Assembly: GCA_002748665.1 (NCBI GenBank)
Contig: PDTB01000017.1
Location: 47,011 to 111,010 of the forward strand
Length of the DNA stretch: 64,000 bases
Origin: Dethiosulfovibrio peptidovorans
GTDB lineage: Bacteria > Synergistota > Synergistia > Synergistales > Dethiosulfovibrionaceae
Reading direction: 5' to 3'
Below the pieces are notes generated by a model. That model made no database searches, was not told where the DNA came from, and saw only the letters and a program-made list of their open reading frames with translations. How positions within the stretch are numbered: position 1 is the stretch's first letter; every line of letters begins with the position of its first letter. The position numbers and the translations under genes are program-made. Shown one piece after another: positions 1 to 64,000 of the stretch.

Positions 1-1
1 C

Positions 2-514
2 GGTGACGTCGGCTCGGGGAAGACCACGGCCCTTGAAAGGGTCGTCAGGACGCTCGGGCTCGTCGTCTCGGGGTTTCGGACTCCTGCCGTCAGAAAGGAT
101 GGACGTGTTCGAGGTGTGCGTCTCGTCTCTCTGGGTGATGGGGGGAGAGAACACCCCTGGGTGGCGACTATCGAGTCAGGGAGACTTCTCCCCTACCCCG
201 ATGTTTTTGAAACACAGGGAGTACAGATCCTCCAGAAGAGTTTGAAAGATCGATCAGCCCGTTGTCTGGTTATGGATGAGCTGGGATTTCTGGAGACCGA
301 GGCAGTATGTTTCCGAGCCATGGTTCACAGATGCATCGATGATGGACCTTTGGTTCTGGGGGTGCTGAAGCGAGGAGATGCTCCCCTGCCCAGTTCTGTT
401 GCTGCTCGACCAGATGTGGCTGTTGTGGAGATAGAGAAGACCAGGAGGGATGAGGGGACTTCGTCTCTCCTGGTCTTGGTGTCGTCTATTCTCGACGTTG
501 ACTACCGAGCTTGA
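2..514 (+). CDS. Nucleoside-triphosphatase, THEP1 family (5' truncated by window edge)
   Basis: The reading frame is open from base 2, so the true start lies upstream of the window. The visible part opens with the P-loop GDVGSGKTT and continues with a Walker B-like VMDELGFLE about 90 residues on, then GVLKR. This is the NTPase_1/THEP1 pattern: small P-loop enzymes that hydrolyse NTPs, with a poorly defined role in nucleotide or RNA metabolism. Family members are about 170-180 residues, so only a few N-terminal residues are missing. It is the only plus-strand gene here and runs head-on into tpiA, overlapping it by 13 bases. A frame starting at ATG 116 would lack the P-loop and is not the real start. 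Confidence 0.75.
   Translation, partial: GDVGSGKTTALERVVRTLGLVVSGFRTPAVRKDGRVRGVRLVSLGDGGREHPWVATIESGRLLPYPDVFETQGVQILQKSLKDRSARCLVMDELGFLETEAVCFRAMVHRCIDDGPLVLGVLKRGDAPLPSSVAARPDVAVVEIEKTRRDEGTSSLLVLVSSILDVDYRA
437..477 (-). terminator. Candidate hairpin terminator after tpiA
   Basis: Perfect 10-bp inverted repeat (AAGACCAGGA at 437-446, TCCTGGTCTT at 468-477), with further pairing inside the loop. It sits 25 bases beyond the tpiA stop, inside the 3' end of the convergent NTPase gene. The T-tract on the minus strand is imperfect (TCTTCTCTATC), so termination is inferred. Confidence 0.4.
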
Positions 515-1236
515 GCCATAGCGGCGAAGGACGACGGATTCATGGATGCACCTCCAACCAACCCGCCGTCGATGTCGGCCATAGCGAAGAGTCCCGAGGC
601 GTTATCGGGTTTGACGCTCCCGCCGTACAGGATGGGGATCCCCTTCCCGGGAAAACGACCTCTCAACCATCTTCGGATGGCTCCACAGACCTCCTGAGCG
701 TCGCCCGGCGAGGCCGTACATCCCGTGCCGATGGCCCATACAGGCTCATAGGCGACCAGAAGCAGATCAGGATTGACGGAGCCTGCCAATCCGGTATTCA
801 ACTGTCGTTCGACTACGACCCAGGTCTTACCGGCCTCCCGCTCCTTCAGGGTCTCGCCCACGCAAAGCACCGGCCGAAGTCCCTCACAAGAGCAAGCCTC
901 CAATTTCTGCGCTGTTGCCTCATCCGACTCGCCGAAGATGTGTCGTCTCTCGCTGTGTCCCACCAGGGCGTAGGTCGCGCCGCAATCGAGAGCCATGGAG
1001 ATCGATATCTCCCCAGTGTACGAACCGTGATGGGCGCTGTGGACGTTTTGAACCCCGAGAGCCACGGGGCTCCCTGATCGCTCCACGGCCCTGAAGGCCC
1101 GCTCCAGATAAATCGACGGGGGGAAAACAGCCATGGTTACGTCGGATCTGGAAGCCGAGGGCAAGTTGTCAAAAAAATGATCGGTATCGGCTCCAGACAT
1201 GTTCATCTTCCAATTTCCAAAAAGGTATCGTTTCAT
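502..1236 (-). CDS. tpiA: Triosephosphate isomerase
   Basis: Interconverts dihydroxyacetone phosphate and glyceraldehyde 3-phosphate in the cytoplasm. The 244-residue protein has the family's catalytic set: N8 and K10 in GNWKMN, H94 in VGHSERR, E164 in AYEPVWAIGTG, and the phosphate-binding GGS near 205-207. Length is normal for the TIM barrel. The start is ATG with GAGGAG 10 bases upstream. It is the last gene of gap-pgk-tpiA, 14 bases after pgk, and its stop overlaps the end of the plus-strand NTPase gene. Confidence 0.97.
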   Translation of the reverse strand: MKRYLFGNWKMNMSGADTDHFFDNLPSASRSDVTMAVFPPSIYLERAFRAVERSGSPVALGVQNVHSAHHGSYTGEISISMALDCGATYALVGHSERRHIFGESDEATAQKLEACSCEGLRPVLCVGETLKEREAGKTWVVVERQLNTGLAGSVNPDLLLVAYEPVWAIGTGCTASPGDAQEVCGAIRRWLRGRFPGKGIPILYGGSVKPDNASGLFAMADIDGGLVGGASMNPSSFAAMAQAR

Positions 1237-1250
1237 AGCGCAGCAACTCC

Positions 1251-2429
1251 TCAGAGCACGAGGGGAGCGATACCAGGCAGGTCTTTCCCTTCGCAGAACT
1301 CCAGGCTGGCACCGCCGCCCGTCGATACGTGAGAGAAACCGTTGGCGAAGCCCATGGAAGAGACAGCTGCAGCCGTGTCGCCTCCGCCTACGACCGAGAA
1401 GGCCCCATTCTCCGTAGCTTTGACGACCGTCCGGGCAATCTCCCGGGTCCCTCCGGCAAAGACAGGAGATTCGAACACCCCAGAGGGACCGTTCCAGAGA
1501 ATTGTTTTAGCTTTCACGATCTCTTGAGCGAAGGACATCACCGTTTTGGGGCCTATGTCCAACCCCATTTTGTCGTCTGGAATGGCCGAGGCAGGAACCA
1601 CCGACGTGTTCAGATCCTCCGGTGACGAGGTCGCCAGCACGTCGTCAGGCAAGATCACCGAGACTCCTACATCTTTCGCCCGGTCGAGCATGGCCCTGGC
1701 GAAATCCAGATGGTCGGTATCCACCAGGGATCGGCCGACGGATGCACCCTGGACCTTGAGAAAGGTGAAAGCCATGCCTCCCCCAATGAGGATAGCCGAG
1801 GTCTTATCCATGAGGTTCTCGATAACGCCAATTTTATCAGCGACCTTGGCTCCCCCCAGGATGAGGACAAACGGAGCTTCAGCCTCGTCTCGAACTTGCG
1901 AGAGGGCCTTGATCTCGTTTTGCAGGAGGAACCCTGCGTAGGAATCTAAATGAGACTGAACCCCTACGGTGGAACAATGGGCTCGATGAGAGGCGCTGAA
2001 GGCGTCGAGGACAAACCCATCGAAAGGCTCTGCCATGAGCCGGGAGAAGTCCTGATCGTTTTTCTCCTCTTCTTTGTGAAAACGGGTGTTCTCCAGAAGA
2101 AGGAGCATCCCATCATCTTCGGCCATAACGACTGTCACACTTTCCCCCACGCAGTCTGGGACGAAACGAATCGGTCCCAGAACCGGCTCAATGGCCGGGA
2201 TGACCTGAGCTAGAGAGAATTTCTCCTGTACCTGGCCTTTCGGTCGTCCCAGATGAGAGACCAAGGCGATCTTAGCCCCTGCGTCCTTGAGTGCTGAGAT
2301 CGTCTCCCTGTGGGCCCGTATCCTAGTGTCATCGGTGACGATGCCCTCCTTAAGGGGGACGTTGAAGTCCACCCGAACCAGGATTTTCTTGCCTTTCAGG
2401 GAAGCGTAGTCAGGGCTCCGAAGCTCCAT
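1251..2429 (-). CDS. pgk: Phosphoglycerate kinase
   Basis: Transfers phosphate from 1,3-bisphosphoglycerate to ADP, the first ATP-yielding step of glycolysis; it runs in reverse in gluconeogenesis. The 392-residue protein starts with the family signature VRVDFNVPLKEG (residues 18-29), followed by SHLGRPKG for 3-phosphoglycerate binding. The ATP-side loop VVGGGDTAAA lies near residue 350. The length fits a monomeric bacterial PGK with no fusion to TpiA. It is 4 bases from gap and 14 from tpiA, so the three are almost certainly co-transcribed. Confidence 0.98.
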   Translation of the reverse strand: MELRSPDYASLKGKKILVRVDFNVPLKEGIVTDDTRIRAHRETISALKDAGAKIALVSHLGRPKGQVQEKFSLAQVIPAIEPVLGPIRFVPDCVGESVTVVMAEDDGMLLLLENTRFHKEEEKNDQDFSRLMAEPFDGFVLDAFSASHRAHCSTVGVQSHLDSYAGFLLQNEIKALSQVRDEAEAPFVLILGGAKVADKIGVIENLMDKTSAILIGGGMAFTFLKVQGASVGRSLVDTDHLDFARAMLDRAKDVGVSVILPDDVLATSSPEDLNTSVVPASAIPDDKMGLDIGPKTVMSFAQEIVKAKTILWNGPSGVFESPVFAGGTREIARTVVKATENGAFSVVGGGDTAAAVSSMGFANGFSHVSTGGGASLEFCEGKDLPGIAPLVL

Positions 2430-2433
2430 GGGT

Positions 2434-3453
2434 CTACAACCCCTTTTTGATCATGTGGTTGATCAGGTCGATGCAGCGGCAGGAATAACCCCACTCGTTG
2501 TCGTACCAGGCCAGAACCTTCACCATGTTGTCAACGACCATGGTGTGGCTCGGTGCGAAGATGGACGACCGGCTGTTGTGGACGAAGTCCATCGAGACGC
2601 AGTCGTCGGTCTCGTACCCGATGTACTTGGCCATGTCGCCCTCGGCATGGCGTCGGACGGCGTCGTTGATCTCCTGGGCTGAGACGGATTTTGGCAGTTC
2701 TACCACCAAGTCGACTACCGACACGTCCGGCGTGGGAACCCGAAGGGCCATCCCGTTGAGCCGGCCCTTGAGCTCGGGGATGACCAACCCTACGGCCTTG
2801 GCTGCTCCGGTGGAGGTCGGAACCATGGACAAAGCTGCTGCTCGGCCCCTGTGAAGTTTTTTGTGGGAGGAGTCCACCGTCTTCTGATCGCCGGTGTAGG
2901 CATGGATCGTGGTCATGACGCCTTTGACGATGGAGAACTCATCGTTGATGACCTTGGCGACGGGGGCCAGGCAGTTGGTCGTACATGAGGCGTTGGAGAC
3001 CACGTGATGGATCATCGGGTCGTAGGTGTTTTCGTTGACTCCCATGACGAAGGTACCCAGACCGTCGCCGCTCCCCGGAGCGGTGATGAGGACCTTCTTG
3101 GCCCCGGCATCCAGGTGAGCCTGGGCTTTAGCTGTATCTTTGTAGAGGCCCGAGGCCTCGATGACAATGTCCACACCAAGCTCACCCCAATTGAACTGAT
3201 CCGGTGAGGTGTGCCGCAAGGTTCGCACTCTCTTGCCGTCGATGATGATGGCGTTCTCGTCGCAGGATACGTCGCCCTGATAGCGGCGATGAACCGAGTC
3301 GTACTTGAAGAGATAGGCCCTCTGGTCCGAGGTGGATCGGCTGTTGGTGGCAACGATGTCGAAAAGTCCTTCATCGTCATACTCGTACAACCCCCTGAGG
3401 ACAAGCCTCCCTATGCGTCCAAATCCATTAATGGCTACTTTTGCCTGAGACAT
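2434..3453 (-). CDS. gap: Glyceraldehyde-3-phosphate dehydrogenase, type I
   Basis: Oxidises glyceraldehyde 3-phosphate with NAD(P)+ and phosphate. With the start at ATG 3453 (GGGAGAGG just upstream) the protein is 339 residues and opens with the Rossmann motif VAINGFGRIGR. The catalytic cysteine is C157 in SNASCTTN and the assisting histidine is H184 in TTIHAYTGDQ. A frame extending 20 codons further upstream has no matching homology and is rejected as the start. First gene of gap-pgk-tpiA. Only 38 bases separate it from a MITE-like element, and no convincing promoter is visible between them. Confidence 0.97.
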   Translation of the reverse strand: MSQAKVAINGFGRIGRLVLRGLYEYDDEGLFDIVATNSRSTSDQRAYLFKYDSVHRRYQGDVSCDENAIIIDGKRVRTLRHTSPDQFNWGELGVDIVIEASGLYKDTAKAQAHLDAGAKKVLITAPGSGDGLGTFVMGVNENTYDPMIHHVVSNASCTTNCLAPVAKVINDEFSIVKGVMTTIHAYTGDQKTVDSSHKKLHRGRAAALSMVPTSTGAAKAVGLVIPELKGRLNGMALRVPTPDVSVVDLVVELPKSVSAQEINDAVRRHAEGDMAKYIGYETDDCVSMDFVHNSRSSIFAPSHTMVVDNMVKVLAWYDNEWGYSCRCIDLINHMIKKGL

Positions 3454-3491
3454 GTAACACCTCTCCCTTCTGATAATTCGAAGCTTTTCTA

Positions 3492-3738
3492 GGGCACCTT
3501 TAAAGACCTGCATCCGAGTCTTCCAGCCTCAGGTCGTTTCGCCAGAGCCCTGTCTTGCCTCAACGTATTTTTTGACCTGCTTGCTCCATCTCGAATGGCA
3601 CCTCCTGTGCCCTCTCGGCTTGGGACGATGGCCACCTTGCCTCAGTCGATATTTCACGACGGCAGGTCAAAAACACGAACCTCGAATGGACTTCGTCGAA
3701 ACGGCCTGAGGCGAGTTTCTGAGTTTTTAGAGGATCCC
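3492..3738. mobile_element. MITE-like palindromic element, copy 1 (247 bp)
   Basis: Non-coding element flanked by a 4-bp direct repeat TCTA (3488-3491 and 3739-3742). The ends form an imperfect 15-bp inverted repeat, GGGCACCTTTAAAGA against GGGATCCTCTAAAAA (11/15). Nested internal arms also pair: 3527-3541 with 3697-3711 (14/15) and 3569-3580 with 3662-3673 (perfect). It is roughly 75-80% identical by eye to 49198-49459. There is no transposase. The size, inverted ends and target duplication fit a miniature inverted-repeat transposable element; the 4-bp duplication would suit an IS5-like transposase, but that is a guess. It lies exactly between whiA and gap. Confidence 0.85.
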
Positions 3739-3739
3739 T

Positions 3740-4627
3740 CTACAAATTATTATCGAACCCGTAGGATTCTGCTATAGCCTGAAGTTTTTTCCATCGATAG
3801 GTTACGGTGCTTTTGCTTACTGGCGTGTTCATAGCGGCTCCCAGCTCGCTGAGACTTGCGCTGGGAGCTGCCTTTCGGAGCTCTATAAGCTCCACAAGCT
3901 CGGGGGAAAGGGCATCTATTGGGCCATTCTCTCTCAAAAAATCGATAAGTTGTCCCTGTCTTTCAGCAGCAGCCACCGATTTTCTGATATTTGACGCATC
4001 GCAGTTGACCAGCCTGTTGGCCCGATCTCTCATAGAACGTACGATAGACTTCTCCTCCAACAACAGGGCCGACTCGGGCAGGCCCATCCCGACCATAAGA
4101 TCCACGATAGCACTTTGGTCCCGCAAAATGACTTCGACGGCATGAGCCACCGGTCGATAAGAGATGGGAAAGCCGTTTTTCTCCAGATGATCCTTCAGTC
4201 CCGCAAACACCGAACCAACGGGAGCTCGGAAGAGAAAATAGTACCCCCTTTTCGGAAAGTACAGAGCCCCCACTCCGCCGAATACTCCACGAATCCATGG
4301 CCAGCGAAGAAAACCACTATTGAGTTCCTTGGTCTGCATGGCCAAGGCGAGGCCTAGGGGAAGCTCCAGACGAACACTCCCCTTATGACGTTCAGGAACC
4401 CGAAGAATATCTCCGAGATCGAGGTCGCGGCTCCATCCGGTTTTACTCCAGAGGTGTCGGATTCGACGAAACGTCCAAAGTCGTCGAGACCATAGGATAA
4501 TCTTCTCAGAAACCTCTTTGTTTCGAAGACAGGACAGGATTCCCGAGAGCTCCGATTCGGCAGAGACTCGGTCTGAAACGGAATCGGAGACCCATTCATC
4601 CCAAATTCGGGCACTCAGGGACTCCAC
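3740..4627 (-). CDS. whiA: WhiA-family DNA-binding regulator
   Basis: WhiA joins a degenerate LAGLIDADG homing-endonuclease-like N-terminal fold to a C-terminal helix-turn-helix. In Gram-positives it influences division and sporulation genes. Visible here are WIRGVFGGVGALYF in the LAGLIDADG region, the family signature RANRLVNCDASNIRKSV near residue 220, and a C-terminal HTH region. I prefer the GTG start at 4627 (295 residues): it lies directly after the yvcK stop and has AGAGAGGAGG 12 bases upstream. An ATG at 4699 would overlap yvcK by 71 bases with a poor Shine-Dalgarno. The TAG stop lies inside the target duplication of the adjacent MITE-like element. rapZ-yvcK-whiA is a conserved trio. 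Confidence 0.9.
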   Translation of the reverse strand: MESLSARIWDEWVSDSVSDRVSAESELSGILSCLRNKEVSEKIILWSRRLWTFRRIRHLWSKTGWSRDLDLGDILRVPERHKGSVRLELPLGLALAMQTKELNSGFLRWPWIRGVFGGVGALYFPKRGYYFLFRAPVGSVFAGLKDHLEKNGFPISYRPVAHAVEVILRDQSAIVDLMVGMGLPESALLLEEKSIVRSMRDRANRLVNCDASNIRKSVAAAERQGQLIDFLRENGPIDALSPELVELIELRKAAPSASLSELGAAMNTPVSKSTVTYRWKKLQAIAESYGFDNNL

Positions 4628-4628
4628 G

Positions 4629-5732
4629 TTAAAATCGGGCCTCCTCTCTTTCCGTATGGACGAGAGAGAGGATAGCCTCGGAGAGACGCCATCCATCATG
4701 ACGAATCACTGGTTCACCCTGGATGGTATCTACCCGGAGAAATGATCCTCGGATAACCCGACATCCCCGTTCATACAAGGCTCGTTCCTCCTCGTCTCCC
4801 AGATACAGGGGATCAGCTCCCTTTGCGTTGTATCGTGCCAGAAGTTTCTGGGGGATCTTCTGGTCGTTGACGACCACGTACTCTGGTATCTTCCCCAGGA
4901 TTTTTTCGATCCAGCACACGTGCTCCATGATGGACATGCCCTCGGTCTCGTTAGGCTGGGTCATGACGTTGGCCACGTAGACTGTCGGTGCCAGGGAGAC
5001 CCGGATTTTATCCTGAAAACCCTGGATCAGGAGATTGGGTATGACACTGGTGAAAAGACTTCCAGGTCCCAGGACGATCACGTCGGCCACCTCCAAAGCC
5101 GACATGACGTCTCGAACAGGTCTGACGTCCTTGGGCTCGATCCACACAGACTCCAGACGAGAGCCGTTAGCGGATATCTCCAGTTCTCCTCTGACAGGGA
5201 CATCATCGGTCGTTTTGCCCATCAGCACCATGTTCTCCGTTGAGACGGGCAGGACACGGCCGCGGATAGCCAGAAGCTGATTAATTTTTTCTACGGCTAA
5301 TTTGAAGTCACCTGAAATTTCTGTCGCAGCCAAAAGCATGAGGTTCCCCAGACTATGACCAGCCACGTCACCTCTGTCGAAACGAAAATCCATGAACGAG
5401 CGAAGGGCTGCGTCGTTTTCACTCAGGGCCACGATACAGTTGCGAATATCGCCGGGCGGCAGAACGCCCCAATCCCTGCTGAGTCGACCGGAACTCCCCC
5501 CCTCGTCGGTCACCGTGACGACAGCTGTGATGTTTTTAGTGAAGCCCTTAAGCCCCAGAAGGAAGGACGACAGCCCGGTACCACCGCCGACGGCAACCAC
5601 GTAGGGACCAGCCGAGAGATGGGTTCGAAAGGCAGAGCCCAGGACGGACGACTCGAGGTGAGATGAGAAGAGTTTTCCTGTAAGAACCACCCCCACACCC
5701 CCTAACAGGAGTCCCGCTACGAAATACCACAT
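4629..5732 (-). CDS. yvcK: YvcK/GlmR-family protein (CofD-like), membrane-anchored
   Basis: YvcK/GlmR proteins bind UDP-sugars and link carbon flux to cell-wall precursor synthesis; in Bacillus they are needed on gluconeogenic carbon. The protein is 367 residues from ATG 5732. A hydrophobic N-terminal segment (about residues 2-19) probably anchors it in the membrane. The CofD-type nucleotide loop VAVGGGTGLS follows (45-54), then TVTDEGGSSGRL and LPPGDIRNCIVAL. The start lies 2 bases after the rapZ stop. A frame opening at 5846 would overlap rapZ heavily and is rejected. Placed between the wall-synthesis genes and the glycolytic operon, it fits the family's proposed role. Confidence 0.93.
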   Translation of the reverse strand: MWYFVAGLLLGGVGVVLTGKLFSSHLESSVLGSAFRTHLSAGPYVVAVGGGTGLSSFLLGLKGFTKNITAVVTVTDEGGSSGRLSRDWGVLPPGDIRNCIVALSENDAALRSFMDFRFDRGDVAGHSLGNLMLLAATEISGDFKLAVEKINQLLAIRGRVLPVSTENMVLMGKTTDDVPVRGELEISANGSRLESVWIEPKDVRPVRDVMSALEVADVIVLGPGSLFTSVIPNLLIQGFQDKIRVSLAPTVYVANVMTQPNETEGMSIMEHVCWIEKILGKIPEYVVVNDQKIPQKLLARYNAKGADPLYLGDEEERALYERGCRVIRGSFLRVDTIQGEPVIRHDGWRLSEAILSLVHTEREEARF

Positions 5733-5734
5733 GG

Positions 5735-6607
5735 CTAGAGTTTGCCCACATCTCTGTGGCACGGAGAGACGACGAACCCCTCGCCCCTGAGCCGACGTGT
5801 GAGCCATTCCACCACGGCCACCGATCGATGCCTGCCCCCGGTACACCCCACGGCGATATGGACCGAGTTTTTGCCCAGACGGGCATAGCGAGGCAAAAGG
5901 AAGGTAAGGTACTCTCCGGTCTGGTTAAGAATTTCGTCCAGGTCAGAGCATTGCTCTTGAATGTATTTTTTGACGGGGTTGTCGCGTCCATCCTTTTGCC
6001 GTAAATTCTGGACGTAATACGGATTAGGCAGAAAACGGACGTCCAGAACGTAGTCACTATCGCTGGGAATACCGTGTTTGAATCCGAATGAGGAGAGAAT
6101 GACTGTCATATGAGGCTGTGGTTCTCCAAGGGAGCGGAGCAGTTCGGCTCTGAGGGAGCGAAGATCCAGTTTGGACGTGTCGATGATGACGTCGGCCTCG
6201 TCCCGGATCGGAGCCAGAAGTTCTCTTTCCTGACGAATCCCCTCCATGATAGGAAGGTGATCCCCCAGAGGGTGTGAGCGCCGGGTTGTCTTAAATCGCT
6301 GAACAAGGACCTCGTCGGTTGAATCGAGAAACAGAACCCGGCAAAAATTCATCTCGTTCCGAAGAGCTCGAACCACAGAGGGAAATTTACGAAGATCCCG
6401 ACTTCTGATATCCATGACGGCTACGACACCGTTAGCCACAGCCGACTCATGCCCCTTCAGGAGATTGAGCAATTGGGGCAGAAGAGCTGCAGGGATGTTA
6501 TCCACAGCAAAAAGACCTTGATCCTCCAGGAGGTTCAAGGTACTTGATTTGCCACTCCCAGAGAGGCCGGTGACGACGACCAGCTTATCCACCGGATACA
6601 TGCTCAT
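5735..6607 (-). CDS. rapZ: RapZ-family nucleotide-binding protein (YvcJ)
   Basis: P-loop protein of 290 residues. In enterobacteria the family delivers GlmZ sRNA to RNase E; in Bacillus (YvcJ) it binds and hydrolyses nucleotides. Walker A is GLSGSGKS at 14-21, followed by FAVDNIP. The conserved C-terminal GCTGGRHRSVA, near residue 262, belongs to the domain that binds RNA or glucosamine-6-phosphate in E. coli RapZ. ATG start at 6607, with a second possible ATG two codons on. Lies 14 bases after the SPOR gene and 2 bases before yvcK. Whether it acts through a small RNA here cannot be judged. Confidence 0.94.
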   Translation of the reverse strand: MSMYPVDKLVVVTGLSGSGKSSTLNLLEDQGLFAVDNIPAALLPQLLNLLKGHESAVANGVVAVMDIRSRDLRKFPSVVRALRNEMNFCRVLFLDSTDEVLVQRFKTTRRSHPLGDHLPIMEGIRQERELLAPIRDEADVIIDTSKLDLRSLRAELLRSLGEPQPHMTVILSSFGFKHGIPSDSDYVLDVRFLPNPYYVQNLRQKDGRDNPVKKYIQEQCSDLDEILNQTGEYLTFLLPRYARLGKNSVHIAVGCTGGRHRSVAVVEWLTRRLRGEGFVVSPCHRDVGKL

Positions 6608-6621
6608 GGAGTTCTGAGCCT

Positions 6622-7299
6622 CTACCGTTTGGGAAATACGAAATACTCGTACCCTAGCCGAGCGAGCTTCTCCCCAATCATCATGGCGCTCTCTCGTGTG
6701 CCCCCCCCGGGAAGCCAGACTTTGTAATATTTAACCCCCGAGACAAGCCCTTCACCAAGGACAGGCTTATAGCCTTTTCCTCGAATGGTTGAGATGAGCT
6801 CCATCGCCATCTTCTTCTGTTGAAAAGCCCCGATTTGAACGACCCAGGGGCCTGACGACGCTGACGGAGTTCCCGTTACCGATGGCTTCTTAGGTTTAGG
6901 TTGGGGCTTGGGTTGGGCTGGCCGACGTGCCGTTTGAGGCTTCTCAGGGGCCGGTTTCGGTTGTTTTGGTGTTATTACCTGGGGGGTGGGGAGAGGCGCT
7001 CCAACAGGCGCCGCTACGACCCCCTCAATCGTGTCGTCGGACTCTTGAATTGTGCCACCGAACTCTTGGGGTGTCGAGATCGGGGGTGTTTGGGGTTTTT
7101 CCTGGTACACCGAATAAGGGGAGGACTTCTCTGATGCAGATTCCTGCTGAACGTATAACTTATAAGGGTCGTGTTCTTCAGGGAGGAAGAACACTCTGAT
7201 GCCAAATACCAATATGCCCAGAGCGATTAGGCCCAGGACTGGCAGCATCATGTCCCCAAAGGGAAGAATAGGTTTTCTCTGTCGTCTCGGTGCTCTCAT
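6622..7299 (-). CDS. SPOR-domain membrane protein
   Basis: 225 residues. A basic N-terminus (RAPRRQRK) is followed by one transmembrane helix at about 17-39. A long Pro/Lys/Gln-rich spacer comes next (about 90-145), then a C-terminal SPOR domain from GPWVVQIGAFQQKK to the end. SPOR domains bind denuded septal peptidoglycan, and FtsN-like proteins share this layout. The position directly downstream of ftsZ supports a role in constriction, but calling it FtsN would go beyond the sequence. The GAGAGGAC Shine-Dalgarno precedes ATG 7299. No other domain is recognisable. Confidence 0.85.
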   Translation of the reverse strand: MRAPRRQRKPILPFGDMMLPVLGLIALGILVFGIRVFFLPEEHDPYKLYVQQESASEKSSPYSVYQEKPQTPPISTPQEFGGTIQESDDTIEGVVAAPVGAPLPTPQVITPKQPKPAPEKPQTARRPAQPKPQPKPKKPSVTGTPSASSGPWVVQIGAFQQKKMAMELISTIRGKGYKPVLGEGLVSGVKYYKVWLPGGGTRESAMMIGEKLARLGYEYFVFPKR

Positions 7300-7361
7300 T
7301 ATGCAGAGTCCTCTCTCGCGGTATTCTTAGGTGATCTAAGAGTTCGAGATCTCCATTATGT

Positions 7362-8558
7362 TCAGTTTTTTTCCTTATTTTTCCGACGAACCTTCCTGAG
7401 GTAGGCCGGAACATCGTAGGAGTCTTTTGGAACCCCTGGAAGCTCGAACATGTTGGGCGATTCGTCGTCCTGAGACAGGTCAGTGGGCTCCAGATGGACA
7501 CTGGGAGCCTTTTTTTTCCCCCCGTGAGCCGACGGAGCACCTTTGATAGGCTCTACTTTCCTGTCGTTTTGGGATCGACACTGATCGTAGCTGGCAAAAC
7601 CCGTCGCGATGACCGTGATCTTGATTCGATCCTCCATCTCCTCGTCTATGGCGCTTCCCCAAATGATATTGGCGTCCTCGTCAGAGGCCTCGTTGATTAT
7701 TCTCGCCGCCTCTCGGATCTCGTGGATGCCAACGTCTGGCCCTCCAGCGATGTTGAAGAGCACGCCCTTGGCACCGCTCATGGGGATGGACATGAGCGGG
7801 CTGTTGATAGCTGCCTGAGCTGCCATGGCAGCTCTGGAGTCACCTCGTCCCTCGCCGATGCCCATGATAGCTGATCCGGCGTTCTGCATGACTGAACGGA
7901 CATCGGCAAAATCCACGTTGATCAGAGCTGATCGAAGAATCAGGTCGGTCACACCCTGAACGGCTTGGCGAAGAACATCGTCGGCGACCCTGAACGCATC
8001 GGTGAGTGCAGTGTTTTTGTCCGAGATCTCCATAAGCTTGTCATTCTCGATAACGATAAGGGCATCCACCTTTTCCTGAAGGGTTTTGATTCCCACTTGA
8101 GCCTGTTCATTGCGTCGCTTTCCCTCCCAGAAAAAGGGCATGGTGACGACGGCCACGACCAAGGCGCCCGACTCCTTGGCGAGCTCGGCAATAACTGGGC
8201 TGGCACCGGTTCCCGTTCCACCGCCCATACCGGCAGTCAGGAACACCATATCAGATCCCGTTAAGAGCTCTTTCAGCTCGTCAAAGGACTCCTTGGCAGC
8301 AGCATAGCCCACCTGGGGATCGGCCCCAGCCCCATGTCCCCGGGTCAGATCACGACCCAATATAAGTCGGGTCGAGGCCTCGGAGAGGTCAAGGGATGCC
8401 ATGTCGGTATTCACCGCCAGGAACTCCACTCCGGTAACTCCGCTTCGTATGATGTTGTTCAGCGCGTTGCCGCCGCCGCCCCCAACACCGACAACCTTGA
8501 TGATTTCCCTATGGGGGCTGTGTTCTGCCGTAACATTAAAGACCCCGTTCATCTCCAT
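7362..8558 (-). CDS. ftsZ: Cell division protein FtsZ
   Basis: Tubulin-like GTPase that polymerises into the Z ring. The 398-residue protein has a glycine-rich loop near 25-30, the tubulin signature GGGTGTG at 112-118, and the T7-loop region NVDFADVR. The extreme C-terminus is a basic tail after DVPAYLRK, the conserved peptide that binds FtsA. The start is placed at ATG 8558, 6 bases after GGGAGG; a TTG two codons upstream would abut the Shine-Dalgarno. Follows ftsA by 27 bases. The C-terminal linker is about 50 residues and low in complexity. Confidence 0.98.
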   Translation of the reverse strand: MEMNGVFNVTAEHSPHREIIKVVGVGGGGGNALNNIIRSGVTGVEFLAVNTDMASLDLSEASTRLILGRDLTRGHGAGADPQVGYAAAKESFDELKELLTGSDMVFLTAGMGGGTGTGASPVIAELAKESGALVVAVVTMPFFWEGKRRNEQAQVGIKTLQEKVDALIVIENDKLMEISDKNTALTDAFRVADDVLRQAVQGVTDLILRSALINVDFADVRSVMQNAGSAIMGIGEGRGDSRAAMAAQAAINSPLMSIPMSGAKGVLFNIAGGPDVGIHEIREAARIINEASDEDANIIWGSAIDEEMEDRIKITVIATGFASYDQCRSQNDRKVEPIKGAPSAHGGKKKAPSVHLEPTDLSQDDESPNMFELPGVPKDSYDVPAYLRKVRRKNKEKN

Positions 8559-8585
8559 ATTCAACCTCCCAGTGGATCGCTCTCG

Positions 8586-9881
8586 TTAAAACAGGTCCTT
8601 GAAAGCTTGTTTGATGGAATCAAAGATCCCATTGGTGTCACCCAGAATCGGTAAGCGCTTGGTCGTCTTTTCCCTGATGGCTCCATAACCTCCTCCTCGA
8701 AGCACATGAACAGGGGTCTCAATGTACCTGTACTGATGCCGATCCTTCTCCACCAGATAGCGGACAATTCCCGCCAACGCTGCATGTTGGCATGTTCCCA
8801 AGCCAGGAGGCATTTGATGGGAGACTACGGGTATCCCGATTCGGACCGGCAGGCCCATGATCTCCGATACAAAACCTTCCAGCCCTTCCATAAGGGCAAC
8901 TCCCCCGGTGAGTATGATCCCTGAGGGGAATGCGTGATAGTTGACTCCCTCCAGGAGCCCCTTGACATGGTGGGAAAACAGCTCCTCAAGGCGACAGGAG
9001 ACCACATCCGAGAGTGCGTCTACGGGCATAACCTTCGATTTGCCCCGAATCACGACCTCGAACTCGTCTTCCCCAGTATCAGGCTCAAGGGACAGCTTTT
9101 TTTTCAGTTCTTCGGCCACACTGATGGGGATTTTTGCTACATAGGCCAGATCATTGGTTATATGGTCACCCCCAATGGGGATCACCGACAGTTTCACTGG
9201 TCGCCCATCCACAAAGAGGGCCGCACCGGTTGTCCCCCCTCCGATGGAGATGACCACAGCTCCTGCGGTTCTTTCTTCTGCGGAGAGAGCCCCCAGTGCT
9301 GCCACAAGAGGCTTGACCACAAGGCCAGAGACCGACACTCCTGCCCGTTCCACACAGTTCATGACGTTCTGAAGAGCTGTGGTCGGAACCACCACGGACT
9401 GAAGTTCGATCTCGAGACGGATTCCCGTCATTCCCAGGGGGTCGTCAATCCCCGAGTTGCCATCGATGGAGTATTTTACCGGAATCGTGTGAAGAACGCT
9501 TCGGTTTGATGCCACGGAGAGTTCACTTTGAGCAGTCTCGATCACCCGTTCGATGTCGTCGATCTCAATCTGCCTGGGGGTTCGTCCCAGAGAGACCATC
9601 CCATGAGACATGACGCTGTCAATTTCCACTCCGCTGAAGGCCACAGTCACCTCGTCCAAAGGGAAGCCAACCATGGTCTCCGCCTCGCGAACGGCTCGCC
9701 GAACCGACAGGACTGCCTGTTCAAGGTTGACGATCATGCCCTTTCGAATCCCTGCGGAGGGAGCCTGTCCGATCCCGATGATCTGAGCCTCGTCATAGCG
9801 TACATCTCGCTCTGCCACGACAACCGATACCTTCGAGGTGCCGAGGTCGAGACCGACAAAAACATCAGGCTCTTTTTTCAC
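8586..9881 (-). CDS. ftsA: Cell division protein FtsA
   Basis: Actin/Hsp70-fold ATPase that tethers FtsZ to the membrane. The 431-residue protein has the phosphate-1 loop VGLDLGTSKVSVV near 9-21, phosphate-2-like ISIGGGTTGA around 205, and a C-terminal amphipathic helix (FDSIKQAFKDLF) matching the membrane-targeting sequence. The start codon is GTG, with GGGAGCG 8 bases upstream. The order ftsQ-ftsA-ftsZ is classical. Confidence 0.97.
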   Translation of the reverse strand: MKKEPDVFVGLDLGTSKVSVVVAERDVRYDEAQIIGIGQAPSAGIRKGMIVNLEQAVLSVRRAVREAETMVGFPLDEVTVAFSGVEIDSVMSHGMVSLGRTPRQIEIDDIERVIETAQSELSVASNRSVLHTIPVKYSIDGNSGIDDPLGMTGIRLEIELQSVVVPTTALQNVMNCVERAGVSVSGLVVKPLVAALGALSAEERTAGAVVISIGGGTTGAALFVDGRPVKLSVIPIGGDHITNDLAYVAKIPISVAEELKKKLSLEPDTGEDEFEVVIRGKSKVMPVDALSDVVSCRLEELFSHHVKGLLEGVNYHAFPSGIILTGGVALMEGLEGFVSEIMGLPVRIGIPVVSHQMPPGLGTCQHAALAGIVRYLVEKDRHQYRYIETPVHVLRGGGYGAIREKTTKRLPILGDTNGIFDSIKQAFKDLF

Positions 9882-9916
9882 GAGGCCATCGCTCCCTTCA
9901 TATGGGCGTTCTTGAA

Positions 9917-10684
9917 TCAGCTATCCTGTACGACTATTTTATCCTTGTACGATGCGTCGATGATTCCGCCACTTTTAATCTTTACGCCAGAACGAAATAA
10001 CTCAATAACCGCCTGTACCTGAGCTCCGATATCGCGGTTTCGATCGACGACGATGGTGACGAATCCATCCTTTTGACGGAGGTAGACGGAGGCAAGATCC
10101 TCTCCTCCCTGTCGAAAGAGACGTAAAGCCGCTAGGACTCCCGGCCACCGTGCATTTCGAATTTTTTGCATATTCTCCGTAAAAGTCGCCAGATCGTAGG
10201 CAAATTGCCGAACCGGAGCCTCTCCCGCAACGGGAGAGGGCATAGACGCATCGACAGTTATCTCAGGTTTATTCGGAACACCATAGAGCTCCTTGTTGAT
10301 CGGGTGGTCACCGCTCCACACTGCTCCGTTCTCTGCAAGGTACCACGGACAACCATTCCAGGAAAAGACATCGACGATCTTCAGGGGAATCATACAACAA
10401 CGGAGCCCTTGCCACAGAGGCTCTAGTCGTACGGCCAAAGGCTCCTGTTCCGTTATGGTTGATATCAGCTCGCTTCGTTTTCCCAGGAACAATGGCCAAA
10501 AACGCCATACATCCGACGGAATCCCCGCAAAAAACTGTCGCTCAATACGAGACGACGGACACCCTTCAAAAAACACTTTCTTGAGACGAAGCCATTGATA
10601 CGTCCGTTCCAGACGAAACGGAAAGGCCGCAAGAAACGAGAGCAACAACAGGAGAAAAAGCCATCCCCGTCGCCTTTCCGCCAC
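9917..10684 (-). CDS. ftsQ: FtsQ/DivIB-like division protein (divergent)
   Basis: 255 residues with a basic N-terminus and one membrane helix at about 7-24. An extracytoplasmic domain follows, with a POTRA-like start (KKVFFEGCPSSRIERQFF) and a beta-rich middle (WNGCPWYLAENGAVW). FtsQ links FtsL/FtsB to the rest of the divisome. Identification rests on topology, the WYLAENGAVW-type motif (compare W-Y-L/V-D-x-x-G in FtsQ) and the position between murC and ftsA, not on strong similarity. GTG start with AGGAG upstream. It contains five cysteines, four of them in its central part (CPSS, CC, CPW), unusual for this family. Confidence 0.7.
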   Translation of the reverse strand: MAERRRGWLFLLLLLSFLAAFPFRLERTYQWLRLKKVFFEGCPSSRIERQFFAGIPSDVWRFWPLFLGKRSELISTITEQEPLAVRLEPLWQGLRCCMIPLKIVDVFSWNGCPWYLAENGAVWSGDHPINKELYGVPNKPEITVDASMPSPVAGEAPVRQFAYDLATFTENMQKIRNARWPGVLAALRLFRQGGEDLASVYLRQKDGFVTIVVDRNRDIGAQVQAVIELFRSGVKIKSGGIIDASYKDKIVVQDS

Positions 10685-10718
10685 GTTTTCTTCTCCTGAT
10701 GAATGCCAGAAACGGAGA

Positions 10719-12161
10719 TCAGGCGCTGACGGCGATCAATGACGAGGTGGATCTCTGCCGAAGCAAGCTCTTCACCAACAGATCTCCGACATCCGCGACG
10801 TCTCCCGCGCCGATGGTGAGAACCACATCCCCCTGGTTGATCATACTCAATGCCTGAGGAACAACGTCGTCCCCGGGGGGTAGCATGGTAAAGCAAGGAT
10901 GACCACTCTGGCTAAGAATGTCACCTATCAGAGCTGAGGTTACCCCGGTCAGGGGTTCCTCGTCGGCGGGGTATATAGGGAGAAGGAGCACTTTATCCGC
11001 CCCTTTTAAAACCCGGGCGAACTCATCAGCCATAGCGGCAGTTCTGGTATATCTATGAGGCTGGAAAATAACCAAGACTGATCGATCAGGGAAGATCTGA
11101 TTGACCGCCTTCAAGGTGGCCTCTACCTCACGGGGATGATGGCCGTAATCGTCGTAAATATCAATGCCATTTAACGAACCTTTAAACTGAAGGCGACGTT
11201 TCGCACCCTGAAACTGTCGGAGGGTCGTCGCTATGACGGAAAAGGGCACAGAGAGCATATCGGCGACAGCACAGGCAGCCAGGGCGTTGAGGACATTATG
11301 ATCCCCCGAGACGGCGAGCTCAAGTCGCCCCAAGAGATGGTCTCCTTTTCGAACGATGAAGGAAACCCCTCCTCCTTGATTATACCGTATATCCAAAGCA
11401 CCCCAATCCCACTGATCGTCGAAACCGTACGTTGTCTGTGAGCACTCCTCGGGTATGACCTTTAAAAGACGACGAACTCCAGCGTCTTCACCACAGAGGA
11501 TAAGAGCCCCTCCGGTGCGGACGTTTCGGGAAAAATCCTCAAAGCTTTCCAAGACCGAATCCAGGCTGGGATAGTGGTTCACGTGATCCCAATCGACGTT
11601 CGTGATTACCGATATTGTAGGGTGAAAAGACAGAAAAGAACCGTCGCTCTCGTCGAGCTCGGCCACCATATGAGGTCCGTTACCCAGTCTGGCGTTGCAA
11701 CCGATATCACAGAGTTCGCCACCGATGGCGACCGTCGGCTCAAGCTCGGCTCCGTTCAAAATCAGGCTGATCATGGACGATGTCGTGGTTTTGCCATGAG
11801 TTCCGGCAACCCCGATACCGTACCTCGCATCGAAGATGGCACTCAGAACCTGCGCCCGTTTAGCCACGAGTATTCCCGCCTTTCTGGCGGCTACAAGCTC
11901 GTGGTTATCCTCGGGGATGGCGCTGCTGTAGACTACGAGATCCGGCGTAAACTTCTCAAGATGGTCCGGATTGTGTCCGATGTCGAAGTCAATATGAGCC
12001 TGGGTAACCTTGTTCACGTAGAATCCGTAGGACATGTCACAACCGCTGACGATGAATCCTAATTCCTTGAGAAGAAGGGCAAGTCCACTCATGCCAGCAC
12101 CGCCAATGCCCATCAGGTGTATGTGACGAATTCCATCTAAAGTGATCTTAGATAACTCCAA
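10719..12161 (-). CDS. murC: UDP-N-acetylmuramate--L-alanine ligase
   Basis: Adds L-alanine to UDP-MurNAc, the first peptide step of peptidoglycan synthesis. The 480-residue protein opens with the Rossmann-like MGIGGAGMSGLA (17-28), has the Mur ligase P-loop GTHGKTTT at 120-127, and ITNVDWDHVNHY for metal and substrate binding. The start codon is TTG at 12161, 7 bases after AGGAGAG; no in-frame ATG near the N-terminus preserves the fold. It overlaps the end of murG by 14 bases. Neither murB nor ddl lies between it and ftsQ, where some bacteria keep them. Confidence 0.97.
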   Translation of the reverse strand: MELSKITLDGIRHIHLMGIGGAGMSGLALLLKELGFIVSGCDMSYGFYVNKVTQAHIDFDIGHNPDHLEKFTPDLVVYSSAIPEDNHELVAARKAGILVAKRAQVLSAIFDARYGIGVAGTHGKTTTSSMISLILNGAELEPTVAIGGELCDIGCNARLGNGPHMVAELDESDGSFLSFHPTISVITNVDWDHVNHYPSLDSVLESFEDFSRNVRTGGALILCGEDAGVRRLLKVIPEECSQTTYGFDDQWDWGALDIRYNQGGGVSFIVRKGDHLLGRLELAVSGDHNVLNALAACAVADMLSVPFSVIATTLRQFQGAKRRLQFKGSLNGIDIYDDYGHHPREVEATLKAVNQIFPDRSVLVIFQPHRYTRTAAMADEFARVLKGADKVLLLPIYPADEEPLTGVTSALIGDILSQSGHPCFTMLPPGDDVVPQALSMINQGDVVLTIGAGDVADVGDLLVKSLLRQRSTSSLIAVSA

Positions 12162-13209
12162 TACCGGACTCTCCTTTCATGACATGAGAACAAATCAATA
12201 GCCACAGCGAGGCGGATGGGGAGGTCCCCCGTCCTTTTCTGTACCTGGAAACGGACGAAAGCGTCTGATCGACGAGGTTCGCCAGACCAGCTCCCCCCGT
12301 TGAGGGAGACCAAAGTCGCCCCAACCCCGTTTCCCGGATAAAACAGGTGGCGTTTGCTTTTTGATGTTCCTGTGTTGCCCCTTCCCACGGAGCGATGATG
12401 GCAGGTATCCCCTGAGACCGGAGCTCCGCCAGAGTTGCACCGCCACCTCGGCAGATGACCAGGTCGGCTACAGCATACACCGGCGACATATCCCATTGAG
12501 GTGGCAGAGATACCACGGTGTCTGTAGATGTCTCGGAAGAGCTTCCGATGCAGAGAAAACAGCACCCCACAGATTTTACCATAGATGAGGCAATAGATAT
12601 CGATTTTGAAAGAAAAGAGCTTCCCAACGACCCCCCAAGAACCACCACTATTGGGCGAATTCCCCTTGACCATCGGCAAAGGCCGAGTTCCTTAAGCGCA
12701 TCATCTCGACTTAATGATCGAAATGAGCGAACGGGGATGCCTGTGTAGACTCCTCGAACGCCTCGACAGAAGCCCCATCCTGTGGCTACAGGAACAGACA
12801 AGAGGCCAGCTAACCGGGTAACTCGACCAGCCACGGCGTTCTGTTCGTGGATCACGGCAGGAACACCCATACATCGAGCGGCGATAAGAGCGGGGAGACT
12901 CAAATACCCCCCAAAAAGGACTACGGCACGAGGTCGTTCTCTGTGGATTAGGTCCCTCATTTGCGCAAGGGCTCGAATAAGACCAGCTGTTCTGGTAAGA
13001 ATATCGCCCGGTTTTTTTGTCCCCAAAGGGGAGCCTTGAACCGGCAAAATCACCGGATTGACCCCATGCTCCCGGTAAATTTCCTGTTCGAGGAGCCTGG
13101 TTCCACAGACGTATCTGACTTTCTCACCTCGAGTCCGAAGCCATGCCCCGAAGGCCAGAGCCGGAATTACGTGTCCTCCGGTTCCACCTGCGATCAGCAA
13201 CACGGTCAC
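12148..13209 (-). CDS. murG: Lipid II synthase MurG (UDP-GlcNAc transferase)
   Basis: Transfers GlcNAc from UDP-GlcNAc to lipid I on the inner membrane face, giving lipid II. The 353-residue GT-B fold protein has the N-terminal glycine loop IAGGTGGHVIPAL (6-18), LFGGYLSLPALIAA, and the C-terminal donor-binding segment VICRGGGATLAELRSQGIPA followed by ATQEHQKANA. The GTG start overlaps the ftsW stop (GTGA) and has GGAGG 7 bases upstream, so translation is probably coupled. Confidence 0.97.
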   Translation of the reverse strand: MTVLLIAGGTGGHVIPALAFGAWLRTRGEKVRYVCGTRLLEQEIYREHGVNPVILPVQGSPLGTKKPGDILTRTAGLIRALAQMRDLIHRERPRAVVLFGGYLSLPALIAARCMGVPAVIHEQNAVAGRVTRLAGLLSVPVATGWGFCRGVRGVYTGIPVRSFRSLSRDDALKELGLCRWSRGIRPIVVVLGGSLGSSFLSKSISIASSMVKSVGCCFLCIGSSSETSTDTVVSLPPQWDMSPVYAVADLVICRGGGATLAELRSQGIPAIIAPWEGATQEHQKANATCFIRETGLGRLWSPSTGGAGLANLVDQTLSSVSRYRKGRGTSPSASLWLLICSHVMKGESGIGVI

Positions 13210-14282
13210 TCCATCACCTCCATCTCTCTCACAGCTCGAAGAAGCAGACCGACCTTTATCCAGGAGACGACCAGAGAGCTTCCACCGTAACTAAGAAACG
13301 GCAGAGGCATGCCGGTCATCGGGATTAAGTTGGTAACCCCTCCTACGTTGATGATCAGGGGAAGAGCCACAGAGAGTCCCATTCCCCAAAACAGCAGTGA
13401 TATCTTTTGGTTCTTACATTGGTTGAAATGGACATAGACTCTAATGAACCAGAAGAAAAAGAGAGCCAGAACTCCGACGCTCCCCCATACGCCCAGGGTT
13501 TCGCTCAGTGCCGCAAAAATGAAGTCAGTATGGGCTGCCGGAAGAAAGCGGCTTCTCTGCATAGCTCTCCCCAGACCAGTTCCCCAGAATCCGCCGTTGG
13601 CAAAAGCGACCAGACCTTGAATAGTCTGGTATCCTACATCGCTGGGATCCGACCATGGGTCGAGCCAGGCGACGATCCTTCTGTGGCGATACTCTTTCTG
13701 AGATAGAAACATGAACACCGGCGAGAGCAGGATAACCGACATCAGAGGAAGCAAGATACCGTGTGCTCCCACGTATAGCCCCATAGCGAGAAAGAAGAGG
13801 AGGAGAGAACCTCCTAAATCGGGCTGAACGAGGATAGGAAGCATCACCATCGCTCCGAGCAGCAAAGTCAGCACAAAAGACCGGAGACCTTGAAGTTTTC
13901 CTCGACCGTAAATATTGCATAGGTGTACCACCAAAAAAAAGGTTAAAAACTCCAAAGGCTGGAACGTCATACTGCCGACCCGAACCCATCGAAGGGCCCC
14001 ACCGCCTCCGGCGCCTATCCCAGGGATCAGAGGAAGCCAAGAGAGCGCCCAGGCAAAGATCAGGAAAAAACCACTGTGGTCCAACCAGAACCGGAGGGGA
14101 ACGGCACTGACTATGAGCATGGCACCCAAGGCAACGGCAAGCCACTGAGTCTGCTTCTTCCCCAATATGAACGACAGAGAGCCATCACCCAATCGCACAG
14201 ACGTGAGAGACAGAATCACGATGACCCCAAGAGCCGACAGAATCAGGGGAATGACCCATAAAAACGGATCTCGACGACTCAC
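13206..14282 (-). CDS. ftsW: FtsW, SEDS-family peptidoglycan glycosyltransferase
   Basis: Polytopic SEDS protein that polymerises lipid II at the septum together with FtsI. About nine or ten hydrophobic segments can be counted in 358 residues. The C-terminal region carries the SEDS signature NVGGVTNLIPMTGMPLPFLS followed by YGGSS. I place the start at GTG 14282, which overlaps the murD stop as GTGA and has GAAGGAGAAGG upstream. A longer frame from 14366 adds a hydrophilic stretch lying entirely inside murD and is rejected. A 4-base overlap joins it to murG. Confidence 0.95.
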   Translation of the reverse strand: MSRRDPFLWVIPLILSALGVIVILSLTSVRLGDGSLSFILGKKQTQWLAVALGAMLIVSAVPLRFWLDHSGFFLIFAWALSWLPLIPGIGAGGGGALRWVRVGSMTFQPLEFLTFFLVVHLCNIYGRGKLQGLRSFVLTLLLGAMVMLPILVQPDLGGSLLLFFLAMGLYVGAHGILLPLMSVILLSPVFMFLSQKEYRHRRIVAWLDPWSDPSDVGYQTIQGLVAFANGGFWGTGLGRAMQRSRFLPAAHTDFIFAALSETLGVWGSVGVLALFFFWFIRVYVHFNQCKNQKISLLFWGMGLSVALPLIINVGGVTNLIPMTGMPLPFLSYGGSSLVVSWIKVGLLLRAVREMEVME

Positions 14283-15637
14283 GGAGACGATGCCTTCTCC
14301 TTCAGAGTGGCGACCAGCTGTTGAAAATGGTCTCCCCGGATCTCGTAGTTGTCGTACATGTCCCAACTGGTGCAGGCAGGAGACAGAAGGACCGTGTCGC
14401 CGCTCTGAGCCTCTTTCGAAGCATGATCGACGGCTTCATCCATGGATTCAGCTAACGTCCAATGGGAAAAACCCCGCCGTTTCAGAGTGTCGGCTATGGC
14501 CTGTCGTTCCTCGCCGATGAGTACCGCCCAACGACATGTCTCATTCACGGCAGACGCCAGAGTCTCGTAGTCTTCCCCTTTTCCCCGTCCTCCCAAGATG
14601 ATGACCTTATGTCCCGGAAGAGAGCGCAAAGCAGTGCACGTGGAGGCTACATTGGTTCCCTTGGAGTCGTCCACATACGTCACATCTTTCACGGTTCCGA
14701 CGAGCTGACACCGATGGGGAGGCGGCTGGTAGGATTGAAAACCTGCCGCCCAGTCTTCCGTTCGATTCGTGGAGAGAAAACAGGCAGCTACCGCCATGGC
14801 CCCGTTTTCAACGTTGTGTCGTCCCAACAGAGGCAAACTCTCCACGTCGAAAAACTTTGTGGAGTGTCCGTTGATGGTGATAGAAACCGACCTGTCCTCC
14901 ATCCAAAGTCCATCGCCGGATGGTACCCCGTGACTGAGTCCGATGATCCTGGGTGTATTCAGGCTCCTCAGAACCTCTCGGTCCATCTCCTGGATGACAG
15001 CCCATCCGTGGGGACTGCGGCGCTCCAAGATACGTCGCTTGGCGGCGACGTATCGATCATATCCACCGTGCCAGTCGATATGATCCGGTGCCAGGTTGGT
15101 GACCACCGAGACGTCGAAAAGAGCGTGATGAGTCCAGTATAGCTGGAAACTACTGAGTTCAACCACGAAGACGTCTCGTTTCTGACCAGCAAGAGCTCCC
15201 AGGGGAGCGCCGATATTTCCGGCTTCGACCGCATCCAGCCCGGCATAGCGCAAAAGGTGAGCCGTCAAAGATGTCGTGGTCGTCTTACCGTTCGTTCCCG
15301 TAATCGCCACGACTATTCCGTCCATGTAGGGCCTTGTCAGATCGACCTCACCGACGACAGGTATGCCTTGGCTTTGGGCACTCAGGATCACAGGAGCCGT
15401 GGGCGGAACTCCCGAGCTGAGGGCTAGCATGTGGCACTCCAGAGCCCGAGCCGAATGTCCCCCCGTCTCCCACCGGACTCCGAGGGATCGAAAGTCCTCC
15501 AGGTGAGATTCAGGTATCCCCGCTTTTGCCTCGGTCACGAAGGGCTCTCCGCCGTGTACGGCGATGAATCGGGCCAAAGCCGCTCCGCTAACGCCGCCAC
15601 CGATGATGGTGATCTTTTTTCCGGTAAGGGCTTCCAA
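14279..15637 (-). CDS. murD: UDP-N-acetylmuramoylalanine--D-glutamate ligase
   Basis: Adds D-glutamate to UDP-MurNAc-L-Ala. The 452-residue protein has an N-terminal Rossmann-like GGGVSGAALARF, the Mur ligase P-loop TGTNGKTTT at 113-121, and LAPDHIDWHGGYDRY in the central domain. The start is TTG at 15637 with AGGAGG 10 bases upstream. The end overlaps ftsW by 4 bases. Order mraY-murD-ftsW matches the standard dcw layout. Confidence 0.97.
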   Translation of the reverse strand: MEALTGKKITIIGGGVSGAALARFIAVHGGEPFVTEAKAGIPESHLEDFRSLGVRWETGGHSARALECHMLALSSGVPPTAPVILSAQSQGIPVVGEVDLTRPYMDGIVVAITGTNGKTTTTSLTAHLLRYAGLDAVEAGNIGAPLGALAGQKRDVFVVELSSFQLYWTHHALFDVSVVTNLAPDHIDWHGGYDRYVAAKRRILERRSPHGWAVIQEMDREVLRSLNTPRIIGLSHGVPSGDGLWMEDRSVSITINGHSTKFFDVESLPLLGRHNVENGAMAVAACFLSTNRTEDWAAGFQSYQPPPHRCQLVGTVKDVTYVDDSKGTNVASTCTALRSLPGHKVIILGGRGKGEDYETLASAVNETCRWAVLIGEERQAIADTLKRRGFSHWTLAESMDEAVDHASKEAQSGDTVLLSPACTSWDMYDNYEIRGDHFQQLVATLKEKASSP

Positions 15638-15656
15638 CCGCTTCTCACCTCCTTTG

Positions 15657-16613
15657 CTATCCCTGCCGAAGCAGGAAACCGCCCACGGTCAGAGCTCCGA
15701 CCATCCCCATTAAGTGAAGAAGTAGAAAACGAGTTACTATGGTGACCTCGCTCCATCCTGCCAACTCGAAATGGTGATGAAGTGGGCTCATGAGGAAGAT
15801 TTTTCTTGAAAAACACCGGATCGCCACGATCTGAATCGCAACCGACAGAATCTCCACGCCGAACAACGCCCCAGCTGGAACGAGATAGAGACAGCCTCCG
15901 CCACAGACGACGATGGACGTCAACAGACCTCCCAGAAAATGGGACCCGCAGTCTCCCATAAAAATTCGAGCCGGGTGAGCGTTGTGCCAGAGAAAGGCTG
16001 ACGAGAAGGCCGCTCCCATGACGGCTCCTACGGTCCCTTGATGGACCACCAGAGAGAGGTAGATAAAGGATATGGCCGAAGCCCCTGCAGCCAATCCGTC
16101 CAGCCCATCGGTCACGTTGACGGCGTTGATCATGGAGACCACCAAAAAGGCGATCATCGGAACGAACATCCTCACGGACATGGGATTGCCAGGCAAAACC
16201 CTGATGCCAGGAACCTGAGCAGCCCACATGGACCAGCCGATGGCGATGATCACCTGAAGCCCCAGTTTTTGAAGACTAGAGAGTCCCTCGCTGGAATGGC
16301 GGACGTATTTTAGGAGGTCGTCCCACAGACCAATACACCCCGCCAGAAGAGGAAGGGACCATAGACTGATCTGAAAAACGAAGGAGCCGTCCCCCAGGGA
16401 ATACCCGATCAAAAAGGCCGGAAGCGACATGAACATAAAGACCAAGCCTCCCAGAGCGGGAGTCCGCCCCTTGAGGGGATCTCTGGTTGGGCCGTATTCC
16501 TTTTGTACGAGGCGGAGGTTATGGCTCTGAAGCCAGTTGATCCAAGCCCTCTGCAGGATACAGGAGGCAATGGCTACGATCATACTCCATAAAAGAACTT
16601 GCTCCCCCCTCAT
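15657..16613 (-). CDS. mraY: Phospho-N-acetylmuramoyl-pentapeptide-transferase
   Basis: Integral membrane enzyme that moves phospho-MurNAc-pentapeptide to undecaprenyl phosphate, making lipid I. The 318-residue protein has about ten hydrophobic helices. The aspartate motifs are LWDDLLK (98-99) and NAVNVTDGLDGLAAG (D169, D172), and the cytoplasmic loop holds SPLHHHFELAGW with the conserved histidines. ATG overlaps the murF stop (ATGA). It is slightly shorter than E. coli MraY (360) but near the length of Aquifex and Firmicutes forms. Confidence 0.97.
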   Translation of the reverse strand: MRGEQVLLWSMIVAIASCILQRAWINWLQSHNLRLVQKEYGPTRDPLKGRTPALGGLVFMFMSLPAFLIGYSLGDGSFVFQISLWSLPLLAGCIGLWDDLLKYVRHSSEGLSSLQKLGLQVIIAIGWSMWAAQVPGIRVLPGNPMSVRMFVPMIAFLVVSMINAVNVTDGLDGLAAGASAISFIYLSLVVHQGTVGAVMGAAFSSAFLWHNAHPARIFMGDCGSHFLGGLLTSIVVCGGGCLYLVPAGALFGVEILSVAIQIVAIRCFSRKIFLMSPLHHHFELAGWSEVTIVTRFLLLHLMGMVGALTVGGFLLRQG

Positions 16614-17983
16614 CGTAGAGCCTCCAGAACCCGTTCCATCCGATTCGACAGGGAGCCTTTGATCAGAACCAGGTCTTTGGGCCTCAGCTCCTGCTTCAAC
16701 GCTTCGATAAGCGCGTCCATTTCCTTCCAGACTCGATGATTTGCCCGAAGAGGCCAGCTTGAGCCGAAGAGATAGAGATTCCCTGTCCTTTCCGCCTTCT
16801 TCAGGATCTCCTCGTGCGCTTTTTTTGAGGCTTCTCCCATCTCTCTCATTTCACCCAGAACGAGAAAACAACGCTCCTTCGGAACTGGAGCACTGCGTAC
16901 CAAGTCCAGTGCGGCACTCATGGATGCAGGATTAGCGTTGTAGGACTCGTCCAATACCTGAACTCCGTTCAGAGACAACAGACGCCCCCGCCCTTTGCAG
17001 GAGGTACAGTGGCTCAGACGATAAGCGACCTCTCCGGGATCTCGACCAAGGTGGACAGCGGTTCCCCAAGCCAGAGCGAGGAGAAGGGCGTTCTGAACGC
17101 CCGACATCTTGGCCCTCACGGTCCAAGAGCCATTCCTATGATGAGGTAACTCTAACTTCACAGAGACAATCGGCACATCGGACCAGATCAAGGATCGGTC
17201 TTTTACCAGAACCTTCCCCTCTCCCTCCCCAACAGCCCAGGCTTTCCATCGAGAGTCGTCTGATCGGGCCTGGATGGCTTTGCTCAGTTCTTGATCGTTC
17301 CCATTGTAAATGACCGTTCTCAAACGGGAAGAGCCGAAGATCTCCGACTTGGCCTGAACGACTCCGTTCAGATCGCCCAGGCCCTCCAGGTGTGCCTCGG
17401 AAATCTTGGTGAGGACGACCACATCTGGCGGGAAGAGAGAGACCATCTCGGCAATCTCGCCCGGGTGATTGGTCCCCATCTCCAACACGGCGATGGAGGT
17501 TGTGACAGGCATCTCTGCCAGGGTGAGGGCACAGCCGATTTTTGTGTTATGACTCTGTCGAGCTCGATAGACTCCTGCGTGCGAACCGCCCAAAGCTTTG
17601 GCTATCATCTCACGGGTCGTTGTTTTGCCCACGCTGCCGGTCACAGCTATCACGTTGGTGAGCTGTTTCATTCGAGTCTCGGCGAGACGAATCAGGGAGG
17701 CTTCGACATCTGCGACCAGTATGTATCGCCCTGAAGGGACCTTCTTGTTGCCCCATCGATCCTGGTTCACCATGGCAGCTTCGGCCCCTCGGTCAAATGC
17801 CTGCTCCAGAAAATCATGCCCGTCAACTCTGCATCCCGGAAGAGCTACGAACAGGTCGCCGGGATGGACCGATCGGCTGTCTGGTGTGCACACGCCTCGT
17901 ATCGGTCCATCGCTCCCGACGAGATAACCTTCCGCCATCGAGGCCAGATCACTCCATCGAAGGCCCATGGGGTTTACGTCCAT
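16610..17983 (-). CDS. murF: UDP-MurNAc-tripeptide--D-alanyl-D-alanine ligase
   Basis: Adds D-Ala-D-Ala to complete the UDP-MurNAc-pentapeptide. Features are the N-terminal DSRSVHPGDLFVALPG, the P-loop TGSVGKTTT near 115-123, and MGTNHPGEIAEM, characteristic of MurF. From ATG 17983 it has 457 residues and overlaps murE by 10 bases. An in-frame ATG at 18007 also has a decent Shine-Dalgarno (AAGAGG) and would add eight residues, so the start is uncertain. Confidence 0.96.
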   Translation of the reverse strand: MDVNPMGLRWSDLASMAEGYLVGSDGPIRGVCTPDSRSVHPGDLFVALPGCRVDGHDFLEQAFDRGAEAAMVNQDRWGNKKVPSGRYILVADVEASLIRLAETRMKQLTNVIAVTGSVGKTTTREMIAKALGGSHAGVYRARQSHNTKIGCALTLAEMPVTTSIAVLEMGTNHPGEIAEMVSLFPPDVVVLTKISEAHLEGLGDLNGVVQAKSEIFGSSRLRTVIYNGNDQELSKAIQARSDDSRWKAWAVGEGEGKVLVKDRSLIWSDVPIVSVKLELPHHRNGSWTVRAKMSGVQNALLLALAWGTAVHLGRDPGEVAYRLSHCTSCKGRGRLLSLNGVQVLDESYNANPASMSAALDLVRSAPVPKERCFLVLGEMREMGEASKKAHEEILKKAERTGNLYLFGSSWPLRANHRVWKEMDALIEALKQELRPKDLVLIKGSLSNRMERVLEALR

Positions 17984-19464
17984 GACAGGCCTCGATCCTC
18001 TCCCCATCGTTGAACCTCTTGAGCATCGTTATAAGGGATTTTCGTGTCTCCAACGAGGATATACCGCTCAGGTCCCTTTCCGGAGATAACCACGATGTCA
18101 CCCAGTTCAGCCTGATCAAGGGCACGACGAATGGCCTGTGAACGGTCCAGAACGATCTCCCAGCTGGCGTTCGGGATCATCTTAACCCCTTTGAGAATGT
18201 CCTGGACAATGGCTTCTGGTTCCTCTGATCTGGGGTTATCCATCGTGAGGACAAGGTGGTCGGCCATCGAGGCTGCCACCTCTCCCATGGCCCATCGATT
18301 GTCCCGAAATCGATCTCCACCCAGGCCAAAAACACTGATGATCCGTCCCCGGCAAATCTCGGAGACGGCGTCAAGGAGGTTTTTAAGCGCATCGGTAGAG
18401 TGGGCGTAGTCCACCACTGCACATGGACCGTCGACAAAAGCGAATCGTTCCATTCGGCCGGGGATCTGGGGAAGAGTCCTCAGCCCCTCCAAAACCTCGT
18501 CCCGGTCGTACTTCAGGGCCAAAGATGCGGTGACGGCGGCCAAAACGTTGGCCACGTTGTAGCGCCCGATGATGGGCACGACCATCGGCAGGATCATTTC
18601 GTCCATGAGCAGATCAAATGAGACACCCCGATCACTGAGAGAGATGGAACGCGCTGATACGGATGCCTCCCGCCCCTCCATAGAATAGGTCAGAGCCGAG
18701 GGAATCCCTGAGGCCAACCGACGACCGTACGGATCATCCAGATTGATGATGGCCCGACCGCCCGGCTTGATATAGGATTCAAACAACAGATTTTTCGCCT
18801 GGAAATAGGATTCCATGTCTCCGTGATAGTCCAGATGTTCCGACGTTAGATTGGTGAAGACACCTACGTCAAAAAGACATCCCTCCAGACGTCCCTGCTC
18901 CAGACCATGAGACGACGCCTCCATGACACACCCGTGACATCCCTTGTTTACCATATTGGCCAGGTAGCTCTGTATATCCGGCCCCTCGGGCGTTGTTCTG
19001 TTGGCCTCCACTACTTGATCCCCATCGTCGTAACAGATGGTTCCCATCAGGCCGGTTTGTCCTCGACGGTTCATGATGGAGCGAATCATATATGTCGTCG
19101 TACTCTTGCCGTTCGTACCCGTCACTCCGACCATCGTCAGACGATTCGACGGCTGACCGGCGACGACGGCTGCTGCGACTCCCATGGCCCGTCGGGAATC
19201 CTTCACTATCAGGATGGGAAAGTCGTGAGGAAGGCCTTCAGGAAGGCGTTCACATAGCAGGGCCGTCGCACCACGTGCAACGGACTGAGCAGCATACTCA
19301 TGTCCATCGACGTGAGCTCCGGGGACACAGCAAAACAGGTCGCCAGAGGAGACCTTTCTGGAGTCAGAGACCACCGACCGAAGGGGAAAATCCATGGCGT
19401 GAATTGTCCTGATCAGGAATCCTCTCCGACGAAGCTCCTCCACAACTTGTTGAACTCCGTTCAT
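17974..19464 (-). CDS. murE: UDP-MurNAc-L-Ala-D-Glu--meso-diaminopimelate ligase
   Basis: Adds the third residue of the stem peptide. The 496-residue protein has the P-loop GTNGKST at 115-121, TNLTSEHLDYHGDMESYFQA around 200, and DNPRSEEP at 409-416. The DNPR motif marks meso-diaminopimelate specificity; L-lysine-type enzymes differ there. This predicts a Gram-negative-type A1gamma peptidoglycan. ATG 19464 is favoured over the GTG one codon upstream because of its 7-base spacing from GAGG. It follows ftsI by 9 bases. Confidence 0.96.
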   Translation of the reverse strand: MNGVQQVVEELRRRGFLIRTIHAMDFPLRSVVSDSRKVSSGDLFCCVPGAHVDGHEYAAQSVARGATALLCERLPEGLPHDFPILIVKDSRRAMGVAAAVVAGQPSNRLTMVGVTGTNGKSTTTYMIRSIMNRRGQTGLMGTICYDDGDQVVEANRTTPEGPDIQSYLANMVNKGCHGCVMEASSHGLEQGRLEGCLFDVGVFTNLTSEHLDYHGDMESYFQAKNLLFESYIKPGGRAIINLDDPYGRRLASGIPSALTYSMEGREASVSARSISLSDRGVSFDLLMDEMILPMVVPIIGRYNVANVLAAVTASLALKYDRDEVLEGLRTLPQIPGRMERFAFVDGPCAVVDYAHSTDALKNLLDAVSEICRGRIISVFGLGGDRFRDNRWAMGEVAASMADHLVLTMDNPRSEEPEAIVQDILKGVKMIPNASWEIVLDRSQAIRRALDQAELGDIVVISGKGPERYILVGDTKIPYNDAQEVQRWGEDRGLSWT

Positions 19465-19473
19465 CACAGTGCC

Positions 19474-21096
19474 TCACTCTCCCGAATCCAACCGTTCGAT
19501 GTCTTCTACCATAAAGCGAAAGGGTGGTGCCGCTACCTCTCCGCCGTAATATCGTCCTGCACGGGGTTCTCCCAGAACGACCAACAAGGTGTACTGAGGA
19601 TCATCGTAAGGCCAGTATCCGATAAAAGACCCCACCATCCGCTCTTTTTTATATGTGCCCTTCTCCGCCACTTGGGCGGTGCCGGTCTTTCCTCCGATCT
19701 TTACAGACGAACACTCGGCCTCCTTGCCCGTTCCCTCTGTCACTACTTTTCGAAGGACGTTTCTGAACCATCGAACATACTGGGAGGAGAGGACGTTTCG
19801 AACCACCTCTGTCGCTGATCGATATACCACTTTGCCGTGGCTGTCCTGAACCTCGTCCACTACGTGAGGACGAAGAAGCCTCCCACCATTGGCGATAGCG
19901 TTGAACGCCATAGTGAGCTGCAATGGCGTTATCGCCACCCCCTGGCCTATTGCAACGTTAGAAGGAATGACCCCATACCATCGTTCCGGTGGGAGGAGCA
20001 ACCCTGATTCCTCCCCGTTAAGTTCGACCCCTGTCGGGTGGCCGACTCCCCATGCCTGGAGATCCTTATATGCCTCGTAGGGGTTCCATTTCATTCCGAT
20101 CTGGGCCATGGCGACGTTGGATGAATAGATGAGAACATGGGGCAAGTCGATCTTCCCCTTCCCTGTACCGTGTGAGTTTGATATCCATCCATCGGCCACC
20201 TTTATTCGTCCTCGATCCAGAAAATGGGATCTTTTTGACACGATGCCCGACTGAAGGGCCATGGCCATCACAATCGGTTTCAGAGTGGATCCCGGCTCGT
20301 ACACTCGACTGATACAACAATTGACCATGTTCTTCGTCTTCATGGATTCTCTCTTATTGCCGTCGAAGGTCGGCCAGCTCGCCATGCCGAGGATCCGGCC
20401 GCTCTCGCTCTCGATACAAAGGGCTGCCCCCCATTTGGCTTTCTCCTTCATCGCAGCGGCGAAGAGGTGTTTTTCGAGGATATACTGAATACGTCGGTCT
20501 ATGGTCAGACGCACGATGCCGTCTTTGAGCTTCTCGCCCTCACGACCATCTCGACCGCCTATCCTGACGGACCACTGAGCCGGTGTGAAGAGAACATCGT
20601 CCCAGATTCGCTCCAGACCGGACAGACCGTGTCCGTCGATATCGCACACACCCAGAACGTGAGAAAGCAAAGCCCCGTTAGGATACGAACGACGATTTTC
20701 CTGAAGGGCAAAGAGTCCGTCCAATCCCAGCTCCAGGATTTTTTTTGCCTGAACATCCTTGATCTGGCGATCGAGCCAGAAGAAGCGTCCCTTCATAGGG
20801 CTCGACAGAGAACGAACCTTTTGAGGGGGAATCAATCCCTTGAGGCGATGAGCCTGTTTTGTGTCCCATATCTGAGGGTCAACGTATAGACTGGCGGCAG
20901 GAACCGACAGGGCTAAAGGCTCTCCTCTTCGATCTACGATCATCCCTCGATTTGAAAAGGTCCGGGCGATACCACCTGTCTGGGCACTCAGTCTGGTGAG
21001 AGTCCTGCTCTCCGGGTGAACTTGAAGAGCCCAGGTTCTCCACACAAGAACTGCCAATACAGTCGCCAGGAGCCCCCAGGGGAGATGTTTTTTCAT
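19474..21096 (-). CDS. ftsI: Septal peptidoglycan transpeptidase FtsI (class B PBP)
   Basis: Cross-links peptidoglycan at the septum in partnership with FtsW. The 540-residue protein has one N-terminal membrane helix (about 6-22), a pedestal domain starting with GMIVDRRGEPLA, and the three penicillin-binding motifs: S270-T-L-K, S325-S-N and K470-T-G. There are no PASTA repeats at the C-terminus, as in Gram-negative FtsI. Preceded by the small FtsL-like gene. The Shine-Dalgarno is weak, so coupling to ftsL is possible. Confidence 0.96.
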   Translation of the reverse strand: MKKHLPWGLLATVLAVLVWRTWALQVHPESRTLTRLSAQTGGIARTFSNRGMIVDRRGEPLALSVPAASLYVDPQIWDTKQAHRLKGLIPPQKVRSLSSPMKGRFFWLDRQIKDVQAKKILELGLDGLFALQENRRSYPNGALLSHVLGVCDIDGHGLSGLERIWDDVLFTPAQWSVRIGGRDGREGEKLKDGIVRLTIDRRIQYILEKHLFAAAMKEKAKWGAALCIESESGRILGMASWPTFDGNKRESMKTKNMVNCCISRVYEPGSTLKPIVMAMALQSGIVSKRSHFLDRGRIKVADGWISNSHGTGKGKIDLPHVLIYSSNVAMAQIGMKWNPYEAYKDLQAWGVGHPTGVELNGEESGLLLPPERWYGVIPSNVAIGQGVAITPLQLTMAFNAIANGGRLLRPHVVDEVQDSHGKVVYRSATEVVRNVLSSQYVRWFRNVLRKVVTEGTGKEAECSSVKIGGKTGTAQVAEKGTYKKERMVGSFIGYWPYDDPQYTLLVVLGEPRAGRYYGGEVAAPPFRFMVEDIERLDSGE

Positions 21097-21114
21097 GAGA
21101 AACGCCGAAGAACC

Positions 21115-21519
21115 CTAACGCTTGAGCCTCGGCGATATCCCGAAACCAGGCAGGGATCCCCTCCAGCGTTCACTATCCAGAGGTTTCTCAAGAGCGGTTG
21201 AAAGGGACATCTGTACATGGACGACACCTGCCACGGTGGTCTCCGTCATCCCCAAACGCTCACAGGCATATCCATAGACCACCGAGGGAGACGAGAGAGC
21301 GAAACACTTTTTATGGGTCGACGTCACATCTCGATCTATAGCCTGAGCCCGATGAATAACGCTGTTCAACCGAGCCTCCAACGCCAGTCCCTTCATCCGA
21401 AGAGACACGAGGGTCGTACACAGTCCCATGATGATCACAACCATAACGACCGCCACAGGGGTCATAGCATGTCCCGAATCTATCTGGTCGTTTCTTGGTC
21501 GTGCTCGATATGGGGCCAT
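21115..21519 (-). CDS. ftsL: FtsL-like small division protein
   Basis: 134 residues: a short charged cytoplasmic N-terminus, one transmembrane helix at about 20-41, then a helical, heptad-rich stretch that could form a coiled coil (ALEARLNSVIHRAQAIDRDV). This topology and the location between rsmH and ftsI fit FtsL, which scaffolds FtsQ and FtsB and activates FtsWI. FtsL sequences diverge too much to be sure from similarity. AAGGAGAG precedes ATG 21519. The C-terminal 50 residues (a Pro/Gly/Arg-rich tail) are longer than usual. Confidence 0.65.
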   Translation of the reverse strand: MAPYRARPRNDQIDSGHAMTPVAVVMVVIIMGLCTTLVSLRMKGLALEARLNSVIHRAQAIDRDVTSTHKKCFALSSPSVVYGYACERLGMTETTVAGVVHVQMSLSTALEKPLDSERWRGSLPGFGISPRLKR

Positions 21520-21550
21520 CTCAACGTCTCTCCTTTCCTCTTGAAGTCTT

Positions 21551-22459
21551 TTATTTTTTCATAAACGCTCTGAGCTTGGCGCTTCGGCTTTTTGGGTTTT
21601 TCTCGACCTCCCGTTCAGACGGCAGCAGAGCCTTTCGGGTAAGAATCACACCAGTGCCAGCGTTGGCCCATTCTCGAAAACGCCACTTCACAGGTCTGTC
21701 CTCCAGAGAGTGATAGTCCACAACCACTATCACCCCTTGGGGTGCTAAAATCTCAAGGGCTTGGTCGAGACCTCGATCCAACGAGTCCAGTTCCTGATTG
21801 ACGGCGATACGAAGAGCTTGAAAAACCTTCCTGGCGGGATGTCCCTTGGCCTTACGCATCACCGGTGCGGGTAAGGTCTCTCGTATGATCGACACCAATG
21901 TGTCGGTGTCTTTCAAGCGACCATAGGCTTTTCGGTGTCGGTCAATGGCCTTGGCGATAGGCCAGGCAAACCGTTCCTCGCCGTAACGCCGAAAAATATC
22001 ACAGATATCCTGTGTCGAGAGAATTTCCAGCAAATCGGCGGCTGAGGGAGCAGTGCCATTTTCCCCATCCATCCTCATATCCAAGGGACCGTTCTCTCGG
22101 AAGGAAAACCCTCTCTCGGGCAAGCTCAGCTGCATGTTGGAGACGCCCAGGTCGAAGACGACCCCGTTGATCGGCACAGCGCCGACCTCGCTCAGAAGAC
22201 AGGACATGTCGGCAAAATTGCCCTCTAAGGGATAAAATCGTTCTCCAAATCCCTGGAGACGTCTGGAAGCCATCTCCAGGGCCTGGGGGTCCCGGTCGAT
22301 CCCAAAGACCGTAGCCCTGGGAAAACGACGAAGCATAGCCTCCGAATATCCTCCCAGTCCCAGAGTGCCGTCCACCAATCGAAGAGGAGTGTCTATGGCG
22401 TTAAACGTCTCCATGACCTGATCCAACATCACGGGGATATGTTCGACCCTCTCCGTCAC
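21551..22459 (-). CDS. rsmH: 16S rRNA (cytosine-1402-N4)-methyltransferase RsmH
   Basis: SAM-dependent methylation of 16S rRNA C1402. The 302-residue protein starts HIPVMLDQVMETF and has the SAM loop VDGTLGLGGYSE (29-40), FDLGVSNMQL, and C-terminal VVDYHSLEDRPVK, all typical of the MraW/RsmH family. The GTG start overlaps the mraZ stop as GTGA, with GAGGAAG 7 bases upstream. It is second in the dcw cluster, its usual place. Confidence 0.97.
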   Translation of the reverse strand: MTERVEHIPVMLDQVMETFNAIDTPLRLVDGTLGLGGYSEAMLRRFPRATVFGIDRDPQALEMASRRLQGFGERFYPLEGNFADMSCLLSEVGAVPINGVVFDLGVSNMQLSLPERGFSFRENGPLDMRMDGENGTAPSAADLLEILSTQDICDIFRRYGEERFAWPIAKAIDRHRKAYGRLKDTDTLVSIIRETLPAPVMRKAKGHPARKVFQALRIAVNQELDSLDRGLDQALEILAPQGVIVVVDYHSLEDRPVKWRFREWANAGTGVILTRKALLPSEREVEKNPKSRSAKLRAFMKK

Positions 22460-22878
22460 TCCATCACTTCCTCAATCATGCTCCCCAGTCCGTCGAGCAA
22501 GGCTGAACGGCGTTCGACCCAACGCTGAGAATCCCATATCTCGATGTGATCCTCCACCCCTATGACCGACACGTCTCCGTCAAGACAGGCGTAGTTACGA
22601 AGCCCCGGAGAAATCATAATTCGCCCAGTTTTATCGGGTACCACCTCGTCGGCCATGGAGAAAAGAACTCGCTTGAAGTTTCTCGCACGTTCCTTGGAGA
22701 AAGGAAGGGCGTCAAAACGAGATACGAACGCTTCCCAGTTTTCCATGGGGTAGATAGCCATACATTGTTCCATCCCCACGGTGCAGATCAGCGGAGAACC
22801 AAGAGCACGACGAAATCGAGAAGGAAGAATCAGCCGCCCCTTTTCGTCGATCTTATGGTCGAAGCTCCCCAAAAACAT
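22456..22878 (-). CDS. mraZ: Transcriptional regulator MraZ
   Basis: AbrB-fold DNA-binding protein that regulates its own dcw operon. The 140-residue protein starts at ATG 22878 with FLGSFDHKIDEKGRLILPSRF and repeats the motif in the second half (ADEVVPDKTGRIMISPGLR), as expected for the two SpoVT/AbrB-like halves. A longer frame to 22956 runs back through the operator and promoter and is not used. A four-repeat operator and a promoter lie immediately upstream, so autoregulation is likely. Confidence 0.96.
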   Translation of the reverse strand: MFLGSFDHKIDEKGRLILPSRFRRALGSPLICTVGMEQCMAIYPMENWEAFVSRFDALPFSKERARNFKRVLFSMADEVVPDKTGRIMISPGLRNYACLDGDVSVIGVEDHIEIWDSQRWVERRSALLDGLGSMIEEVME

Positions 22879-22887
22879 GGAAAACAC

Positions 22888-22922
22888 CCCCAAAATACTC
22901 CACGATGCTCCACTTTCTACCA
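22888..22922 (-). promoter_or_regulatory. MraZ operator: four TGG repeats at exact 10-bp spacing
   Basis: On the coding strand, TGG occurs four times with a 10-base period; on the plus strand CCA falls at 22890, 22900, 22910 and 22920. MraZ is known to bind tandem GTGG-type repeats spaced 10 bp apart upstream of mraZ. The array lies between the predicted -10 box and the mraZ start, where binding would block transcription. Confidence 0.8.
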
Positions 22923-22927
22923 CATAA

Positions 22928-22956
22928 ACAGTAAAACGAAAATCGAAAAGAGTCAA
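22928..22956 (-). promoter_or_regulatory. Predicted promoter of the mraZ/dcw operon
   Basis: On the minus strand TTGACT (-35, plus coordinates 22951-22956) is separated by 17 bases from TACTGT (-10, 22928-22933). The -35 box matches the sigma-70 consensus at 5/6, the -10 only at 3/6. A start site near 22921 would place the MraZ repeats right at the beginning of the transcript. Confidence 0.55.
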
Positions 22957-23072
22957 GTACTATGGGTTTTTTTTCTTTATTTTTTGTGGGAAAAGTTGTG
23001 GAGAGTCGTAAGGCGTAAGCCCTTTTGAGACATCACGAGAACGATAGGGGCTAAGAGAATGGAGCGTTACTT

Positions 23073-23117
23073 AAAAAAAGTGTCGATGCGCCTTCTCGAC
23101 ACATCGACACTTTTTTT
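23073..23117 (-). terminator. Strong intrinsic terminator after tRNA-Sec
   Basis: Perfect 16-bp inverted repeat: arms 23073-23088 and 23102-23117 (AAAAAAAGTGTCGATG and its complement) around a 13-base loop. It has A-runs on one side and T-runs on the other, so it could work in both directions. It lies 10 bases beyond the tRNA 3' end and closes the def-to-tRNA transcription unit before the dcw promoter. Confidence 0.85.
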
Positions 23118-23126
23118 ATTTGTTAT

Positions 23127-23226
23127 TGGCGGAGACGTGTGGGAATCGAACCCACCGAGGACGGCCCTATGCCGCCCCCCGCACGGGTTTGAAGCCCGGG
23201 GCGCCCACCAGGACACATTCGTCTCC
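23127..23226 (-). tRNA. selC: Selenocysteine tRNA (anticodon UCA), CCA encoded
   Basis: 100 nt. Acceptor GGAGACG pairs with CGTCTCC, followed by GCCA, so the 3' CCA is encoded. The anticodon TCA reads opal stop codons (plus coordinates 23190-23192, in a CTTCAAA loop). The D stem is 6 bp (GTGTCC/GGGCGC with wobbles) and a long variable arm has a 7-bp stem (GGGCGGC/GCCGTCC). The T arm is GTGGG-TTCGATT-CCCAC. Extra-long variable arm, 6-bp D stem and UCA anticodon are diagnostic for tRNA-Sec. The expected eighth acceptor pair appears to be an A-A mismatch. Its presence implies that the organism makes selenoproteins. Confidence 0.95.
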
Positions 23227-23240
23227 GAAGGACAAACTGT

Positions 23241-23269
23241 ATTGTATCTTATTTCCTCCGATTTGAAAA
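23241..23269 (-). promoter_or_regulatory. Possible promoter for tRNA-Sec
   Basis: On the minus strand TACAAT (23241-23246) is preceded at 17 bases by TTTTCA (23264-23269). The -10 box is good (5/6) and the -35 weak. The tRNA could equally be read from the upstream operon, as only 51 bases separate it from the dnaJ-like gene. Confidence 0.4.
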
Positions 23270-23277
23270 CCGAGGCC

Positions 23278-23697
23278 TTAAAATCCCCGTTCCCTTCGGA
23301 TGGTCTCGTACGCTGACTGGATCTCCTGAAACCTCCTGGAAGCCAAACGGATAAACTCCTCGTCCAGATTCATACCGACAAACTTGTCGGGGTGATATGT
23401 GCCAATCAGGTCTCGATAGGCCCGCTTGATCTCCTCGACCGAGCTCGAACGGGAACAGCCCAACACCTCATACGGAGATCGGCGATTCAACGATTCCGAC
23501 CCGGTTGATCGGTGTCGCTGTTGCCCTCTATCTTGAAATCCCCGGTAACCAGGTGAGCCGCCATCCCTAAAAAAATCGCCGAACCCCTTGCCGTTTCGAT
23601 ATCGATAGATGGCCAGGGCGTTTCGGATGAACATCCCCACGACGTAGAAGATGATCAGTGGGAATATCATTCGAATCAAACGAAAAATTAAGGTCAT
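23278..23697 (-). CDS. J-domain protein with N-terminal membrane segment
   Basis: 139 residues. A hydrophobic N-terminus (about 1-30) is probably a membrane anchor, followed by a Gly/Arg/Gln-rich linker. A C-terminal J domain starts at SPYEVLGCSRSSSVEEIKRA and contains the HPD tripeptide at 102-104, essential for stimulating DnaK. It lacks the zinc-finger and substrate domains of true DnaJ. The layout resembles membrane-anchored co-chaperones such as DjlA. The partner and substrate are unknown. It follows pnp by 43 bases. Confidence 0.8.
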   Translation of the reverse strand: MTLIFRLIRMIFPLIIFYVVGMFIRNALAIYRYRNGKGFGDFFRDGGSPGYRGFQDRGQQRHRSTGSESLNRRSPYEVLGCSRSSSVEEIKRAYRDLIGTYHPDKFVGMNLDEEFIRLASRRFQEIQSAYETIRRERGF

Positions 23698-23740
23698 GAA
23701 TCGTGACCTCGTCCCACGGAGTCCTTAGGGGGCACGGCGA

Positions 23741-24553
23741 TCATAAGTGTTCGATAACCCCGCCAACCAGGGCAGTGAGTTTTTTCGCTGATTTGGCCAT
23801 CTCGTCCAGGACCTCCTGCTCAGAGAGTGGGTTAGACGTCATACCAGCGGCGTAATTGGCCACACACGAAATGGCGAAAACCCTCATGCCGCCATGACGA
23901 GCGGTGATAACCTCGGGCACCGTGGACATGCCCACTACATCGGCACCTAGAGTGCGAGCCATTCGGATCTCCGATGGAGTCTCGTAGGACGGTCCCGTAA
24001 AAGCGATGTACACCCCTCGTCTGGTACTGATCCCCTCGGAGCGGGCGACATTCTCGGCCAGTTCCAGGATATCGCGATCATAGGTGAAGGACATATCAGG
24101 GAATCGTTCCCCTAGATCGGGAAGGTTAGGGCCGATCAGGGGGTTGGTCCCCATAAAATTGATGTGGTCGTGAATCAAAACCATATCCCCAACACCCAGA
24201 CCGTGGTTCACCGCCCCACTGGCGTTGGAAGCGATGAAAACTGGCACGCCCCATCGGGCGAATACCCTGACGGGAAAGACGACCTTATCCATGGGATAGC
24301 CCTCGTAGACATGAAGTCGGCCCTGCATGGCCACGACTCGCTTTCCTCTGAAGGATCCCACCACGAGCCGACCAGCATGTCCCGGAGCGGTAGACTGAGC
24401 CCAGTGGGGAATTTCACTGTAGGGAATGATCACCTTATCCATTATGGCATCGGCCAAGGCTCCAAGGCCCGATCCCAAAACCACAGCCACATCAGGAATG
24501 TAGTCGATTTTTTCCCTGATAGCGGATAGGGCTTCATCGATAGATTTTATCAT
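23741..24553 (-). CDS. Purine-nucleoside phosphorylase, trimeric PunA type
   Basis: Cleaves purine (deoxy)nucleosides with phosphate to free base and (deoxy)ribose 1-phosphate. The 270-residue protein has AVVLGSGLGALAD at the N-terminus, APGHAGRLVVG, MQGRLHVYEGYPMDKVVFPVR split across the substrate region, and GMSTVPEVITARHGGMRV near 205-220. These identify the trimeric PNP/MTAP family; the N-containing YAAGM after SCVAN fits purine nucleosides rather than MTA. AGGAGG precedes ATG. A neighbouring xerD and pnp also occur together in Bacillus. Confidence 0.92.
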   Translation of the reverse strand: MIKSIDEALSAIREKIDYIPDVAVVLGSGLGALADAIMDKVIIPYSEIPHWAQSTAPGHAGRLVVGSFRGKRVVAMQGRLHVYEGYPMDKVVFPVRVFARWGVPVFIASNASGAVNHGLGVGDMVLIHDHINFMGTNPLIGPNLPDLGERFPDMSFTYDRDILELAENVARSEGISTRRGVYIAFTGPSYETPSEIRMARTLGADVVGMSTVPEVITARHGGMRVFAISCVANYAAGMTSNPLSEQEVLDEMAKSAKKLTALVGGVIEHL

Positions 24554-24579
24554 GATAATGTATTCCTCCTATATTGTGT

Positions 24580-25470
24580 CTATGCTCTGGGGTGGCTCCT
24601 GTCGTAGACATCCCGAAGTTCCTGATCGAAGTGGAGATACTTTTCCGTGGTCCCGATCGACTTGTGTCCCAAAAACTCCTGGAGAGTCCTTAAATCCATA
24701 CCTCGGCGTAACAGGTGGCTGGCTACGGTATGTCGAATTACGTGAGGATGAAGACGACTCGTCGGGATGGAGGCTGTCTTTCCCCGAGATCGGATCATCC
24801 TCCAGAGAGCCTCTCGGCGCAGAGGATATCCTCGTCTGGAGAGGAAAATAACGTTTGATACCCCCTTCTCAACTAGAGGACGCCCCTCTCGGATATATCG
24901 TTCGAGCCAGTGCCTGGAGCTCCCGACGAGGGGGACCATTCGTTCCTTCCCTCCCTTACCCAAAATCGCCAGACTACCCGGACCCCGGATGTCCTGAATA
25001 CGGAGAGCACAGAGTTCAGATGCCCGAAGTCCACAGCCATAGAGGACCTCCAGAACCGCGCGGTCACGGAGATCCAGATAGGTGAGCCGTTCTCCCTCAC
25101 ATGTTCGAAATAGACGGAGCATCTCTCCTTCCGTGAGGAGTTTAGGGAGCCTCTCCGGTTGCGACGGAAGCTCTGGCAGGGTCGGTGGTGCCGACAGATA
25201 TCCCTCCAGAACCAGAAAACAAGACCAGGTCCTCATTGCGGCGCACTTTCTCTGGATAGACGCCGGAGCCAGACCAAGGGAACGTAGGTGAGAGATAAAG
25301 CCATCGTACAGAATAGGCGAAGGCACCATGGGATCGTTGCCACGGTCGAGGCAGAACTCCGTCCATTGCTCAAGGTCAACTCTGTACGCTTGAGAGGTGT
25401 TCTGACTGAGCCCTAACTCCAGGCGAAGATACTGAAAAAAATCTTGAAAAGTTGATTTGAAGGACGTCAT
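24580..25470 (-). CDS. xerD: Tyrosine recombinase XerD/XerC type
   Basis: Site-specific recombinase, likely resolving chromosome dimers at dif. 296 residues from ATG 25470, which has GAGGAG 8 bases upstream. The N-terminal SAM-like core-binding domain (LGLSQNTSQAYRVDLEQW) is followed by the catalytic domain: Arg in YGCGLRASEL, the Lys in a GKGGKERMVP loop, H243-x-x-R246, H269 in LGHKS, and nucleophile Y278. All catalytic residues are present. Its location in a housekeeping operon without phage genes supports the Xer role rather than a phage integrase. XerC and XerD cannot be separated firmly by eye. Confidence 0.88.
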   Translation of the reverse strand: MTSFKSTFQDFFQYLRLELGLSQNTSQAYRVDLEQWTEFCLDRGNDPMVPSPILYDGFISHLRSLGLAPASIQRKCAAMRTWSCFLVLEGYLSAPPTLPELPSQPERLPKLLTEGEMLRLFRTCEGERLTYLDLRDRAVLEVLYGCGLRASELCALRIQDIRGPGSLAILGKGGKERMVPLVGSSRHWLERYIREGRPLVEKGVSNVIFLSRRGYPLRREALWRMIRSRGKTASIPTSRLHPHVIRHTVASHLLRRGMDLRTLQEFLGHKSIGTTEKYLHFDQELRDVYDRSHPRA

Positions 25471-25516
25471 CGTCCCAACTCCTCGAAAAAAAAGTTGAGG
25501 GAGGTTCAAGCCTCCC

Positions 25517-26059
25517 TCAATGATATGGTATTTTCCGCTCCAACGCCAGTCGAGTTAGTATAGCGACGGTTTTTCCATCCCGGATGGTCTCGTCTCGAAT
25601 CATCTCCCATACGGACGACCAAGGGAAACGTCGAACTGTGATGGATTCGTCGTCGTCGGCAGGAAGCTTAGAGGGAGTCAATCCCTCCGCGAGGAAAAGG
25701 AAAACAACCTCATCCGTGAAGCCTGGAGACACATACAGCCGTCCCAAAGGTTCCAGCCTCTGTGCCCGATAACCAATCTCCTCCTGAAGCTCTCGATGGG
25801 CCGTCTGTTCTGGTGTCTCCCCAGGTTCGATAAGGCCAGCGGGGATCTCAAAGAGCGTTTCCTGAACGGCGTACCGATACTGTTCGACCAAGAAAAGGCA
25901 TTTATCCGAGATGGCGACGATCCCCACGGCCGGGGTATGTTCCACCACTTCCCTCTGGGTACGTCGTCCGTCAGGGAACTGAACGTTGTCCACACGAAGA
26001 TTCAGGATTCGTCCTCTATAGACGGTATTTTTGCTGATGGTCTTTTCCTGACGATCCAT
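25517..26059 (-). CDS. Nudix hydrolase, ADP-ribose pyrophosphatase-like
   Basis: 180 residues. The Nudix box runs from about G75 to G96, with the pattern G-x5-E-x7-RELQEEIG intact, so metal binding should be normal. The preceding segment (FLVEQYRYAVQETLFEIPAG) and the proline-containing YVSPGFTDE loop after the box are characteristic of ADP-ribose pyrophosphatases (NudF-like). Lies 10 bases after the oxidoreductase gamma gene and 46 before xerD. Exact substrate not provable from sequence. Confidence 0.85.
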   Translation of the reverse strand: MDRQEKTISKNTVYRGRILNLRVDNVQFPDGRRTQREVVEHTPAVGIVAISDKCLFLVEQYRYAVQETLFEIPAGLIEPGETPEQTAHRELQEEIGYRAQRLEPLGRLYVSPGFTDEVVFLFLAEGLTPSKLPADDDESITVRRFPWSSVWEMIRDETIRDGKTVAILTRLALERKIPYH

Positions 26060-26069
26060 GACGAGAACC

Positions 26070-26630
26070 TCAGGCCAGGAACTTTTCCGCCACAGCCACC
26101 CCTTTATCGAATGCTTGAAGGTTCATGGGGAGGAACTTAGGCTTCTTCGTCCCCAACTTCTCCTTGATGATATCGAGACAATCCTCCTGAGAGACGATCC
26201 CGGTTGCCTTGACGATCACCCCAAGCATGATGATGTTGGCCACTCGGTCACTTCCAAGTTCCTGAGCTATGACCTGGGCTGGCACGGGAATCACGGTGAT
26301 GTCGGTCCGGGGATTGTCGTAGGTAACCAGGTCACTGTTGTAGATGAGATAACCGCCGGGCTTGACCTTAGGAGCAAACTTCTCCAAGGATGGCTGATTC
26401 ATCACCAGCACCACATCGGCCTGGCCGACCACGGGAGAACCAATTTCCTCGCTGCTCACCACGCAGGAACAATTGGCTGTCCCCCCCCGCATCTCGGGTC
26501 CATACGCTGGGATCCAGGTGACGTGCCGCCCTTGATGGATTCCGGCATAGGCTACAAGCTGACCAAGCATCATAATGCCCTGACCACCAAACCCGGCAGC
26601 CAACAGGTCCATATAAAACCTATCCGACAT
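26070..26630 (-). CDS. 2-oxoacid:ferredoxin oxidoreductase, gamma subunit
   Basis: 186 residues of the POR/VOR/KOR gamma family. It has the N-terminal AAGFGGQGIMMLGQLVAYAG motif, AYGPEMRGGTANC, and a C-terminal helical end. Gamma subunits help bind CoA in these four-subunit complexes, which convert a 2-oxoacid, CoA and oxidised ferredoxin to acyl-CoA, CO2 and reduced ferredoxin. It is the last of the four subunits in order delta-alpha-beta-gamma, 17 bases after beta. Confidence 0.92.
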   Translation of the reverse strand: MSDRFYMDLLAAGFGGQGIMMLGQLVAYAGIHQGRHVTWIPAYGPEMRGGTANCSCVVSSEEIGSPVVGQADVVLVMNQPSLEKFAPKVKPGGYLIYNSDLVTYDNPRTDITVIPVPAQVIAQELGSDRVANIIMLGVIVKATGIVSQEDCLDIIKEKLGTKKPKFLPMNLQAFDKGVAVAEKFLA

Positions 26631-26647
26631 TACAGTCTACCCCTTTC

Positions 26648-27415
26648 TTATTCAAAGTCCTTGTAGACACCGAGAGGATAGTAGGGGATCATATTCTCGA
26701 TCTGCCATTCAAAGGCCTCCACGGGATTCATTCCCCAGTTGGTGGGACATGTGGATAAAACCTCGACGAAACAAAAGCCCCGGCCTTCTTTCTGATATCT
26801 GAAGGCTTTCTGAAACGCCTTCTTGGCCTGCATTATGTACTTGGGTTTCGCCAGGGAGACACGCTCAATGTAGGCCGGAGTTTCCAGTGTCGCCAGCAAC
26901 TCGCAGATACGCATGGGGAAACCGGCAAGTGCGGGGTCTCGTCCCTCGGGGCAGGTAGTGGCCCTCTGACCGATCAGGGTTGTCGGGGCCATCTGACCAC
27001 CGGTCATGCCATAGATAGCGTTGTTGATGAAGAACGTGCAAAACTTCTCGCCCCGGTTGGCGGCGTGGACGATCTCGGCCATGCCAATGGAGGCCAGGTC
27101 GCCGTCACCCTGGTACGTAAAGACGAACTTATCAGGAAGAACCCGTTTAATTCCGGTTGCCGTCGCGGGGGCCCGTCCGTGGGAGGCCTCTACGTAATCG
27201 ATGTCGATGTAATCGTACATCATGGCGGCACAACCTACGGGAGACATGCTGATCGTCTCGTCCTGAATTCCCATTTCGTCTATAACCTCGCAGATCATAC
27301 GATGAGCGATGCCGTGACCGCAGCCTGGACAATAATGGGTGTGAACCCCCCTCATCCACGATTTCGGACGTGAATACACCTTTGTCTCAACTTTTTCGGC
27401 AGTAGACGTAGTCAT
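26648..27415 (-). CDS. 2-oxoacid:ferredoxin oxidoreductase, beta (TPP-binding) subunit
   Basis: 255 residues. TPP-binding and catalytic subunit with HYCPGCGHGIAH (C29, C32), the diphosphate motif YQGDGDLASIGMAEI, and FFINNAIYGMTGGQMAPTT. The beta subunit also ligates the proximal 4Fe-4S cluster. Together with the alpha subunit it resembles branched-chain (VOR) or 2-oxoglutarate (KOR) enzymes rather than single-chain pyruvate PFOR. In an amino-acid fermenter it would oxidise 2-oxoacids made by transamination. Confidence 0.92.
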   Translation of the reverse strand: MTTSTAEKVETKVYSRPKSWMRGVHTHYCPGCGHGIAHRMICEVIDEMGIQDETISMSPVGCAAMMYDYIDIDYVEASHGRAPATATGIKRVLPDKFVFTYQGDGDLASIGMAEIVHAANRGEKFCTFFINNAIYGMTGGQMAPTTLIGQRATTCPEGRDPALAGFPMRICELLATLETPAYIERVSLAKPKYIMQAKKAFQKAFRYQKEGRGFCFVEVLSTCPTNWGMNPVEAFEWQIENMIPYYPLGVYKDFE

Positions 27416-27426
27416 CGTGATACCCC

Positions 27427-28485
27427 CTATTTATCAAGGATGGACTTGCATTGCTCCTCGATCTCCTCGACCGAGGGAGCGACCCCTCCGCATCGACCGT
27501 AAAAGCTTACGGGGAAGCGGCTGCTGGTGGCGACCTTTACATCCTCCACCATCTGCCCCATGTTCATCTCCAGATCCAGGATGTGGGTCACTCTATCCGT
27601 CAGTTTTTTGAACGGCTCATAGGGGAAGGGAAACAGAGTGATCGGACGGATCATACCCACCTTATAGCCCGCCTCTCTCAGGTGTCCGAGAGCTGACTTG
27701 GCAATTCGGGCCGTCGTGCCATAGGAGGCGATGACCAGTTCGGCATCATCCAGGTGGAGTTCCTCCCACTGGACATCCTCCTGCATCTTGTCGTACTTCG
27801 CTTGGAGCTTGGCGTTGTGGGCCTCGAGGAGCTCGGCGGTCAGGTACATACTCTTGAGCAGACTCCGCTTCTTCCCGACTCGATCCCCCTTGTTTCCCAG
27901 CCCCCAGTCCTGCCATTTCCCCCGCTTTGTCTCATGGGGTCCGATATCCACGGGTTCCATCATTTGTCCCATAAAACCATCGGCCAGGATCATCACCGGA
28001 TTTCTATACTTAAAGGCGTAGTCCCATGCGGATTGAACGACCTTCACGGTTTCCTGAAGGGTACTGGGAGCAAAGACCATAAGATGGTAATCTCCGTTGC
28101 CGCCGCCCTTGGTTGCCTGGAGATAGTCGGCCTGGGAGGGCAGTATACCGCCAAGCCCTGGACCGCCCCGCATCACGTTGACCACCACTGCGGGCAGTTC
28201 AGATCCAGCCAGATAGCTGAGTCCTTCGGACATAAGAGAGATCCCCGGACTGGACGATGTGGTCATGACCTGGTAGCCGGTAGCCGCAGCTCCCAGGATC
28301 ATGTTGACCGACGCAACCTCGCTCTCCCCCTGGATATAGGTCCCTCCGTACTTGGGAAGATGGGCCGACATATACTCGGGAATCTCGTTCTGGGGCGTGA
28401 TAGGATAGCCGAAGAAATACCGGCAACCTGCCTGAATGGCTGCCTCGGCAATTGCCTCGGTCCCTTTCATGAGCACCTTAGCCAT
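27427..28485 (-). CDS. vorB: 2-oxoacid:ferredoxin oxidoreductase, alpha subunit (VorB-type)
   Basis: 352 residues from ATG 28485. The longer frame to 28611 overlaps the ferredoxin gene and is rejected. It opens MKGTEAIAEAAIQAGCRYFF, then GYPITPQNEIPEYM, the domain I signature of VOR/KOR alpha chains. GESEVASVNMILGAAATG and TSSSPGISLMSEGLSYLAG follow. The C-terminal MNMGQMVEDVKVA matches the domain contacting ferredoxin partners. Gene naming in this family is inconsistent (VorA or VorB). Substrate preference, branched-chain 2-oxoacid versus 2-oxoglutarate, is not settled by sequence alone. Confidence 0.9.
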   Translation of the reverse strand: MAKVLMKGTEAIAEAAIQAGCRYFFGYPITPQNEIPEYMSAHLPKYGGTYIQGESEVASVNMILGAAATGYQVMTTSSSPGISLMSEGLSYLAGSELPAVVVNVMRGGPGLGGILPSQADYLQATKGGGNGDYHLMVFAPSTLQETVKVVQSAWDYAFKYRNPVMILADGFMGQMMEPVDIGPHETKRGKWQDWGLGNKGDRVGKKRSLLKSMYLTAELLEAHNAKLQAKYDKMQEDVQWEELHLDDAELVIASYGTTARIAKSALGHLREAGYKVGMIRPITLFPFPYEPFKKLTDRVTHILDLEMNMGQMVEDVKVATSSRFPVSFYGRCGGVAPSVEEIEEQCKSILDK

Positions 28486-28501
28486 ACTTGAACTCCCCCT
28501 C

Positions 28502-28714
28502 CTACTTTTCCTTGTAAACCTCGATAACTGCGTCGGGACAAGAGATAGCGCACATCGCACACCCGATACAGCCGTCCTTGTACTGCTCCATTGGCCGATG
28601 TCCTCTCGCATTCAGGTGATCCGAGATCCGAAGCACCTTCACTGGACAGGCCGCTACGCAAAGACCGCAGCTTTTGCAGTACTCCTCAGAGACTACGATT
28701 CGTCCCTTTGCCAT
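28502..28714 (-). CDS. 2-oxoacid:ferredoxin oxidoreductase, delta (2x[4Fe-4S]) subunit
   Basis: 70-residue ferredoxin-type subunit. Two complete cluster motifs, CKSCGLCVAACP and CIGCAMCAISCP, should bind two 4Fe-4S clusters and pass electrons from the TPP site to soluble ferredoxin. ATG 28714 is chosen because GAGGGG lies 11 bases upstream; a GTG four codons earlier abuts that sequence. First of the four subunit genes, 16 bases before alpha. Confidence 0.93.
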   Translation of the reverse strand: MAKGRIVVSEEYCKSCGLCVAACPVKVLRISDHLNARGHRPMEQYKDGCIGCAMCAISCPDAVIEVYKEK

Positions 28715-28757
28715 GAGCAACAACACCCCTCTCGTGTTTTTCGATACTCAAAGCTCT

Positions 28758-29555
28758 TTATGCCTTTCGTCCCTCCTGATGGAGGATTCGAGCCCCTTGA
28801 TTTTTGGACGGCAGCCCGGTAGACCACAGGGCTCCCTCTTCCCAGGGTAGAAGCATATATCGGGAGACCGGCCATGGACTGGAAGACCTTTCGGCCAGAC
28901 GCTGTTGGGCTTCATCGTCCATATGAGGAGGAACCCCAGCGTAGAGAACCGGCAGGTTGAGCTCCCTCCCAGCAGCTTCTACGAGATCAAGCCCCTCGCT
29001 CACCACGTCCATAGTTGTCTCGGTCATAAGGTGTGAATTGGATATCAACGCTCCTACCTTGAGTCCTCCGATCTCCTCCATTCGTTGCCTCATGGTCGTG
29101 ATTCCCTCGACGGACGATGTCATGGGGCGATAGGCGTTCACTACGAGGATGAGAAGATACCCCACGGAGATCATACGTTCTCGATATTTTTTCAGGGCCA
29201 ATGCACCTTCAGCATCACCACCTACGTCCAAAAGCAGACGACCATTAGGGTCCGACAGGGCCCAGTCTACCTGTGCGGTCACCAAGGGCATATCGGCCCA
29301 CTTCGCCTTATCGGGCGCAGTGAGGACGGTAAAACCCTGCTCTTCCAGGGTATCCGAGACCTGCCTGATACAGAAATACGGGTTGATAATGTCCACATCG
29401 GCGATGGTGACCTTCTCACCAGCCAGACTGAAGCCCAGAGCTAAGTTGAGCACCCATTCAGTCTTCCCCGATCCTAATGCCCCAGTTACGGCGATGGATT
29501 TAGGCCAGGAGTACTTTTGGATAAGGGAGGAAAATCTCTTCGTATCGTGATTCAT
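28758..29555 (-). CDS. P-loop ATPase of unknown role, linked to VOR genes
   Basis: 265 residues from ATG 29555, which overlaps the fmt stop (ATGA). The P-loop is VTGALGSGKTEW (23-34), followed by AGEKVTIADVDIINPYF, resembling the SIMIBI/MinD-ParA layout, and LLLDVGGDAEGA as a Walker B-like strand. No membrane segment or second domain is visible. I do not recognise a named family. Its place between fmt and the oxidoreductase delta gene suggests a link to that enzyme, for example maturation or regulation, but this is inference only. Confidence 0.7.
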   Translation of the reverse strand: MNHDTKRFSSLIQKYSWPKSIAVTGALGSGKTEWVLNLALGFSLAGEKVTIADVDIINPYFCIRQVSDTLEEQGFTVLTAPDKAKWADMPLVTAQVDWALSDPNGRLLLDVGGDAEGALALKKYRERMISVGYLLILVVNAYRPMTSSVEGITTMRQRMEEIGGLKVGALISNSHLMTETTMDVVSEGLDLVEAAGRELNLPVLYAGVPPHMDDEAQQRLAERSSSPWPVSRYMLLPWEEGALWSTGLPSKNQGARILHQEGRKA

Positions 29556-30487
29556 TCCATCAGTTCTCCTTCTTTGATATGAGAGCCTTTGGCCCACTCT
29601 CGAGCATCCATCCGTCGTCTGCCCTCCGGCTGGACCTCTCTCAGTCTCACTGCCCCCTTTTGACATTGGACCAAGGGGTATCCGTTCGTATCCAGACAAA
29701 AAACACCCACAAGAGGACCCTCTTGGCCTGGTAGCCAGTCGGTCCTCCATATCTTCAGGCGCTGAGATCTGAAAAGAACGTAGGCCCCCAAAGAGGGATT
29801 AAGGCCACGAACAAGGTTATGCACTTCGTTCGCCGGCCGTTCCCAGGAGATACGTGATTCGGATTTATCGATCTTTTTGGCGTAGGTCGCTCGGTCGGCG
29901 TCCTGTGGCTGGAGTGATAATTCCCCTTTACATATCAATTGTACCGTTTTTTTTAAGAGGGCGCTACCTATGTATGCAAGTCGGAAAAGTAATTCTCCAC
30001 TTGTCTCTTCTGATTCTATCGTTATCGTTTGAGCGATCACGATAGGACCAGCGTCCATTTCGGGGATCAGTCGGAAAACGGTGACCCCCGTTTCGCTGGC
30101 TCCATCCATGATGGCTCGTTGGACCGGTGCGGCTCCTCGATACTCTGGCAGACGTGACGGATGGACGTTCAGACACCCTACGTGGGGTGCCGAAAGGAAC
30201 GGTTCGTCTATTTTCTGTCCAAAGTCCACAACGAAGATCGCCTCTGGTGGGGATTCGGCGATAGCCCTGAGCAGAAAATCATCTTGGTTCACGTTGGCAG
30301 ATCTATAGAGTCTCAGCCCCAGTTCGCATGCCTTCGCTTCGACTGGAGTTGGCTTGAGACTGAGTCCTCGACGGCCTGCGGGGCGGGGGGGCATGGTAAT
30401 CGTCAGGTCGGGAAAGATCCCGTCTGAGCAGAGTCCATCCAGGCAATTGGCGCCGAAGCTCCCGCTTCCCATAAACCACAAAGACAT
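29552..30487 (-). CDS. fmt: Methionyl-tRNA formyltransferase
   Basis: Formylates initiator Met-tRNA with 10-formyl-THF. The 311-residue protein has the catalytic region CLNVHPSRLPEYRGAAPVQ (N107 and H109 for formyl transfer) and EMDAGPIV with its aspartate. The C-terminal OB-like tRNA-binding domain contains NEVHNLVRGLNPSLGAY. The start overlaps the def stop by one base (TAATG). def-fmt pairing is common, so processing of the N-terminal formyl group is encoded together. Confidence 0.95.
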   Translation of the reverse strand: MSLWFMGSGSFGANCLDGLCSDGIFPDLTITMPPRPAGRRGLSLKPTPVEAKACELGLRLYRSANVNQDDFLLRAIAESPPEAIFVVDFGQKIDEPFLSAPHVGCLNVHPSRLPEYRGAAPVQRAIMDGASETGVTVFRLIPEMDAGPIVIAQTITIESEETSGELLFRLAYIGSALLKKTVQLICKGELSLQPQDADRATYAKKIDKSESRISWERPANEVHNLVRGLNPSLGAYVLFRSQRLKIWRTDWLPGQEGPLVGVFCLDTNGYPLVQCQKGAVRLREVQPEGRRRMDAREWAKGSHIKEGELME

Positions 30488-30978
30488 TATGCCCTCTTTT
30501 TTCTCTTGAGCAGTTTTTTCTTTATCTGCTCTCGCTTTATAGAAGAGAGGTGGTCGATCATGAGTTTCCCACGAAGGTGGTCGATCTCATGACAGAAAGC
30601 CCGTGCCAGAAATCCCTCAGCCTCTATTTGTCGCATTTCTCCATTCTCGTTCTGGCTCTCAACCGTCACTCGTTCTGGTCTGGTGATGTCTTCGAAGATG
30701 TCGGGAAAGCTGAGACATCCTTCCTGCCCTCGCTGTTCACCTTCGCTTTTGATGATAAGCGGGTTGGACAGGACGTACAGGGTATCCCCGTAGAATACGA
30801 CAGCCACGTCCAGGGATTCCCCTACCTGAGGCGCCGCCAGACCTACACCGTCGTATCGAAACATGAGGGTTTCCAGTTCTTTCACGAAGATACGGAACTC
30901 GTCGTCAAAGTTCTCAATTGGTCGAGTCGGTTTACGAAGCACCGGATCGGGGTAGATACGTAACTCCCGTTCTGTCAT
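30487..30978 (-). CDS. def: Peptide deformylase
   Basis: Removes the formyl group from nascent proteins using Fe2+ or Zn2+. The 163-residue protein has all three motifs: GVGLAAPQVG (44-53), EGCLSFPD (86-93, metal ligand C88) and HEIDHLRGKL (H130, E131, H134). AGGAGG precedes ATG 30978. Lies downstream of the rpsA terminator and starts the def-fmt-ATPase-VOR unit. No clear promoter is visible in the 98-base gap, although the unit needs one there or read-through. Confidence 0.96.
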   Translation of the reverse strand: MTERELRIYPDPVLRKPTRPIENFDDEFRIFVKELETLMFRYDGVGLAAPQVGESLDVAVVFYGDTLYVLSNPLIIKSEGEQRGQEGCLSFPDIFEDITRPERVTVESQNENGEMRQIEAEGFLARAFCHEIDHLRGKLMIDHLSSIKREQIKKKLLKRKKRA

Positions 30979-31022
30979 GCTACTGCCTCCTTTCTTTGGT
31001 CTTCGTTTCCGTTCTTTTTAAA

Positions 31023-31056
31023 AAACGCCATCCCCCCAGAGCGGAGGATGGCGTTT
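31023..31056 (-). terminator. Intrinsic terminator after rpsA
   Basis: Perfect 11-bp stem, AAACGCCATCC (31023-31033) with GGATGGCGTTT (31046-31056), and a 12-base loop. On the minus strand it is followed by TTTTAAAAAG. It begins 20 bases past the rpsA stop and ends the long efp-to-rpsA transcription unit. Confidence 0.85.
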
Positions 31057-31076
31057 GTGACAGGGAAAACAGAAGG

Positions 31077-32612
31077 TTATTCTTGGTCAAAAAGAGTCCC
31101 AAAGGCGTCACCCAACGTGATGGGTGTTTCCTCAGACTGGAAGTTGGTCACGGGGCGCTCGGCTTCGCTCTTCCTCCGGCGTCCGCCTCCCGCCGGAGTG
31201 GCTTTGCTGCTCGCCGTTTTCCGATCCCCTTCCTCCAAGGCACTGAGGCTCAGCCTGATTCGGCGATCCGAGGAATTGACCTCGATGACTCGAGCCGTGA
31301 TTTCCTGCCCCTCCGAGAGGACATCCCGAGGGTGATCGACTCGTCGGGTGCTGAGCTGAGAGATGTGAATCAATCCCTCAACGCCTTTCTCCAGCTCGAC
31401 GAAGGCCCCAAAATCGGCCAGACGAACCACCTTCACCGGAACGTCCTGTCCCTTTTGATACTTCTCGTCGATACCGTCCCAGGGATCGTTGAGTTGTTTA
31501 TACCCAAGGCTCAGGCGCTTACGCACCGAGTCCACGTTCAGAACGATGGTCTCGAGTTCCTGTCCTTTTTTAACGACCTCCTTGGGGTGCTTAATCCGAG
31601 CCCAGCTCAGATCGCCGATGTGGACGAGCCCCTCAATGCCAGGCTCCACCTCGACGAAGGCCCCAAAGTCCGTGACGTTGGTCACCACGCCTGTGGCCGT
31701 GTCCCCGTCCTTCCATCTTTCGGTGATGGTCTCCCACGGATCGTCCTTTGTCTGTTTCATACTCAGGGAGATTCGGTTATGCTCCTGATCTATGCCGATG
31801 ACCTTAACCGTGACGGCATCGCCTTTTTTGACGATATCCTTGGGCTTGGCGTTCCTTTGCCAGGAAAGTTCGCTGATGTGAACCAGTCCGTCGATGGGGC
31901 CCAGGTTGACGAACACCCCAAAGGAGGTGAGACTGCTCACCGTGCCCTCCAGAACAGTGCCTTCGGAGACTTCCCTGTAGAAGGTTTCCCGCTGTTCCTT
32001 GAGCTCTTCGTCGAGAATGGCCCGTCGAGACAGGACAAGACGCCGTTTCCGCCGGTCCTTCTCCAGAAGCTCGACCTCGAACTCCTCGTCGATGAACTTT
32101 CCGGGATTGATCCCCCTGCCTTCCTCGGCGAGATGTGATATGGGAATGAACCCCTCTAGGGAGCAACAGTCCACCATGAGACCACCTTTAACCTTACGCA
32201 GGCCCCGAACAGGGAAGATCTTCTTGTCGCTGATGGTCTCCTCAAGGTTCTGCCAACGCCGGTCGAACTCGCAGCGCCAGCGACTGACTGTCAGTTGAGA
32301 CTCCTCTCCTTGGCGGATACTGACGACCTGAACGTCCAAGTCCTGTCCGACGTCCGGCTCTGCACTGTCACCGACAAGGATGTGATGAGTCCATTCCCTC
32401 GTGGGGAGGAACCCCTCGCATTTGTAGCCCACGTCCACGAGCCACCCACCGTCAACCCGCCCAACGACCTTGCCGGAGATAACCTTGCCTCGCTGGATAT
32501 CCTCCATACCTCCGGTGCTCTCAAGGAGTTCGGCCATAGTCATATCGGCAGATTCGTCCACGGTCTTGATCGTATCGTTCTCCGTTATGGTGTTTCGGAT
32601 CTCTTCACTCAT
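31077..32612 (-). CDS. rpsA: Ribosomal protein S1-like protein (five S1 domains)
   Basis: 511 residues. After an acidic N-terminus come five OB-fold S1 repeats, recognisable by GKVVGRVDGGWLVDVG, GLRKVKGGLMVD, GTVSSLTSFGVFVNLG, GVVTNVTDFGAFVEVE and VVRLADFGAFVELE. A Lys/Arg-rich low-complexity tail follows. S1 helps mRNA bind the 30S subunit. Five repeats are one fewer than in E. coli. The ATG overlaps the ispH stop by 8 bases in another frame, so the two proteins are separate but translation is probably coupled. Some anaerobes fuse them into one protein. Confidence 0.93.
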   Translation of the reverse strand: MSEEIRNTITENDTIKTVDESADMTMAELLESTGGMEDIQRGKVISGKVVGRVDGGWLVDVGYKCEGFLPTREWTHHILVGDSAEPDVGQDLDVQVVSIRQGEESQLTVSRWRCEFDRRWQNLEETISDKKIFPVRGLRKVKGGLMVDCCSLEGFIPISHLAEEGRGINPGKFIDEEFEVELLEKDRRKRRLVLSRRAILDEELKEQRETFYREVSEGTVLEGTVSSLTSFGVFVNLGPIDGLVHISELSWQRNAKPKDIVKKGDAVTVKVIGIDQEHNRISLSMKQTKDDPWETITERWKDGDTATGVVTNVTDFGAFVEVEPGIEGLVHIGDLSWARIKHPKEVVKKGQELETIVLNVDSVRKRLSLGYKQLNDPWDGIDEKYQKGQDVPVKVVRLADFGAFVELEKGVEGLIHISQLSTRRVDHPRDVLSEGQEITARVIEVNSSDRRIRLSLSALEEGDRKTASSKATPAGGGRRRKSEAERPVTNFQSEETPITLGDAFGTLFDQE

Positions 32613-33474
32613 TTTTTTGACATCCCCCTGACGTCCAGCGATGATTATCCTCCATCGCTTGTTGTAGTTGTTCTATGAGCCAGTCCGGCGTGCTGGCACC
32701 GGCGGCAATTCCTACAGTCGCCTTTCCCGCCAACCACCTCCTATCCAGTTGATCCGCCTGCTCCACCCATACAGCCGGTGTTGCCGACTCCTGGGCGATT
32801 CGAAAAAGCTTTCCCGTATTAGCGCTGTTATGGCCTCCAATTACCACGATTCCGTCGACGAATCCCGCCAGAGAACGGACCGCATTTTGACGTTCGACTG
32901 TAGCACGACAGATGGTATTGAAAACCCGAACCTCTTTTGCCAGACCTACAGCATGAGCGACCAGAGCCTTGAGTGTCGATTCCTGTTGAGTCGTCTGGGA
33001 TATAATACCAATTTTACCGATTTTTTCAACAGTATCGAGATCCTTCTTACCCGACACCACCAAAGAAGGTCCCTTGACATATCCAAGAATTCCCTTTATC
33101 TCCGGATGATTTTCGTCACCTAAGACAACGGGGAAATAGCCCTCCTCGGAGAGACGACCGGCCATTTGTTGGGCCTTCCTGACGAATGGACAGGTGCCAT
33201 CGATGATCCTGGTCTCTTTTTCTTTCAGACGGGAAAGTACCGATGGGGCTACTCCGTGAGCCCGAATGAAGACTGCCTCACCTGGAGGCACCTGGGCGTC
33301 GTCATCGACCACAACTAACCCCTTGTCCTCCAGACGCCGGACCTCTTGAGGGTTATGAATGGGGCTTCCCATGCAGAATACCCGTCCTTGACGCTCCAGA
33401 GTTTCCTCCATGGTACGAATGGCCCGGGAGACGCCGAAACACAGCCCTGTAGGCTCGGCTATAAGCACGTTCAT
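32605..33474 (-). CDS. ispH: 4-hydroxy-3-methylbut-2-enyl diphosphate reductase
   Basis: Last enzyme of the MEP isoprenoid pathway, reducing HMBPP to IPP and DMAPP with a 4Fe-4S cluster. The 289-residue protein has the three cluster cysteines C12 (GLCFGV), C95 (GTCPFV) and C189 (NTICRATVERQ), and the active-site EN(H)PE segment around 121-125. Overlaps miaA (ATGA) and rpsA (8 bases). It supplies the undecaprenyl precursor used by MraY and MurG, though in another operon. Confidence 0.96.
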   Translation of the reverse strand: MNVLIAEPTGLCFGVSRAIRTMEETLERQGRVFCMGSPIHNPQEVRRLEDKGLVVVDDDAQVPPGEAVFIRAHGVAPSVLSRLKEKETRIIDGTCPFVRKAQQMAGRLSEEGYFPVVLGDENHPEIKGILGYVKGPSLVVSGKKDLDTVEKIGKIGIISQTTQQESTLKALVAHAVGLAKEVRVFNTICRATVERQNAVRSLAGFVDGIVVIGGHNSANTGKLFRIAQESATPAVWVEQADQLDRRWLAGKATVGIAAGASTPDWLIEQLQQAMEDNHRWTSGGCQKNE

Positions 33475-34430
33475 GGTACCAAATCCCCTGACGCAAGGTG
33501 TTTCCTGGAGTCATCAAGCATCGACAATAACACTTCATTATACATTATTTTTGAGAGGTCGTACCATCGAACTGGAAAAAAAGTCCGAAACCAGGTCATC
33601 TGACGTTTGGCAAACTGACGAGTCGCAACGACATCGGATTCGACCGCCTCGTCAAAAGTCATATGGCCTTGATGGTAGAGCACGAGTTCCCGATATCCGA
33701 AGCCCTTCATAGAGGGGAGATCTGGCGGGAATCCCTTATCCAGAAGCCATCGAACCTCCTCGGGATAGCCATTACCAAATTGCTCTCGAACCCGTCTGGC
33801 GATGGTGTCCGTCAACTCATCTCTGGGCCTGATCAACCCCAGGTAGAGCGGACTGTACCGACACGGGGTCTGAGAGGTCGGACGCTCATGCCACCACGAA
33901 AGTGGACGCCCCGAGATACGGTAGACCTCCAGGGCACGGATGACCCGGACAGAGTCGTTTGGATGAAGTCTCTGTGCGCTTTGGGGATCGGCCCTTTTAA
34001 GTTCGTCGTGGAGTGCTTGTCGTCCTTTCGACGAGACAGCTTGATCCATGAGCTCCTTTCGGACGATCGGATCCGATGGCACGTTCACCGTCAGGATCCC
34101 ATCAAACAGAGCTCTGTAGTAGAAAGCAGTTCCCCCTACCAGAATAGGCGTTCGGCCTCGGGCTAAAATACGATCTATGGCTGACGACGCACGGTCGACG
34201 AAATCCGATGCGTTGAATATCTCGTCGGGGTCGACCACATCCAGGAGATGATGGATGATCTCCTTTCTCGTCAGTCCGTCGATTTTATCGGTCCCGACGT
34301 CCATATACCGATATACCTGGCGGGAGTCTACCGAGATGACCTCGCCATCCAGGGCTCGGGCCAGGTCGAGGCTTAAGGCAGTTTTCCCCACTGCCGTGGG
34401 ACCGATAAGGGCGACTACAGGGATAGGCAT
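33471..34430 (-). CDS. miaA: tRNA dimethylallyltransferase
   Basis: Transfers the dimethylallyl group to A37 of tRNAs reading UNN codons; the donor DMAPP is the product of neighbouring ispH. The 319-residue protein has the P-loop IGPTAVGKTALS, VDSRQVYRYMDVGT, VGGTAFYYRALFDG and a C-terminal tRNA-binding helix (AKRQMTWFR). ATG 34430 has GAGAGG 8-9 bases upstream. A TTG at 34448 would add six residues overlapping mutL and is less likely. Confidence 0.96.
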   Translation of the reverse strand: MPIPVVALIGPTAVGKTALSLDLARALDGEVISVDSRQVYRYMDVGTDKIDGLTRKEIIHHLLDVVDPDEIFNASDFVDRASSAIDRILARGRTPILVGGTAFYYRALFDGILTVNVPSDPIVRKELMDQAVSSKGRQALHDELKRADPQSAQRLHPNDSVRVIRALEVYRISGRPLSWWHERPTSQTPCRYSPLYLGLIRPRDELTDTIARRVREQFGNGYPEEVRWLLDKGFPPDLPSMKGFGYRELVLYHQGHMTFDEAVESDVVATRQFAKRQMTWFRTFFPVRWYDLSKIMYNEVLLSMLDDSRKHLASGDLVP

Positions 34431-34434
34431 AGGA

Positions 34435-36165
34435 TCATCGCCTCTCAAAATGAGCTGCTATAGTGGCAGACCTCAGTCGAAACAGAGCTGGTCGACCGTG
34501 AGGACACGCTGAAGGAGTATCACATAGCAGCAGGCGTTGCCAAAGAACCTGAGCCTCCTCGGGGGTGAGGGACCAGGTGAGTTTCACCGAAGAACGGCAG
34601 GCCACGGTGGCCCATCGGAGCCAGATCACCTCTCGGTTCTGGTTCTCCTCCGCCAGGCCGATAAGCGTCGTTCGAAGGAGGTCTAAAGGGGGAATAGACG
34701 CTCCCTTAGGAATGTCGGGAATACCTCGAAGAACAGTTCTCCCATCGTTGGTATCAAGGGAGAAAGCGAGGGCATGAAGCTCATCGATTTTGGGTTCTGC
34801 CTCAGAGGAGAGGGTGGGAGGCAGCTCTATCGGAACGGCCAGGAGCTGGGAACCATATCCTTTCGAACATCTTTCCCTGATCGTCTCGAAGTTGATCCGC
34901 TCGTGAGCAGCGTGGGGATCGATGAGTATCAGGTCACCCCGATCGTCGAAGAGCAGATATCCCGACGTTAACTGCCCCATGTAGACAGGGGAGGGGAGAG
35001 CGTCAGAAGGAGGCGTATCCCGCTTCACAGATGGATGAGACTCCTTCTCTGTTGGTTCAAAAAGTTGGTGAGATTCAGTAGCGGGAAAAGGTTCAATCCT
35101 TCGAAACAGGGACTCCCCCCGGGGGGGAGCCGCATATCGGGATGGAGAGGCAACCTGAAGAGGAGCATGATCCGTCGGGGAACGGGAGGTATTTCCATCA
35201 AACCACACGGGACAGTCGTTCTTCATGGATGCTGCCGCCTCTCTCACAGCTGCGAAAAGGTCACTTCCACGTCGGAAAAGGACCTCGGCCTTGGCTGGAT
35301 GGACGTTCACGTCAACCTCCGACGGGGCCGTCTCGATCCAGACGGCCCAGTTGCCCCCTGGATGGGTCTCCCCTGAGGAGACAGCTGCCCGGATAGTCCC
35401 GTCGTCGATTCTTCGTCCGTTGACGAAAGCCATGAGAGAGATCCGAGAGCTCGCCAATCTCTGCCACCACACGGTCACTCTGTAGGGGCCCTGAGCCCCT
35501 GATGCCGTTGAGACAGGAGGCTCGTCTCCCCAAAGTCGGCGAAGCACCGACAGACGATTGCCACCGCCGGAGCTCTCGTAGACCTTTCGTTCATCGCTGT
35601 GAAGGACGAAGGCCACATCAGGATTGGCCACACTCAATTCCTGAAGCAGCCTGGATATACGACGAAGTTCGGCCCCTGAGCTTTTCAGGAACTTCCGTCT
35701 TGCAGGGAGGTTGAAAAACAGGTCGTCAACCTGAACCCTGGTGCCAGGACGGCAGTTTTGTTCCTCGACCGAGATAGGACCGCCACCCTGAACCCGAAGC
35801 CACCCTCCTGTGGATTTGCCTTCAGCCCTGCTGCGAATATCCAGACGGCTCACCGCCGCCATGCTCGCAAGAGCCTCTCCTCGATACCCTAAGGTGTCGA
35901 TGGACTCCAGATCCTCGAGGGAGAGGATCTTGCTTGTGGCGTGCCTCTCCACGGCCAGAGGAAGATCCTCCAGAGGGATTCCTCCACCGTCGTCCTCCAC
36001 CATCATGGAGAGCCGACCACCCTGAACGGTCGAGACCACGATACGTCGTGCACCGGCATCCAAACTATTCTCTACCAATTCCTTGATCACGGATACGGGG
36101 CGTTCAATAACCTCCCCGGCGGCGATTCTCATCGCTACCGATTGGGAAAGCTGGTGTATTTTCAA
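34435..36165 (-). CDS. mutL: DNA mismatch repair protein MutL (endonuclease type)
   Basis: 576 residues. The GHKL ATPase N-terminus shows [20 protein letters not shown], then DAGA, DDGGGI, HATSKI and GYRGEALAS. The C-terminal dimerisation domain has [12 protein letters not shown], a close match to the DQHA-x2-E-x4-E metal motif (Q replaced by P), plus CPHGRP, so it is probably a nicking MutL as in bacteria lacking MutH. The start is TTG, overlapping the mutS stop (TTGA). Confidence 0.95.
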
Positions 36166-38735
36166 GGGGACACCGCCTTTCTCGCCTCGTCCCGAAGCTC
36201 ATATAGCTTCTCAAGAGCCTGGATGGGCGTCATGTCATCGGGTCGAAGAGCTGCCAGTTCCTGGATCAGGGCGTCGCCCTTCAGGTCGAAAAACTCCATC
36301 TGAACCGACGGCTCGGGAACTGGAGAACGGCGATCTCCATCGGCTTCGAATCGCTCCAAAAGCTCCTGTGCCCGGCAGAGAACGACTCTTGGCAGACCGG
36401 CCAACCGGGCGACCTCCACGCCGTAAGATCGGTCGGCAGGGCCAGGAACCACCCGATGCAAAAACGTAACGCCATCGGGGCGTTCTTCCACTTCCACCCG
36501 GAGGTTCCATGCATGGGAAAGCCCCCCTTCCAGGGCTGTCAGTTCATGATAGTGGGTTGCAAAGAGAACTTTAGGAGATCGGCCACAGGCACCGTGAAGA
36601 AACTCCAGTACTGCCCAGGCGATGCTCATGCCGTCGTATGTCGACGTCCCCCTGCCGACCTCGTCCAGGATCACAAGGCTCCGGTCCGTCACGTTATGAA
36701 GGATGTTCGCCGTCTCCACCATCTCCACCATGAAGGTACTGTTGCCGAAAGCCAGCTCATCCCGCGCGCCCAAGCGGGTGAACACCCGGTCGTAAAGCCC
36801 GAACTCGGCCGACTCGGCTGGAACTGCGCATCCCATCTGAGCCATAATGACCAACAAGGCTGCCATGCGAAGATAGGTGGACTTACCAGCCATATTGGGG
36901 CCCGTAACGATAGCCACGCGGTGGTGATCCGTCACGAGATGAATATCGTTGGGCACAAAGGGGACCTCCCTTTGAATTGCCTCCACGACAGGATGGCGTC
37001 CCCCACATACGTGCATATCGGATCCCTCGACAAAGCTTGGCCGGACATAGCCTCTCTCAATGGCGACCTCCGTCAAGGACGCAAGGACATCCAGAGTTCC
37101 CAATGCTCGCCCCAGCTGCTGGAGTGGCTCTGTCTGAGCGAGAGTCGTCTGGATCAGTTCCCGATAGAGAAGGGCCTCTCTCTCCCTCGTCTCGCTCTCG
37201 GCAGAGGTCATGTGTTCCTCAAAATCCCTGAGTTCGGCCGTCGTGTATCGTTCGGCCGATACCAAAGTCTGACGACGTTGATAATCCTCTGGAAGCGTCA
37301 TATCGGTCTTCATGGAGCTCTTGCTGATCTCGACGTAATAGCCAAAAACCCGGGAGAAGCCCGCCTTCAGCTTGGGCAAACCCAGACGGATTCGTTCCCG
37401 GGCGAGAAAGTCCTCCAACCATTGATGGCCCTTCCGGGCAAAATCCCGCCATCGGTCCAGCTCCTCATCGTATCCATCCCGAATCACCGTGCCATTGCCC
37501 AGAATTCGGGGAGGACTCGCCTCCAGAGCCCGAGACAACGTAGCTCCCAGCTCTTCCAGTTCACGAGGAAATAGGACGAGGGCCTCAAGTCCAGATTTTT
37601 TCAAGGCGTCAATCACGCAGGGAGCAGCCATCAAGGTCTCCCGAAGGGCTGAGAGATCTCGTGGAGTTCCTGATCTGAGATGGAGACGAGCCAGGGCACG
37701 TTCCACGTCACGACATTGGGCCAGAGCCGATTGAAGGGACTGAAGAGACGAAGGGCATCCTCTCAGACAATCCTGGATATCCAGCCGTTCGCCGATGGAG
37801 CGGACATCCAGAAGAGGGCGGGAAATCCACTCCCGAAGAATTCGCCGGCCACAGCCGGTTCGACATCGGTTCAGAACCGAATAGAGTGATGGACCATCGC
37901 CCTCGAAGAGTTCCAAATTTCTCTGGGTCGTGACGTCCAGATGAAGGAATCGATCGGACCTGAGGAGAGTCAAACCTCGAACGTGTTCAGCAGCACCGAA
38001 TTGAGTTTCCTCCAGATATCGAAGAAGTCCGGCAGCGACCCCCGCCTCGGGGCTGTCGTCGAGCACACCGAAGCCCTGAAGAGACCCCACATCCCACCGA
38101 TGTTTGAGCCACCTGGTTCCTCCGGTCGGGTCGAACTCCTCCTTTGGGAGCTCCACCGGTGATCTCAGGCTGAAAGCTCTCTTCGACGTACCGGCTGTGC
38201 CTCGGGGCACCAGAACTTCAGCTCCATCACAGGAGGCGAAAAATCCCTGGGCTTCGCCAAAATCCAGGAGGCCCACCTGGAGTGATCCCGTCCCGGGCTC
38301 GAGAGTTCCAACCGCCCATCTCTCCCGCCCTACAGGCATCACGGCCGCCAGTCGACCATCTTCTCCAGCCTCCTCGGGAAGATAGGTCCCCGGGGTGACC
38401 AACCGAACGACCTCCCGTTCAACGAGAGTTCGGCCGTCAGGCTCGGTTATTTGCTCGCAGATGGCCACGTTGAAACCCTTTCGAACAAGTTTCCCCAGAT
38501 ATCCCTCAACAGCATGATAGGGAACACCTGCCATGGGAATTCGCTTCCCCTGGTCCCGGGCTGTCAGAGCTATGTCCAGTGCCTCGGATGCCACCAAAGC
38601 ATCGTCGAAGAATAGCTCGTAGAAATCGCCCATCCGAAAAAAGAGAAGAGCCTGAGGATACCGATTTTTCCAGTGAACGAACTGCTCAAGCATGGGGGTC
38701 ATTCTGACCCCTTCGGGGAGGTGAAAACCGCTCAC
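36162..38735 (-). CDS. mutS: DNA mismatch repair protein MutS
   Basis: Recognises mismatches and recruits MutL. The 857-residue protein has the F-Y-E mismatch-reading motif in [13 protein letters not shown], the clamp and lever domains, and the ABC-type ATPase with [29 protein letters not shown] and ATHYHEL. The GTG at 38735 overlaps the ruvX stop (GTGA). An ATG eleven codons later (38702) also has a good Shine-Dalgarno, and MutS proteins often begin near there with MTPM, so the exact start is uncertain. Confidence 0.97.
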
Positions 38736-39157
38736 GGTTCGACTGTCCTTCGGGTGTCCAGATAGGTTTGAAGAATTACCGATGCGGCCAGTTTGTCGAC
38801 CACGGCCCGGCGCTTCTTTCGGGAGAGATCACCCTGAATGAGCACCTGGTTCGCGATGGTCGAGCTATACCGCTCGTCCACCGGTATAATCGTCACATCC
38901 GGGAACGTCTCTCGAATTTGTCTCATATTCTCCTCCACCTTGAGAGCCGACGGTCCCCTGGTGCCGTCTTCCCGGATGGGAAGGCCCACCACCACGGTGG
39001 AAGCCCCCGTCGATCTCAACAGATCTCCCAGATTGCACAACCAGTCATTCCTTGCGTCCCATTGAGCGACCCCCTGGGCAAAAGTCCCCAGGGGGTCGCT
39101 CACGGCAACTCCGATGCGGACCATCCCCAGGTCGAGGCCGACGATCCGTTCAATCAC
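38732..39157 (-). CDS. ruvX: RuvX/YqgF-family Holliday junction resolvase or rRNA nuclease
   Basis: 141 residues of RNase H-like fold. Motifs are [15 protein letters not shown] (first catalytic Asp), [21 protein letters not shown] (Asp/Glu) and a C-terminal [15 protein letters not shown] with the last Asp. The family is linked to 16S rRNA 5' end maturation and to Holliday-junction cleavage. The GTG start overlaps the alaS stop (GTGA). Association with alaS is widely conserved. Confidence 0.95.
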
Positions 39158-41790
39158 TGAAGAAACCCCTCTACGACTTTTCGGGACTCCTCCAGAGCAT
39201 GGGAAGTCCCATCGGTTCTGGGCCCTCCTGCCTGGGCCATGGTCGCCTTTCCACCGCCCTTGCCTCCAACGAAAGCCGCCACCTCTTTGACGATCTTGCC
39301 AGCGTGAAGTCCCTTCTCGACGGCGCTGGGCCCAACCATACAGATCATCTGAGTTCGCTCTGGTCCATCCGAGGCCAGAATGACCACCGATCCTGAATCC
39401 TTGTCCTTGATGCTGTCCCCCACCTCTCGAAGCCGATCAGCGTTGACGCCGTCGATGGCCGCCGTGTATAAGGTGATACCGTCAGCCAAGGAAGTCTTGA
39501 CAACTCCCTTGTCGAGATCCTCCATGGCCGATTGAAGGGTCAGCCGTTGGAGCTCCTTCTGCAGAGCCCGGTTCTCCCGCTCCATGGCGTCAAGTCGCTC
39601 CACCAGCTTGGTCGGCTGAACACCGAGACGTCCCGACAGCTCTTTCAAAACCGACACGGTCTCCTGATAGCGATGGAGGGCACACATGCCGGTGACCGCT
39701 ATGATCCGCCGAACCCCTGAGCCCACGCTCTCCTCGGACACGATCTTGAACAGGCCGATATCCCCCGTGGCTGTTACGTGGACGCCACCGCAGAGCTCGG
39801 TGGAAAAATCGCTCACCGCGACGATCCGAACGCGATCGCCATATTTTTCCTCGAAGAGAGCCTTAGCCCCCTTCTCCCTGGCTGCTGCCATGTCGGTCTC
39901 CTCCACGGTCAACCTGTGGTTCTTTTGGATCTCTCTGTTGACGGCAACCTCGACCTTCGCGATCTCCTCAGGGCTCAGGGGGTCAAAGTGGGTGTAGTCG
40001 AAGCGAAGAAACCGATCCGAGACGAGGGATCCATTTTGACGGACATGCCCTCCCAGCACTCGAATCAGAGCTTCGTGGAGAAGATGGGTGGCCGTGTGAT
40101 TCTGTGTCACGGCCGTTCTCCGTCCACCATCGACATCCGTATCGGCCCGATCTCCGACTGTAATTTGCCCCCGTCGAACGACGCCCTTGTGAAGGATCAG
40201 ATCACCTGAGGCGTACACGGTGTCGTTCACCTGAATCTCGTATCGCTCCCCCTGGATGACCCCCTGGTCCCCCACCTGGCCGCCTCGTTCGGCGTAGAAA
40301 GAGGTCCTGTTCAGGATCACTCCGATCTCATCACCTTCCTGAGCCTGCTCCACCACCTCACCGTCTGCGACCAGGGCCAAAACCTCGCTCTGGGCGGAGA
40401 GTCCGTCGTAGCCCAAAAACTCCGTAGCTCCATGCTGAGACAGAAGCTCGGCGTAGAGATCACCAGTTAGGATAGCCCCCATGTGTTTGCTCGACGAACG
40501 AGCACGTTCCCTCTGACACTCCATCTCAGACCGAAAAGCCTCTTCGTCCACAGACAACCCCTGTTCCCTACATATCTCCACGGTCAACTCCAGAGGGTAC
40601 CCGTAGGTATCGTACAGTTCGAAAGCCACATCTCCTGCCAGGACAGAGCCACCAGCCTGAAGCGCTTGGCTGATCTCCCGGCTGAGCAATTCTCCGCCCT
40701 GCTCCAGAGCTCGGCTGAATCGTTTCTCCTCGACAGCGACGACCTGCTCGATGGTCAGTCGATTGCAGAGGAGTTCCCTGTAGGGATCGGCCATAATCTC
40801 CAAGACAACTGGTATCAGATCGGTCAGAAAAGGGCGATCGAGGCCGATAAGCCGCCCGTATCGGGCAGCCCGTCGAAGAAGTCGGCGAAGCACATACCCC
40901 TGGCCGTCGTTGGCTGGAAGGATGCCATCGGCAATCATGAAAGCTACGGCTCGAACGTGGTCGGAGATCACCTTTGCTGCCATATCTCCCTCGGGAGTCC
41001 CACCGAAGGTGATACCAGCCATGGAGCAGGTTCGATCGATCAGGGGACGGAACAAATCCGTCTCAAAATCGTTGCTTACACCCTGAATCAGGGACGTCAG
41101 CCGTTCGAGTCCCATCCCCGTATCGATATTCTTTCGGGGAAGCGGTAAAAGCGTTCCATCCTCCTGACGGTCATATTGGGTAAAGACGTGGTTCCATATC
41201 TCAAGAAAGCGATCGCAGTCGCATCCTGGGGCGCAGTCAGGGCCGCAGCTAAAATCAGGGCCTTGGTCGTAGAGAATCTCCGAGTCGGGGCCACAGGGAC
41301 CAACGGGCCCCATAAACCAAAAGTTCTCATCTTCTCCGAAACGAAGGATCCGATTCGACGACAGCCCCACCAGGTCAGTCCACACCGTATACGCTTCCTC
41401 GTCGTCTTTATAGATGGTGGCATACATTCGATCGGGATCGAGGCCGAGGGCCTCCGTCAGAAATTCCCATCCCCAGGTTATGGACTCCTTCTTGAAATAC
41501 CCTCCCCAGCTGAAATTACCCAACATCTCGAAAAACGTGTGATGCCGAGCCGTCCGTCCAACGTTATCGATATCGTTCGTCCGAACGCATTTTTGCGACG
41601 TCACGACACTTCTCGTATCCGGCTCAGCCATGCCCAAATAGAACTTTTTAAAGGGCACCATACCTGCGATGGTGAACAAAACCGTAGGATCCTCGGGAAC
41701 CAGCGAAAAACTTTCATAGTGCCTGGCCCCTTTAGACACCCAGAAGTCTATAAACAGCTGACGGATCTCCCGACCGCTTCTCCACTTCAT
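39154..41790 (-). CDS. alaS: Alanine--tRNA ligase
   Basis: Full-length class II synthetase of 878 residues. The N-terminal aminoacylation domain begins with IRQLFIDFWVSKGARHYESF, followed by VRTNDIDNVGRTARHHTFFE. The editing domain has HTATHLLHEAL and CGGVHVTATG, the H-x3-H and C-x3-H zinc or editing ligands. The C-terminal oligomerisation domain ends with GGKGGGKATMAQAGG. All expected domains are present. Confidence 0.98.
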   Translation of the reverse strand: MKWRSGREIRQLFIDFWVSKGARHYESFSLVPEDPTVLFTIAGMVPFKKFYLGMAEPDTRSVVTSQKCVRTNDIDNVGRTARHHTFFEMLGNFSWGGYFKKESITWGWEFLTEALGLDPDRMYATIYKDDEEAYTVWTDLVGLSSNRILRFGEDENFWFMGPVGPCGPDSEILYDQGPDFSCGPDCAPGCDCDRFLEIWNHVFTQYDRQEDGTLLPLPRKNIDTGMGLERLTSLIQGVSNDFETDLFRPLIDRTCSMAGITFGGTPEGDMAAKVISDHVRAVAFMIADGILPANDGQGYVLRRLLRRAARYGRLIGLDRPFLTDLIPVVLEIMADPYRELLCNRLTIEQVVAVEEKRFSRALEQGGELLSREISQALQAGGSVLAGDVAFELYDTYGYPLELTVEICREQGLSVDEEAFRSEMECQRERARSSSKHMGAILTGDLYAELLSQHGATEFLGYDGLSAQSEVLALVADGEVVEQAQEGDEIGVILNRTSFYAERGGQVGDQGVIQGERYEIQVNDTVYASGDLILHKGVVRRGQITVGDRADTDVDGGRRTAVTQNHTATHLLHEALIRVLGGHVRQNGSLVSDRFLRFDYTHFDPLSPEEIAKVEVAVNREIQKNHRLTVEETDMAAAREKGAKALFEEKYGDRVRIVAVSDFSTELCGGVHVTATGDIGLFKIVSEESVGSGVRRIIAVTGMCALHRYQETVSVLKELSGRLGVQPTKLVERLDAMERENRALQKELQRLTLQSAMEDLDKGVVKTSLADGITLYTAAIDGVNADRLREVGDSIKDKDSGSVVILASDGPERTQMICMVGPSAVEKGLHAGKIVKEVAAFVGGKGGGKATMAQAGGPRTDGTSHALEESRKVVEGFLQ

Positions 41791-41800
41791 ATCTTCTCGG

Positions 41801-43081
41801 TCACTCCTTTGCCTCTGTCAGGTCGGTCCTTGCCTGTCGGGCGTTTCGAAGCACGTCCTCCACATCCTGACCGGGGAACGTCCCGTCCCTGTAAATCCAT
41901 CGTCCCCTCGAAAGGGTCCCTTTCACGTCGGCCGACGACCCGGCATACACCAGATACATCCCCAGGTTGTCACCGTCCAGACCGACATACTGAGGACGGT
42001 CAAGATCCACGATCATGAGATCAGCGTCCCATCCCGGCCGAATTCGACCGGAGCGAGGAAAACCGAGGGCTCGATACCCCCCATAGGTGGCCGCCTCCAA
42101 AACCTGGGCGGCTGTGACGGTTGTGGGGTCCTGGTTCACCCCTTTGTGAATCAGGGCCATGGATCGCATCTCATTCCACATGTCCAGCCGGTTATTACTG
42201 GCTGCTCCGTCGGTCCCCAAAGCCACAGAGACCCCAGCGTCGATCCATCCGGGAACCGGCGCAACACCACTTCCCAACTTCAGGTTGCTCCCCGGATTAT
42301 GGACCACGGTGACGCCATAGTTGACAAGAAAGTTGAGTATATCGTCGGGGATCCATACACCGTGAGCCAAAATAAGCCCGGGTGTGTCCAGTAACCCCGA
42401 ACGTTCCAGATACTCCAGAGGCTCGCATCCCAGCTCGTCCCGCAGGTATCCCAGCTCCCACTGAGCCTCCAGGAAGTGAATGTGAACCGAAAGTCCCCGA
42501 TTTCTAGCCAGATCGGTAATCTCCCGAAGGGCGTTCATCGGTACCGTGTATGGAGCGTGGGGGCCCATCTGAACCGTGATGTCAGGATCGTCCTTAAAGA
42601 CGTCCGCCAGTTCCACGCCCTCTGTGATTTTGTGTGCATCGCCGCCCACGATACCCCGACACAGGCCACACCGCATCCCAGCGTCTCTGGCAGCTTGGCC
42701 CACCTGGTCCATCTCAAAATACATATCTCCGAAACAGACCGTTCCTGTAGACGCCATCTCCAACAGGGCTGACCGAGCCCCCCAATAGATCCTCTCAGGG
42801 GTCAGTCGAGCCTCAACGGGCCAGATACGCTGTTCGAGCCACTCCATAAGGGGACGCTCCTCCCCCAGCCCTCGGAGGAGAACCATGGCGGCATGAGTGT
42901 GACAGTTCACCAGCGCGGGAAGGACCGCTATCCGTCCTCGTCCGTCAAATACCTGGTTGCCCTCGAGGGTACCCGGAGCATCTACCGCCTTGATGCACCC
43001 GTCCTGGATCAGGACATCCCCTCGGTTCCCTTGATCCATGGAGCCATCCAGAAGCCAGACATCCCTCAGAAGGAGGGACAC
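41801..43081 (-). CDS. mtaD: 5'-methylthioadenosine/S-adenosylhomocysteine deaminase-type amidohydrolase
   Basis: 426 residues of the MtaD/TrzA amidohydrolase family. Metal ligands are HTH in LVNCHTHAAM, the later His in ILAHGVWIPDD, and the Asp in LGTDGAASNNRLDMWNE. Catalytic Glu and His lie in HFLEAQWELGY. It should deaminate MTA, SAH or adenosine. I place the start at GTG 43081, one base after the ahcY stop and 6 bases after GGAGAG; GTG 43099 is the alternative. Flanked by ahcY and mtnA, it forms a SAM-salvage group. Confidence 0.88.
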   Translation of the reverse strand: MSLLLRDVWLLDGSMDQGNRGDVLIQDGCIKAVDAPGTLEGNQVFDGRGRIAVLPALVNCHTHAAMVLLRGLGEERPLMEWLEQRIWPVEARLTPERIYWGARSALLEMASTGTVCFGDMYFEMDQVGQAARDAGMRCGLCRGIVGGDAHKITEGVELADVFKDDPDITVQMGPHAPYTVPMNALREITDLARNRGLSVHIHFLEAQWELGYLRDELGCEPLEYLERSGLLDTPGLILAHGVWIPDDILNFLVNYGVTVVHNPGSNLKLGSGVAPVPGWIDAGVSVALGTDGAASNNRLDMWNEMRSMALIHKGVNQDPTTVTAAQVLEAATYGGYRALGFPRSGRIRPGWDADLMIVDLDRPQYVGLDGDNLGMYLVYAGSSADVKGTLSRGRWIYRDGTFPGQDVEDVLRNARQARTDLTEAKE

Positions 43082-43082
43082 T

Positions 43083-44333
43083 TCACTCTCTCCAGTCACT
43101 CATATAGGCGGTCTGGGCCTCGGTCATCTCATCCAGTGAGATATCCAGAGACTCCAGTTTAGTCGTCACAACGAACCGATCCACATCGGCTGGCACCGGG
43201 TACAGTTTAGGCTCCATCTCCCCGTAGTGTCTGTAGACGTAGAGCGCCGAGAGAAGTTGAAGGGCAAAGCTCAGATCCATAATCTCGATGGGGTGACCAT
43301 CGCCTGCGGCCAGATTCACCAATCTCCCCTCGCCCAGGAGGTAGAGTCGTCGGCCATCGGGCATACGATAACAGGTCACGTTGGGACGAACCTCGAAACA
43401 CTCCTGAGCAGCCTCGGCAAGATCTGTCTTCGATATCTCCACGTCAAAATGACCGGCGTTACCCAGAAGAGCACCGTCCTTCATGAGTTTTACGTGACGG
43501 GCCGAGATAACATCTACGTTTCCCGTCAGGGTCAGGAAAATATCTCCCAGCGGAGCTGCCTGATCCATAGTCATCACGTTATGACCATCCATCAAGGCCT
43601 CAAAAGCCTTGTGAGGATCGATCTCCGTCACGATCACTCGGGCACCAAGGGCCTGAGCTCTCATCGCTACCCCTCGGCCACACCAGCCGTACCCTGCTAC
43701 CACCACAGTCTTTCCGGCGATGAGGTTGTTAGTGGTTCGCATCACACCGTCCCATACCGACTGGCCCGTTCCGTACCGATTATCAAAGAGATATTTGCTA
43801 TCTGCGTCGTTGACCGAGATCATCGGGAATGGAAGAACCCCCTGGCGTTCCATGGCCTTGAGGCGTTTCACTCCCGAGGTCGTCTCCTCAGAGCCGCCGC
43901 GTACGGTACCGATCAAATCTTTTCTCTCGTTCAAAAGAGTTGCGATCAAGTCAGCTCCATCGTCGACAATCACCTCGGGGTCACAGCTGAGTACGTCCCG
44001 GAGGTAGCCCAGATATGCCTCTGGAGCCATACCCCGATGGCTGAAAACATGGATACCCTCCGTGACCAAGGCAGCACAGACATCGTCCTGGGTAGATAAA
44101 GGATTGCTTCCGGCAGCGTACACCCGCGCTCCCAGACGGTGAAAAGTGCGGAGAAGACAGGCTGTCTTCGCCTCAAGATGAAGACAGGCAGCCAGACGAA
44201 CCCCTGCCAAAGGCTGCTCGTCTCGGTATCTTTCCTCAAGAGACGACAGGACCGGCATGTACTGCCAAGCCCAACGAAGTTTTTCCTGTCCCTTAGGGGC
44301 TAGCTTCATATCCGCGATAAAAAAGTCCTTCAT
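43083..44333 (-). CDS. ahcY: S-adenosylhomocysteine hydrolase family protein
   Basis: 416 residues. An NAD-dependent SAHH fold: the N-terminal substrate region has LHLEAKTACLLRTF and GSNPLSTQDDVCAAL, the NAD loop is VVAGYGWCGRGVAMRA, and GNAGHFDVEI and ALQLLSALYV follow. It is the short form found in archaea and Thermotoga, with LEAKTA in place of the classical MTIQTA. It removes inhibitory SAH. Because a deaminase gene lies immediately downstream, hydrolysis of S-inosylhomocysteine, as in some methanogens, is a possible alternative. AAGGAGG precedes ATG. Confidence 0.92.
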   Translation of the reverse strand: MKDFFIADMKLAPKGQEKLRWAWQYMPVLSSLEERYRDEQPLAGVRLAACLHLEAKTACLLRTFHRLGARVYAAGSNPLSTQDDVCAALVTEGIHVFSHRGMAPEAYLGYLRDVLSCDPEVIVDDGADLIATLLNERKDLIGTVRGGSEETTSGVKRLKAMERQGVLPFPMISVNDADSKYLFDNRYGTGQSVWDGVMRTTNNLIAGKTVVVAGYGWCGRGVAMRAQALGARVIVTEIDPHKAFEALMDGHNVMTMDQAAPLGDIFLTLTGNVDVISARHVKLMKDGALLGNAGHFDVEISKTDLAEAAQECFEVRPNVTCYRMPDGRRLYLLGEGRLVNLAAGDGHPIEIMDLSFALQLLSALYVYRHYGEMEPKLYPVPADVDRFVVTTKLESLDISLDEMTEAQTAYMSDWRE

Positions 44334-44356
44334 CGTATACTTCCTCCTTCAGGCAA

Positions 44357-45355
44357 CTACACATTGCCCGTAATGCAAGTGGCAATTGAGTCTTCATAGG
44401 GTGGGCGCAAGACACCCGCTTCGGTCACTATAGCGGTTATGTTCCCCGCTGGTGTCACATCAAAACCGGGATTCCACACCGAAACCGACGAAGGGAGCAT
44501 GGAGTGCCCCCATGGACGGCGTATCTCCTCCCCTGACCGTTCCTCGATCGGGATAGTCTCTCCCGAGGGTAAAGACAAATCCATGGTACTCAGAGGAGCC
44601 GCTACGTAAAAAGGCACTTCGTGGGCTTTGGCGACCAGGGAAAGAGAGTAGGTCCCGATCTTGTTGGCTGTATCGCCGTTGGCAGCGATACGGTCGGCTC
44701 CGACGATCACGGCGTGAATCTCCCGGGTCCTCATGAGCCAGGCCGCCATCCCATCGGTTATCACCGTCACATCGAACCCATCCTCCATCAACTCCCACGC
44801 AGTCAGCCCCCCCTGAAACCTGGGTCTGGTCTCGTCGGCATAGATCGTGATATTCTTTCCCGCCTCGGCACAGGATCGGAGAACACCCAAGGCTGTGCCC
44901 CAGCCAGCGGTGGCGATGGCTCCGGCGTTACAATGAGTGATCACGGTTGCTCCATCGGAAATCAGGGACTCGCCATGCGCGCCGATGGAGCGATTGACAC
45001 GTCTATCCTCCTCATGGATTGCCACAGCTTCCTGAAGCATTCGATCAGATGAGACGCCCGAACGGACTAATGCGTCCATACGATCCAATACCCATCGGAG
45101 GTTCACCGCCGTCGGTCGGGTCGCCATAAGACGATCCCGTGCACGGAAGAGATCCTCTCCCGCCATAGCAGCAAGGGCCATCCCATAGGCAGCGGCAACG
45201 CCGATGGCAGGGGCTCCTCGAACCGCCATGGACCGAATCGCCTCGGCCACATCCTGGCAGGAACGACAGAGGATCCGGGACACATTCCAAGGGAGCCGGC
45301 GCTGATCGAGAATGGACAGCTCACCGGAACACCATATCATCGTCTCAGGAACCAT
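44357..45355 (-). CDS. mtnA: S-methyl-5-thioribose-1-phosphate isomerase
   Basis: 332 residues, eIF2B-like fold. Converts methylthioribose 1-phosphate to methylthioribulose 1-phosphate in methionine salvage, or related deoxyribose-type substrates. Motifs are the N-terminal AVRGAPAIGVAAAYG, THCNAGAIATAGWGTALGV with the catalytic Cys, GADRIAANGDTANKIGTY with the catalytic Asp, and YVAAPLSTMD. ATG 45355 has GGGAGGG upstream and overlaps xseA by 11 bases. No other mtn gene is in the window. Confidence 0.94.
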   Translation of the reverse strand: MVPETMIWCSGELSILDQRRLPWNVSRILCRSCQDVAEAIRSMAVRGAPAIGVAAAYGMALAAMAGEDLFRARDRLMATRPTAVNLRWVLDRMDALVRSGVSSDRMLQEAVAIHEEDRRVNRSIGAHGESLISDGATVITHCNAGAIATAGWGTALGVLRSCAEAGKNITIYADETRPRFQGGLTAWELMEDGFDVTVITDGMAAWLMRTREIHAVIVGADRIAANGDTANKIGTYSLSLVAKAHEVPFYVAAPLSTMDLSLPSGETIPIEERSGEEIRRPWGHSMLPSSVSVWNPGFDVTPAGNITAIVTEAGVLRPPYEDSIATCITGNV

Positions 45356-46574
45356 AGGCCCTCCCCTCTCTTGGCTCAACGGTATCCACAACACACAGAG
45401 CCGTTCCGTCGGAGAAGCCCAGAGACAGACGAGCTCCGGGCTCAAGGTCGGCGGTTCTGATCACGGGCTTCCCCTCGTTGTCCTGACAGGCGACATAGCC
45501 CCGTCCCAGAACGGCCAAGGGAGACAGCCCGTCCAGAACGGCGGAGAAGCGGCTCAGCTCCGATGCAGCCAACTCCACAGTCCGACGAGCGCCAGAGAGA
45601 AGCAGCTGGGCCATATGGTCGACCTTTTGACGGTCAGTGTCAATTCGTCTCTCCACGATTTGAGGCATAGCAGAAGCCGTTCGAGCCAGCCGTTGGGCCG
45701 CCATCGTCACATCTTCCTCCAGGACTCGTTTGAGACGAGCAGCTTTCTGATCCAGCAAGAACGTGACGGCAAGTCGATCAGGACTGATGAGTTCCGCCGC
45801 CTCCGATGGAGTGGCAGCTCGACGATCGGCGACCATGTCCGACAAGGTCTCGTCGATCTCATGGCCGACACCGACCACCACGGGTACAGGACAACGCGCA
45901 ATAGCCCGAATCACATCTTCCTGATCGAAAGGGTTCAGGTCGCCTCGACTGCCTCCCCCTCGAACCAGGAGCACTCCGTCGACATCAGATATCAGGACCT
46001 GTTCCAAAGCCCGAACGATCTCGTCGGGCGCCTCGGCCCCTTGAACCAGAGCGGGGATAAGCACCAGTTCAACCCAGGGGCAGCGGGAACTCATGACAGC
46101 AGCAACATCTCGAAGGGCAGCCCCAGTCATAGAGGTCACGCAGGCGATCTTCTCCGGAAAAGCAGGAAGGGCCCTCTTTCTTTTCGGGTCAAATAACCCA
46201 TCATCCATGAGCTTCTGCCTGAGCTCCTCCCTGGCTCGGGATGCTGCTCCCTGTCCCAGAGGGAAAAGGCGCCGAGCGTACAGTTGATAGATACCCCGCT
46301 GAGGGTATGTCGAAACCCGACCGCCGACAACCACATGATCGCCGGGACGAGGCCAGCGGATCACGTTTGAGGCATCCGAACGAAAGAGCACCCCGGCGAT
46401 TCTGCTCTCTCGACCAGCTAAGGTGAAATAACAGTGACCGCTGGTATGATGCTTCAACTCGACGATCTCGCCTTGAACAGCCACCTTGGACATCCCAAGA
46501 CAGGACTCAACGGCCTTTTTGATCCTCTTGGACAGACCGTCGACGTCCAGGATGCCTGACTCAGGTGTGCTCAT
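45345..46574 (-). CDS. xseA: Exodeoxyribonuclease VII large subunit
   Basis: 409 residues. The N-terminal OB-fold (VAVQGEIVELKHHTSGHCYFT) is followed by the catalytic domain with VTSMTGAALRDVA, VRGGGSRGDLNPFDQED and VVGVGHEIDETLSDMVAD, then a helical region and C-terminal LGRGYV. It degrades single-stranded DNA in both directions with XseB. No xseB is present next to it, although the two are often adjacent. Overlaps nusB by 14 bases. Confidence 0.95.
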   Translation of the reverse strand: MSTPESGILDVDGLSKRIKKAVESCLGMSKVAVQGEIVELKHHTSGHCYFTLAGRESRIAGVLFRSDASNVIRWPRPGDHVVVGGRVSTYPQRGIYQLYARRLFPLGQGAASRAREELRQKLMDDGLFDPKRKRALPAFPEKIACVTSMTGAALRDVAAVMSSRCPWVELVLIPALVQGAEAPDEIVRALEQVLISDVDGVLLVRGGGSRGDLNPFDQEDVIRAIARCPVPVVVGVGHEIDETLSDMVADRRAATPSEAAELISPDRLAVTFLLDQKAARLKRVLEEDVTMAAQRLARTASAMPQIVERRIDTDRQKVDHMAQLLLSGARRTVELAASELSRFSAVLDGLSPLAVLGRGYVACQDNEGKPVIRTADLEPGARLSLGFSDGTALCVVDTVEPREGRAYGS

Positions 46575-47001
46575 GAAAAACCTCAGGTAAAGTGCGGAGG
46601 ATCTTGCCCAGAACCCCGTTGACGAACCGTCCCGATTCGTCCGTCCCGAAAGACTTCGCCAGCTCGACCGCTTCGGATATCGCGACAGGGACGGGGACGG
46701 ATCGGGCTAAAATGGCCTCATAGAGGGCCATCCTGATGACCGATCGATCCACAGCCACCATTCGGTCACTTCTCCAGCCCACGACGTTTTGATTGATCAT
46801 GTTGTCGATCTCGCGCAGATGATTCATAACCCCGTGAACCAATGTCTCCACCGTCTCCCGAAGCCCTTGATCGTCCTCGTAAGGAAACAGATCCAGAGCC
46901 TGAGCCGGATCTGTTTTTTTCGTCATATCCAAAGCATAGAGAATTTGAAGAGCGAGCTCCCGAGCTCGACGTTTCTTGTGATGAATCCCCTTGGCCTTCA
47001 A
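46561..47001 (-). CDS. nusB: Transcription antitermination factor NusB
   Basis: 146-residue all-helical protein. It has RRARELALQILYALDM at the N-terminus and AVDRSVIRMALYE and AISEAVELAKSFGTDESGRFVNGVLGK-type signature segments in the second half. NusB binds boxA RNA with S10 (NusE) in rRNA antitermination. The start is TTG, overlapping the upstream stop (TTGA), with AAGGAG 9 bases before. The asp23-like to nusB neighbourhood is conserved in Firmicutes. Confidence 0.94.
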   Translation of the reverse strand: MKAKGIHHKKRRARELALQILYALDMTKKTDPAQALDLFPYEDDQGLRETVETLVHGVMNHLREIDNMINQNVVGWRSDRMVAVDRSVIRMALYEAILARSVPVPVAISEAVELAKSFGTDESGRFVNGVLGKILRTLPEVFHEHT

Positions 47002-47477
47002 TCGATCATCTCCTTGAACAAGTTGACGATTCGGTTATAGAAACCTCTCCCCGTCTCGGAGCGAACGGCGATACAGCCAACATACCCCAGAGATCCAAAC
47101 AACAGGCACCAGGAAACACCCGATAGGCCAAGACGCCACAGGGCCGCAATAGACGAACAGAGAACGCCCCAAAACCACGGAGATTCGAAAAAATCCCCGC
47201 TGGGTTCCGATTCCTCATCGGACGTTCGTTTCCAGGAAACAGAGCTCTCAAGGCCTAAAGACGCCAAAGACTCGACGAGATTTTGGGAGATCACATCCCT
47301 ATCGTAGGAGACAGACTCATCAACGAGCAGCGATATTAAAAACTGGTCCTGCGCATCCAGGTACTCCACGTCCCGGCAGGAAAGCCCCTCGAGAAGGCAC
47401 GTCTCGACAAAGGCCTTCAGTCCCAGGGTGGATACCCAGATTCGACCGTCCCGGTGCTCTCTCCATTTGACATACAC
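46998..47477 (-). CDS. Hypothetical membrane protein downstream of asp23-like gene
   Basis: 159 residues from GTG 47477, which has AGGAGG 12 bases upstream. An alternative TTG at 47534 would read through a hairpin. The N-terminal 75 residues look alpha/beta (RIWVSTLGLKAFVETCLLEG, then LISLLVDESVS). Two closely spaced hydrophobic segments follow at about 98-115 and 118-135, and then a short basic tail. I do not recognise the family. In Firmicutes a two-helix membrane protein, AmaP, anchors Asp23 and is encoded beside it; this protein could play a similar role, though its domain order is reversed. Confidence 0.6.
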   Translation of the reverse strand: MYVKWREHRDGRIWVSTLGLKAFVETCLLEGLSCRDVEYLDAQDQFLISLLVDESVSYDRDVISQNLVESLASLGLESSVSWKRTSDEESEPSGDFFESPWFWGVLCSSIAALWRLGLSGVSWCLLFGSLGYVGCIAVRSETGRGFYNRIVNLFKEMID

Positions 47478-47504
47478 CTGTAGCTTCCGCCTCCTATTGA
47501 CAAA

Positions 47505-47530
47505 GGGTCGGCTCGAATCCGAGCCGACCC
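47505..47530 (-). terminator. Intra-operon hairpin immediately after the asp23-like stop
   Basis: Perfect 11-bp GC-rich stem, GGGTCGGCTCG (47505-47515) with CGAGCCGACCC (47520-47530), and a 4-base loop. It starts directly at the stop codon of the asp23-like gene. The following TTTGTCAATAG is a poor U-tract, so it is more likely an attenuator or mRNA-stability element than a full terminator. Confidence 0.55.
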
Positions 47531-48061
47531 TCAATCGTCCTCGTGATCTCCAGGAAGGTGGCCATCCGGTCCCACTGTTTCAATGGTAAGATCGGCATCC
47601 AAGGCCTCGTCCCCAACGATTTGAGAAACCTCGGGCTCCGGTGTGGGATCGTTGAAATAAATCCCCTGAACGTAGATATTGACCCCCTTAACGGCGTATC
47701 CTGTCGTCCTCTCCAGGTCGTTCTTCACCTTTTCCTGCACATCCCATGCCAGATCAGGAATACGAAGACCGTAGCGAACCACAAGAAAAGCATCAACCGA
47801 GATCGAAGGATTCTCCCCTTCGTCGACGGCGACCTTCACCCCTTCGGTCACCTTGCGCCCCAGTCCCAACTTTGACCCAATACCCGATGTGGCAGGCTGA
47901 ATACCTGGAACTCGCCGCAGAGACTGACGAGCCAACTCCGTAATCACATCCTCCGATATATGAACATGACCCTGAGTGCCTGTGTTCTCCCGTTCTGGGT
48001 CGTCCACCGCCCGGTCAAGCCCCATACTCTGGGATTCAGCCGTTTGATTGAACTCGTCCAT
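47531..48061 (-). CDS. Asp23/Gls24-family envelope stress protein
   Basis: 176 residues. The core, from HVHISEDVITELARQSLRRV through IPDLAWDVQEKVKNDLERTT and VKGVNIYVQGIYF, matches the Asp23/Gls24 (YqhY/YloU) domain. An acidic N-terminal extension and a longer acidic C-terminal tail (ending DGHLPGDHEDD) flank it. Firmicute relatives are linked to envelope stress or to lipid metabolism regulation. Followed by a hairpin, a membrane protein and nusB, as in Firmicutes where yqhY precedes nusB. Confidence 0.85.
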   Translation of the reverse strand: MDEFNQTAESQSMGLDRAVDDPERENTGTQGHVHISEDVITELARQSLRRVPGIQPATSGIGSKLGLGRKVTEGVKVAVDEGENPSISVDAFLVVRYGLRIPDLAWDVQEKVKNDLERTTGYAVKGVNIYVQGIYFNDPTPEPEVSQIVGDEALDADLTIETVGPDGHLPGDHEDD

Positions 48062-48064
48062 GGA

Positions 48065-48487
48065 TTATTCCTCCTCCAGCTCCACCTCAGATGGCAGGAA
48101 TGAGCGTTTACACCCTGGACACTGGATCATCTCTCCGTCCTCAAATATCTCTGAACAGCAGTAAAACACGGTAGAACAGGCGGGACAGATAATGGAGCGA
48201 CAGGGAGCCTCCTCCATCTCTCCAGATCCTTCGTCCGTAGCATAAAGCTGCTGGCTCCAGATATCTTCCAAGGATTCAAGTTCCTCACCCAGATCCTCGC
48301 AGTAATCCGCAAGATCCTCCAGGTCCTCCGTTGCAATAACGAGGGAGTCGGCCTGTTCGTCCAGTTGATCCGCCAAGGCGTCCAAGGCATGAACGATAGC
48401 ACCGTAGAGAACCCGATCGTACTCATCTTCCGGTGGTCTCCCTTTGAGCAGCCCTTTGACATAGGCGATTCTCTCTCTGGCACTCAT
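48065..48487 (-). CDS. Acidic coiled-coil/zinc-ribbon protein (CD1247-like)
   Basis: 140 residues. The N-terminal half is helical and acidic, with a likely coiled coil (about 28-78: LDALADQLDEQADSLVIATE and following). The C-terminal part has CPAC (about 100-103), a CC pair, and CPGCKRSF, which together look like a zinc ribbon. Small proteins of this plan (CD1247 N-terminal domain family) sit near asp23/efp genes in anaerobes. No function is established. Lies 42 bases after efp and 3 before the asp23-like gene. Confidence 0.65.
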   Translation of the reverse strand: MSARERIAYVKGLLKGRPPEDEYDRVLYGAIVHALDALADQLDEQADSLVIATEDLEDLADYCEDLGEELESLEDIWSQQLYATDEGSGEMEEAPCRSIICPACSTVFYCCSEIFEDGEMIQCPGCKRSFLPSEVELEEE

Positions 48488-48529
48488 CGTTCCACCTCCA
48501 ATTTCGTTTGTAGTAACTATGAAGGAAAA

Positions 48530-49102
48530 TTACTTCTTAGCCCGTTCCAGATAGGCGCCGGTTCGAGTATCGACAACGATATCCTCGCCGTTCTCGACAA
48601 ACATCGGAACCGTCACTGTCAGACCTGTCTCAGTCGTGGCTGGCTTGCCACCACCGGAGGCCGTATCCCCCTTGAAGTTAGGCGATGTCTCAATGATCTT
48701 CAACACTACGCTGTTTGGCAGATCGATGCCCATGATACGCTCCCCGTACATCTGAAGGGTCACCTCCAGATTATCGGTGAGATAGCTCACTGTGCGGCTC
48801 AACATATCGCTGGACAGATAAATCTGATCATAGTTGACCATGTCCATAAAAACGTAGCTCTCACCGTCCTGATAGAGAAACTGAGCGGGACGCTCATCGA
48901 AAATGATACGATCAAATTTCTCGCCAGAGCGAAAAGCGTTTTCGATGATAGTGCCGGTATCAAGGTTTTTGAGCTTGGTCTTGATCACCGCACCCCCTCT
49001 GCCCATCTTGTGGTGCTGAAACTCAACGACCTCCCAAAGGCCGTCCTGCCATACTATTTTAATTCCTGGATAAAACTTGCTCGTATCCACTACCTGTGCC
49101 AT
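48530..49102 (-). CDS. efp: Elongation factor P
   Basis: Relieves ribosome stalling at polyproline. The 190-residue protein has the three-domain KOW/OB/OB length. The loop that reaches the peptidyl-transferase centre reads HHKMGRGGAV, so the tip residue is R35 rather than the lysine of E. coli (K34). The C-terminal signature SYLERAKK-like end (GAYLERAKK) and TGLTVTVPMFVENGE are typical. First gene of a 16-gene run down to rpsA, with its own promoter. Confidence 0.96.
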   Translation of the reverse strand: MAQVVDTSKFYPGIKIVWQDGLWEVVEFQHHKMGRGGAVIKTKLKNLDTGTIIENAFRSGEKFDRIIFDERPAQFLYQDGESYVFMDMVNYDQIYLSSDMLSRTVSYLTDNLEVTLQMYGERIMGIDLPNSVVLKIIETSPNFKGDTASGGGKPATTETGLTVTVPMFVENGEDIVVDTRTGAYLERAKK

Positions 49103-49141
49103 GGGTTACCTCCCTTGTAGATATTCAGTCGTAACCCGTTT

Positions 49142-49171
49142 ATCATACGGACCGCTGACGGTCTCTGTCAA
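49142..49171 (-). promoter_or_regulatory. Promoter of the efp-to-rpsA operon with palindromic spacer
   Basis: On the minus strand a perfect TTGACA (-35, 49166-49171) and TATGAT (-10, 49142-49147, 5/6) are 18 bases apart. The spacer contains the perfect inverted repeat GACCG-CTGA-CGGTC (49150-49163), a possible operator. The start site would be near 49135, about 33 bases before the efp ATG. The promoter lies between efp and the second MITE-like element. Confidence 0.75.
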
Positions 49172-49197
49172 TGCCCATGGGAAAAGATATCTTTTTA

Positions 49198-49459
49198 GGG
49201 TACCTCTAAAAAATAACATCCGAGTCTTCCAGTCTCTCATCCTCAGGTCGTTCCACCAGAGCCCTGTCTCGCCCAGACATAGTTTTGACCTGCCGGCTCC
49301 GTAGCGTCGCCTCGAAGAGCACATTCTATGCCCTCTCGGCTTGGGGCGACATCCGCCTCGCCCCAGTCGATACTTCACGACGGCAAGTCAAAAATACGAA
49401 CCTCGAATGGGTTCCGTCGAAATGACCTGAGGCAAGTTTCTCAGTTTTTAGAGGTTCCC
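49198..49459. mobile_element. MITE-like palindromic element, copy 2 (262 bp)
   Basis: Flanked by the direct repeat TTTA (49194-49197 and 49460-49463). Terminal inverted repeats of 15 bp match at 14 positions: GGGTACCTCTAAAAA (49198-49212) and the complement of 49445-49459. Internal arms CCTCAGGTC (49241-49249)/GACCTGAGG (49424-49432) and TTTTGACCTGCC (49283-49294)/GGCAAGTCAAAA (49382-49393) pair as in copy 1. No coding capacity. It occupies most of the 358-base gap between efp and pilQ. Better-preserved ends suggest it is younger than copy 1, or that its ends are under selection. Confidence 0.87.
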
Positions 49460-49460
49460 T

Positions 49461-51143
49461 TTACAGATCCCATTTCTCCACAGCCCCCTCCTTGATATCG
49501 AGAATATAGGGGATAACCACCATGACAACCTCGGAGCGGTTGTCTTTTTTTCTGGACGACCGGAACATCTCACCCAACAGGGGAAGATCGCCAAGCACGG
49601 GAATCTTAGTCGTAACCGTCGAATGGGTCTCGCTGAAAAGTCCCCCCACGACGAAAGGTTCGCCGTCTTTTACCCGAACCGAGGTATTTACGTTTCGTTC
49701 GCTGGTCTCAGGAACCTCAATGTCCCGACCACCGCTCCGCCAGCGAAGGATATCTCCTGTGGATATGGCCAGTTCTACGGATATAATGCCGTCCCGTCCC
49801 ACCACAGGAGTGAACTCCAGCTGAGGCCCTACCTCCTCGTCAGCGTATGTGGGGTTGCCTGCATCGTCTTTACCTGAGACGTATTTGTATTTTTTGACCA
49901 ATTTGATGGATGCCTTGGAGCCGCTCAGGGTCACCACCGACGGGTTAGCGAGAACCTTAGCCTTATTTTCAGTAACGAGAGCCTTAAGACCAGCATCCAG
50001 AAGTCGAATAGTTCCTATTCCGATATCAGGTACCTTCAGTTCTTGAGGAAAATTATATGCGTTCGGATCCTTAGTGTAAAAATACCCCCCTGCAGCGTCA
50101 TTAGGATCGGTACTCAACCACCAATGCTTGTATACAGCGTTCAGGAGAGCCTCCAGCTTATCCGATGCCTCGTCGTTAATCTCGACGATCCGGGCACGAA
50201 GCATCACCTGAAGTCCTGGATGATCCAGGGTTTGAAGAACACGCTCCACCTCCCGAAGCTGTCCCTCTGATGCTTTGACGAAGACTTGACGCAGACGCTC
50301 GTCCACGGTGATCTTGTCCTTCGCCACACCTGTAAGGGGGGCCAGAGTATCGGGGAGAGTCTTCATGTCGGCGTAGGCCACGTGGAAGCCCCTGGTCTTC
50401 ACCTCTCCTGTTGCCTTGGAGACTCCCTCGGGAGTGCCGATAATCAGCGTCCGCCCCAACTTGGCATATGTCAGGCCGTAGGAGCGCATGAGATAGCCGA
50501 AAACTTCCTTGAGAGGAGCGTTTTCAAATTTCATCGTCACCATCGAAGATTGAGCGACTGAGGGATCCAGAAGGATGTTCATGTTCATCATCTCACCGAC
50601 CATTCGGAAAACGTCCTGCAGGTCGGCATCCCGAAAGTCGATGGTGATCTTTTTTGTGGTTTGGAAGGGGTCAGAGGAATCCACAGCCGGAACTGTAACT
50701 GGCTTTTTGTATGGTCCGTCCTGAACGGGAGCTCGCCTTGCTCGAAGTTCAACGGTATACCGGTTCGACGGAGAAACTCCGACGATCTTCTTGACGACAA
50801 GCTCCTCCTCTGTCACGAGCCGAAGTCGAAGACCTCCCTTGACGTTCTCTATGGATATTTTCTTCAGGAGTGGCAGAGAGTACTCTCGGGACCACTCAGA
50901 CGACGGGATTAGCGTATCCCGAAAAAAGAAATCCAAAAAACCCGGGCCACTGGCTACAACTTCCGGCAGGGGCATGTCGGTACCTCGGATTGTCAGGGAC
51001 AAGCGATCGGCTCCCGCCTGTTGAGGCAGCAAACCTGAGATCGACGGGAGGTCCGTGGCCGGAAGCGGATCGGACGACCCCCAGGCCATAGACACGATTG
51101 ATACCAGGATAATAAGACTACAGATCATTGCTTTTTTCTTCAC
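49461..51143 (-). CDS. pilQ: Type IV pilus secretin PilQ-like
   Basis: 560 residues. A signal peptide (about 1-22) is followed by a beta-rich AMIN-like region, then a secretin/TonB short N-terminal domain (ITIDFRDADLQDVFRMVGEM, near 165-230), one N1/KH-like domain, and the C-terminal secretin barrel with RVKDGEPFVVGGLFSE and KIPVLGDLPLLGEMFRSS. It forms the outer-membrane pore for the pilus. GTG start with GAGGAGG 10 bases upstream. It ends the pilM-N-O-P-Q block, and its TAA stop lies in the MITE target duplication. Confidence 0.92.
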   Translation of the reverse strand: MKKKAMICSLIILVSIVSMAWGSSDPLPATDLPSISGLLPQQAGADRLSLTIRGTDMPLPEVVASGPGFLDFFFRDTLIPSSEWSREYSLPLLKKISIENVKGGLRLRLVTEEELVVKKIVGVSPSNRYTVELRARRAPVQDGPYKKPVTVPAVDSSDPFQTTKKITIDFRDADLQDVFRMVGEMMNMNILLDPSVAQSSMVTMKFENAPLKEVFGYLMRSYGLTYAKLGRTLIIGTPEGVSKATGEVKTRGFHVAYADMKTLPDTLAPLTGVAKDKITVDERLRQVFVKASEGQLREVERVLQTLDHPGLQVMLRARIVEINDEASDKLEALLNAVYKHWWLSTDPNDAAGGYFYTKDPNAYNFPQELKVPDIGIGTIRLLDAGLKALVTENKAKVLANPSVVTLSGSKASIKLVKKYKYVSGKDDAGNPTYADEEVGPQLEFTPVVGRDGIISVELAISTGDILRWRSGGRDIEVPETSERNVNTSVRVKDGEPFVVGGLFSETHSTVTTKIPVLGDLPLLGEMFRSSRKKDNRSEVVMVVIPYILDIKEGAVEKWDL

Positions 51144-51182
51144 GTTGTCCCGTCCTCCTCTGTTCTACTACTTTATTGCTGA

Positions 51183-51779
51183 TCACAGCTCCACAGGCAC
51201 CGATACAGGTTTACCCCGCCATCGAAAGACAATTTTTTTAGCCCGTATAGAAAGGAAACGCCCCTTTCCTCCCGAGAAAGAGGTCCCCTTACGAACTACG
51301 ATTCCCTGTCCCACTCCGTCTATATCGACAACGGCCGCTGCCTTGCCAGGCATGACCATAACTGCTCTCACGACCACCAAAGGAGGAAGGGCCTCCAAAT
51401 CGGCAGCAGAGGGCTCAGGCGTGGCCAGGGGGAGGTCACTGGGGCTCCTCAGTTTGGCCAGGGGGTTCCGTTCGATGGACAAAATATGCTCCGCAAGGTT
51501 CTGACTATCCCGACGTCTGGCCAGAATACCTTTGTAGATTGAGGCCTTGGTCTCCAAGGCCTCCCGTTCCTTGGTCACTTTTTTGAATTGGACCGGGGGC
51601 AGGTGTTTTTCCGGTGTCGTCACCACGTTTTGCATCTGGTAGAAAGCGAATCCACTGCCAGCCAGGGTCCCGATCATCAACAGAGCCATGAAAAAACGAA
51701 AAATCCGGGACGAGGACGATGGGTCCTCAAAAATAAAGTACAACAATCCCTCGTCGTTACCATCATAGACGCTTCTCAT
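51183..51779 (-). CDS. PilP-like pilus assembly protein
   Basis: 198 residues. Cytoplasmic N-terminus, one membrane helix (about 27-47), a helical Pro-containing linker, and a C-terminal domain of about 65 residues (LVVVRAVMVMPGKAAAVVDI, then GQGIVVRKGTSF). That domain has the beta-rich HR pattern of PilP/GspC proteins that contact the secretin. True PilP is usually a lipoprotein; this one is anchored by a helix as in GspC. Position between pilO and pilQ supports the role. Confidence 0.65.
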   Translation of the reverse strand: MRSVYDGNDEGLLYFIFEDPSSSSRIFRFFMALLMIGTLAGSGFAFYQMQNVVTTPEKHLPPVQFKKVTKEREALETKASIYKGILARRRDSQNLAEHILSIERNPLAKLRSPSDLPLATPEPSAADLEALPPLVVVRAVMVMPGKAAAVVDIDGVGQGIVVRKGTSFSGGKGRFLSIRAKKIVFRWRGKPVSVPVEL

Positions 51780-51783
51780 GACA

Positions 51784-52302
51784 TTATCTCCCGGTCACGG
51801 TCTCCAGGACGATATCGCCCCGGACAAAGTTCCCCTCATGTTGGGAGAGGACCAGATGCTGAACCCGCAGGGCTATGCTGAGCTTTCGCCAATCAGCCAG
51901 GGTTCGGATAAACCCCTCGTAGGGGCCCTCAAAGCTGATCTTGACACCCTTACTAGGATGAAGATCGTCGGTAGTCACCGTTCCTTTTGTCTCATCGATC
52001 AATCGGGAGAGCATCCCGTTGATCGTGAGCTGTTTTTGGACGAGAGAGAAGAGGTTCACATCGTTTACGGGGACGTCAAGAGTACGAGCTTCTTCCAGAG
52101 CTCCCAGAATTTCCTTGTAGTTCTTGATCCGACGTTCGGTGAGCAGCACATGCCGTTGCTGAAGCTCCTTTTGGTGCCTTAACTGATCCAGCTCAGCACG
52201 AGAGATCTTCACTTCTCGTGAGAGGACCGTCGCTCCCACCAACAGGGCTAGAGGCAACAGGAGAAACCCCGACGCCAGAAGCCATTTCGACCTCATGTTC
52301 AC
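51784..52302 (-). CDS. pilO: PilO-like pilus alignment protein
   Basis: 172 residues from GTG 52302, which overlaps the pilN stop (GTGA) with GGAGG 10 bases before; an ATG two codons later is the alternative. One membrane helix (about 6-26), a coiled-coil stretch (about 30-70: LRHQKELQQRHVLLTERRI), and a C-terminal ferredoxin-like domain (VKISFEGPYEGFIRTLADWR) match PilO. It pairs with PilN in the inner-membrane alignment complex. Identification rests on layout and order. Confidence 0.75.
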   Translation of the reverse strand: MNMRSKWLLASGFLLLPLALLVGATVLSREVKISRAELDQLRHQKELQQRHVLLTERRIKNYKEILGALEEARTLDVPVNDVNLFSLVQKQLTINGMLSRLIDETKGTVTTDDLHPSKGVKISFEGPYEGFIRTLADWRKLSIALRVQHLVLSQHEGNFVRGDIVLETVTGR

Positions 52303-52880
52303 GGTGCAGCCGCCTCCTTCTTCGTAATATTGGAGCCCAGGGAACAAACGAGCCGGAACTCCACCAGGCTTTCATCATCCACGGTGACCCGTCGCGTATT
52401 GGGGAAACCAACCTGGCTGATCACCGGCGACTGCATTAAACCTGTAGCGAAGAGGACCACGTCGTTCTCGTTGTACGAAAAGCCGGTGAACCTAGTCTCC
52501 CCGGCTCGTGCCTCAAGGGATTCAAGCCAGACTCCGTCAGGCAGGGATAACTCAAGCTGTTTGAATATCTCAAGCAAAGGCAGATCACTCCCTAACAGTG
52601 TGGTCGTAACGTCCATCAGAGCTTCTTTCTCCCTCAGCTTCTCCAGTTCTTTGTCCAGCTTCTTTCCTTGAACCATAAGCACCTGCTGTTCCAGGCGAAC
52701 AGCGTCCTTTTCATGAGAGAGAGAACGAAATTGGAAGAGACCAAAAGCCACAGTCCCCAGCCCTACCAGGACAGTTATAAGACAGAGCCCGAAGCCAAGA
52801 ACATATCGTGGGCGACCGATGGTCCATCCCTTTTTATCGACGGTTTTGTACTCCTCGGGTAAAAGATTGATTTTTATCAT
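52299..52880 (-). CDS. pilN: PilN-like pilus assembly protein
   Basis: 193 residues. Starts MIKINLLPEEYK, carrying the INLLP motif by which PilN docks into PilM. Then one membrane helix (about 27-49), a coiled coil (EQQVLMVQGKKLDKELEKLR) and a periplasmic ferredoxin-like domain with LPDGVWLESLEARAGETRF. Overlaps pilM (ATGA) and pilO (GTGA), so stoichiometric translation is likely. Confidence 0.9.
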   Translation of the reverse strand: MIKINLLPEEYKTVDKKGWTIGRPRYVLGFGLCLITVLVGLGTVAFGLFQFRSLSHEKDAVRLEQQVLMVQGKKLDKELEKLREKEALMDVTTTLLGSDLPLLEIFKQLELSLPDGVWLESLEARAGETRFTGFSYNENDVVLFATGLMQSPVISQVGFPNTRRVTVDDESLVEFRLVCSLGSNITKKEAAAP

Positions 52881-53812
52881 ATCATATCCCTCACAGCCAG
52901 GCCCACCACGGCCTCGGAATCGCCAGGCTCATCGGGAGCTCCTGAGATAGACCAGTTATTCCAGGGATCGGCAACGTGGACGTCCATCTGAAACTGCTGT
53001 TCAAGCCGGGGCGTCACGTGGTCCTTGAGAGATCGATCCCCGGCAAAGACGATGCCGCCAATCTGAATATGGCGGAAGAGGGTTTTTATGTAGTTGACGG
53101 TGGCCTGGATCTCGCTGATGAGACGGGTGATAATTGCGTCCACCGATCCGGCACCGGGGGCAAAAGGAACCGCCCGATAGAAGAGACAGCTCTCCTGATA
53201 GCCGATGACGATCTGTATGGCGTCAGAGGACACGACCAGCAGCAAAGACCCCTTGTCCTGGAGCGGGAACCCCTTCATAGTCGCTCGAAATATCGCTGTG
53301 CTGTTCGGTTCAACGGCCGACAGCGGAATATCCATAAGACTTGCCGCATCGAGAAGAGGTTGAATCCTCTCCTGCCGGACCGACACCACCAAAAGGGGAG
53401 AGAGCTCGGATGGAGGACCGGGAAGATCTATAGGGGCCACGTCGTATAACGCCTCCGAGGCCGGGTACGGGAAGTGCTTCTCGAACTCCCAGAACAGGGC
53501 CTCCTTGGCCATGGCGAGTTCCATGGCAGGCATTTCAATGTTACGCATCATCACATCCCGGGATGGAATTCCCAGAGCCACCGGGCACGAGAAACCTCCG
53601 ATTCTGCCGGAAAGTTCCTTGATCGCATCAACGGCTGCCGAGACGTCCACCAGGGATTCCTGGTTCATCGCTGGTTTTGGGTAGGAGACAAACTGATATT
53701 GGACGACCGACGGGAAGCGCCCCTGAGCTTCAAGCTCAAGATAATACAGACCGCCGGCCATAAGGGTCAAGCCGGCACGGGATTTACTTTTCTCCTTTGT
53801 TTTCCATAGCAT
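52877..53812 (-). CDS. pilM: PilM-like actin-fold pilus assembly ATPase
   Basis: 311 residues of the PilM/FtsA-like fold: N-terminal GLTLMAGGLYYLELEAQG, middle VALGIPSRDVMMRNIEMPAM, then WEFEKHFPYP, and a C-terminal GGIVFAGDRSLK phosphate-binding loop. PilM is cytoplasmic and binds the PilN N-terminus. It has GGAGG upstream of ATG 53812 and follows pilY1 by 63 bases that include a stable hairpin. Confidence 0.88.
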   Translation of the reverse strand: MLWKTKEKSKSRAGLTLMAGGLYYLELEAQGRFPSVVQYQFVSYPKPAMNQESLVDVSAAVDAIKELSGRIGGFSCPVALGIPSRDVMMRNIEMPAMELAMAKEALFWEFEKHFPYPASEALYDVAPIDLPGPPSELSPLLVVSVRQERIQPLLDAASLMDIPLSAVEPNSTAIFRATMKGFPLQDKGSLLLVVSSDAIQIVIGYQESCLFYRAVPFAPGAGSVDAIITRLISEIQATVNYIKTLFRHIQIGGIVFAGDRSLKDHVTPRLEQQFQMDVHVADPWNNWSISGAPDEPGDSEAVVGLAVRDMI

Positions 53813-53843
53813 AAGAGCGTGACCTCCGTCGTCGTGATCAGAG

Positions 53844-53873
53844 CCTGTCGCTCCCTTGTCTGGGAGCGACAGG
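53844..53873 (-). terminator. Stable hairpin between pilY1 and pilM
   Basis: Perfect 12-bp stem, CCTGTCGCTCCC (53844-53855) with GGGAGCGACAGG (53862-53873), and a 6-base loop. It begins 2 bases past the pilY1 stop. There is no U-tract, so it may protect or process the mRNA rather than terminate it. Confidence 0.5.
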
Positions 53874-53875
53874 TT

Positions 53876-56800
53876 CTAATGAAATCTATGCCAATACAGG
53901 GACCGAAGAAGCAGAGAGGAAGAGGCGGGGCCGGAGACCTCGGGGAGCTCCATGGAGATCACAGCTCCCGATGGATCGGTCTTTGTCTTTTGCTCCTGAA
54001 GAACCGCATCGTTCTTTTCCACTCTCTTCTCGGTGGGGTTTTGAACACCCAGATATATCTTGTTGCCTGTGGCCTGAATACCGGTAATCTTGATACCCGG
54101 TATCTCATGATACCTGGCGTTCGACGTCCATTTGCCCTCGCCGCTGAAGGCATCCATGAAGTACAACCGAGAGACACCCGGGTTACAGGGGTTACCCGTA
54201 GGATCCTCCCTGAACGTAGCAGCGATGTACAACCCTCGGTGCAGCTTGGGACGAGCGCTCACCGTCTCGTTCGTTGCCAAGTGGAGGAACCAGCCCTTCC
54301 TCTTGGAAGTGCCTCCACTACCGATAAGCTGTTCCAGATCGGACCTCCTCATCACTTTATCTTCGGAGTCGGGAAAAGCGAAGAGGATGTTAGACGGCGC
54401 AGTCGTCCCCCGAACACAGAGTTCCTTATCGTCTCCGGTGGCACCGAAAATCCACAGATTACCCGCCACGTCGCGCCCCAAGTCAACCTGTTGCGCTAAA
54501 GGTGGGGGGGAGGACCCGCCGATACCGAGATCGGCGACCTTTCGAACTGGCATGATCTCCTCGGGAACGATACACCAGACCTGTCCTTTGGAGTCACCCA
54601 CATAAGCGGTATCGATCTTCAGGTACTTTCCCAGAGTGGTTTGAGCTAAAACCGACGGGGTCGCTAGGACCTCACCCATATCAGAATGAGTAAAGGCAGC
54701 ATCAACAGAACCATCATCGGCTCTTATGGCATATACGGCTCTGCCTCCTCGATCGCCGCTATGGAGGAATGTAATCGAACCGTCAGCTTCGGGGGGATTT
54801 TTAAGACCTGCACCAGCACCAAAGAAAGCGACCCAAGAAGGGGCACTCTGATGGCCGAACCACCCGATAAAGGGCTTACCGATCACACGTCGCAAATCGG
54901 GGAGCCGGTTCGAACTCGTTACCAAAGGCCCCTGAACAAGGGAAGCCCCAAAAGTGGTTCCTCTCCACCACAGATCGGAATTTGTCGCGGTGAAATTATT
55001 GCCATCGTAGACAAAACTATCCCTGGCCCAGAGGAATCCGGGCTTGGTCGGATCGGTCACGTCCAAAGCATAGAGCCCGGTACCACCGTAGCCCAGAGAC
55101 CCCAGCAGGATCGTTCGATAACTGTTTATCGTTCCGGTCATCTTTACGTCCTCAGCGACAATGGGCCCTGCCAGGAGATATACAGAACAACCGTTGTTCT
55201 CACTTCCCGGGGAACCGATCAGTCTCCTCATCCGTCCGTTATGCAGGACATTAGGAGGGACGACCCCCCAGAGTTCTGAGCCATCCTGATCTGCAAAACA
55301 GTGGACAATGCCGTCGTTCCCCTGCGAATAGATCACCGTATCCCGATCTCGATGATCCCACGCAAATTGAGTAAAGTCGCTGTCTGATCGGATCCCCGGC
55401 GGAGGTCCAAGACGGAGCAGGCCTCCCTTGTAGGCATCCAGCAGGGGGTGAGGTCTGGTGGATGAACTTGCCCAGTCTCCACCACGAACCCACCGGACAA
55501 AAGCTATATCCTGCGAGACCGGTACACCTGCCGCATTGGCGATAGCCTGAGCGGAGGCAGGAGTAGCATCGAAGGGAGAGAGATTCTTCGATACAGGCGT
55601 TCCTCCCGACCCCGTCCATTGAGGGTACAAGATCACTCGATTCTCCCAGCCCTGCGCCAGGATTCCAGCCTCAGCGTCCCAGATTTCAATCGTCTCGTAG
55701 GTATAATCCCCGCTTGTGGCACCGGGGCCCGTGGCTTCCTTCTTGATGTAGCGTTTTTTGTAGAGGTTCCCCGGCCACGCGCCGTTGGACAAAGGAACGC
55801 AGGACAAAGAGTAGACCACGTCCCCTGAGGCATTGACCTTGTCTGTATTCACCAGAGGAGCCGCGCCCGATGAGGCCCCACTTTTATTGATGGTCCTGAA
55901 GATCGACTGAAAGGCTTGTAACAAACTTTCGGTATCCGATGCCTTAAACGCCGCTGCATGTTCAGGAATTGTGGTATCAACCTCCCAGGCCCGCCCCTCA
56001 TAGGCCATGTCATGTAAGGTCCTCATCAGACTATCACTCTGAGTCAGACCAATAACGAAGGTCCGAATGGGTTCATCGACAGGACCGTACGGCGTGGTCC
56101 ATGAGCTGTATGCGTTGTAGGCACTCTGTACCGCATCTTCGGGATGGTTCGTATAACTGTCCTGACCGTCGGTGAGAACGATCAACCAGCTCTGCTGGCA
56201 GGGATAGCAAATTTGGCTTTTGAGGTATCCCGTGGCCGTCTCATTGCTGTCATTTCTATATATGGACGAGGCCAGGGGTGTCGCTCCGTTGGCCCGAAGC
56301 TCGGGATTATTGCCGTTTTCCCAGCCATCGATCAGGGAGAGAAGACGATACCACTGGTTTGAATTGGTCAAAGCGTCGGGTACACCGAGTTGAAAATCCC
56401 CGGCGTTGTACTGGAAGGGCGGTATTCTCCCAAAAGGAACTCGTAATCTTGCTGTTCTTACACTCGTATCATAGGACCAAGAGACAAAATACTTGTTGGA
56501 ATCGCCATATGGGTACCCTCGATACCAATGTGCTCTGGAGGGGCCTTTCCACTGATAATACGTGGCGACACCCACGTTAAGCCCCTCCACCAGCGACGGA
56601 TCGGTAAAAATATACCAGAGGGCCTTCTTGAGAGCGTACATTCGACTATCGTTGGGAACCAGCTGTTCGGTCTTATGCAGCTCTCCGTTCGGATCTCCTG
56701 CCTGAGGCAGGTAGCGGTATGTACAGGGCGTGTAGTAGTTATACGGATTTGCGATATCGTTGTTCGAAGAGTTGAGGTCCCGTCCGTAATAGATCTGCCA

Positions 56801-57067
56801 AAGGTTTCGATACTTCCACGGATGGCTTCCATCGCCCCAGCATCTATCACCATGCAACATGGAAAACGCCATTGAGCCGCTGGTATCCAGAAGAAGGAGG
56901 ACGTTCGAGACCACCGGGTTAGTGTACTCCTTGGGGATATTCTTCAATATACTGGGGAGAACCGGGTCAGACCAAGCTGCCACTCGGGGGAGGAGGGATC
57001 CTCCCAGAACAAGGACTCCGACCAAAAGGGCGGTCAGAACCCGACGTGAAAATCGTTTATTTGCCAT
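53876..57067 (-). CDS. pilY1: PilY1-like pilus adhesin with VWA domain
   Basis: 1063 residues from ATG 57067, 8 bases after GAGGAGG. Signal peptide about 1-31. A von Willebrand A domain follows, with the MIDAS motif DTSGSM at 61-66 and IVLTDGQDSY near 300. The C-terminal half, about 400-1010, has beta-propeller-type repeats (VIYSQGNDGIVHCF, ILLGSLGYGGTGLYALDVTD, AYVGDSKGQVWCIV). This is the PilY1 plan: a tip-associated or secreted factor affecting pilus extension, adhesion and surface sensing. Many Trp/Tyr residues and several Cys pairs are consistent with export. Encoded with minor pilins, as in Pseudomonas. Confidence 0.88.
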   Translation of the reverse strand: MANKRFSRRVLTALLVGVLVLGGSLLPRVAAWSDPVLPSILKNIPKEYTNPVVSNVLLLLDTSGSMAFSMLHGDRCWGDGSHPWKYRNLWQIYYGRDLNSSNNDIANPYNYYTPCTYRYLPQAGDPNGELHKTEQLVPNDSRMYALKKALWYIFTDPSLVEGLNVGVATYYQWKGPSRAHWYRGYPYGDSNKYFVSWSYDTSVRTARLRVPFGRIPPFQYNAGDFQLGVPDALTNSNQWYRLLSLIDGWENGNNPELRANGATPLASSIYRNDSNETATGYLKSQICYPCQQSWLIVLTDGQDSYTNHPEDAVQSAYNAYSSWTTPYGPVDEPIRTFVIGLTQSDSLMRTLHDMAYEGRAWEVDTTIPEHAAAFKASDTESLLQAFQSIFRTINKSGASSGAAPLVNTDKVNASGDVVYSLSCVPLSNGAWPGNLYKKRYIKKEATGPGATSGDYTYETIEIWDAEAGILAQGWENRVILYPQWTGSGGTPVSKNLSPFDATPASAQAIANAAGVPVSQDIAFVRWVRGGDWASSSTRPHPLLDAYKGGLLRLGPPPGIRSDSDFTQFAWDHRDRDTVIYSQGNDGIVHCFADQDGSELWGVVPPNVLHNGRMRRLIGSPGSENNGCSVYLLAGPIVAEDVKMTGTINSYRTILLGSLGYGGTGLYALDVTDPTKPGFLWARDSFVYDGNNFTATNSDLWWRGTTFGASLVQGPLVTSSNRLPDLRRVIGKPFIGWFGHQSAPSWVAFFGAGAGLKNPPEADGSITFLHSGDRGGRAVYAIRADDGSVDAAFTHSDMGEVLATPSVLAQTTLGKYLKIDTAYVGDSKGQVWCIVPEEIMPVRKVADLGIGGSSPPPLAQQVDLGRDVAGNLWIFGATGDDKELCVRGTTAPSNILFAFPDSEDKVMRRSDLEQLIGSGGTSKRKGWFLHLATNETVSARPKLHRGLYIAATFREDPTGNPCNPGVSRLYFMDAFSGEGKWTSNARYHEIPGIKITGIQATGNKIYLGVQNPTEKRVEKNDAVLQEQKTKTDPSGAVISMELPEVSGPASSSLLLRSLYWHRFH

Positions 57068-57080
57068 CGGAAGCACCTCC

Positions 57081-57653
57081 TCAGAACCATCTCTGAATAA
57101 CCTGTTCCAGGGTTACAACATGACCTTCGCCATCGTCTACCCTGGTTCGAACCATATATGTCAGCCTTCGTTGACCCAGTTGTGCCTGATTTTGTGCGAC
57201 CACCGAAAAACCCGGGGGCTGGGGCTGGGTGAGATCTTGATATTGGGGCGGAATGTTGGGCAGGGGAGTGAGACCGTTGTGACGGTACACCAGATCATAG
57301 AGCACGGTCAACGCCGAGTTTTTTTGGGAATTAGTGCGCGTTACCGCCATGTCTCCGGAGATTCGGGCAGCCAGGACATCGAAGGGGACGTCGTCTGACG
57401 TATCATCCCACTGGGAGACGAAACCGTCGCCCTCCTTGTTTCGTGGAACCCGACCGGCGTCCAGCTCGGTATTGAGGCGGGCCACCATGCGCTCTATTTC
57501 AGAAAGTCCCAGACTGTAGGCGTCCATTCGGCGCAGCTCCCGGATGGTGGAGGAGCTGCGAAGATCCACCAGATAAAAGGCCGTGCCCACCAGAGCCGAG
57601 CCCACGAGAAGGAGCACCAGCACCATGGGCAGAGCGAGACCCGGGCGTCTCAT
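57081..57653 (-). CDS. PilX-like minor pilin
   Basis: 190 residues from ATG 57653, which overlaps the preceding stop (ATGA). MRRPG before a hydrophobic helix (LALPMVLVLLLVGSALVG) is a type III signal-like N-terminus, but the +5 Glu of classical pilins is replaced by Met, as in PilX/GspK-type tip pilins that cap the fibre. The rest is a globular domain without recognised motifs. Its place just before pilY1 matches the PilX-PilY1 order in Pseudomonas. Confidence 0.7.
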   Translation of the reverse strand: MRRPGLALPMVLVLLLVGSALVGTAFYLVDLRSSSTIRELRRMDAYSLGLSEIERMVARLNTELDAGRVPRNKEGDGFVSQWDDTSDDVPFDVLAARISGDMAVTRTNSQKNSALTVLYDLVYRHNGLTPLPNIPPQYQDLTQPQPPGFSVVAQNQAQLGQRRLTYMVRTRVDDGEGHVVTLEQVIQRWF

Positions 57654-58501
57654 TGGTTTCGGGCCCTCCATGTGCCGACGGAGAGAACAAGTCTGTGATT
57701 ATAGTCGGTCGAGACTGGAACGTCCTGGGACCGAGGCCAATTCACGGGAGCCTGAAGGGTTGGATCACAGGCATCGTCGCCCCGAGTAAGCACCGACACT
57801 CGAAGCACGTTGCCCGGCAGTCTCTCGAAGTAGATCTTCTCCACGCCACGAACCACCGGCTGAGCAGGGCTCATGTTATCCGCCACATAGAGGACGTCGT
57901 TCTGCACGTAGACATCCATGGTCCGCAGAAGTATCAAAGGGTCAGAGCAGGCAGTGGTGATGGGCACAGGCCCCCTATAGCTGGCATGTATCGATCCAGC
58001 CGTGGGAGAGGAAAGTTTTGCGGGATAACGAACTGAGGGGAAACTCCCATATCTGCGATATGCCGTGCTCACGTCCGGGACATCTGTACCCAACAGAGGG
58101 ACGATGACCATCGCCCCGGGGAGCAGATCCACCATAGCGGAGGTCTCCTTTCGAAGGGCCACGCCATAGACCAATCGAAGCTCAGCTCCTGAAAGGCTGC
58201 CCCGATTCACGACGTTCATGGGTAACGTCCATCCGGGCTTTCCCAGGTTCGAATCAGCTGCAAAGGCCGCCGCGAATCGGTCAGGCGAGGATGGGACGCC
58301 CCACCCACACGCCAGGATAGCTGGTTCCAGGATGGAGAAGACCATCTGCCCCCGCTCCAAAGCCGTGGTGTACTGGGACGACTGATCGAAATTATCCATA
58401 AATGTGTATAAAAACGTCGTGGAGACCCCACCCAATATACCGACGATGATGAGAGCTATGAGCAGCTCCACGAAGGTGAGACCCCGTCTCATCCTCACCA
58501 T
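57650..58501 (-). CDS. PilW-like minor pilin with prepilin signal
   Basis: 283 residues from ATG 58501. The prepilin signal MVRMRRG is followed by LTFVELLIALIIVGILGG; cleavage after G7 would give +5 Glu (E12). A frame extending upstream to 58606 is Gly/Pro-rich, lies over the previous gene and is rejected. The large C-terminal domain is unrecognised. GGGAGGGGGTGG precedes the start. Probably part of the priming tip complex with its neighbours. Confidence 0.82.
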   Translation of the reverse strand: MVRMRRGLTFVELLIALIIVGILGGVSTTFLYTFMDNFDQSSQYTTALERGQMVFSILEPAILACGWGVPSSPDRFAAAFAADSNLGKPGWTLPMNVVNRGSLSGAELRLVYGVALRKETSAMVDLLPGAMVIVPLLGTDVPDVSTAYRRYGSFPSVRYPAKLSSPTAGSIHASYRGPVPITTACSDPLILLRTMDVYVQNDVLYVADNMSPAQPVVRGVEKIYFERLPGNVLRVSVLTRGDDACDPTLQAPVNWPRSQDVPVSTDYNHRLVLSVGTWRARNQ

Positions 58502-58863
58502 GGTGCCACCCCCTCCCGGACCGAGGCCGGGCCGTAGTCCCGGCCCAGACTCAGGGTCTTGGGACCCCGAACTCCCTGCCAGGCCACGTCCATCGACACG
58601 GTCCACAGGTCTGCTCCCTGGGGAGTCACTGTCCTGGTCCAGGCGTACCCCCGTTCAGAACCGGAGATGGAGCCCCCCGTTAAGGACTGGGGCTCCACCT
58701 CCTCAAGCCGGGCCATAGCGACGGCAGTCGCCCTCTCCTGCTCCAGGTCATTCACCATGAGTCTGGTGGTGACCACCGGAACGGTGGCCAGACCAAACAG
58801 GCAGATAGTCAGGATGACCACGGCGATAAGAACCTCAACGAGGGAGAAAGCGGACCGTCTCAT
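58495..58863 (-). CDS. PilV/GspI-like minor pilin
   Basis: 122 residues. MRRSA followed by FSLVEVLIAVVILTICLFGL is a prepilin signal with Ala rather than Gly at -1 and Glu at +5 (E10). The short body is typical of PilV/GspI-type pseudopilins. No Shine-Dalgarno is visible in the 20 bases before ATG 58863; that stretch may form a weak hairpin with the end of the upstream spacer, which could keep expression low relative to the major pilin. Confidence 0.78.
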   Translation of the reverse strand: MRRSAFSLVEVLIAVVILTICLFGLATVPVVTTRLMVNDLEQERATAVAMARLEEVEPQSLTGGSISGSERGYAWTRTVTPQGADLWTVSMDVAWQGVRGPKTLSLGRDYGPASVREGVAPW

Positions 58864-58890
58864 GGCAAAAGAGTATTAAACTTTTCCCGC

Positions 58891-59358
58891 TTACTTCACG
58901 ACCATGAGAACGTTGGTGCCGGTGGAATATACCACTCCAGCGGCATCCTGACAGAGGCCTGATTTTCCTGCCATGTCGGCCAAGGCCGTCTGAACACCCC
59001 CGACGGCATAAGCGTTGGCTAAAGCAACCTGGATGTATATATCGCCCCCTGCAGTACCCGCAACGAAGGAGTAAGTCAAGTCGGGGTCTCCAGTCAGATC
59101 TCGGTCGATGTAACTATCGAGCTGGGAACCGATCCCCCCGATCGTCGGCCAGTTGTTGTTGTCAGCGTAATACAGGAGAGCTGCTGCTTTGATGGTACGA
59201 AGGTTGCTCACGATCTTGGTGGCGTTGGCCTTGTCGGTGCTGCTGCCTGCGACGAGCAGCATCGCACCGGCCAGAATGCCGATGATGATGATGACGATGA
59301 GGAGCTCGACAAGGGTGAATCCACGGGACTTACGCGCCTTTCTGATGAAACTGTTCAT
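58891..59358 (-). CDS. pilA: Major type IV pilin (PilA-like prepilin)
   Basis: 155 residues with the leader MNSFIRKARKSRG, cleavage after G13, then FTLVELLIVIIIIGILAG with Glu at +5 (E18). The mature 142-residue protein has the N-terminal helix (SNLRTIKAAALLYYADNNNWP) of type IVa pilins and a short globular head. Only one Cys is present, so the usual C-terminal disulfide loop is missing. Strong AGGAGG 7 bases upstream, its own promoter repeats and a 5' UTR hairpin suggest high expression, supporting the major subunit call. Confidence 0.88.
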   Translation of the reverse strand: MNSFIRKARKSRGFTLVELLIVIIIIGILAGAMLLVAGSSTDKANATKIVSNLRTIKAAALLYYADNNNWPTIGGIGSQLDSYIDRDLTGDPDLTYSFVAGTAGGDIYIQVALANAYAVGGVQTALADMAGKSGLCQDAAGVVYSTGTNVLMVVK

Positions 59359-59405
59359 GATGGTACCTCCTAAAAAAATAATAATATATAGATGGTTCTG
59401 CTCAT

Positions 59406-59423
59406 CGCCCCCCCAGGGGGGCG
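59406..59423 (-). promoter_or_regulatory. GC-only hairpin in the pilin 5' UTR
   Basis: CGCCCCCCCAGGGGGGCG can fold into an 8-bp all-GC stem with a minimal loop. CATC/GATG just outside can extend it. If transcription starts near 59431 it would sit about 8 bases into the mRNA, a typical place for a 5' stabilising stem-loop. No U-tract follows closely, so terminator function after pilC is less likely. Confidence 0.5.
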
Positions 59424-59432
59424 TGATGCACT

Positions 59433-59474
59433 AAGATATTATAGCACAGTCTGAAGATATTATAGCATAGTCTG
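59433..59474 (-). repeat. 21-bp tandem repeat carrying two extended -10 boxes
   Basis: Two adjacent 21-base units (59433-59453 and 59454-59474) differ at one position. On the minus strand each contains TGCTATAAT, a perfect extended -10 (TGnTATAAT), with the -10 boxes at 59438-59443 and 59459-59464. The distal unit overlaps the last codons and TAA stop of pilC. Probable promoter region of the pilin gene, apparently made by duplicating the end of pilC. Confidence 0.7.
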
Positions 59475-60725
59475 AATGGCTGTGACGATCGGCGAGAAGA
59501 TAGCCATGGCCACCGCTCCCACGACCACGCCGACGAAGACGATCAGTACTGGCTCAAGAATGGACGTAAGACGCTTGATGGTCTCGTCCAGCTCCATCTC
59601 GAACCAGTCGGCCACCTTGGCCAGCATATCGTCCACCTGACCGGTCTCCTCCCCCACACGAAGCATATGGGCCACCATGGGAGGGAAAATTTTGATCCCC
59701 CGAGCGGTCTCACCCAGCCCCCGGCCCTTTCGGGCAGCGGCCTCCAGGTCGTCGAAGGCTGTCTGAAAGACCACGTTGCCTGCTACGTCTCCGGTCATAT
59801 CCAGAGCCTGAAGGATGGGGATCCCCGAGTGGGTCAAGGACGAGAGGGTACGGGTCGTCCGGGCGATGCAGGCCTGAAAAAGGAGCCCGCCGAAGACCGG
59901 AAGCCTGAGCTTGACCCGATCCATAAAGGGTCTGGTGGGGGTCCACCTCGCCAGAAAAACGATGATTCCCACCAGAATCAGCGTCGCAACGAGCAGGATA
60001 GGCCAGTTTTCGGCAGACCAGATCCCCACTGCAAAGAGAATCTTGGTCATCTTAGGAAGCTCCACTCCCAGGTTTTTGAATACCTTAGAGAATTTTGGCA
60101 TGATCACCGTGATCAGCACGACCACCACCACCAGTGCGAAGAACATGACCACCGCCGGGTACGTACTGGCCGAGACGATCTTTTTCTGGAGGGCGTTCTG
60201 GCGCTCGAGAAAGTCGGCCACTCGCTCCATACTCTCGTCCAACGAGCCCCCCTCCTCGCCAGCCCGGATGATGGAGACGGCCAGGGGAGGAAAGATGGAT
60301 CGAGTGGACATGGCCCGACTGATGGACACCCCCCCATCGACCTCTTTTTTGACCTGGGAGATGGCGTAGGCCAAACGTTTGTTCTTCGTCTGCTCTATCA
60401 GGATATCCAAAGACCCCCCGATAGTGACTCCTGCCTTGATCATGGTGGCCAGCTGACGAAAGAAGACAGCCTTGTCCTTCACCGGCACGGTACCGATCAT
60501 GGACAGCTTGTCCATAAAGCTCAGATCAGAGGAGCCCTTCTTCTTTTTAAGTACGGAAGCTGACGTGCGCCTTGTTGCCGCAGCACTGCCTTTTACAGCG
60601 TCAATGGACAGAGGCAGAAAACCTCTTTGCCGAAGAATGGTCGCCGCCGCTGCCGAATCAGCGACGTCCAGATTCCCCGTCTCCACCGAGCCGTCCTGGC
60701 GTCTTGCCCGATAATTGAATTTCAT
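59460..60725 (-). CDS. pilC: Type IV pilus platform protein PilC
   Basis: 421 residues of the PilC/GspF family: two T2SSF cytoplasmic domains (DKAVFFRQLATMIKAGVTIG and ARTTRTLSSLTHSGIPILQA) and three membrane helices (about 190-215, 240-260 and near the C-terminus, 395-415). An N-terminal region FNYRARRQDGSVETGNLD is typical. It anchors PilB and PilT in the inner membrane and guides pilin addition. Follows pilT by 27 bases. Confidence 0.95.
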   Translation of the reverse strand: MKFNYRARRQDGSVETGNLDVADSAAAATILRQRGFLPLSIDAVKGSAAATRRTSASVLKKKKGSSDLSFMDKLSMIGTVPVKDKAVFFRQLATMIKAGVTIGGSLDILIEQTKNKRLAYAISQVKKEVDGGVSISRAMSTRSIFPPLAVSIIRAGEEGGSLDESMERVADFLERQNALQKKIVSASTYPAVVMFFALVVVVVLITVIMPKFSKVFKNLGVELPKMTKILFAVGIWSAENWPILLVATLILVGIIVFLARWTPTRPFMDRVKLRLPVFGGLLFQACIARTTRTLSSLTHSGIPILQALDMTGDVAGNVVFQTAFDDLEAAARKGRGLGETARGIKIFPPMVAHMLRVGEETGQVDDMLAKVADWFEMELDETIKRLTSILEPVLIVFVGVVVGAVAMAIFSPIVTAIQTML

Positions 60726-60752
60726 GACCTAGCAAACCCTCCCATGAATCCC

Positions 60753-61838
60753 TTATTCCATCCCCTCGAAGACCAGTCGCTCCAGATCCTTTTTGTCGTA
60801 TGCGAAGGGACGTGCCTGATCCAGGGTCAGGGTACCCCTGAGGACGAGACGCGCCAAGTCCTGCTCCATGGTATGCATTCCAGCGTCCAAGCTGGTCTGA
60901 ATGATCCCCTTGAGCTGACTCGACTTGCCCTCCTTGACGCAGTGCCGGACTGCCGCCGTAGCCTGAAGAAGCTCGGTAACCACGATCCGCCCGCCGTTAT
61001 GAAGGGGTACCAGCTGTTGGGAGCAGATGCCCACGAGCGACGATGCCAACTGGAGGCGGACCTGTTGCTGCTGATGCGACGGAAAGACGTCTATAATCCG
61101 GTCCACCGACTGGGGAGCGTCCCTGGTGTGAAGCGTCGCGAAGACCAGGTGCCCGGTCTCGGCTGCCGTTATGGCTGCACTGACGGTCTCCAGGTCTCGC
61201 ATCTCGCCGATGAGGATGACGTCTGGATCCTGACGGAGAACGTGTTTCAAGGCGTCGGCGAATGATTTGGTGTCCTCGCCGATTTCCCGTTGGTGGACGA
61301 CGGAATTTTCCGATTTATGAAGATACTCTATAGGATCTTCGATGGTGATGATATGTTCCTTTCGGGTCAAATTTATGTGTTGCAGACACGCGGCCAGGGT
61401 GGTGCTTTTCCCATGCCCCGTGGGGCCGGTGACCAGAAAAAGGCCTCGTCTCTGATCGCAGATCTCCACCAACGCTTCGGGGAGAAGAAGGTCGCCGATG
61501 GTTCGGATCTCTGTCGGGATGAGCCGAAGCGCCATAGCGGGATTGCCCAGCTCGAAGTAACAGTTCCCACGAAAGCGGCCCTCCACCCCGTCTCCATCAT
61601 GGGAGAAGCTGAAGTCCAACTCCAGCCATTTTTGAAAGGCATCCCGTTGGTTCTGGGAGAGGATGGTTGCCATAACCTCCTCGATATCCCCCTCTTCCAC
61701 TATCCCGGTGTCGTCAAGTTTTTCGAGAACTCCATCGATTCGCATGACGGGAAATTCGCCGACACTCAGGTGCAGGTCACTGGCACCATTTCGAATTACT
61801 CGATCCAGAAGCTCACCGATTGTAGACGATAATGCCAT
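60753..61838 (-). CDS. pilT: Pilus retraction ATPase PilT
   Basis: 361 residues. N-terminal PAS-like domain (NGASDLHLSVGEFPVMRIDG), Walker A GPTGHGKSTT (His where Ser is more usual), the Asp box EDPIEYLHKSENSVVHQRE, Walker B VILIGEMRDLETV, the His box GHLVFATLHTRDA, and AIRNLIRE-like end replaced by a divergent C-terminus (LTLDQARPFAYDKKDLERLV). Drives pilus depolymerisation and hence twitching motility. Adjacent to pilB and pilC. Confidence 0.93.
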   Translation of the reverse strand: MALSSTIGELLDRVIRNGASDLHLSVGEFPVMRIDGVLEKLDDTGIVEEGDIEEVMATILSQNQRDAFQKWLELDFSFSHDGDGVEGRFRGNCYFELGNPAMALRLIPTEIRTIGDLLLPEALVEICDQRRGLFLVTGPTGHGKSTTLAACLQHINLTRKEHIITIEDPIEYLHKSENSVVHQREIGEDTKSFADALKHVLRQDPDVILIGEMRDLETVSAAITAAETGHLVFATLHTRDAPQSVDRIIDVFPSHQQQQVRLQLASSLVGICSQQLVPLHNGGRIVVTELLQATAAVRHCVKEGKSSQLKGIIQTSLDAGMHTMEQDLARLVLRGTLTLDQARPFAYDKKDLERLVFEGME

Positions 61839-61901
61839 GACCGGTCTCCTCTCTCCTCACCTTTGCTTTCATTATACTCCATCCGCAGCATTATTGCAGC
61901 A

Positions 61902-63617
61902 TCACAGCGTGACATTCATCATCTCTTCGACGCTGGTCACGCCGTTCAGAACTTTTGCGAGCCCCGCCTGGCGAAGAGTTCGCATCCCGAGTTCAATCGC
62001 CTTATTTCGAATCTCGGCCGAGCTCTCCTGGGAGAGAATCCTTTCCCTGATGGGATCGCTCATGGGAAGAATCTCGAACAGGGATGTCCGACCGGAGTAT
62101 CCCATGCCTCGACAAGCATCACATCCCACGGGACGGAAGGCTTTGCTTCCCTCGGGGAGCCCCAGGTCCCGACAGAGGTTGGGATTCATGACGAACTCCA
62201 TCTTACAGGCTGAACAAAGGCGACGAACCAACCTTTGAGCGATGACGGCCCTGACTGACGAGGCCACGAGGAAGGGTTGGATCCCCATATCGCTCAACCG
62301 AATGGGAGCACTGGTAGCATCGTTCGTGTGGAGAGTGGAAAGGACAAGGTGACCTGTGAGAGCCGCCCTGATGGCCAGGTTCGCCGTCTCACCATCCCGG
62401 ATCTCCCCGAGCATGATGATGTCTGGATCCTGCCGAAGAATAGCTCGAAGAACCGAGCTGAAGGTTCGGCCAGACCGTTCGTCCACCTGCACCTGGTTGA
62501 TCCCGGAGATAGAGAACTCGACGGGATCCTCGACGGTAATGATGTTGACCTCAGGTTTGTTGAGCTGGTCCAAAAAAGAGTACAGGGTGGTGGATTTTCC
62601 ACTTCCAGTGGGCCCTGTCACCAATATGATGCCATAAGGCGACCGAAGTACGTCGTCGATGAGATCCCGATCCTGAGATTCAAATCCCAGCTTCTCCAGA
62701 CCGACCATGGCGGCGCTTTGGTCCAGCACCCGGATGACAGTCTTTTCCCCATACACCGACGGCAGCGTAGAGACTCGAAGGTCTACCCGACGATCCAGAA
62801 CCTTAATAAGAATCCGGCCATCCTGGGGCTTTCGTTTTTCCGAGATGTCGATTCCGGACATGATCTTGATCCGGGATGTCACCGCAGGATGAAGGCCTCG
62901 AGAGAAGTCCAGAGCACTGTAGAGCTGACCATCCACCCGGAATCGGACCCGAGTGTTTTTCTCAAAGGGCTCAATATGAATATCCGACGAACCTTCCCTG
63001 ATACCCTGTTCGAGGATGGTATTGACGATCTTGATTACCGGAGCATCGTCGACTGAGGAATCGTCCTGAATGGCGTTGTCTCCCAGGGGAGGAGGATCGT
63101 CCTTGACGCCATGCATGACCTCAATCTCAGCGTCGTCGAGACTTTCCTGAATGGAGTAAATACGATCCAGGTCCCTGCGGATGTGAGATGCTGCACAGAG
63201 GTTGAAGTCGATCTCCGTCTCCGAGAGAATACGAAGTTCATCCGCAGCCAAAAGATCCAGAGGGTCTGCCGTGGCAACCATGAGATGACCATCATCGGTG
63301 ATAGACAGGGGCAGGACCTGTAGGCGTTCTGCCACGTGTTTGGGAATCAATCGTACCGCATCAGGCATCGGGCGATAGCGAGCTGTAGATATTAAGGGGA
63401 GATGTAGTTGATTAGACAAAGCTTCTATCAGTTGAGATTCAGTAAGCCAACCATTTTTTACGAGAATTTCGCCGAGTCTATCTCGCCCTTTTTTCTGTTT
63501 TTCAAGCGCTGCCTGCAGATGTTCTTCCGAGAGAACGTTAGATTTGACCAGGAGGTCACCGAGCCTGACGTTCTTCAGTTTATTTTCTTTATCCACAATG
63601 TTATTTTCTTTATCCAT
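61902..63617 (-). CDS. pilB: Pilus extension ATPase PilB
   Basis: 571 residues. The N-terminal GspE/MshEN domain (about 18-75: VRLGDLLVKSNVLSEEHLQ) leads to the ATPase core with GPTGSGKSTTLYSFL, EDPVEFSISGINQVQV, IMLGEIRDGETANLA and TGHLVLSTLHTNDA. A zinc ribbon CSAC...CDAC (near 475-510) is present, as expected for extension ATPases. The first 14 codons contain a 21-base-period direct repeat (DKENNIV-DKENK), so a GTG seven codons downstream is an alternative start. AGGAG precedes ATG 63617. First gene of the pilus locus. Confidence 0.95.
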   Translation of the reverse strand: MDKENNIVDKENKLKNVRLGDLLVKSNVLSEEHLQAALEKQKKGRDRLGEILVKNGWLTESQLIEALSNQLHLPLISTARYRPMPDAVRLIPKHVAERLQVLPLSITDDGHLMVATADPLDLLAADELRILSETEIDFNLCAASHIRRDLDRIYSIQESLDDAEIEVMHGVKDDPPPLGDNAIQDDSSVDDAPVIKIVNTILEQGIREGSSDIHIEPFEKNTRVRFRVDGQLYSALDFSRGLHPAVTSRIKIMSGIDISEKRKPQDGRILIKVLDRRVDLRVSTLPSVYGEKTVIRVLDQSAAMVGLEKLGFESQDRDLIDDVLRSPYGIILVTGPTGSGKSTTLYSFLDQLNKPEVNIITVEDPVEFSISGINQVQVDERSGRTFSSVLRAILRQDPDIIMLGEIRDGETANLAIRAALTGHLVLSTLHTNDATSAPIRLSDMGIQPFLVASSVRAVIAQRLVRRLCSACKMEFVMNPNLCRDLGLPEGSKAFRPVGCDACRGMGYSGRTSLFEILPMSDPIRERILSQESSAEIRNKAIELGMRTLRQAGLAKVLNGVTSVEEMMNVTL

Positions 63618-64000
63618 AACGCGTCTCCTTGATATGCCTCCTTACGAAATTGTCCTTGGATGTCCATAAAAAGAGCTAGATTTAGGACTATCATCAACTA
63701 TACCACGTAGAGGGATTCAAAACCACAACAAGGCAGAAAGATCTGAAAAAATGAAGAGGCATCTGATCATCAGAATAGAGTTATATCGGGGAGAGATAGA
63801 TGAGCGGGAAGGAGAGAGAGACTTAGATTTAGAAGCACCCTCATCTGGAATTGCAACAGTCAAGAAAACTGTGTTGCCCGTGGCAAGAGATATCAGCACC
63901 ATAAGAATGCCTGTAAAAAAACAGAGCAAGAGACCTGTTCCTTTTTGCAAGGCTCGAGGCGAGAAAGGAAAAGTGTGTTGAGAGGTATTGTATAAGCAAG
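63618..64000. other. Non-coding or unassigned region upstream of pilB
   Basis: About 380 bases without a convincing gene. On the minus strand TGGTATAGT (-10 box at plus 63697-63702) is a possible extended -10 promoter for pilB, without a clear -35. A 77-codon minus-strand frame starting TTG 63950 encodes a hydrophobic stretch (GTGLLLCFFTGILMVLISLA) that could be the end or remnant of a small membrane protein, but has no Shine-Dalgarno or homology I can recognise. The sequence is more AT-rich and purine-biased than its surroundings. Confidence 0.4.

Follow-up and report, generated by a model that had tools for sequence, protein, structure and literature searches.

The window, by which we mean the whole stretch of 64,000 nucleotides of Dethiosulfovibrio peptidovorans DNA analysed here, carries two copies of a palindromic MITE. 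Copy A lies between gap and whiA and copy B between efp and a secretin-like gene, all four gene names having been assigned by reading the translations. The features at the two sites are the following:

3492..3738, plus strand: copy A of the palindromic MITE (247 bp), between gap and whiA, reading GGGCACCTTTAAAGAC...GTTTTTAGAGGATCCC
3488..3491, no strand: target duplication TCTA to the left of copy A, a 4-mer that is also duplicated around the IS in locus L112
3739..3742, no strand: target duplication TCTA to the right of copy A, reading TAGA on the minus strand and containing the whiA stop codon TAG (3740-3742)
3492..3507, plus strand: left terminal inverted repeat of copy A, GGGCACCTTTAAAGAC, identical by eye to the IS end GGGCACCTCTAAAAAC at 14 of 16 bases
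3723..3738, minus strand: right terminal inverted repeat of copy A, reading GGGATCCTCTAAAAAC on the minus strand
49198..49459, plus strand: MITE copy B, 262 bp, between efp and the secretin-like gene
49194..49197, no strand: target duplication TTTA to the left of copy B, read directly
49460..49463, no strand: target duplication TTTA to the right of copy B, containing TAA (49461-49463, minus strand), the codon at which the secretin-like gene stops

Direct reading of copy A bore out the initial annotation, which had described a palindrome of 247 bp that has terminal inverted repeats and a TCTA duplication, and the nested internal inverted repeats noted there pair with each other in the predicted fold. 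The homology to 49198-49459, previously judged by eye at about 75-80%, came to 78-79% identity by BLAST, and a global alignment of the two copies with some flank gave 219 identities over 262 aligned positions, gaps excluded. Both copies are intergenic, and each has the stop codon of an adjacent gene within its duplicated 4 bp. As the definition of a MITE has it, they are short, are bounded by terminal inverted repeats and carry no transposase of their own, 247 and 262 bp being too short for one. An in-frame ATG inside copy A (window 3451-3513) would lengthen the gap reading frame by 20 codons. The sole Rfam match within the window was a selenocysteine tRNA gene at 23131-23226 (RF01852, 70 bits), and the search gave no match at the MITE.

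Family range and signs of insertion

In its own genome (2.06 Mb, 48 contigs), the element matched at least 60 pieces at E<=0.001, corresponding to at least 40 places after merging by hand; the piece count is a lower bound, 40 of the 54 first-look candidates having been scored. The end pattern GGGNNCCTCTAAAAA, with at most one mismatch, occurred 72 times in this genome vs 9 times for its reversed control. The genome-wide family that the initial annotation had supposed from two copies is therefore present, and the finding that it had named as contrary to its reading, namely no further copies and no matching IS, did not arise, since many copies and an IS were found. Among 41 genomes searched, all seven Dethiosulfovibrio genomes and none of the 34 others contained the MITE. 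An order-wide search of 180 genomes, some of them incomplete, with a sister-species copy as query, gave 7 positive genomes, all Dethiosulfovibrio, and none among the other 173. The exact 20-base core pattern was found in 25 stretches of 84,980 species genomes, a collection that may omit records near the window, and all 25 were in one MAG, Dethiosulfovibrio sp. STD2_11; the same exact pattern had no match in viral contigs. The fetched loci together held 169 distinct copies and pieces of the MITE, and 70 of the 92 full-length copies with long flanks lie between genes according to rough ORF calls.

The 4-bp duplication read at copy A proved to be a property of the family. It was exact in 31 of the 91 full-length copies from seven genomes whose two ends could be located, vs 0-3 copies when the right flank was read 1-8 bases further out as a control, and in 27 of 61 copies with both ends within two mismatches. 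None of the 91 copies had a 5-bp duplication and one had 8 bp, and the commonest duplications were TTTA (8), TTAA (6) and TAAA (3). An IS256-like mobiliser, at which the 8-bp duplication in L010 had hinted, was dropped since the wider set peaks at 4 bp. The lack of an exact 4-bp duplication in 60 of the 91 copies would be explicable by old, mutated copies, or equally by another process.

The comparison with relatives that had been proposed as a check of precise insertion revealed empty sites. By eye, the copy A locus is empty in six of six relatives, in which whiA is closely followed by gap without the element, and the copy B locus is empty in all four relatives with an efp match, no element preceding efp (G003 and G005 gave no efp match and are outside this comparison). 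The presence of the element at the same locus in all relatives, which the initial annotation had counted against insertion, was thus not observed. Target duplication, dispersed copies and empty sites, which also belong to the definition of a MITE, were all found.

MITE copies frequently coincide with stop codons. Of 83 copies, 13 have a called stop wholly within their target 4-mer, vs 6.5% of available non-coding sites (p 0.003), with 8 further copies that have coding sequence on both sides excluded and orthologs not collapsed; in a looser test, in which some of the stops include the element's own first base, the count was 33 of 85 vs 4-10 of 85 at shifted positions.

A candidate mobiliser of the IS5 family

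A search of the genus for the DUF772 domain pointed to eight places in G001 and one in G004. The elements bearing this domain are 1298-1300 bp long, have the ends GGGCAYCTCTAAAAAC and GGGNACCTCTAGNAA, and are flanked in 8 of 9 cases by an exact duplication of 4 bp, the G004 copy having TCTA like copy A of the window. The protein of the IS in L112 matches the IS5-family model NF033581 with 279.1 bits (cut-off 140) as well as DDE_Tnp_1 (PF01609) and DUF772 (PF05598), and full-length, stop-free frames of it stand at seven places in G001 and one in G004, which are two sister species. When searched against the 180 genomes of the order, this protein had matches in 29, including a 64%-identical IS in G125, from another family of the order, and weaker matches elsewhere. 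The ends of the G125 element (L214) are GGG, and TGGA flanks it on either side, as read by eye.

The MITE and the IS share their ends, L079 being identical to the IS of L112 at 16 of 16 bases and to the IS of L113 at 17 of 18, with identical runs of 11-12 bases between the window copies and the IS ends. Their interiors have only 10-14-base matches in common, which is chance level. Since only the ends are shared (16-18 bp at best), the MITE interior did not arise by deletion from the IS found. On the evidence of these ends, the autonomous partner of the MITE is likely a ~1.3-kb IS5-family element with the common end and 4-bp duplications. The initial annotation had placed the transposase elsewhere and suggested a search for an IS with the ends of the MITE; the former is now well supported by this candidate, and the latter yielded an IS5-family element that is intact in two sister species and represented by fragments in the own genome.

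The 11 pieces of the own genome that match the IS protein include none of full length (11 of 28 candidates scored), and because only decayed IS pieces were seen there, the own-genome MITE copies are probably relics. The protein search gave no transposase match in G002, G003, G005 and G006, four of the seven MITE-bearing genomes of the genus, in which either the MITE outlived the IS or the IS is hidden by draft gaps. Grouped by similarity, without a tree, the relatives form a clade A (G001, G002, G006) and a clade B (G003, G004, G005). At position 6, T occurs in 35 of 64 MITE ends of clade A, 27 of 88 clade B ends and 4 of 30 ends in the own genome, and the corresponding IS position is T in G001 and C in G004; the MITE ends track the clades only partly.

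Many copies of a palindrome, mostly intergenic (70/92), are also what characterises REP/BIME- or ERIC-type sequences, which would be moved by a Y1 (RAYT) transposase or without any transposase. However, 4-bp duplications and IS5-type ends are unexpected for Y1 (HUH) transposition, and we consider such an origin extremely improbable.

Some candidates in this part of the work were set aside. A full IS was suspected between opposed ends at G000:C20:61554-62476, where the ORF list contained no intact transposase and a 45-residue match was later seen. Of the lone end matches, examined individually, several resemble decayed IS or MITE copies that have been truncated, and others belong to a different short element. 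At G000:C27:25248-25500, a MITE copy directly adjoins an IS5-type transposase fragment.

A second short element of about 130 bp with the same ends as the MITE was noticed at L109:1473-1600 (G000:C20), where it has a TTGA duplication, at L093:926-1057, and perhaps in L106 and L108. When the L109 element was searched against the genus, the matches besides its own sequence were one of 70% in L108 (G000) and, in G003, an end match of 21 bases. This element may represent another type of MITE that depends on the same transposase.

Inverted interiors and compensated arms

Orthologous sites were defined strictly, by 60-bp flanks at >=70% on both sides, among the 113 copies with enough flank out of the 169 copies and pieces, which resulted in 14 loci and 22 pairs. 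The interior has the same orientation in 14 pairs and is opposite in 8 pairs at 6 of the 14 loci:

Opposite-core loci of the strict set: L236/L237, L074/L143, L071+L134/L084, L152/L196, L073/L122, L137+L185/L178

In the 8 opposite pairs, an inner inversion made in silico scores 259-334 vs 129-219 for the collinear alignment, and in all 14 same-orientation pairs the one-inversion model scores under the collinear one. These gains of 106-147 units are far beyond the effect of the two free breakpoints of the model. A further pair, L078/L175, looks clearly inverted and falls outside the strict 14, apparently through an indel in the 60-bp flank. The inversion breakpoints are mostly within inverted repeats: those of L236/L237, L074/L143 and L152/L196 are close to the terminal repeats, those of L071+L134/L084, L137+L185/L178 and L078/L175 fall in the first arm block, and those of L073/L122 border a decayed end.

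Other apparent cases were not counted. Between-clade inverted pairs (for example L120 or L241 vs L175, and L073 vs L182) were removed as different insertion points in the same gap, a judgement made by eye from alignments that covered some of such pairs, and L200/L240 was dropped as unclear. L128 (G005) and L083 (G003), also outside the counted inversions, have the same site and core orientation with their outer ends exchanged, and for this pair two nested inversions score slightly higher than none (243 vs 230).

Opposite orientations might instead reflect independent insertions into one target, or faulty assembly. The family does prefer the targets TTTA, TTAA and TAAA, copies of the two clades are in some cases inserted at different points of one intergenic gap, and MITE copies are repeats that short-read assemblies may misplace. 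However, the genomes involved include the 1-contig G005 and the 3-contig G001, and the outer bases and terminal repeat variants stay collinear while the inside is inverted: in L084 the outer parts are collinear with the orthologs and the inside is turned, and in L236/L237 a terminal repeat variant keeps its flank. Furthermore, of the 9 flipped pairs (L078/L175 included), 4, at 3 loci, consist of reciprocally closest copies. The other 5 do not, which speaks for the alternative; among the same-orientation pairs tested, 7 of 12 do and 5 of 12 do not. Given the 5 flipped pairs whose partners are not reciprocally closest, some role of gene conversion among the copies may be expected. The flipped sites are not well explained by separate insertion or by random filling in the assemblies, and we regard this alternative as unlikely.

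The arms of the palindrome were compared in 66 of 76 relative-type and 11 of 15 own-type full-length copies, taken by length and end quality; the 66 copies of the relatives have a mean identity of 87%. Over 37 arm pairs, all comparisons of these 66 copies, which are not mutually independent, gave 5758 compensated doubles vs 5327 singles, and 8-338 doubles when the partners were slid by 1-3 columns as a control. Such strong covariation could be taken as the mark of a dispersed structured RNA gene or cis-regulatory RNA kept through selection on pairing, and the central two hairpins, which are nearly invariant across the subfamilies, would be in line with this, as would the mismatch cells of the relatives, in which G-U is somewhat above A-C (55 vs 40). 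Against it, the own-genome cells are even (33 vs 33), and when mismatches at Watson-Crick-consensus pairs are counted as events, G-U equals A-C, with 24 vs 22 in relatives (p 0.88) and 23 vs 27 in the own copies (p 0.67). This near equality argues against a conserved RNA, as do the empty state of both window sites in relatives and the lack of a match in Rfam; with neither a tolerance of G-U over A-C nor a described family, a structured RNA was rejected as a candidate and appears very improbable.

Singletons are spread almost evenly along the element, with 20 in the 60 core columns 101-160 vs 90 in the other 190, a further point against selection on an RNA. All deviating cells together number 34 in core columns 101-160 vs 1428 elsewhere. 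Resident copies thus seem to decay nearly evenly, and spreading lineages to keep the core and the pairing. Between copies at the same site, arm differences are mostly single, with compensated doubles at two loci only (4 and 1), so that the case for arm repair in resident copies is not strong. The site of L128/L083 has four compensated arm differences. Causes at the DNA level, either a need for fold-back in spreading or template switching, fit better than RNA. That the arms change in a compensated manner and lack the G-U bias which an RNA should have is a caution against taking covariation as proof of RNA structure.

Proposed origin and relation to known systems

Our preferred explanation, to which we give a probability of roughly 0.87, is a non-autonomous MITE, confined to Dethiosulfovibrio among the genomes searched, that is inserted in trans by an IS5-family transposase and whose interiors invert in place. 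The DDE transposase would act on the common ends GGGNACCTCTAAAAAC and duplicate 4 bp of a mostly AT-rich target. The long palindromic arms would let the DNA of the element fold back, and the interiors of resident copies might then be turned by recombination between the arms or by template switching between them during replication. The ends, the duplications, the empty sites, the intact IS of sister species, the interiors inverted at matching sites and the compensated arm differences by which subfamilies are distinguished were all observed. We infer that the IS found here is the one that moved the MITE copies, and this molecular route of inversion and arm matching is likewise our interpretation. 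The in-place inversions and the compensated arms go beyond the initial annotation, whose data could not reveal them.

The family might have evolved in two layers, with spreading lineages that keep an almost constant core of two hairpins and, by compensating changes in the arms, the palindrome, folded DNA being perhaps needed or repaired in spreading, and resident copies that decay almost evenly, favour neither RNA strand and keep inverting, perhaps by template switching. We hold this view tentatively, at somewhat less than even odds. If it is true, this family would serve as a naturally occurring record, in bacteria, of inversions driven by hairpins and of the repair of arms.

Like bacterial MITEs in general (review PMC10969869), the family has short copies, terminal inverted repeats, a target duplication, high copy number and no transposase of its own; it differs in its confinement to Dethiosulfovibrio among the genomes searched. 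The review gave no match to the word "Synergist", and our literature search, whose coverage lay largely outside subscription journals, found no title or abstract on a MITE of Dethiosulfovibrio or Synergistota. The Dethiosulfovibrio MITE is a new family of a known kind. It gives Synergistota a MITE with a candidate IS partner, documented by ends, duplications, empty sites and an intact IS in sister species.

With the IS5 family, the candidate mobiliser shares NF033581, DDE_Tnp_1, DUF772, a length of 1.3 kb and 4-bp duplications. The MITE itself differs in having no transposase, and its duplications are not limited to YTAR, the target duplication of IS5.

The Correia elements of Neisseria are MITEs said to undergo inversion, according to the same review (PMC10969869), which refers to Elbeyioglu et al. 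(2017), and the inversion of the Dethiosulfovibrio MITE has in them a precedent. Inversion in place is common to both, here at 6 of 14 strict loci and L078/L175 as read from assemblies. The host differs, as do the ends; moreover, inversion is here deduced between species, with breakpoints near the terminal repeats or in an arm block.

Template switching has been described to homogenise arms and invert spacers in yeast genes, with short repeats and spacers of 2-5 bp (PMC8604942), and has been proposed at inverted repeats for RNA genes (PMC8794818). Arm homogenisation and spacer inversion are what the MITE has in common with these systems, whereas here at least 150 bp turn and the repeats are part of a mobile element. 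The copies number well over 100 and the matched insertion sites no fewer than 14, so that in this family in-place inversion and the arm matching of palindromes become countable in bacteria over evolutionary time.
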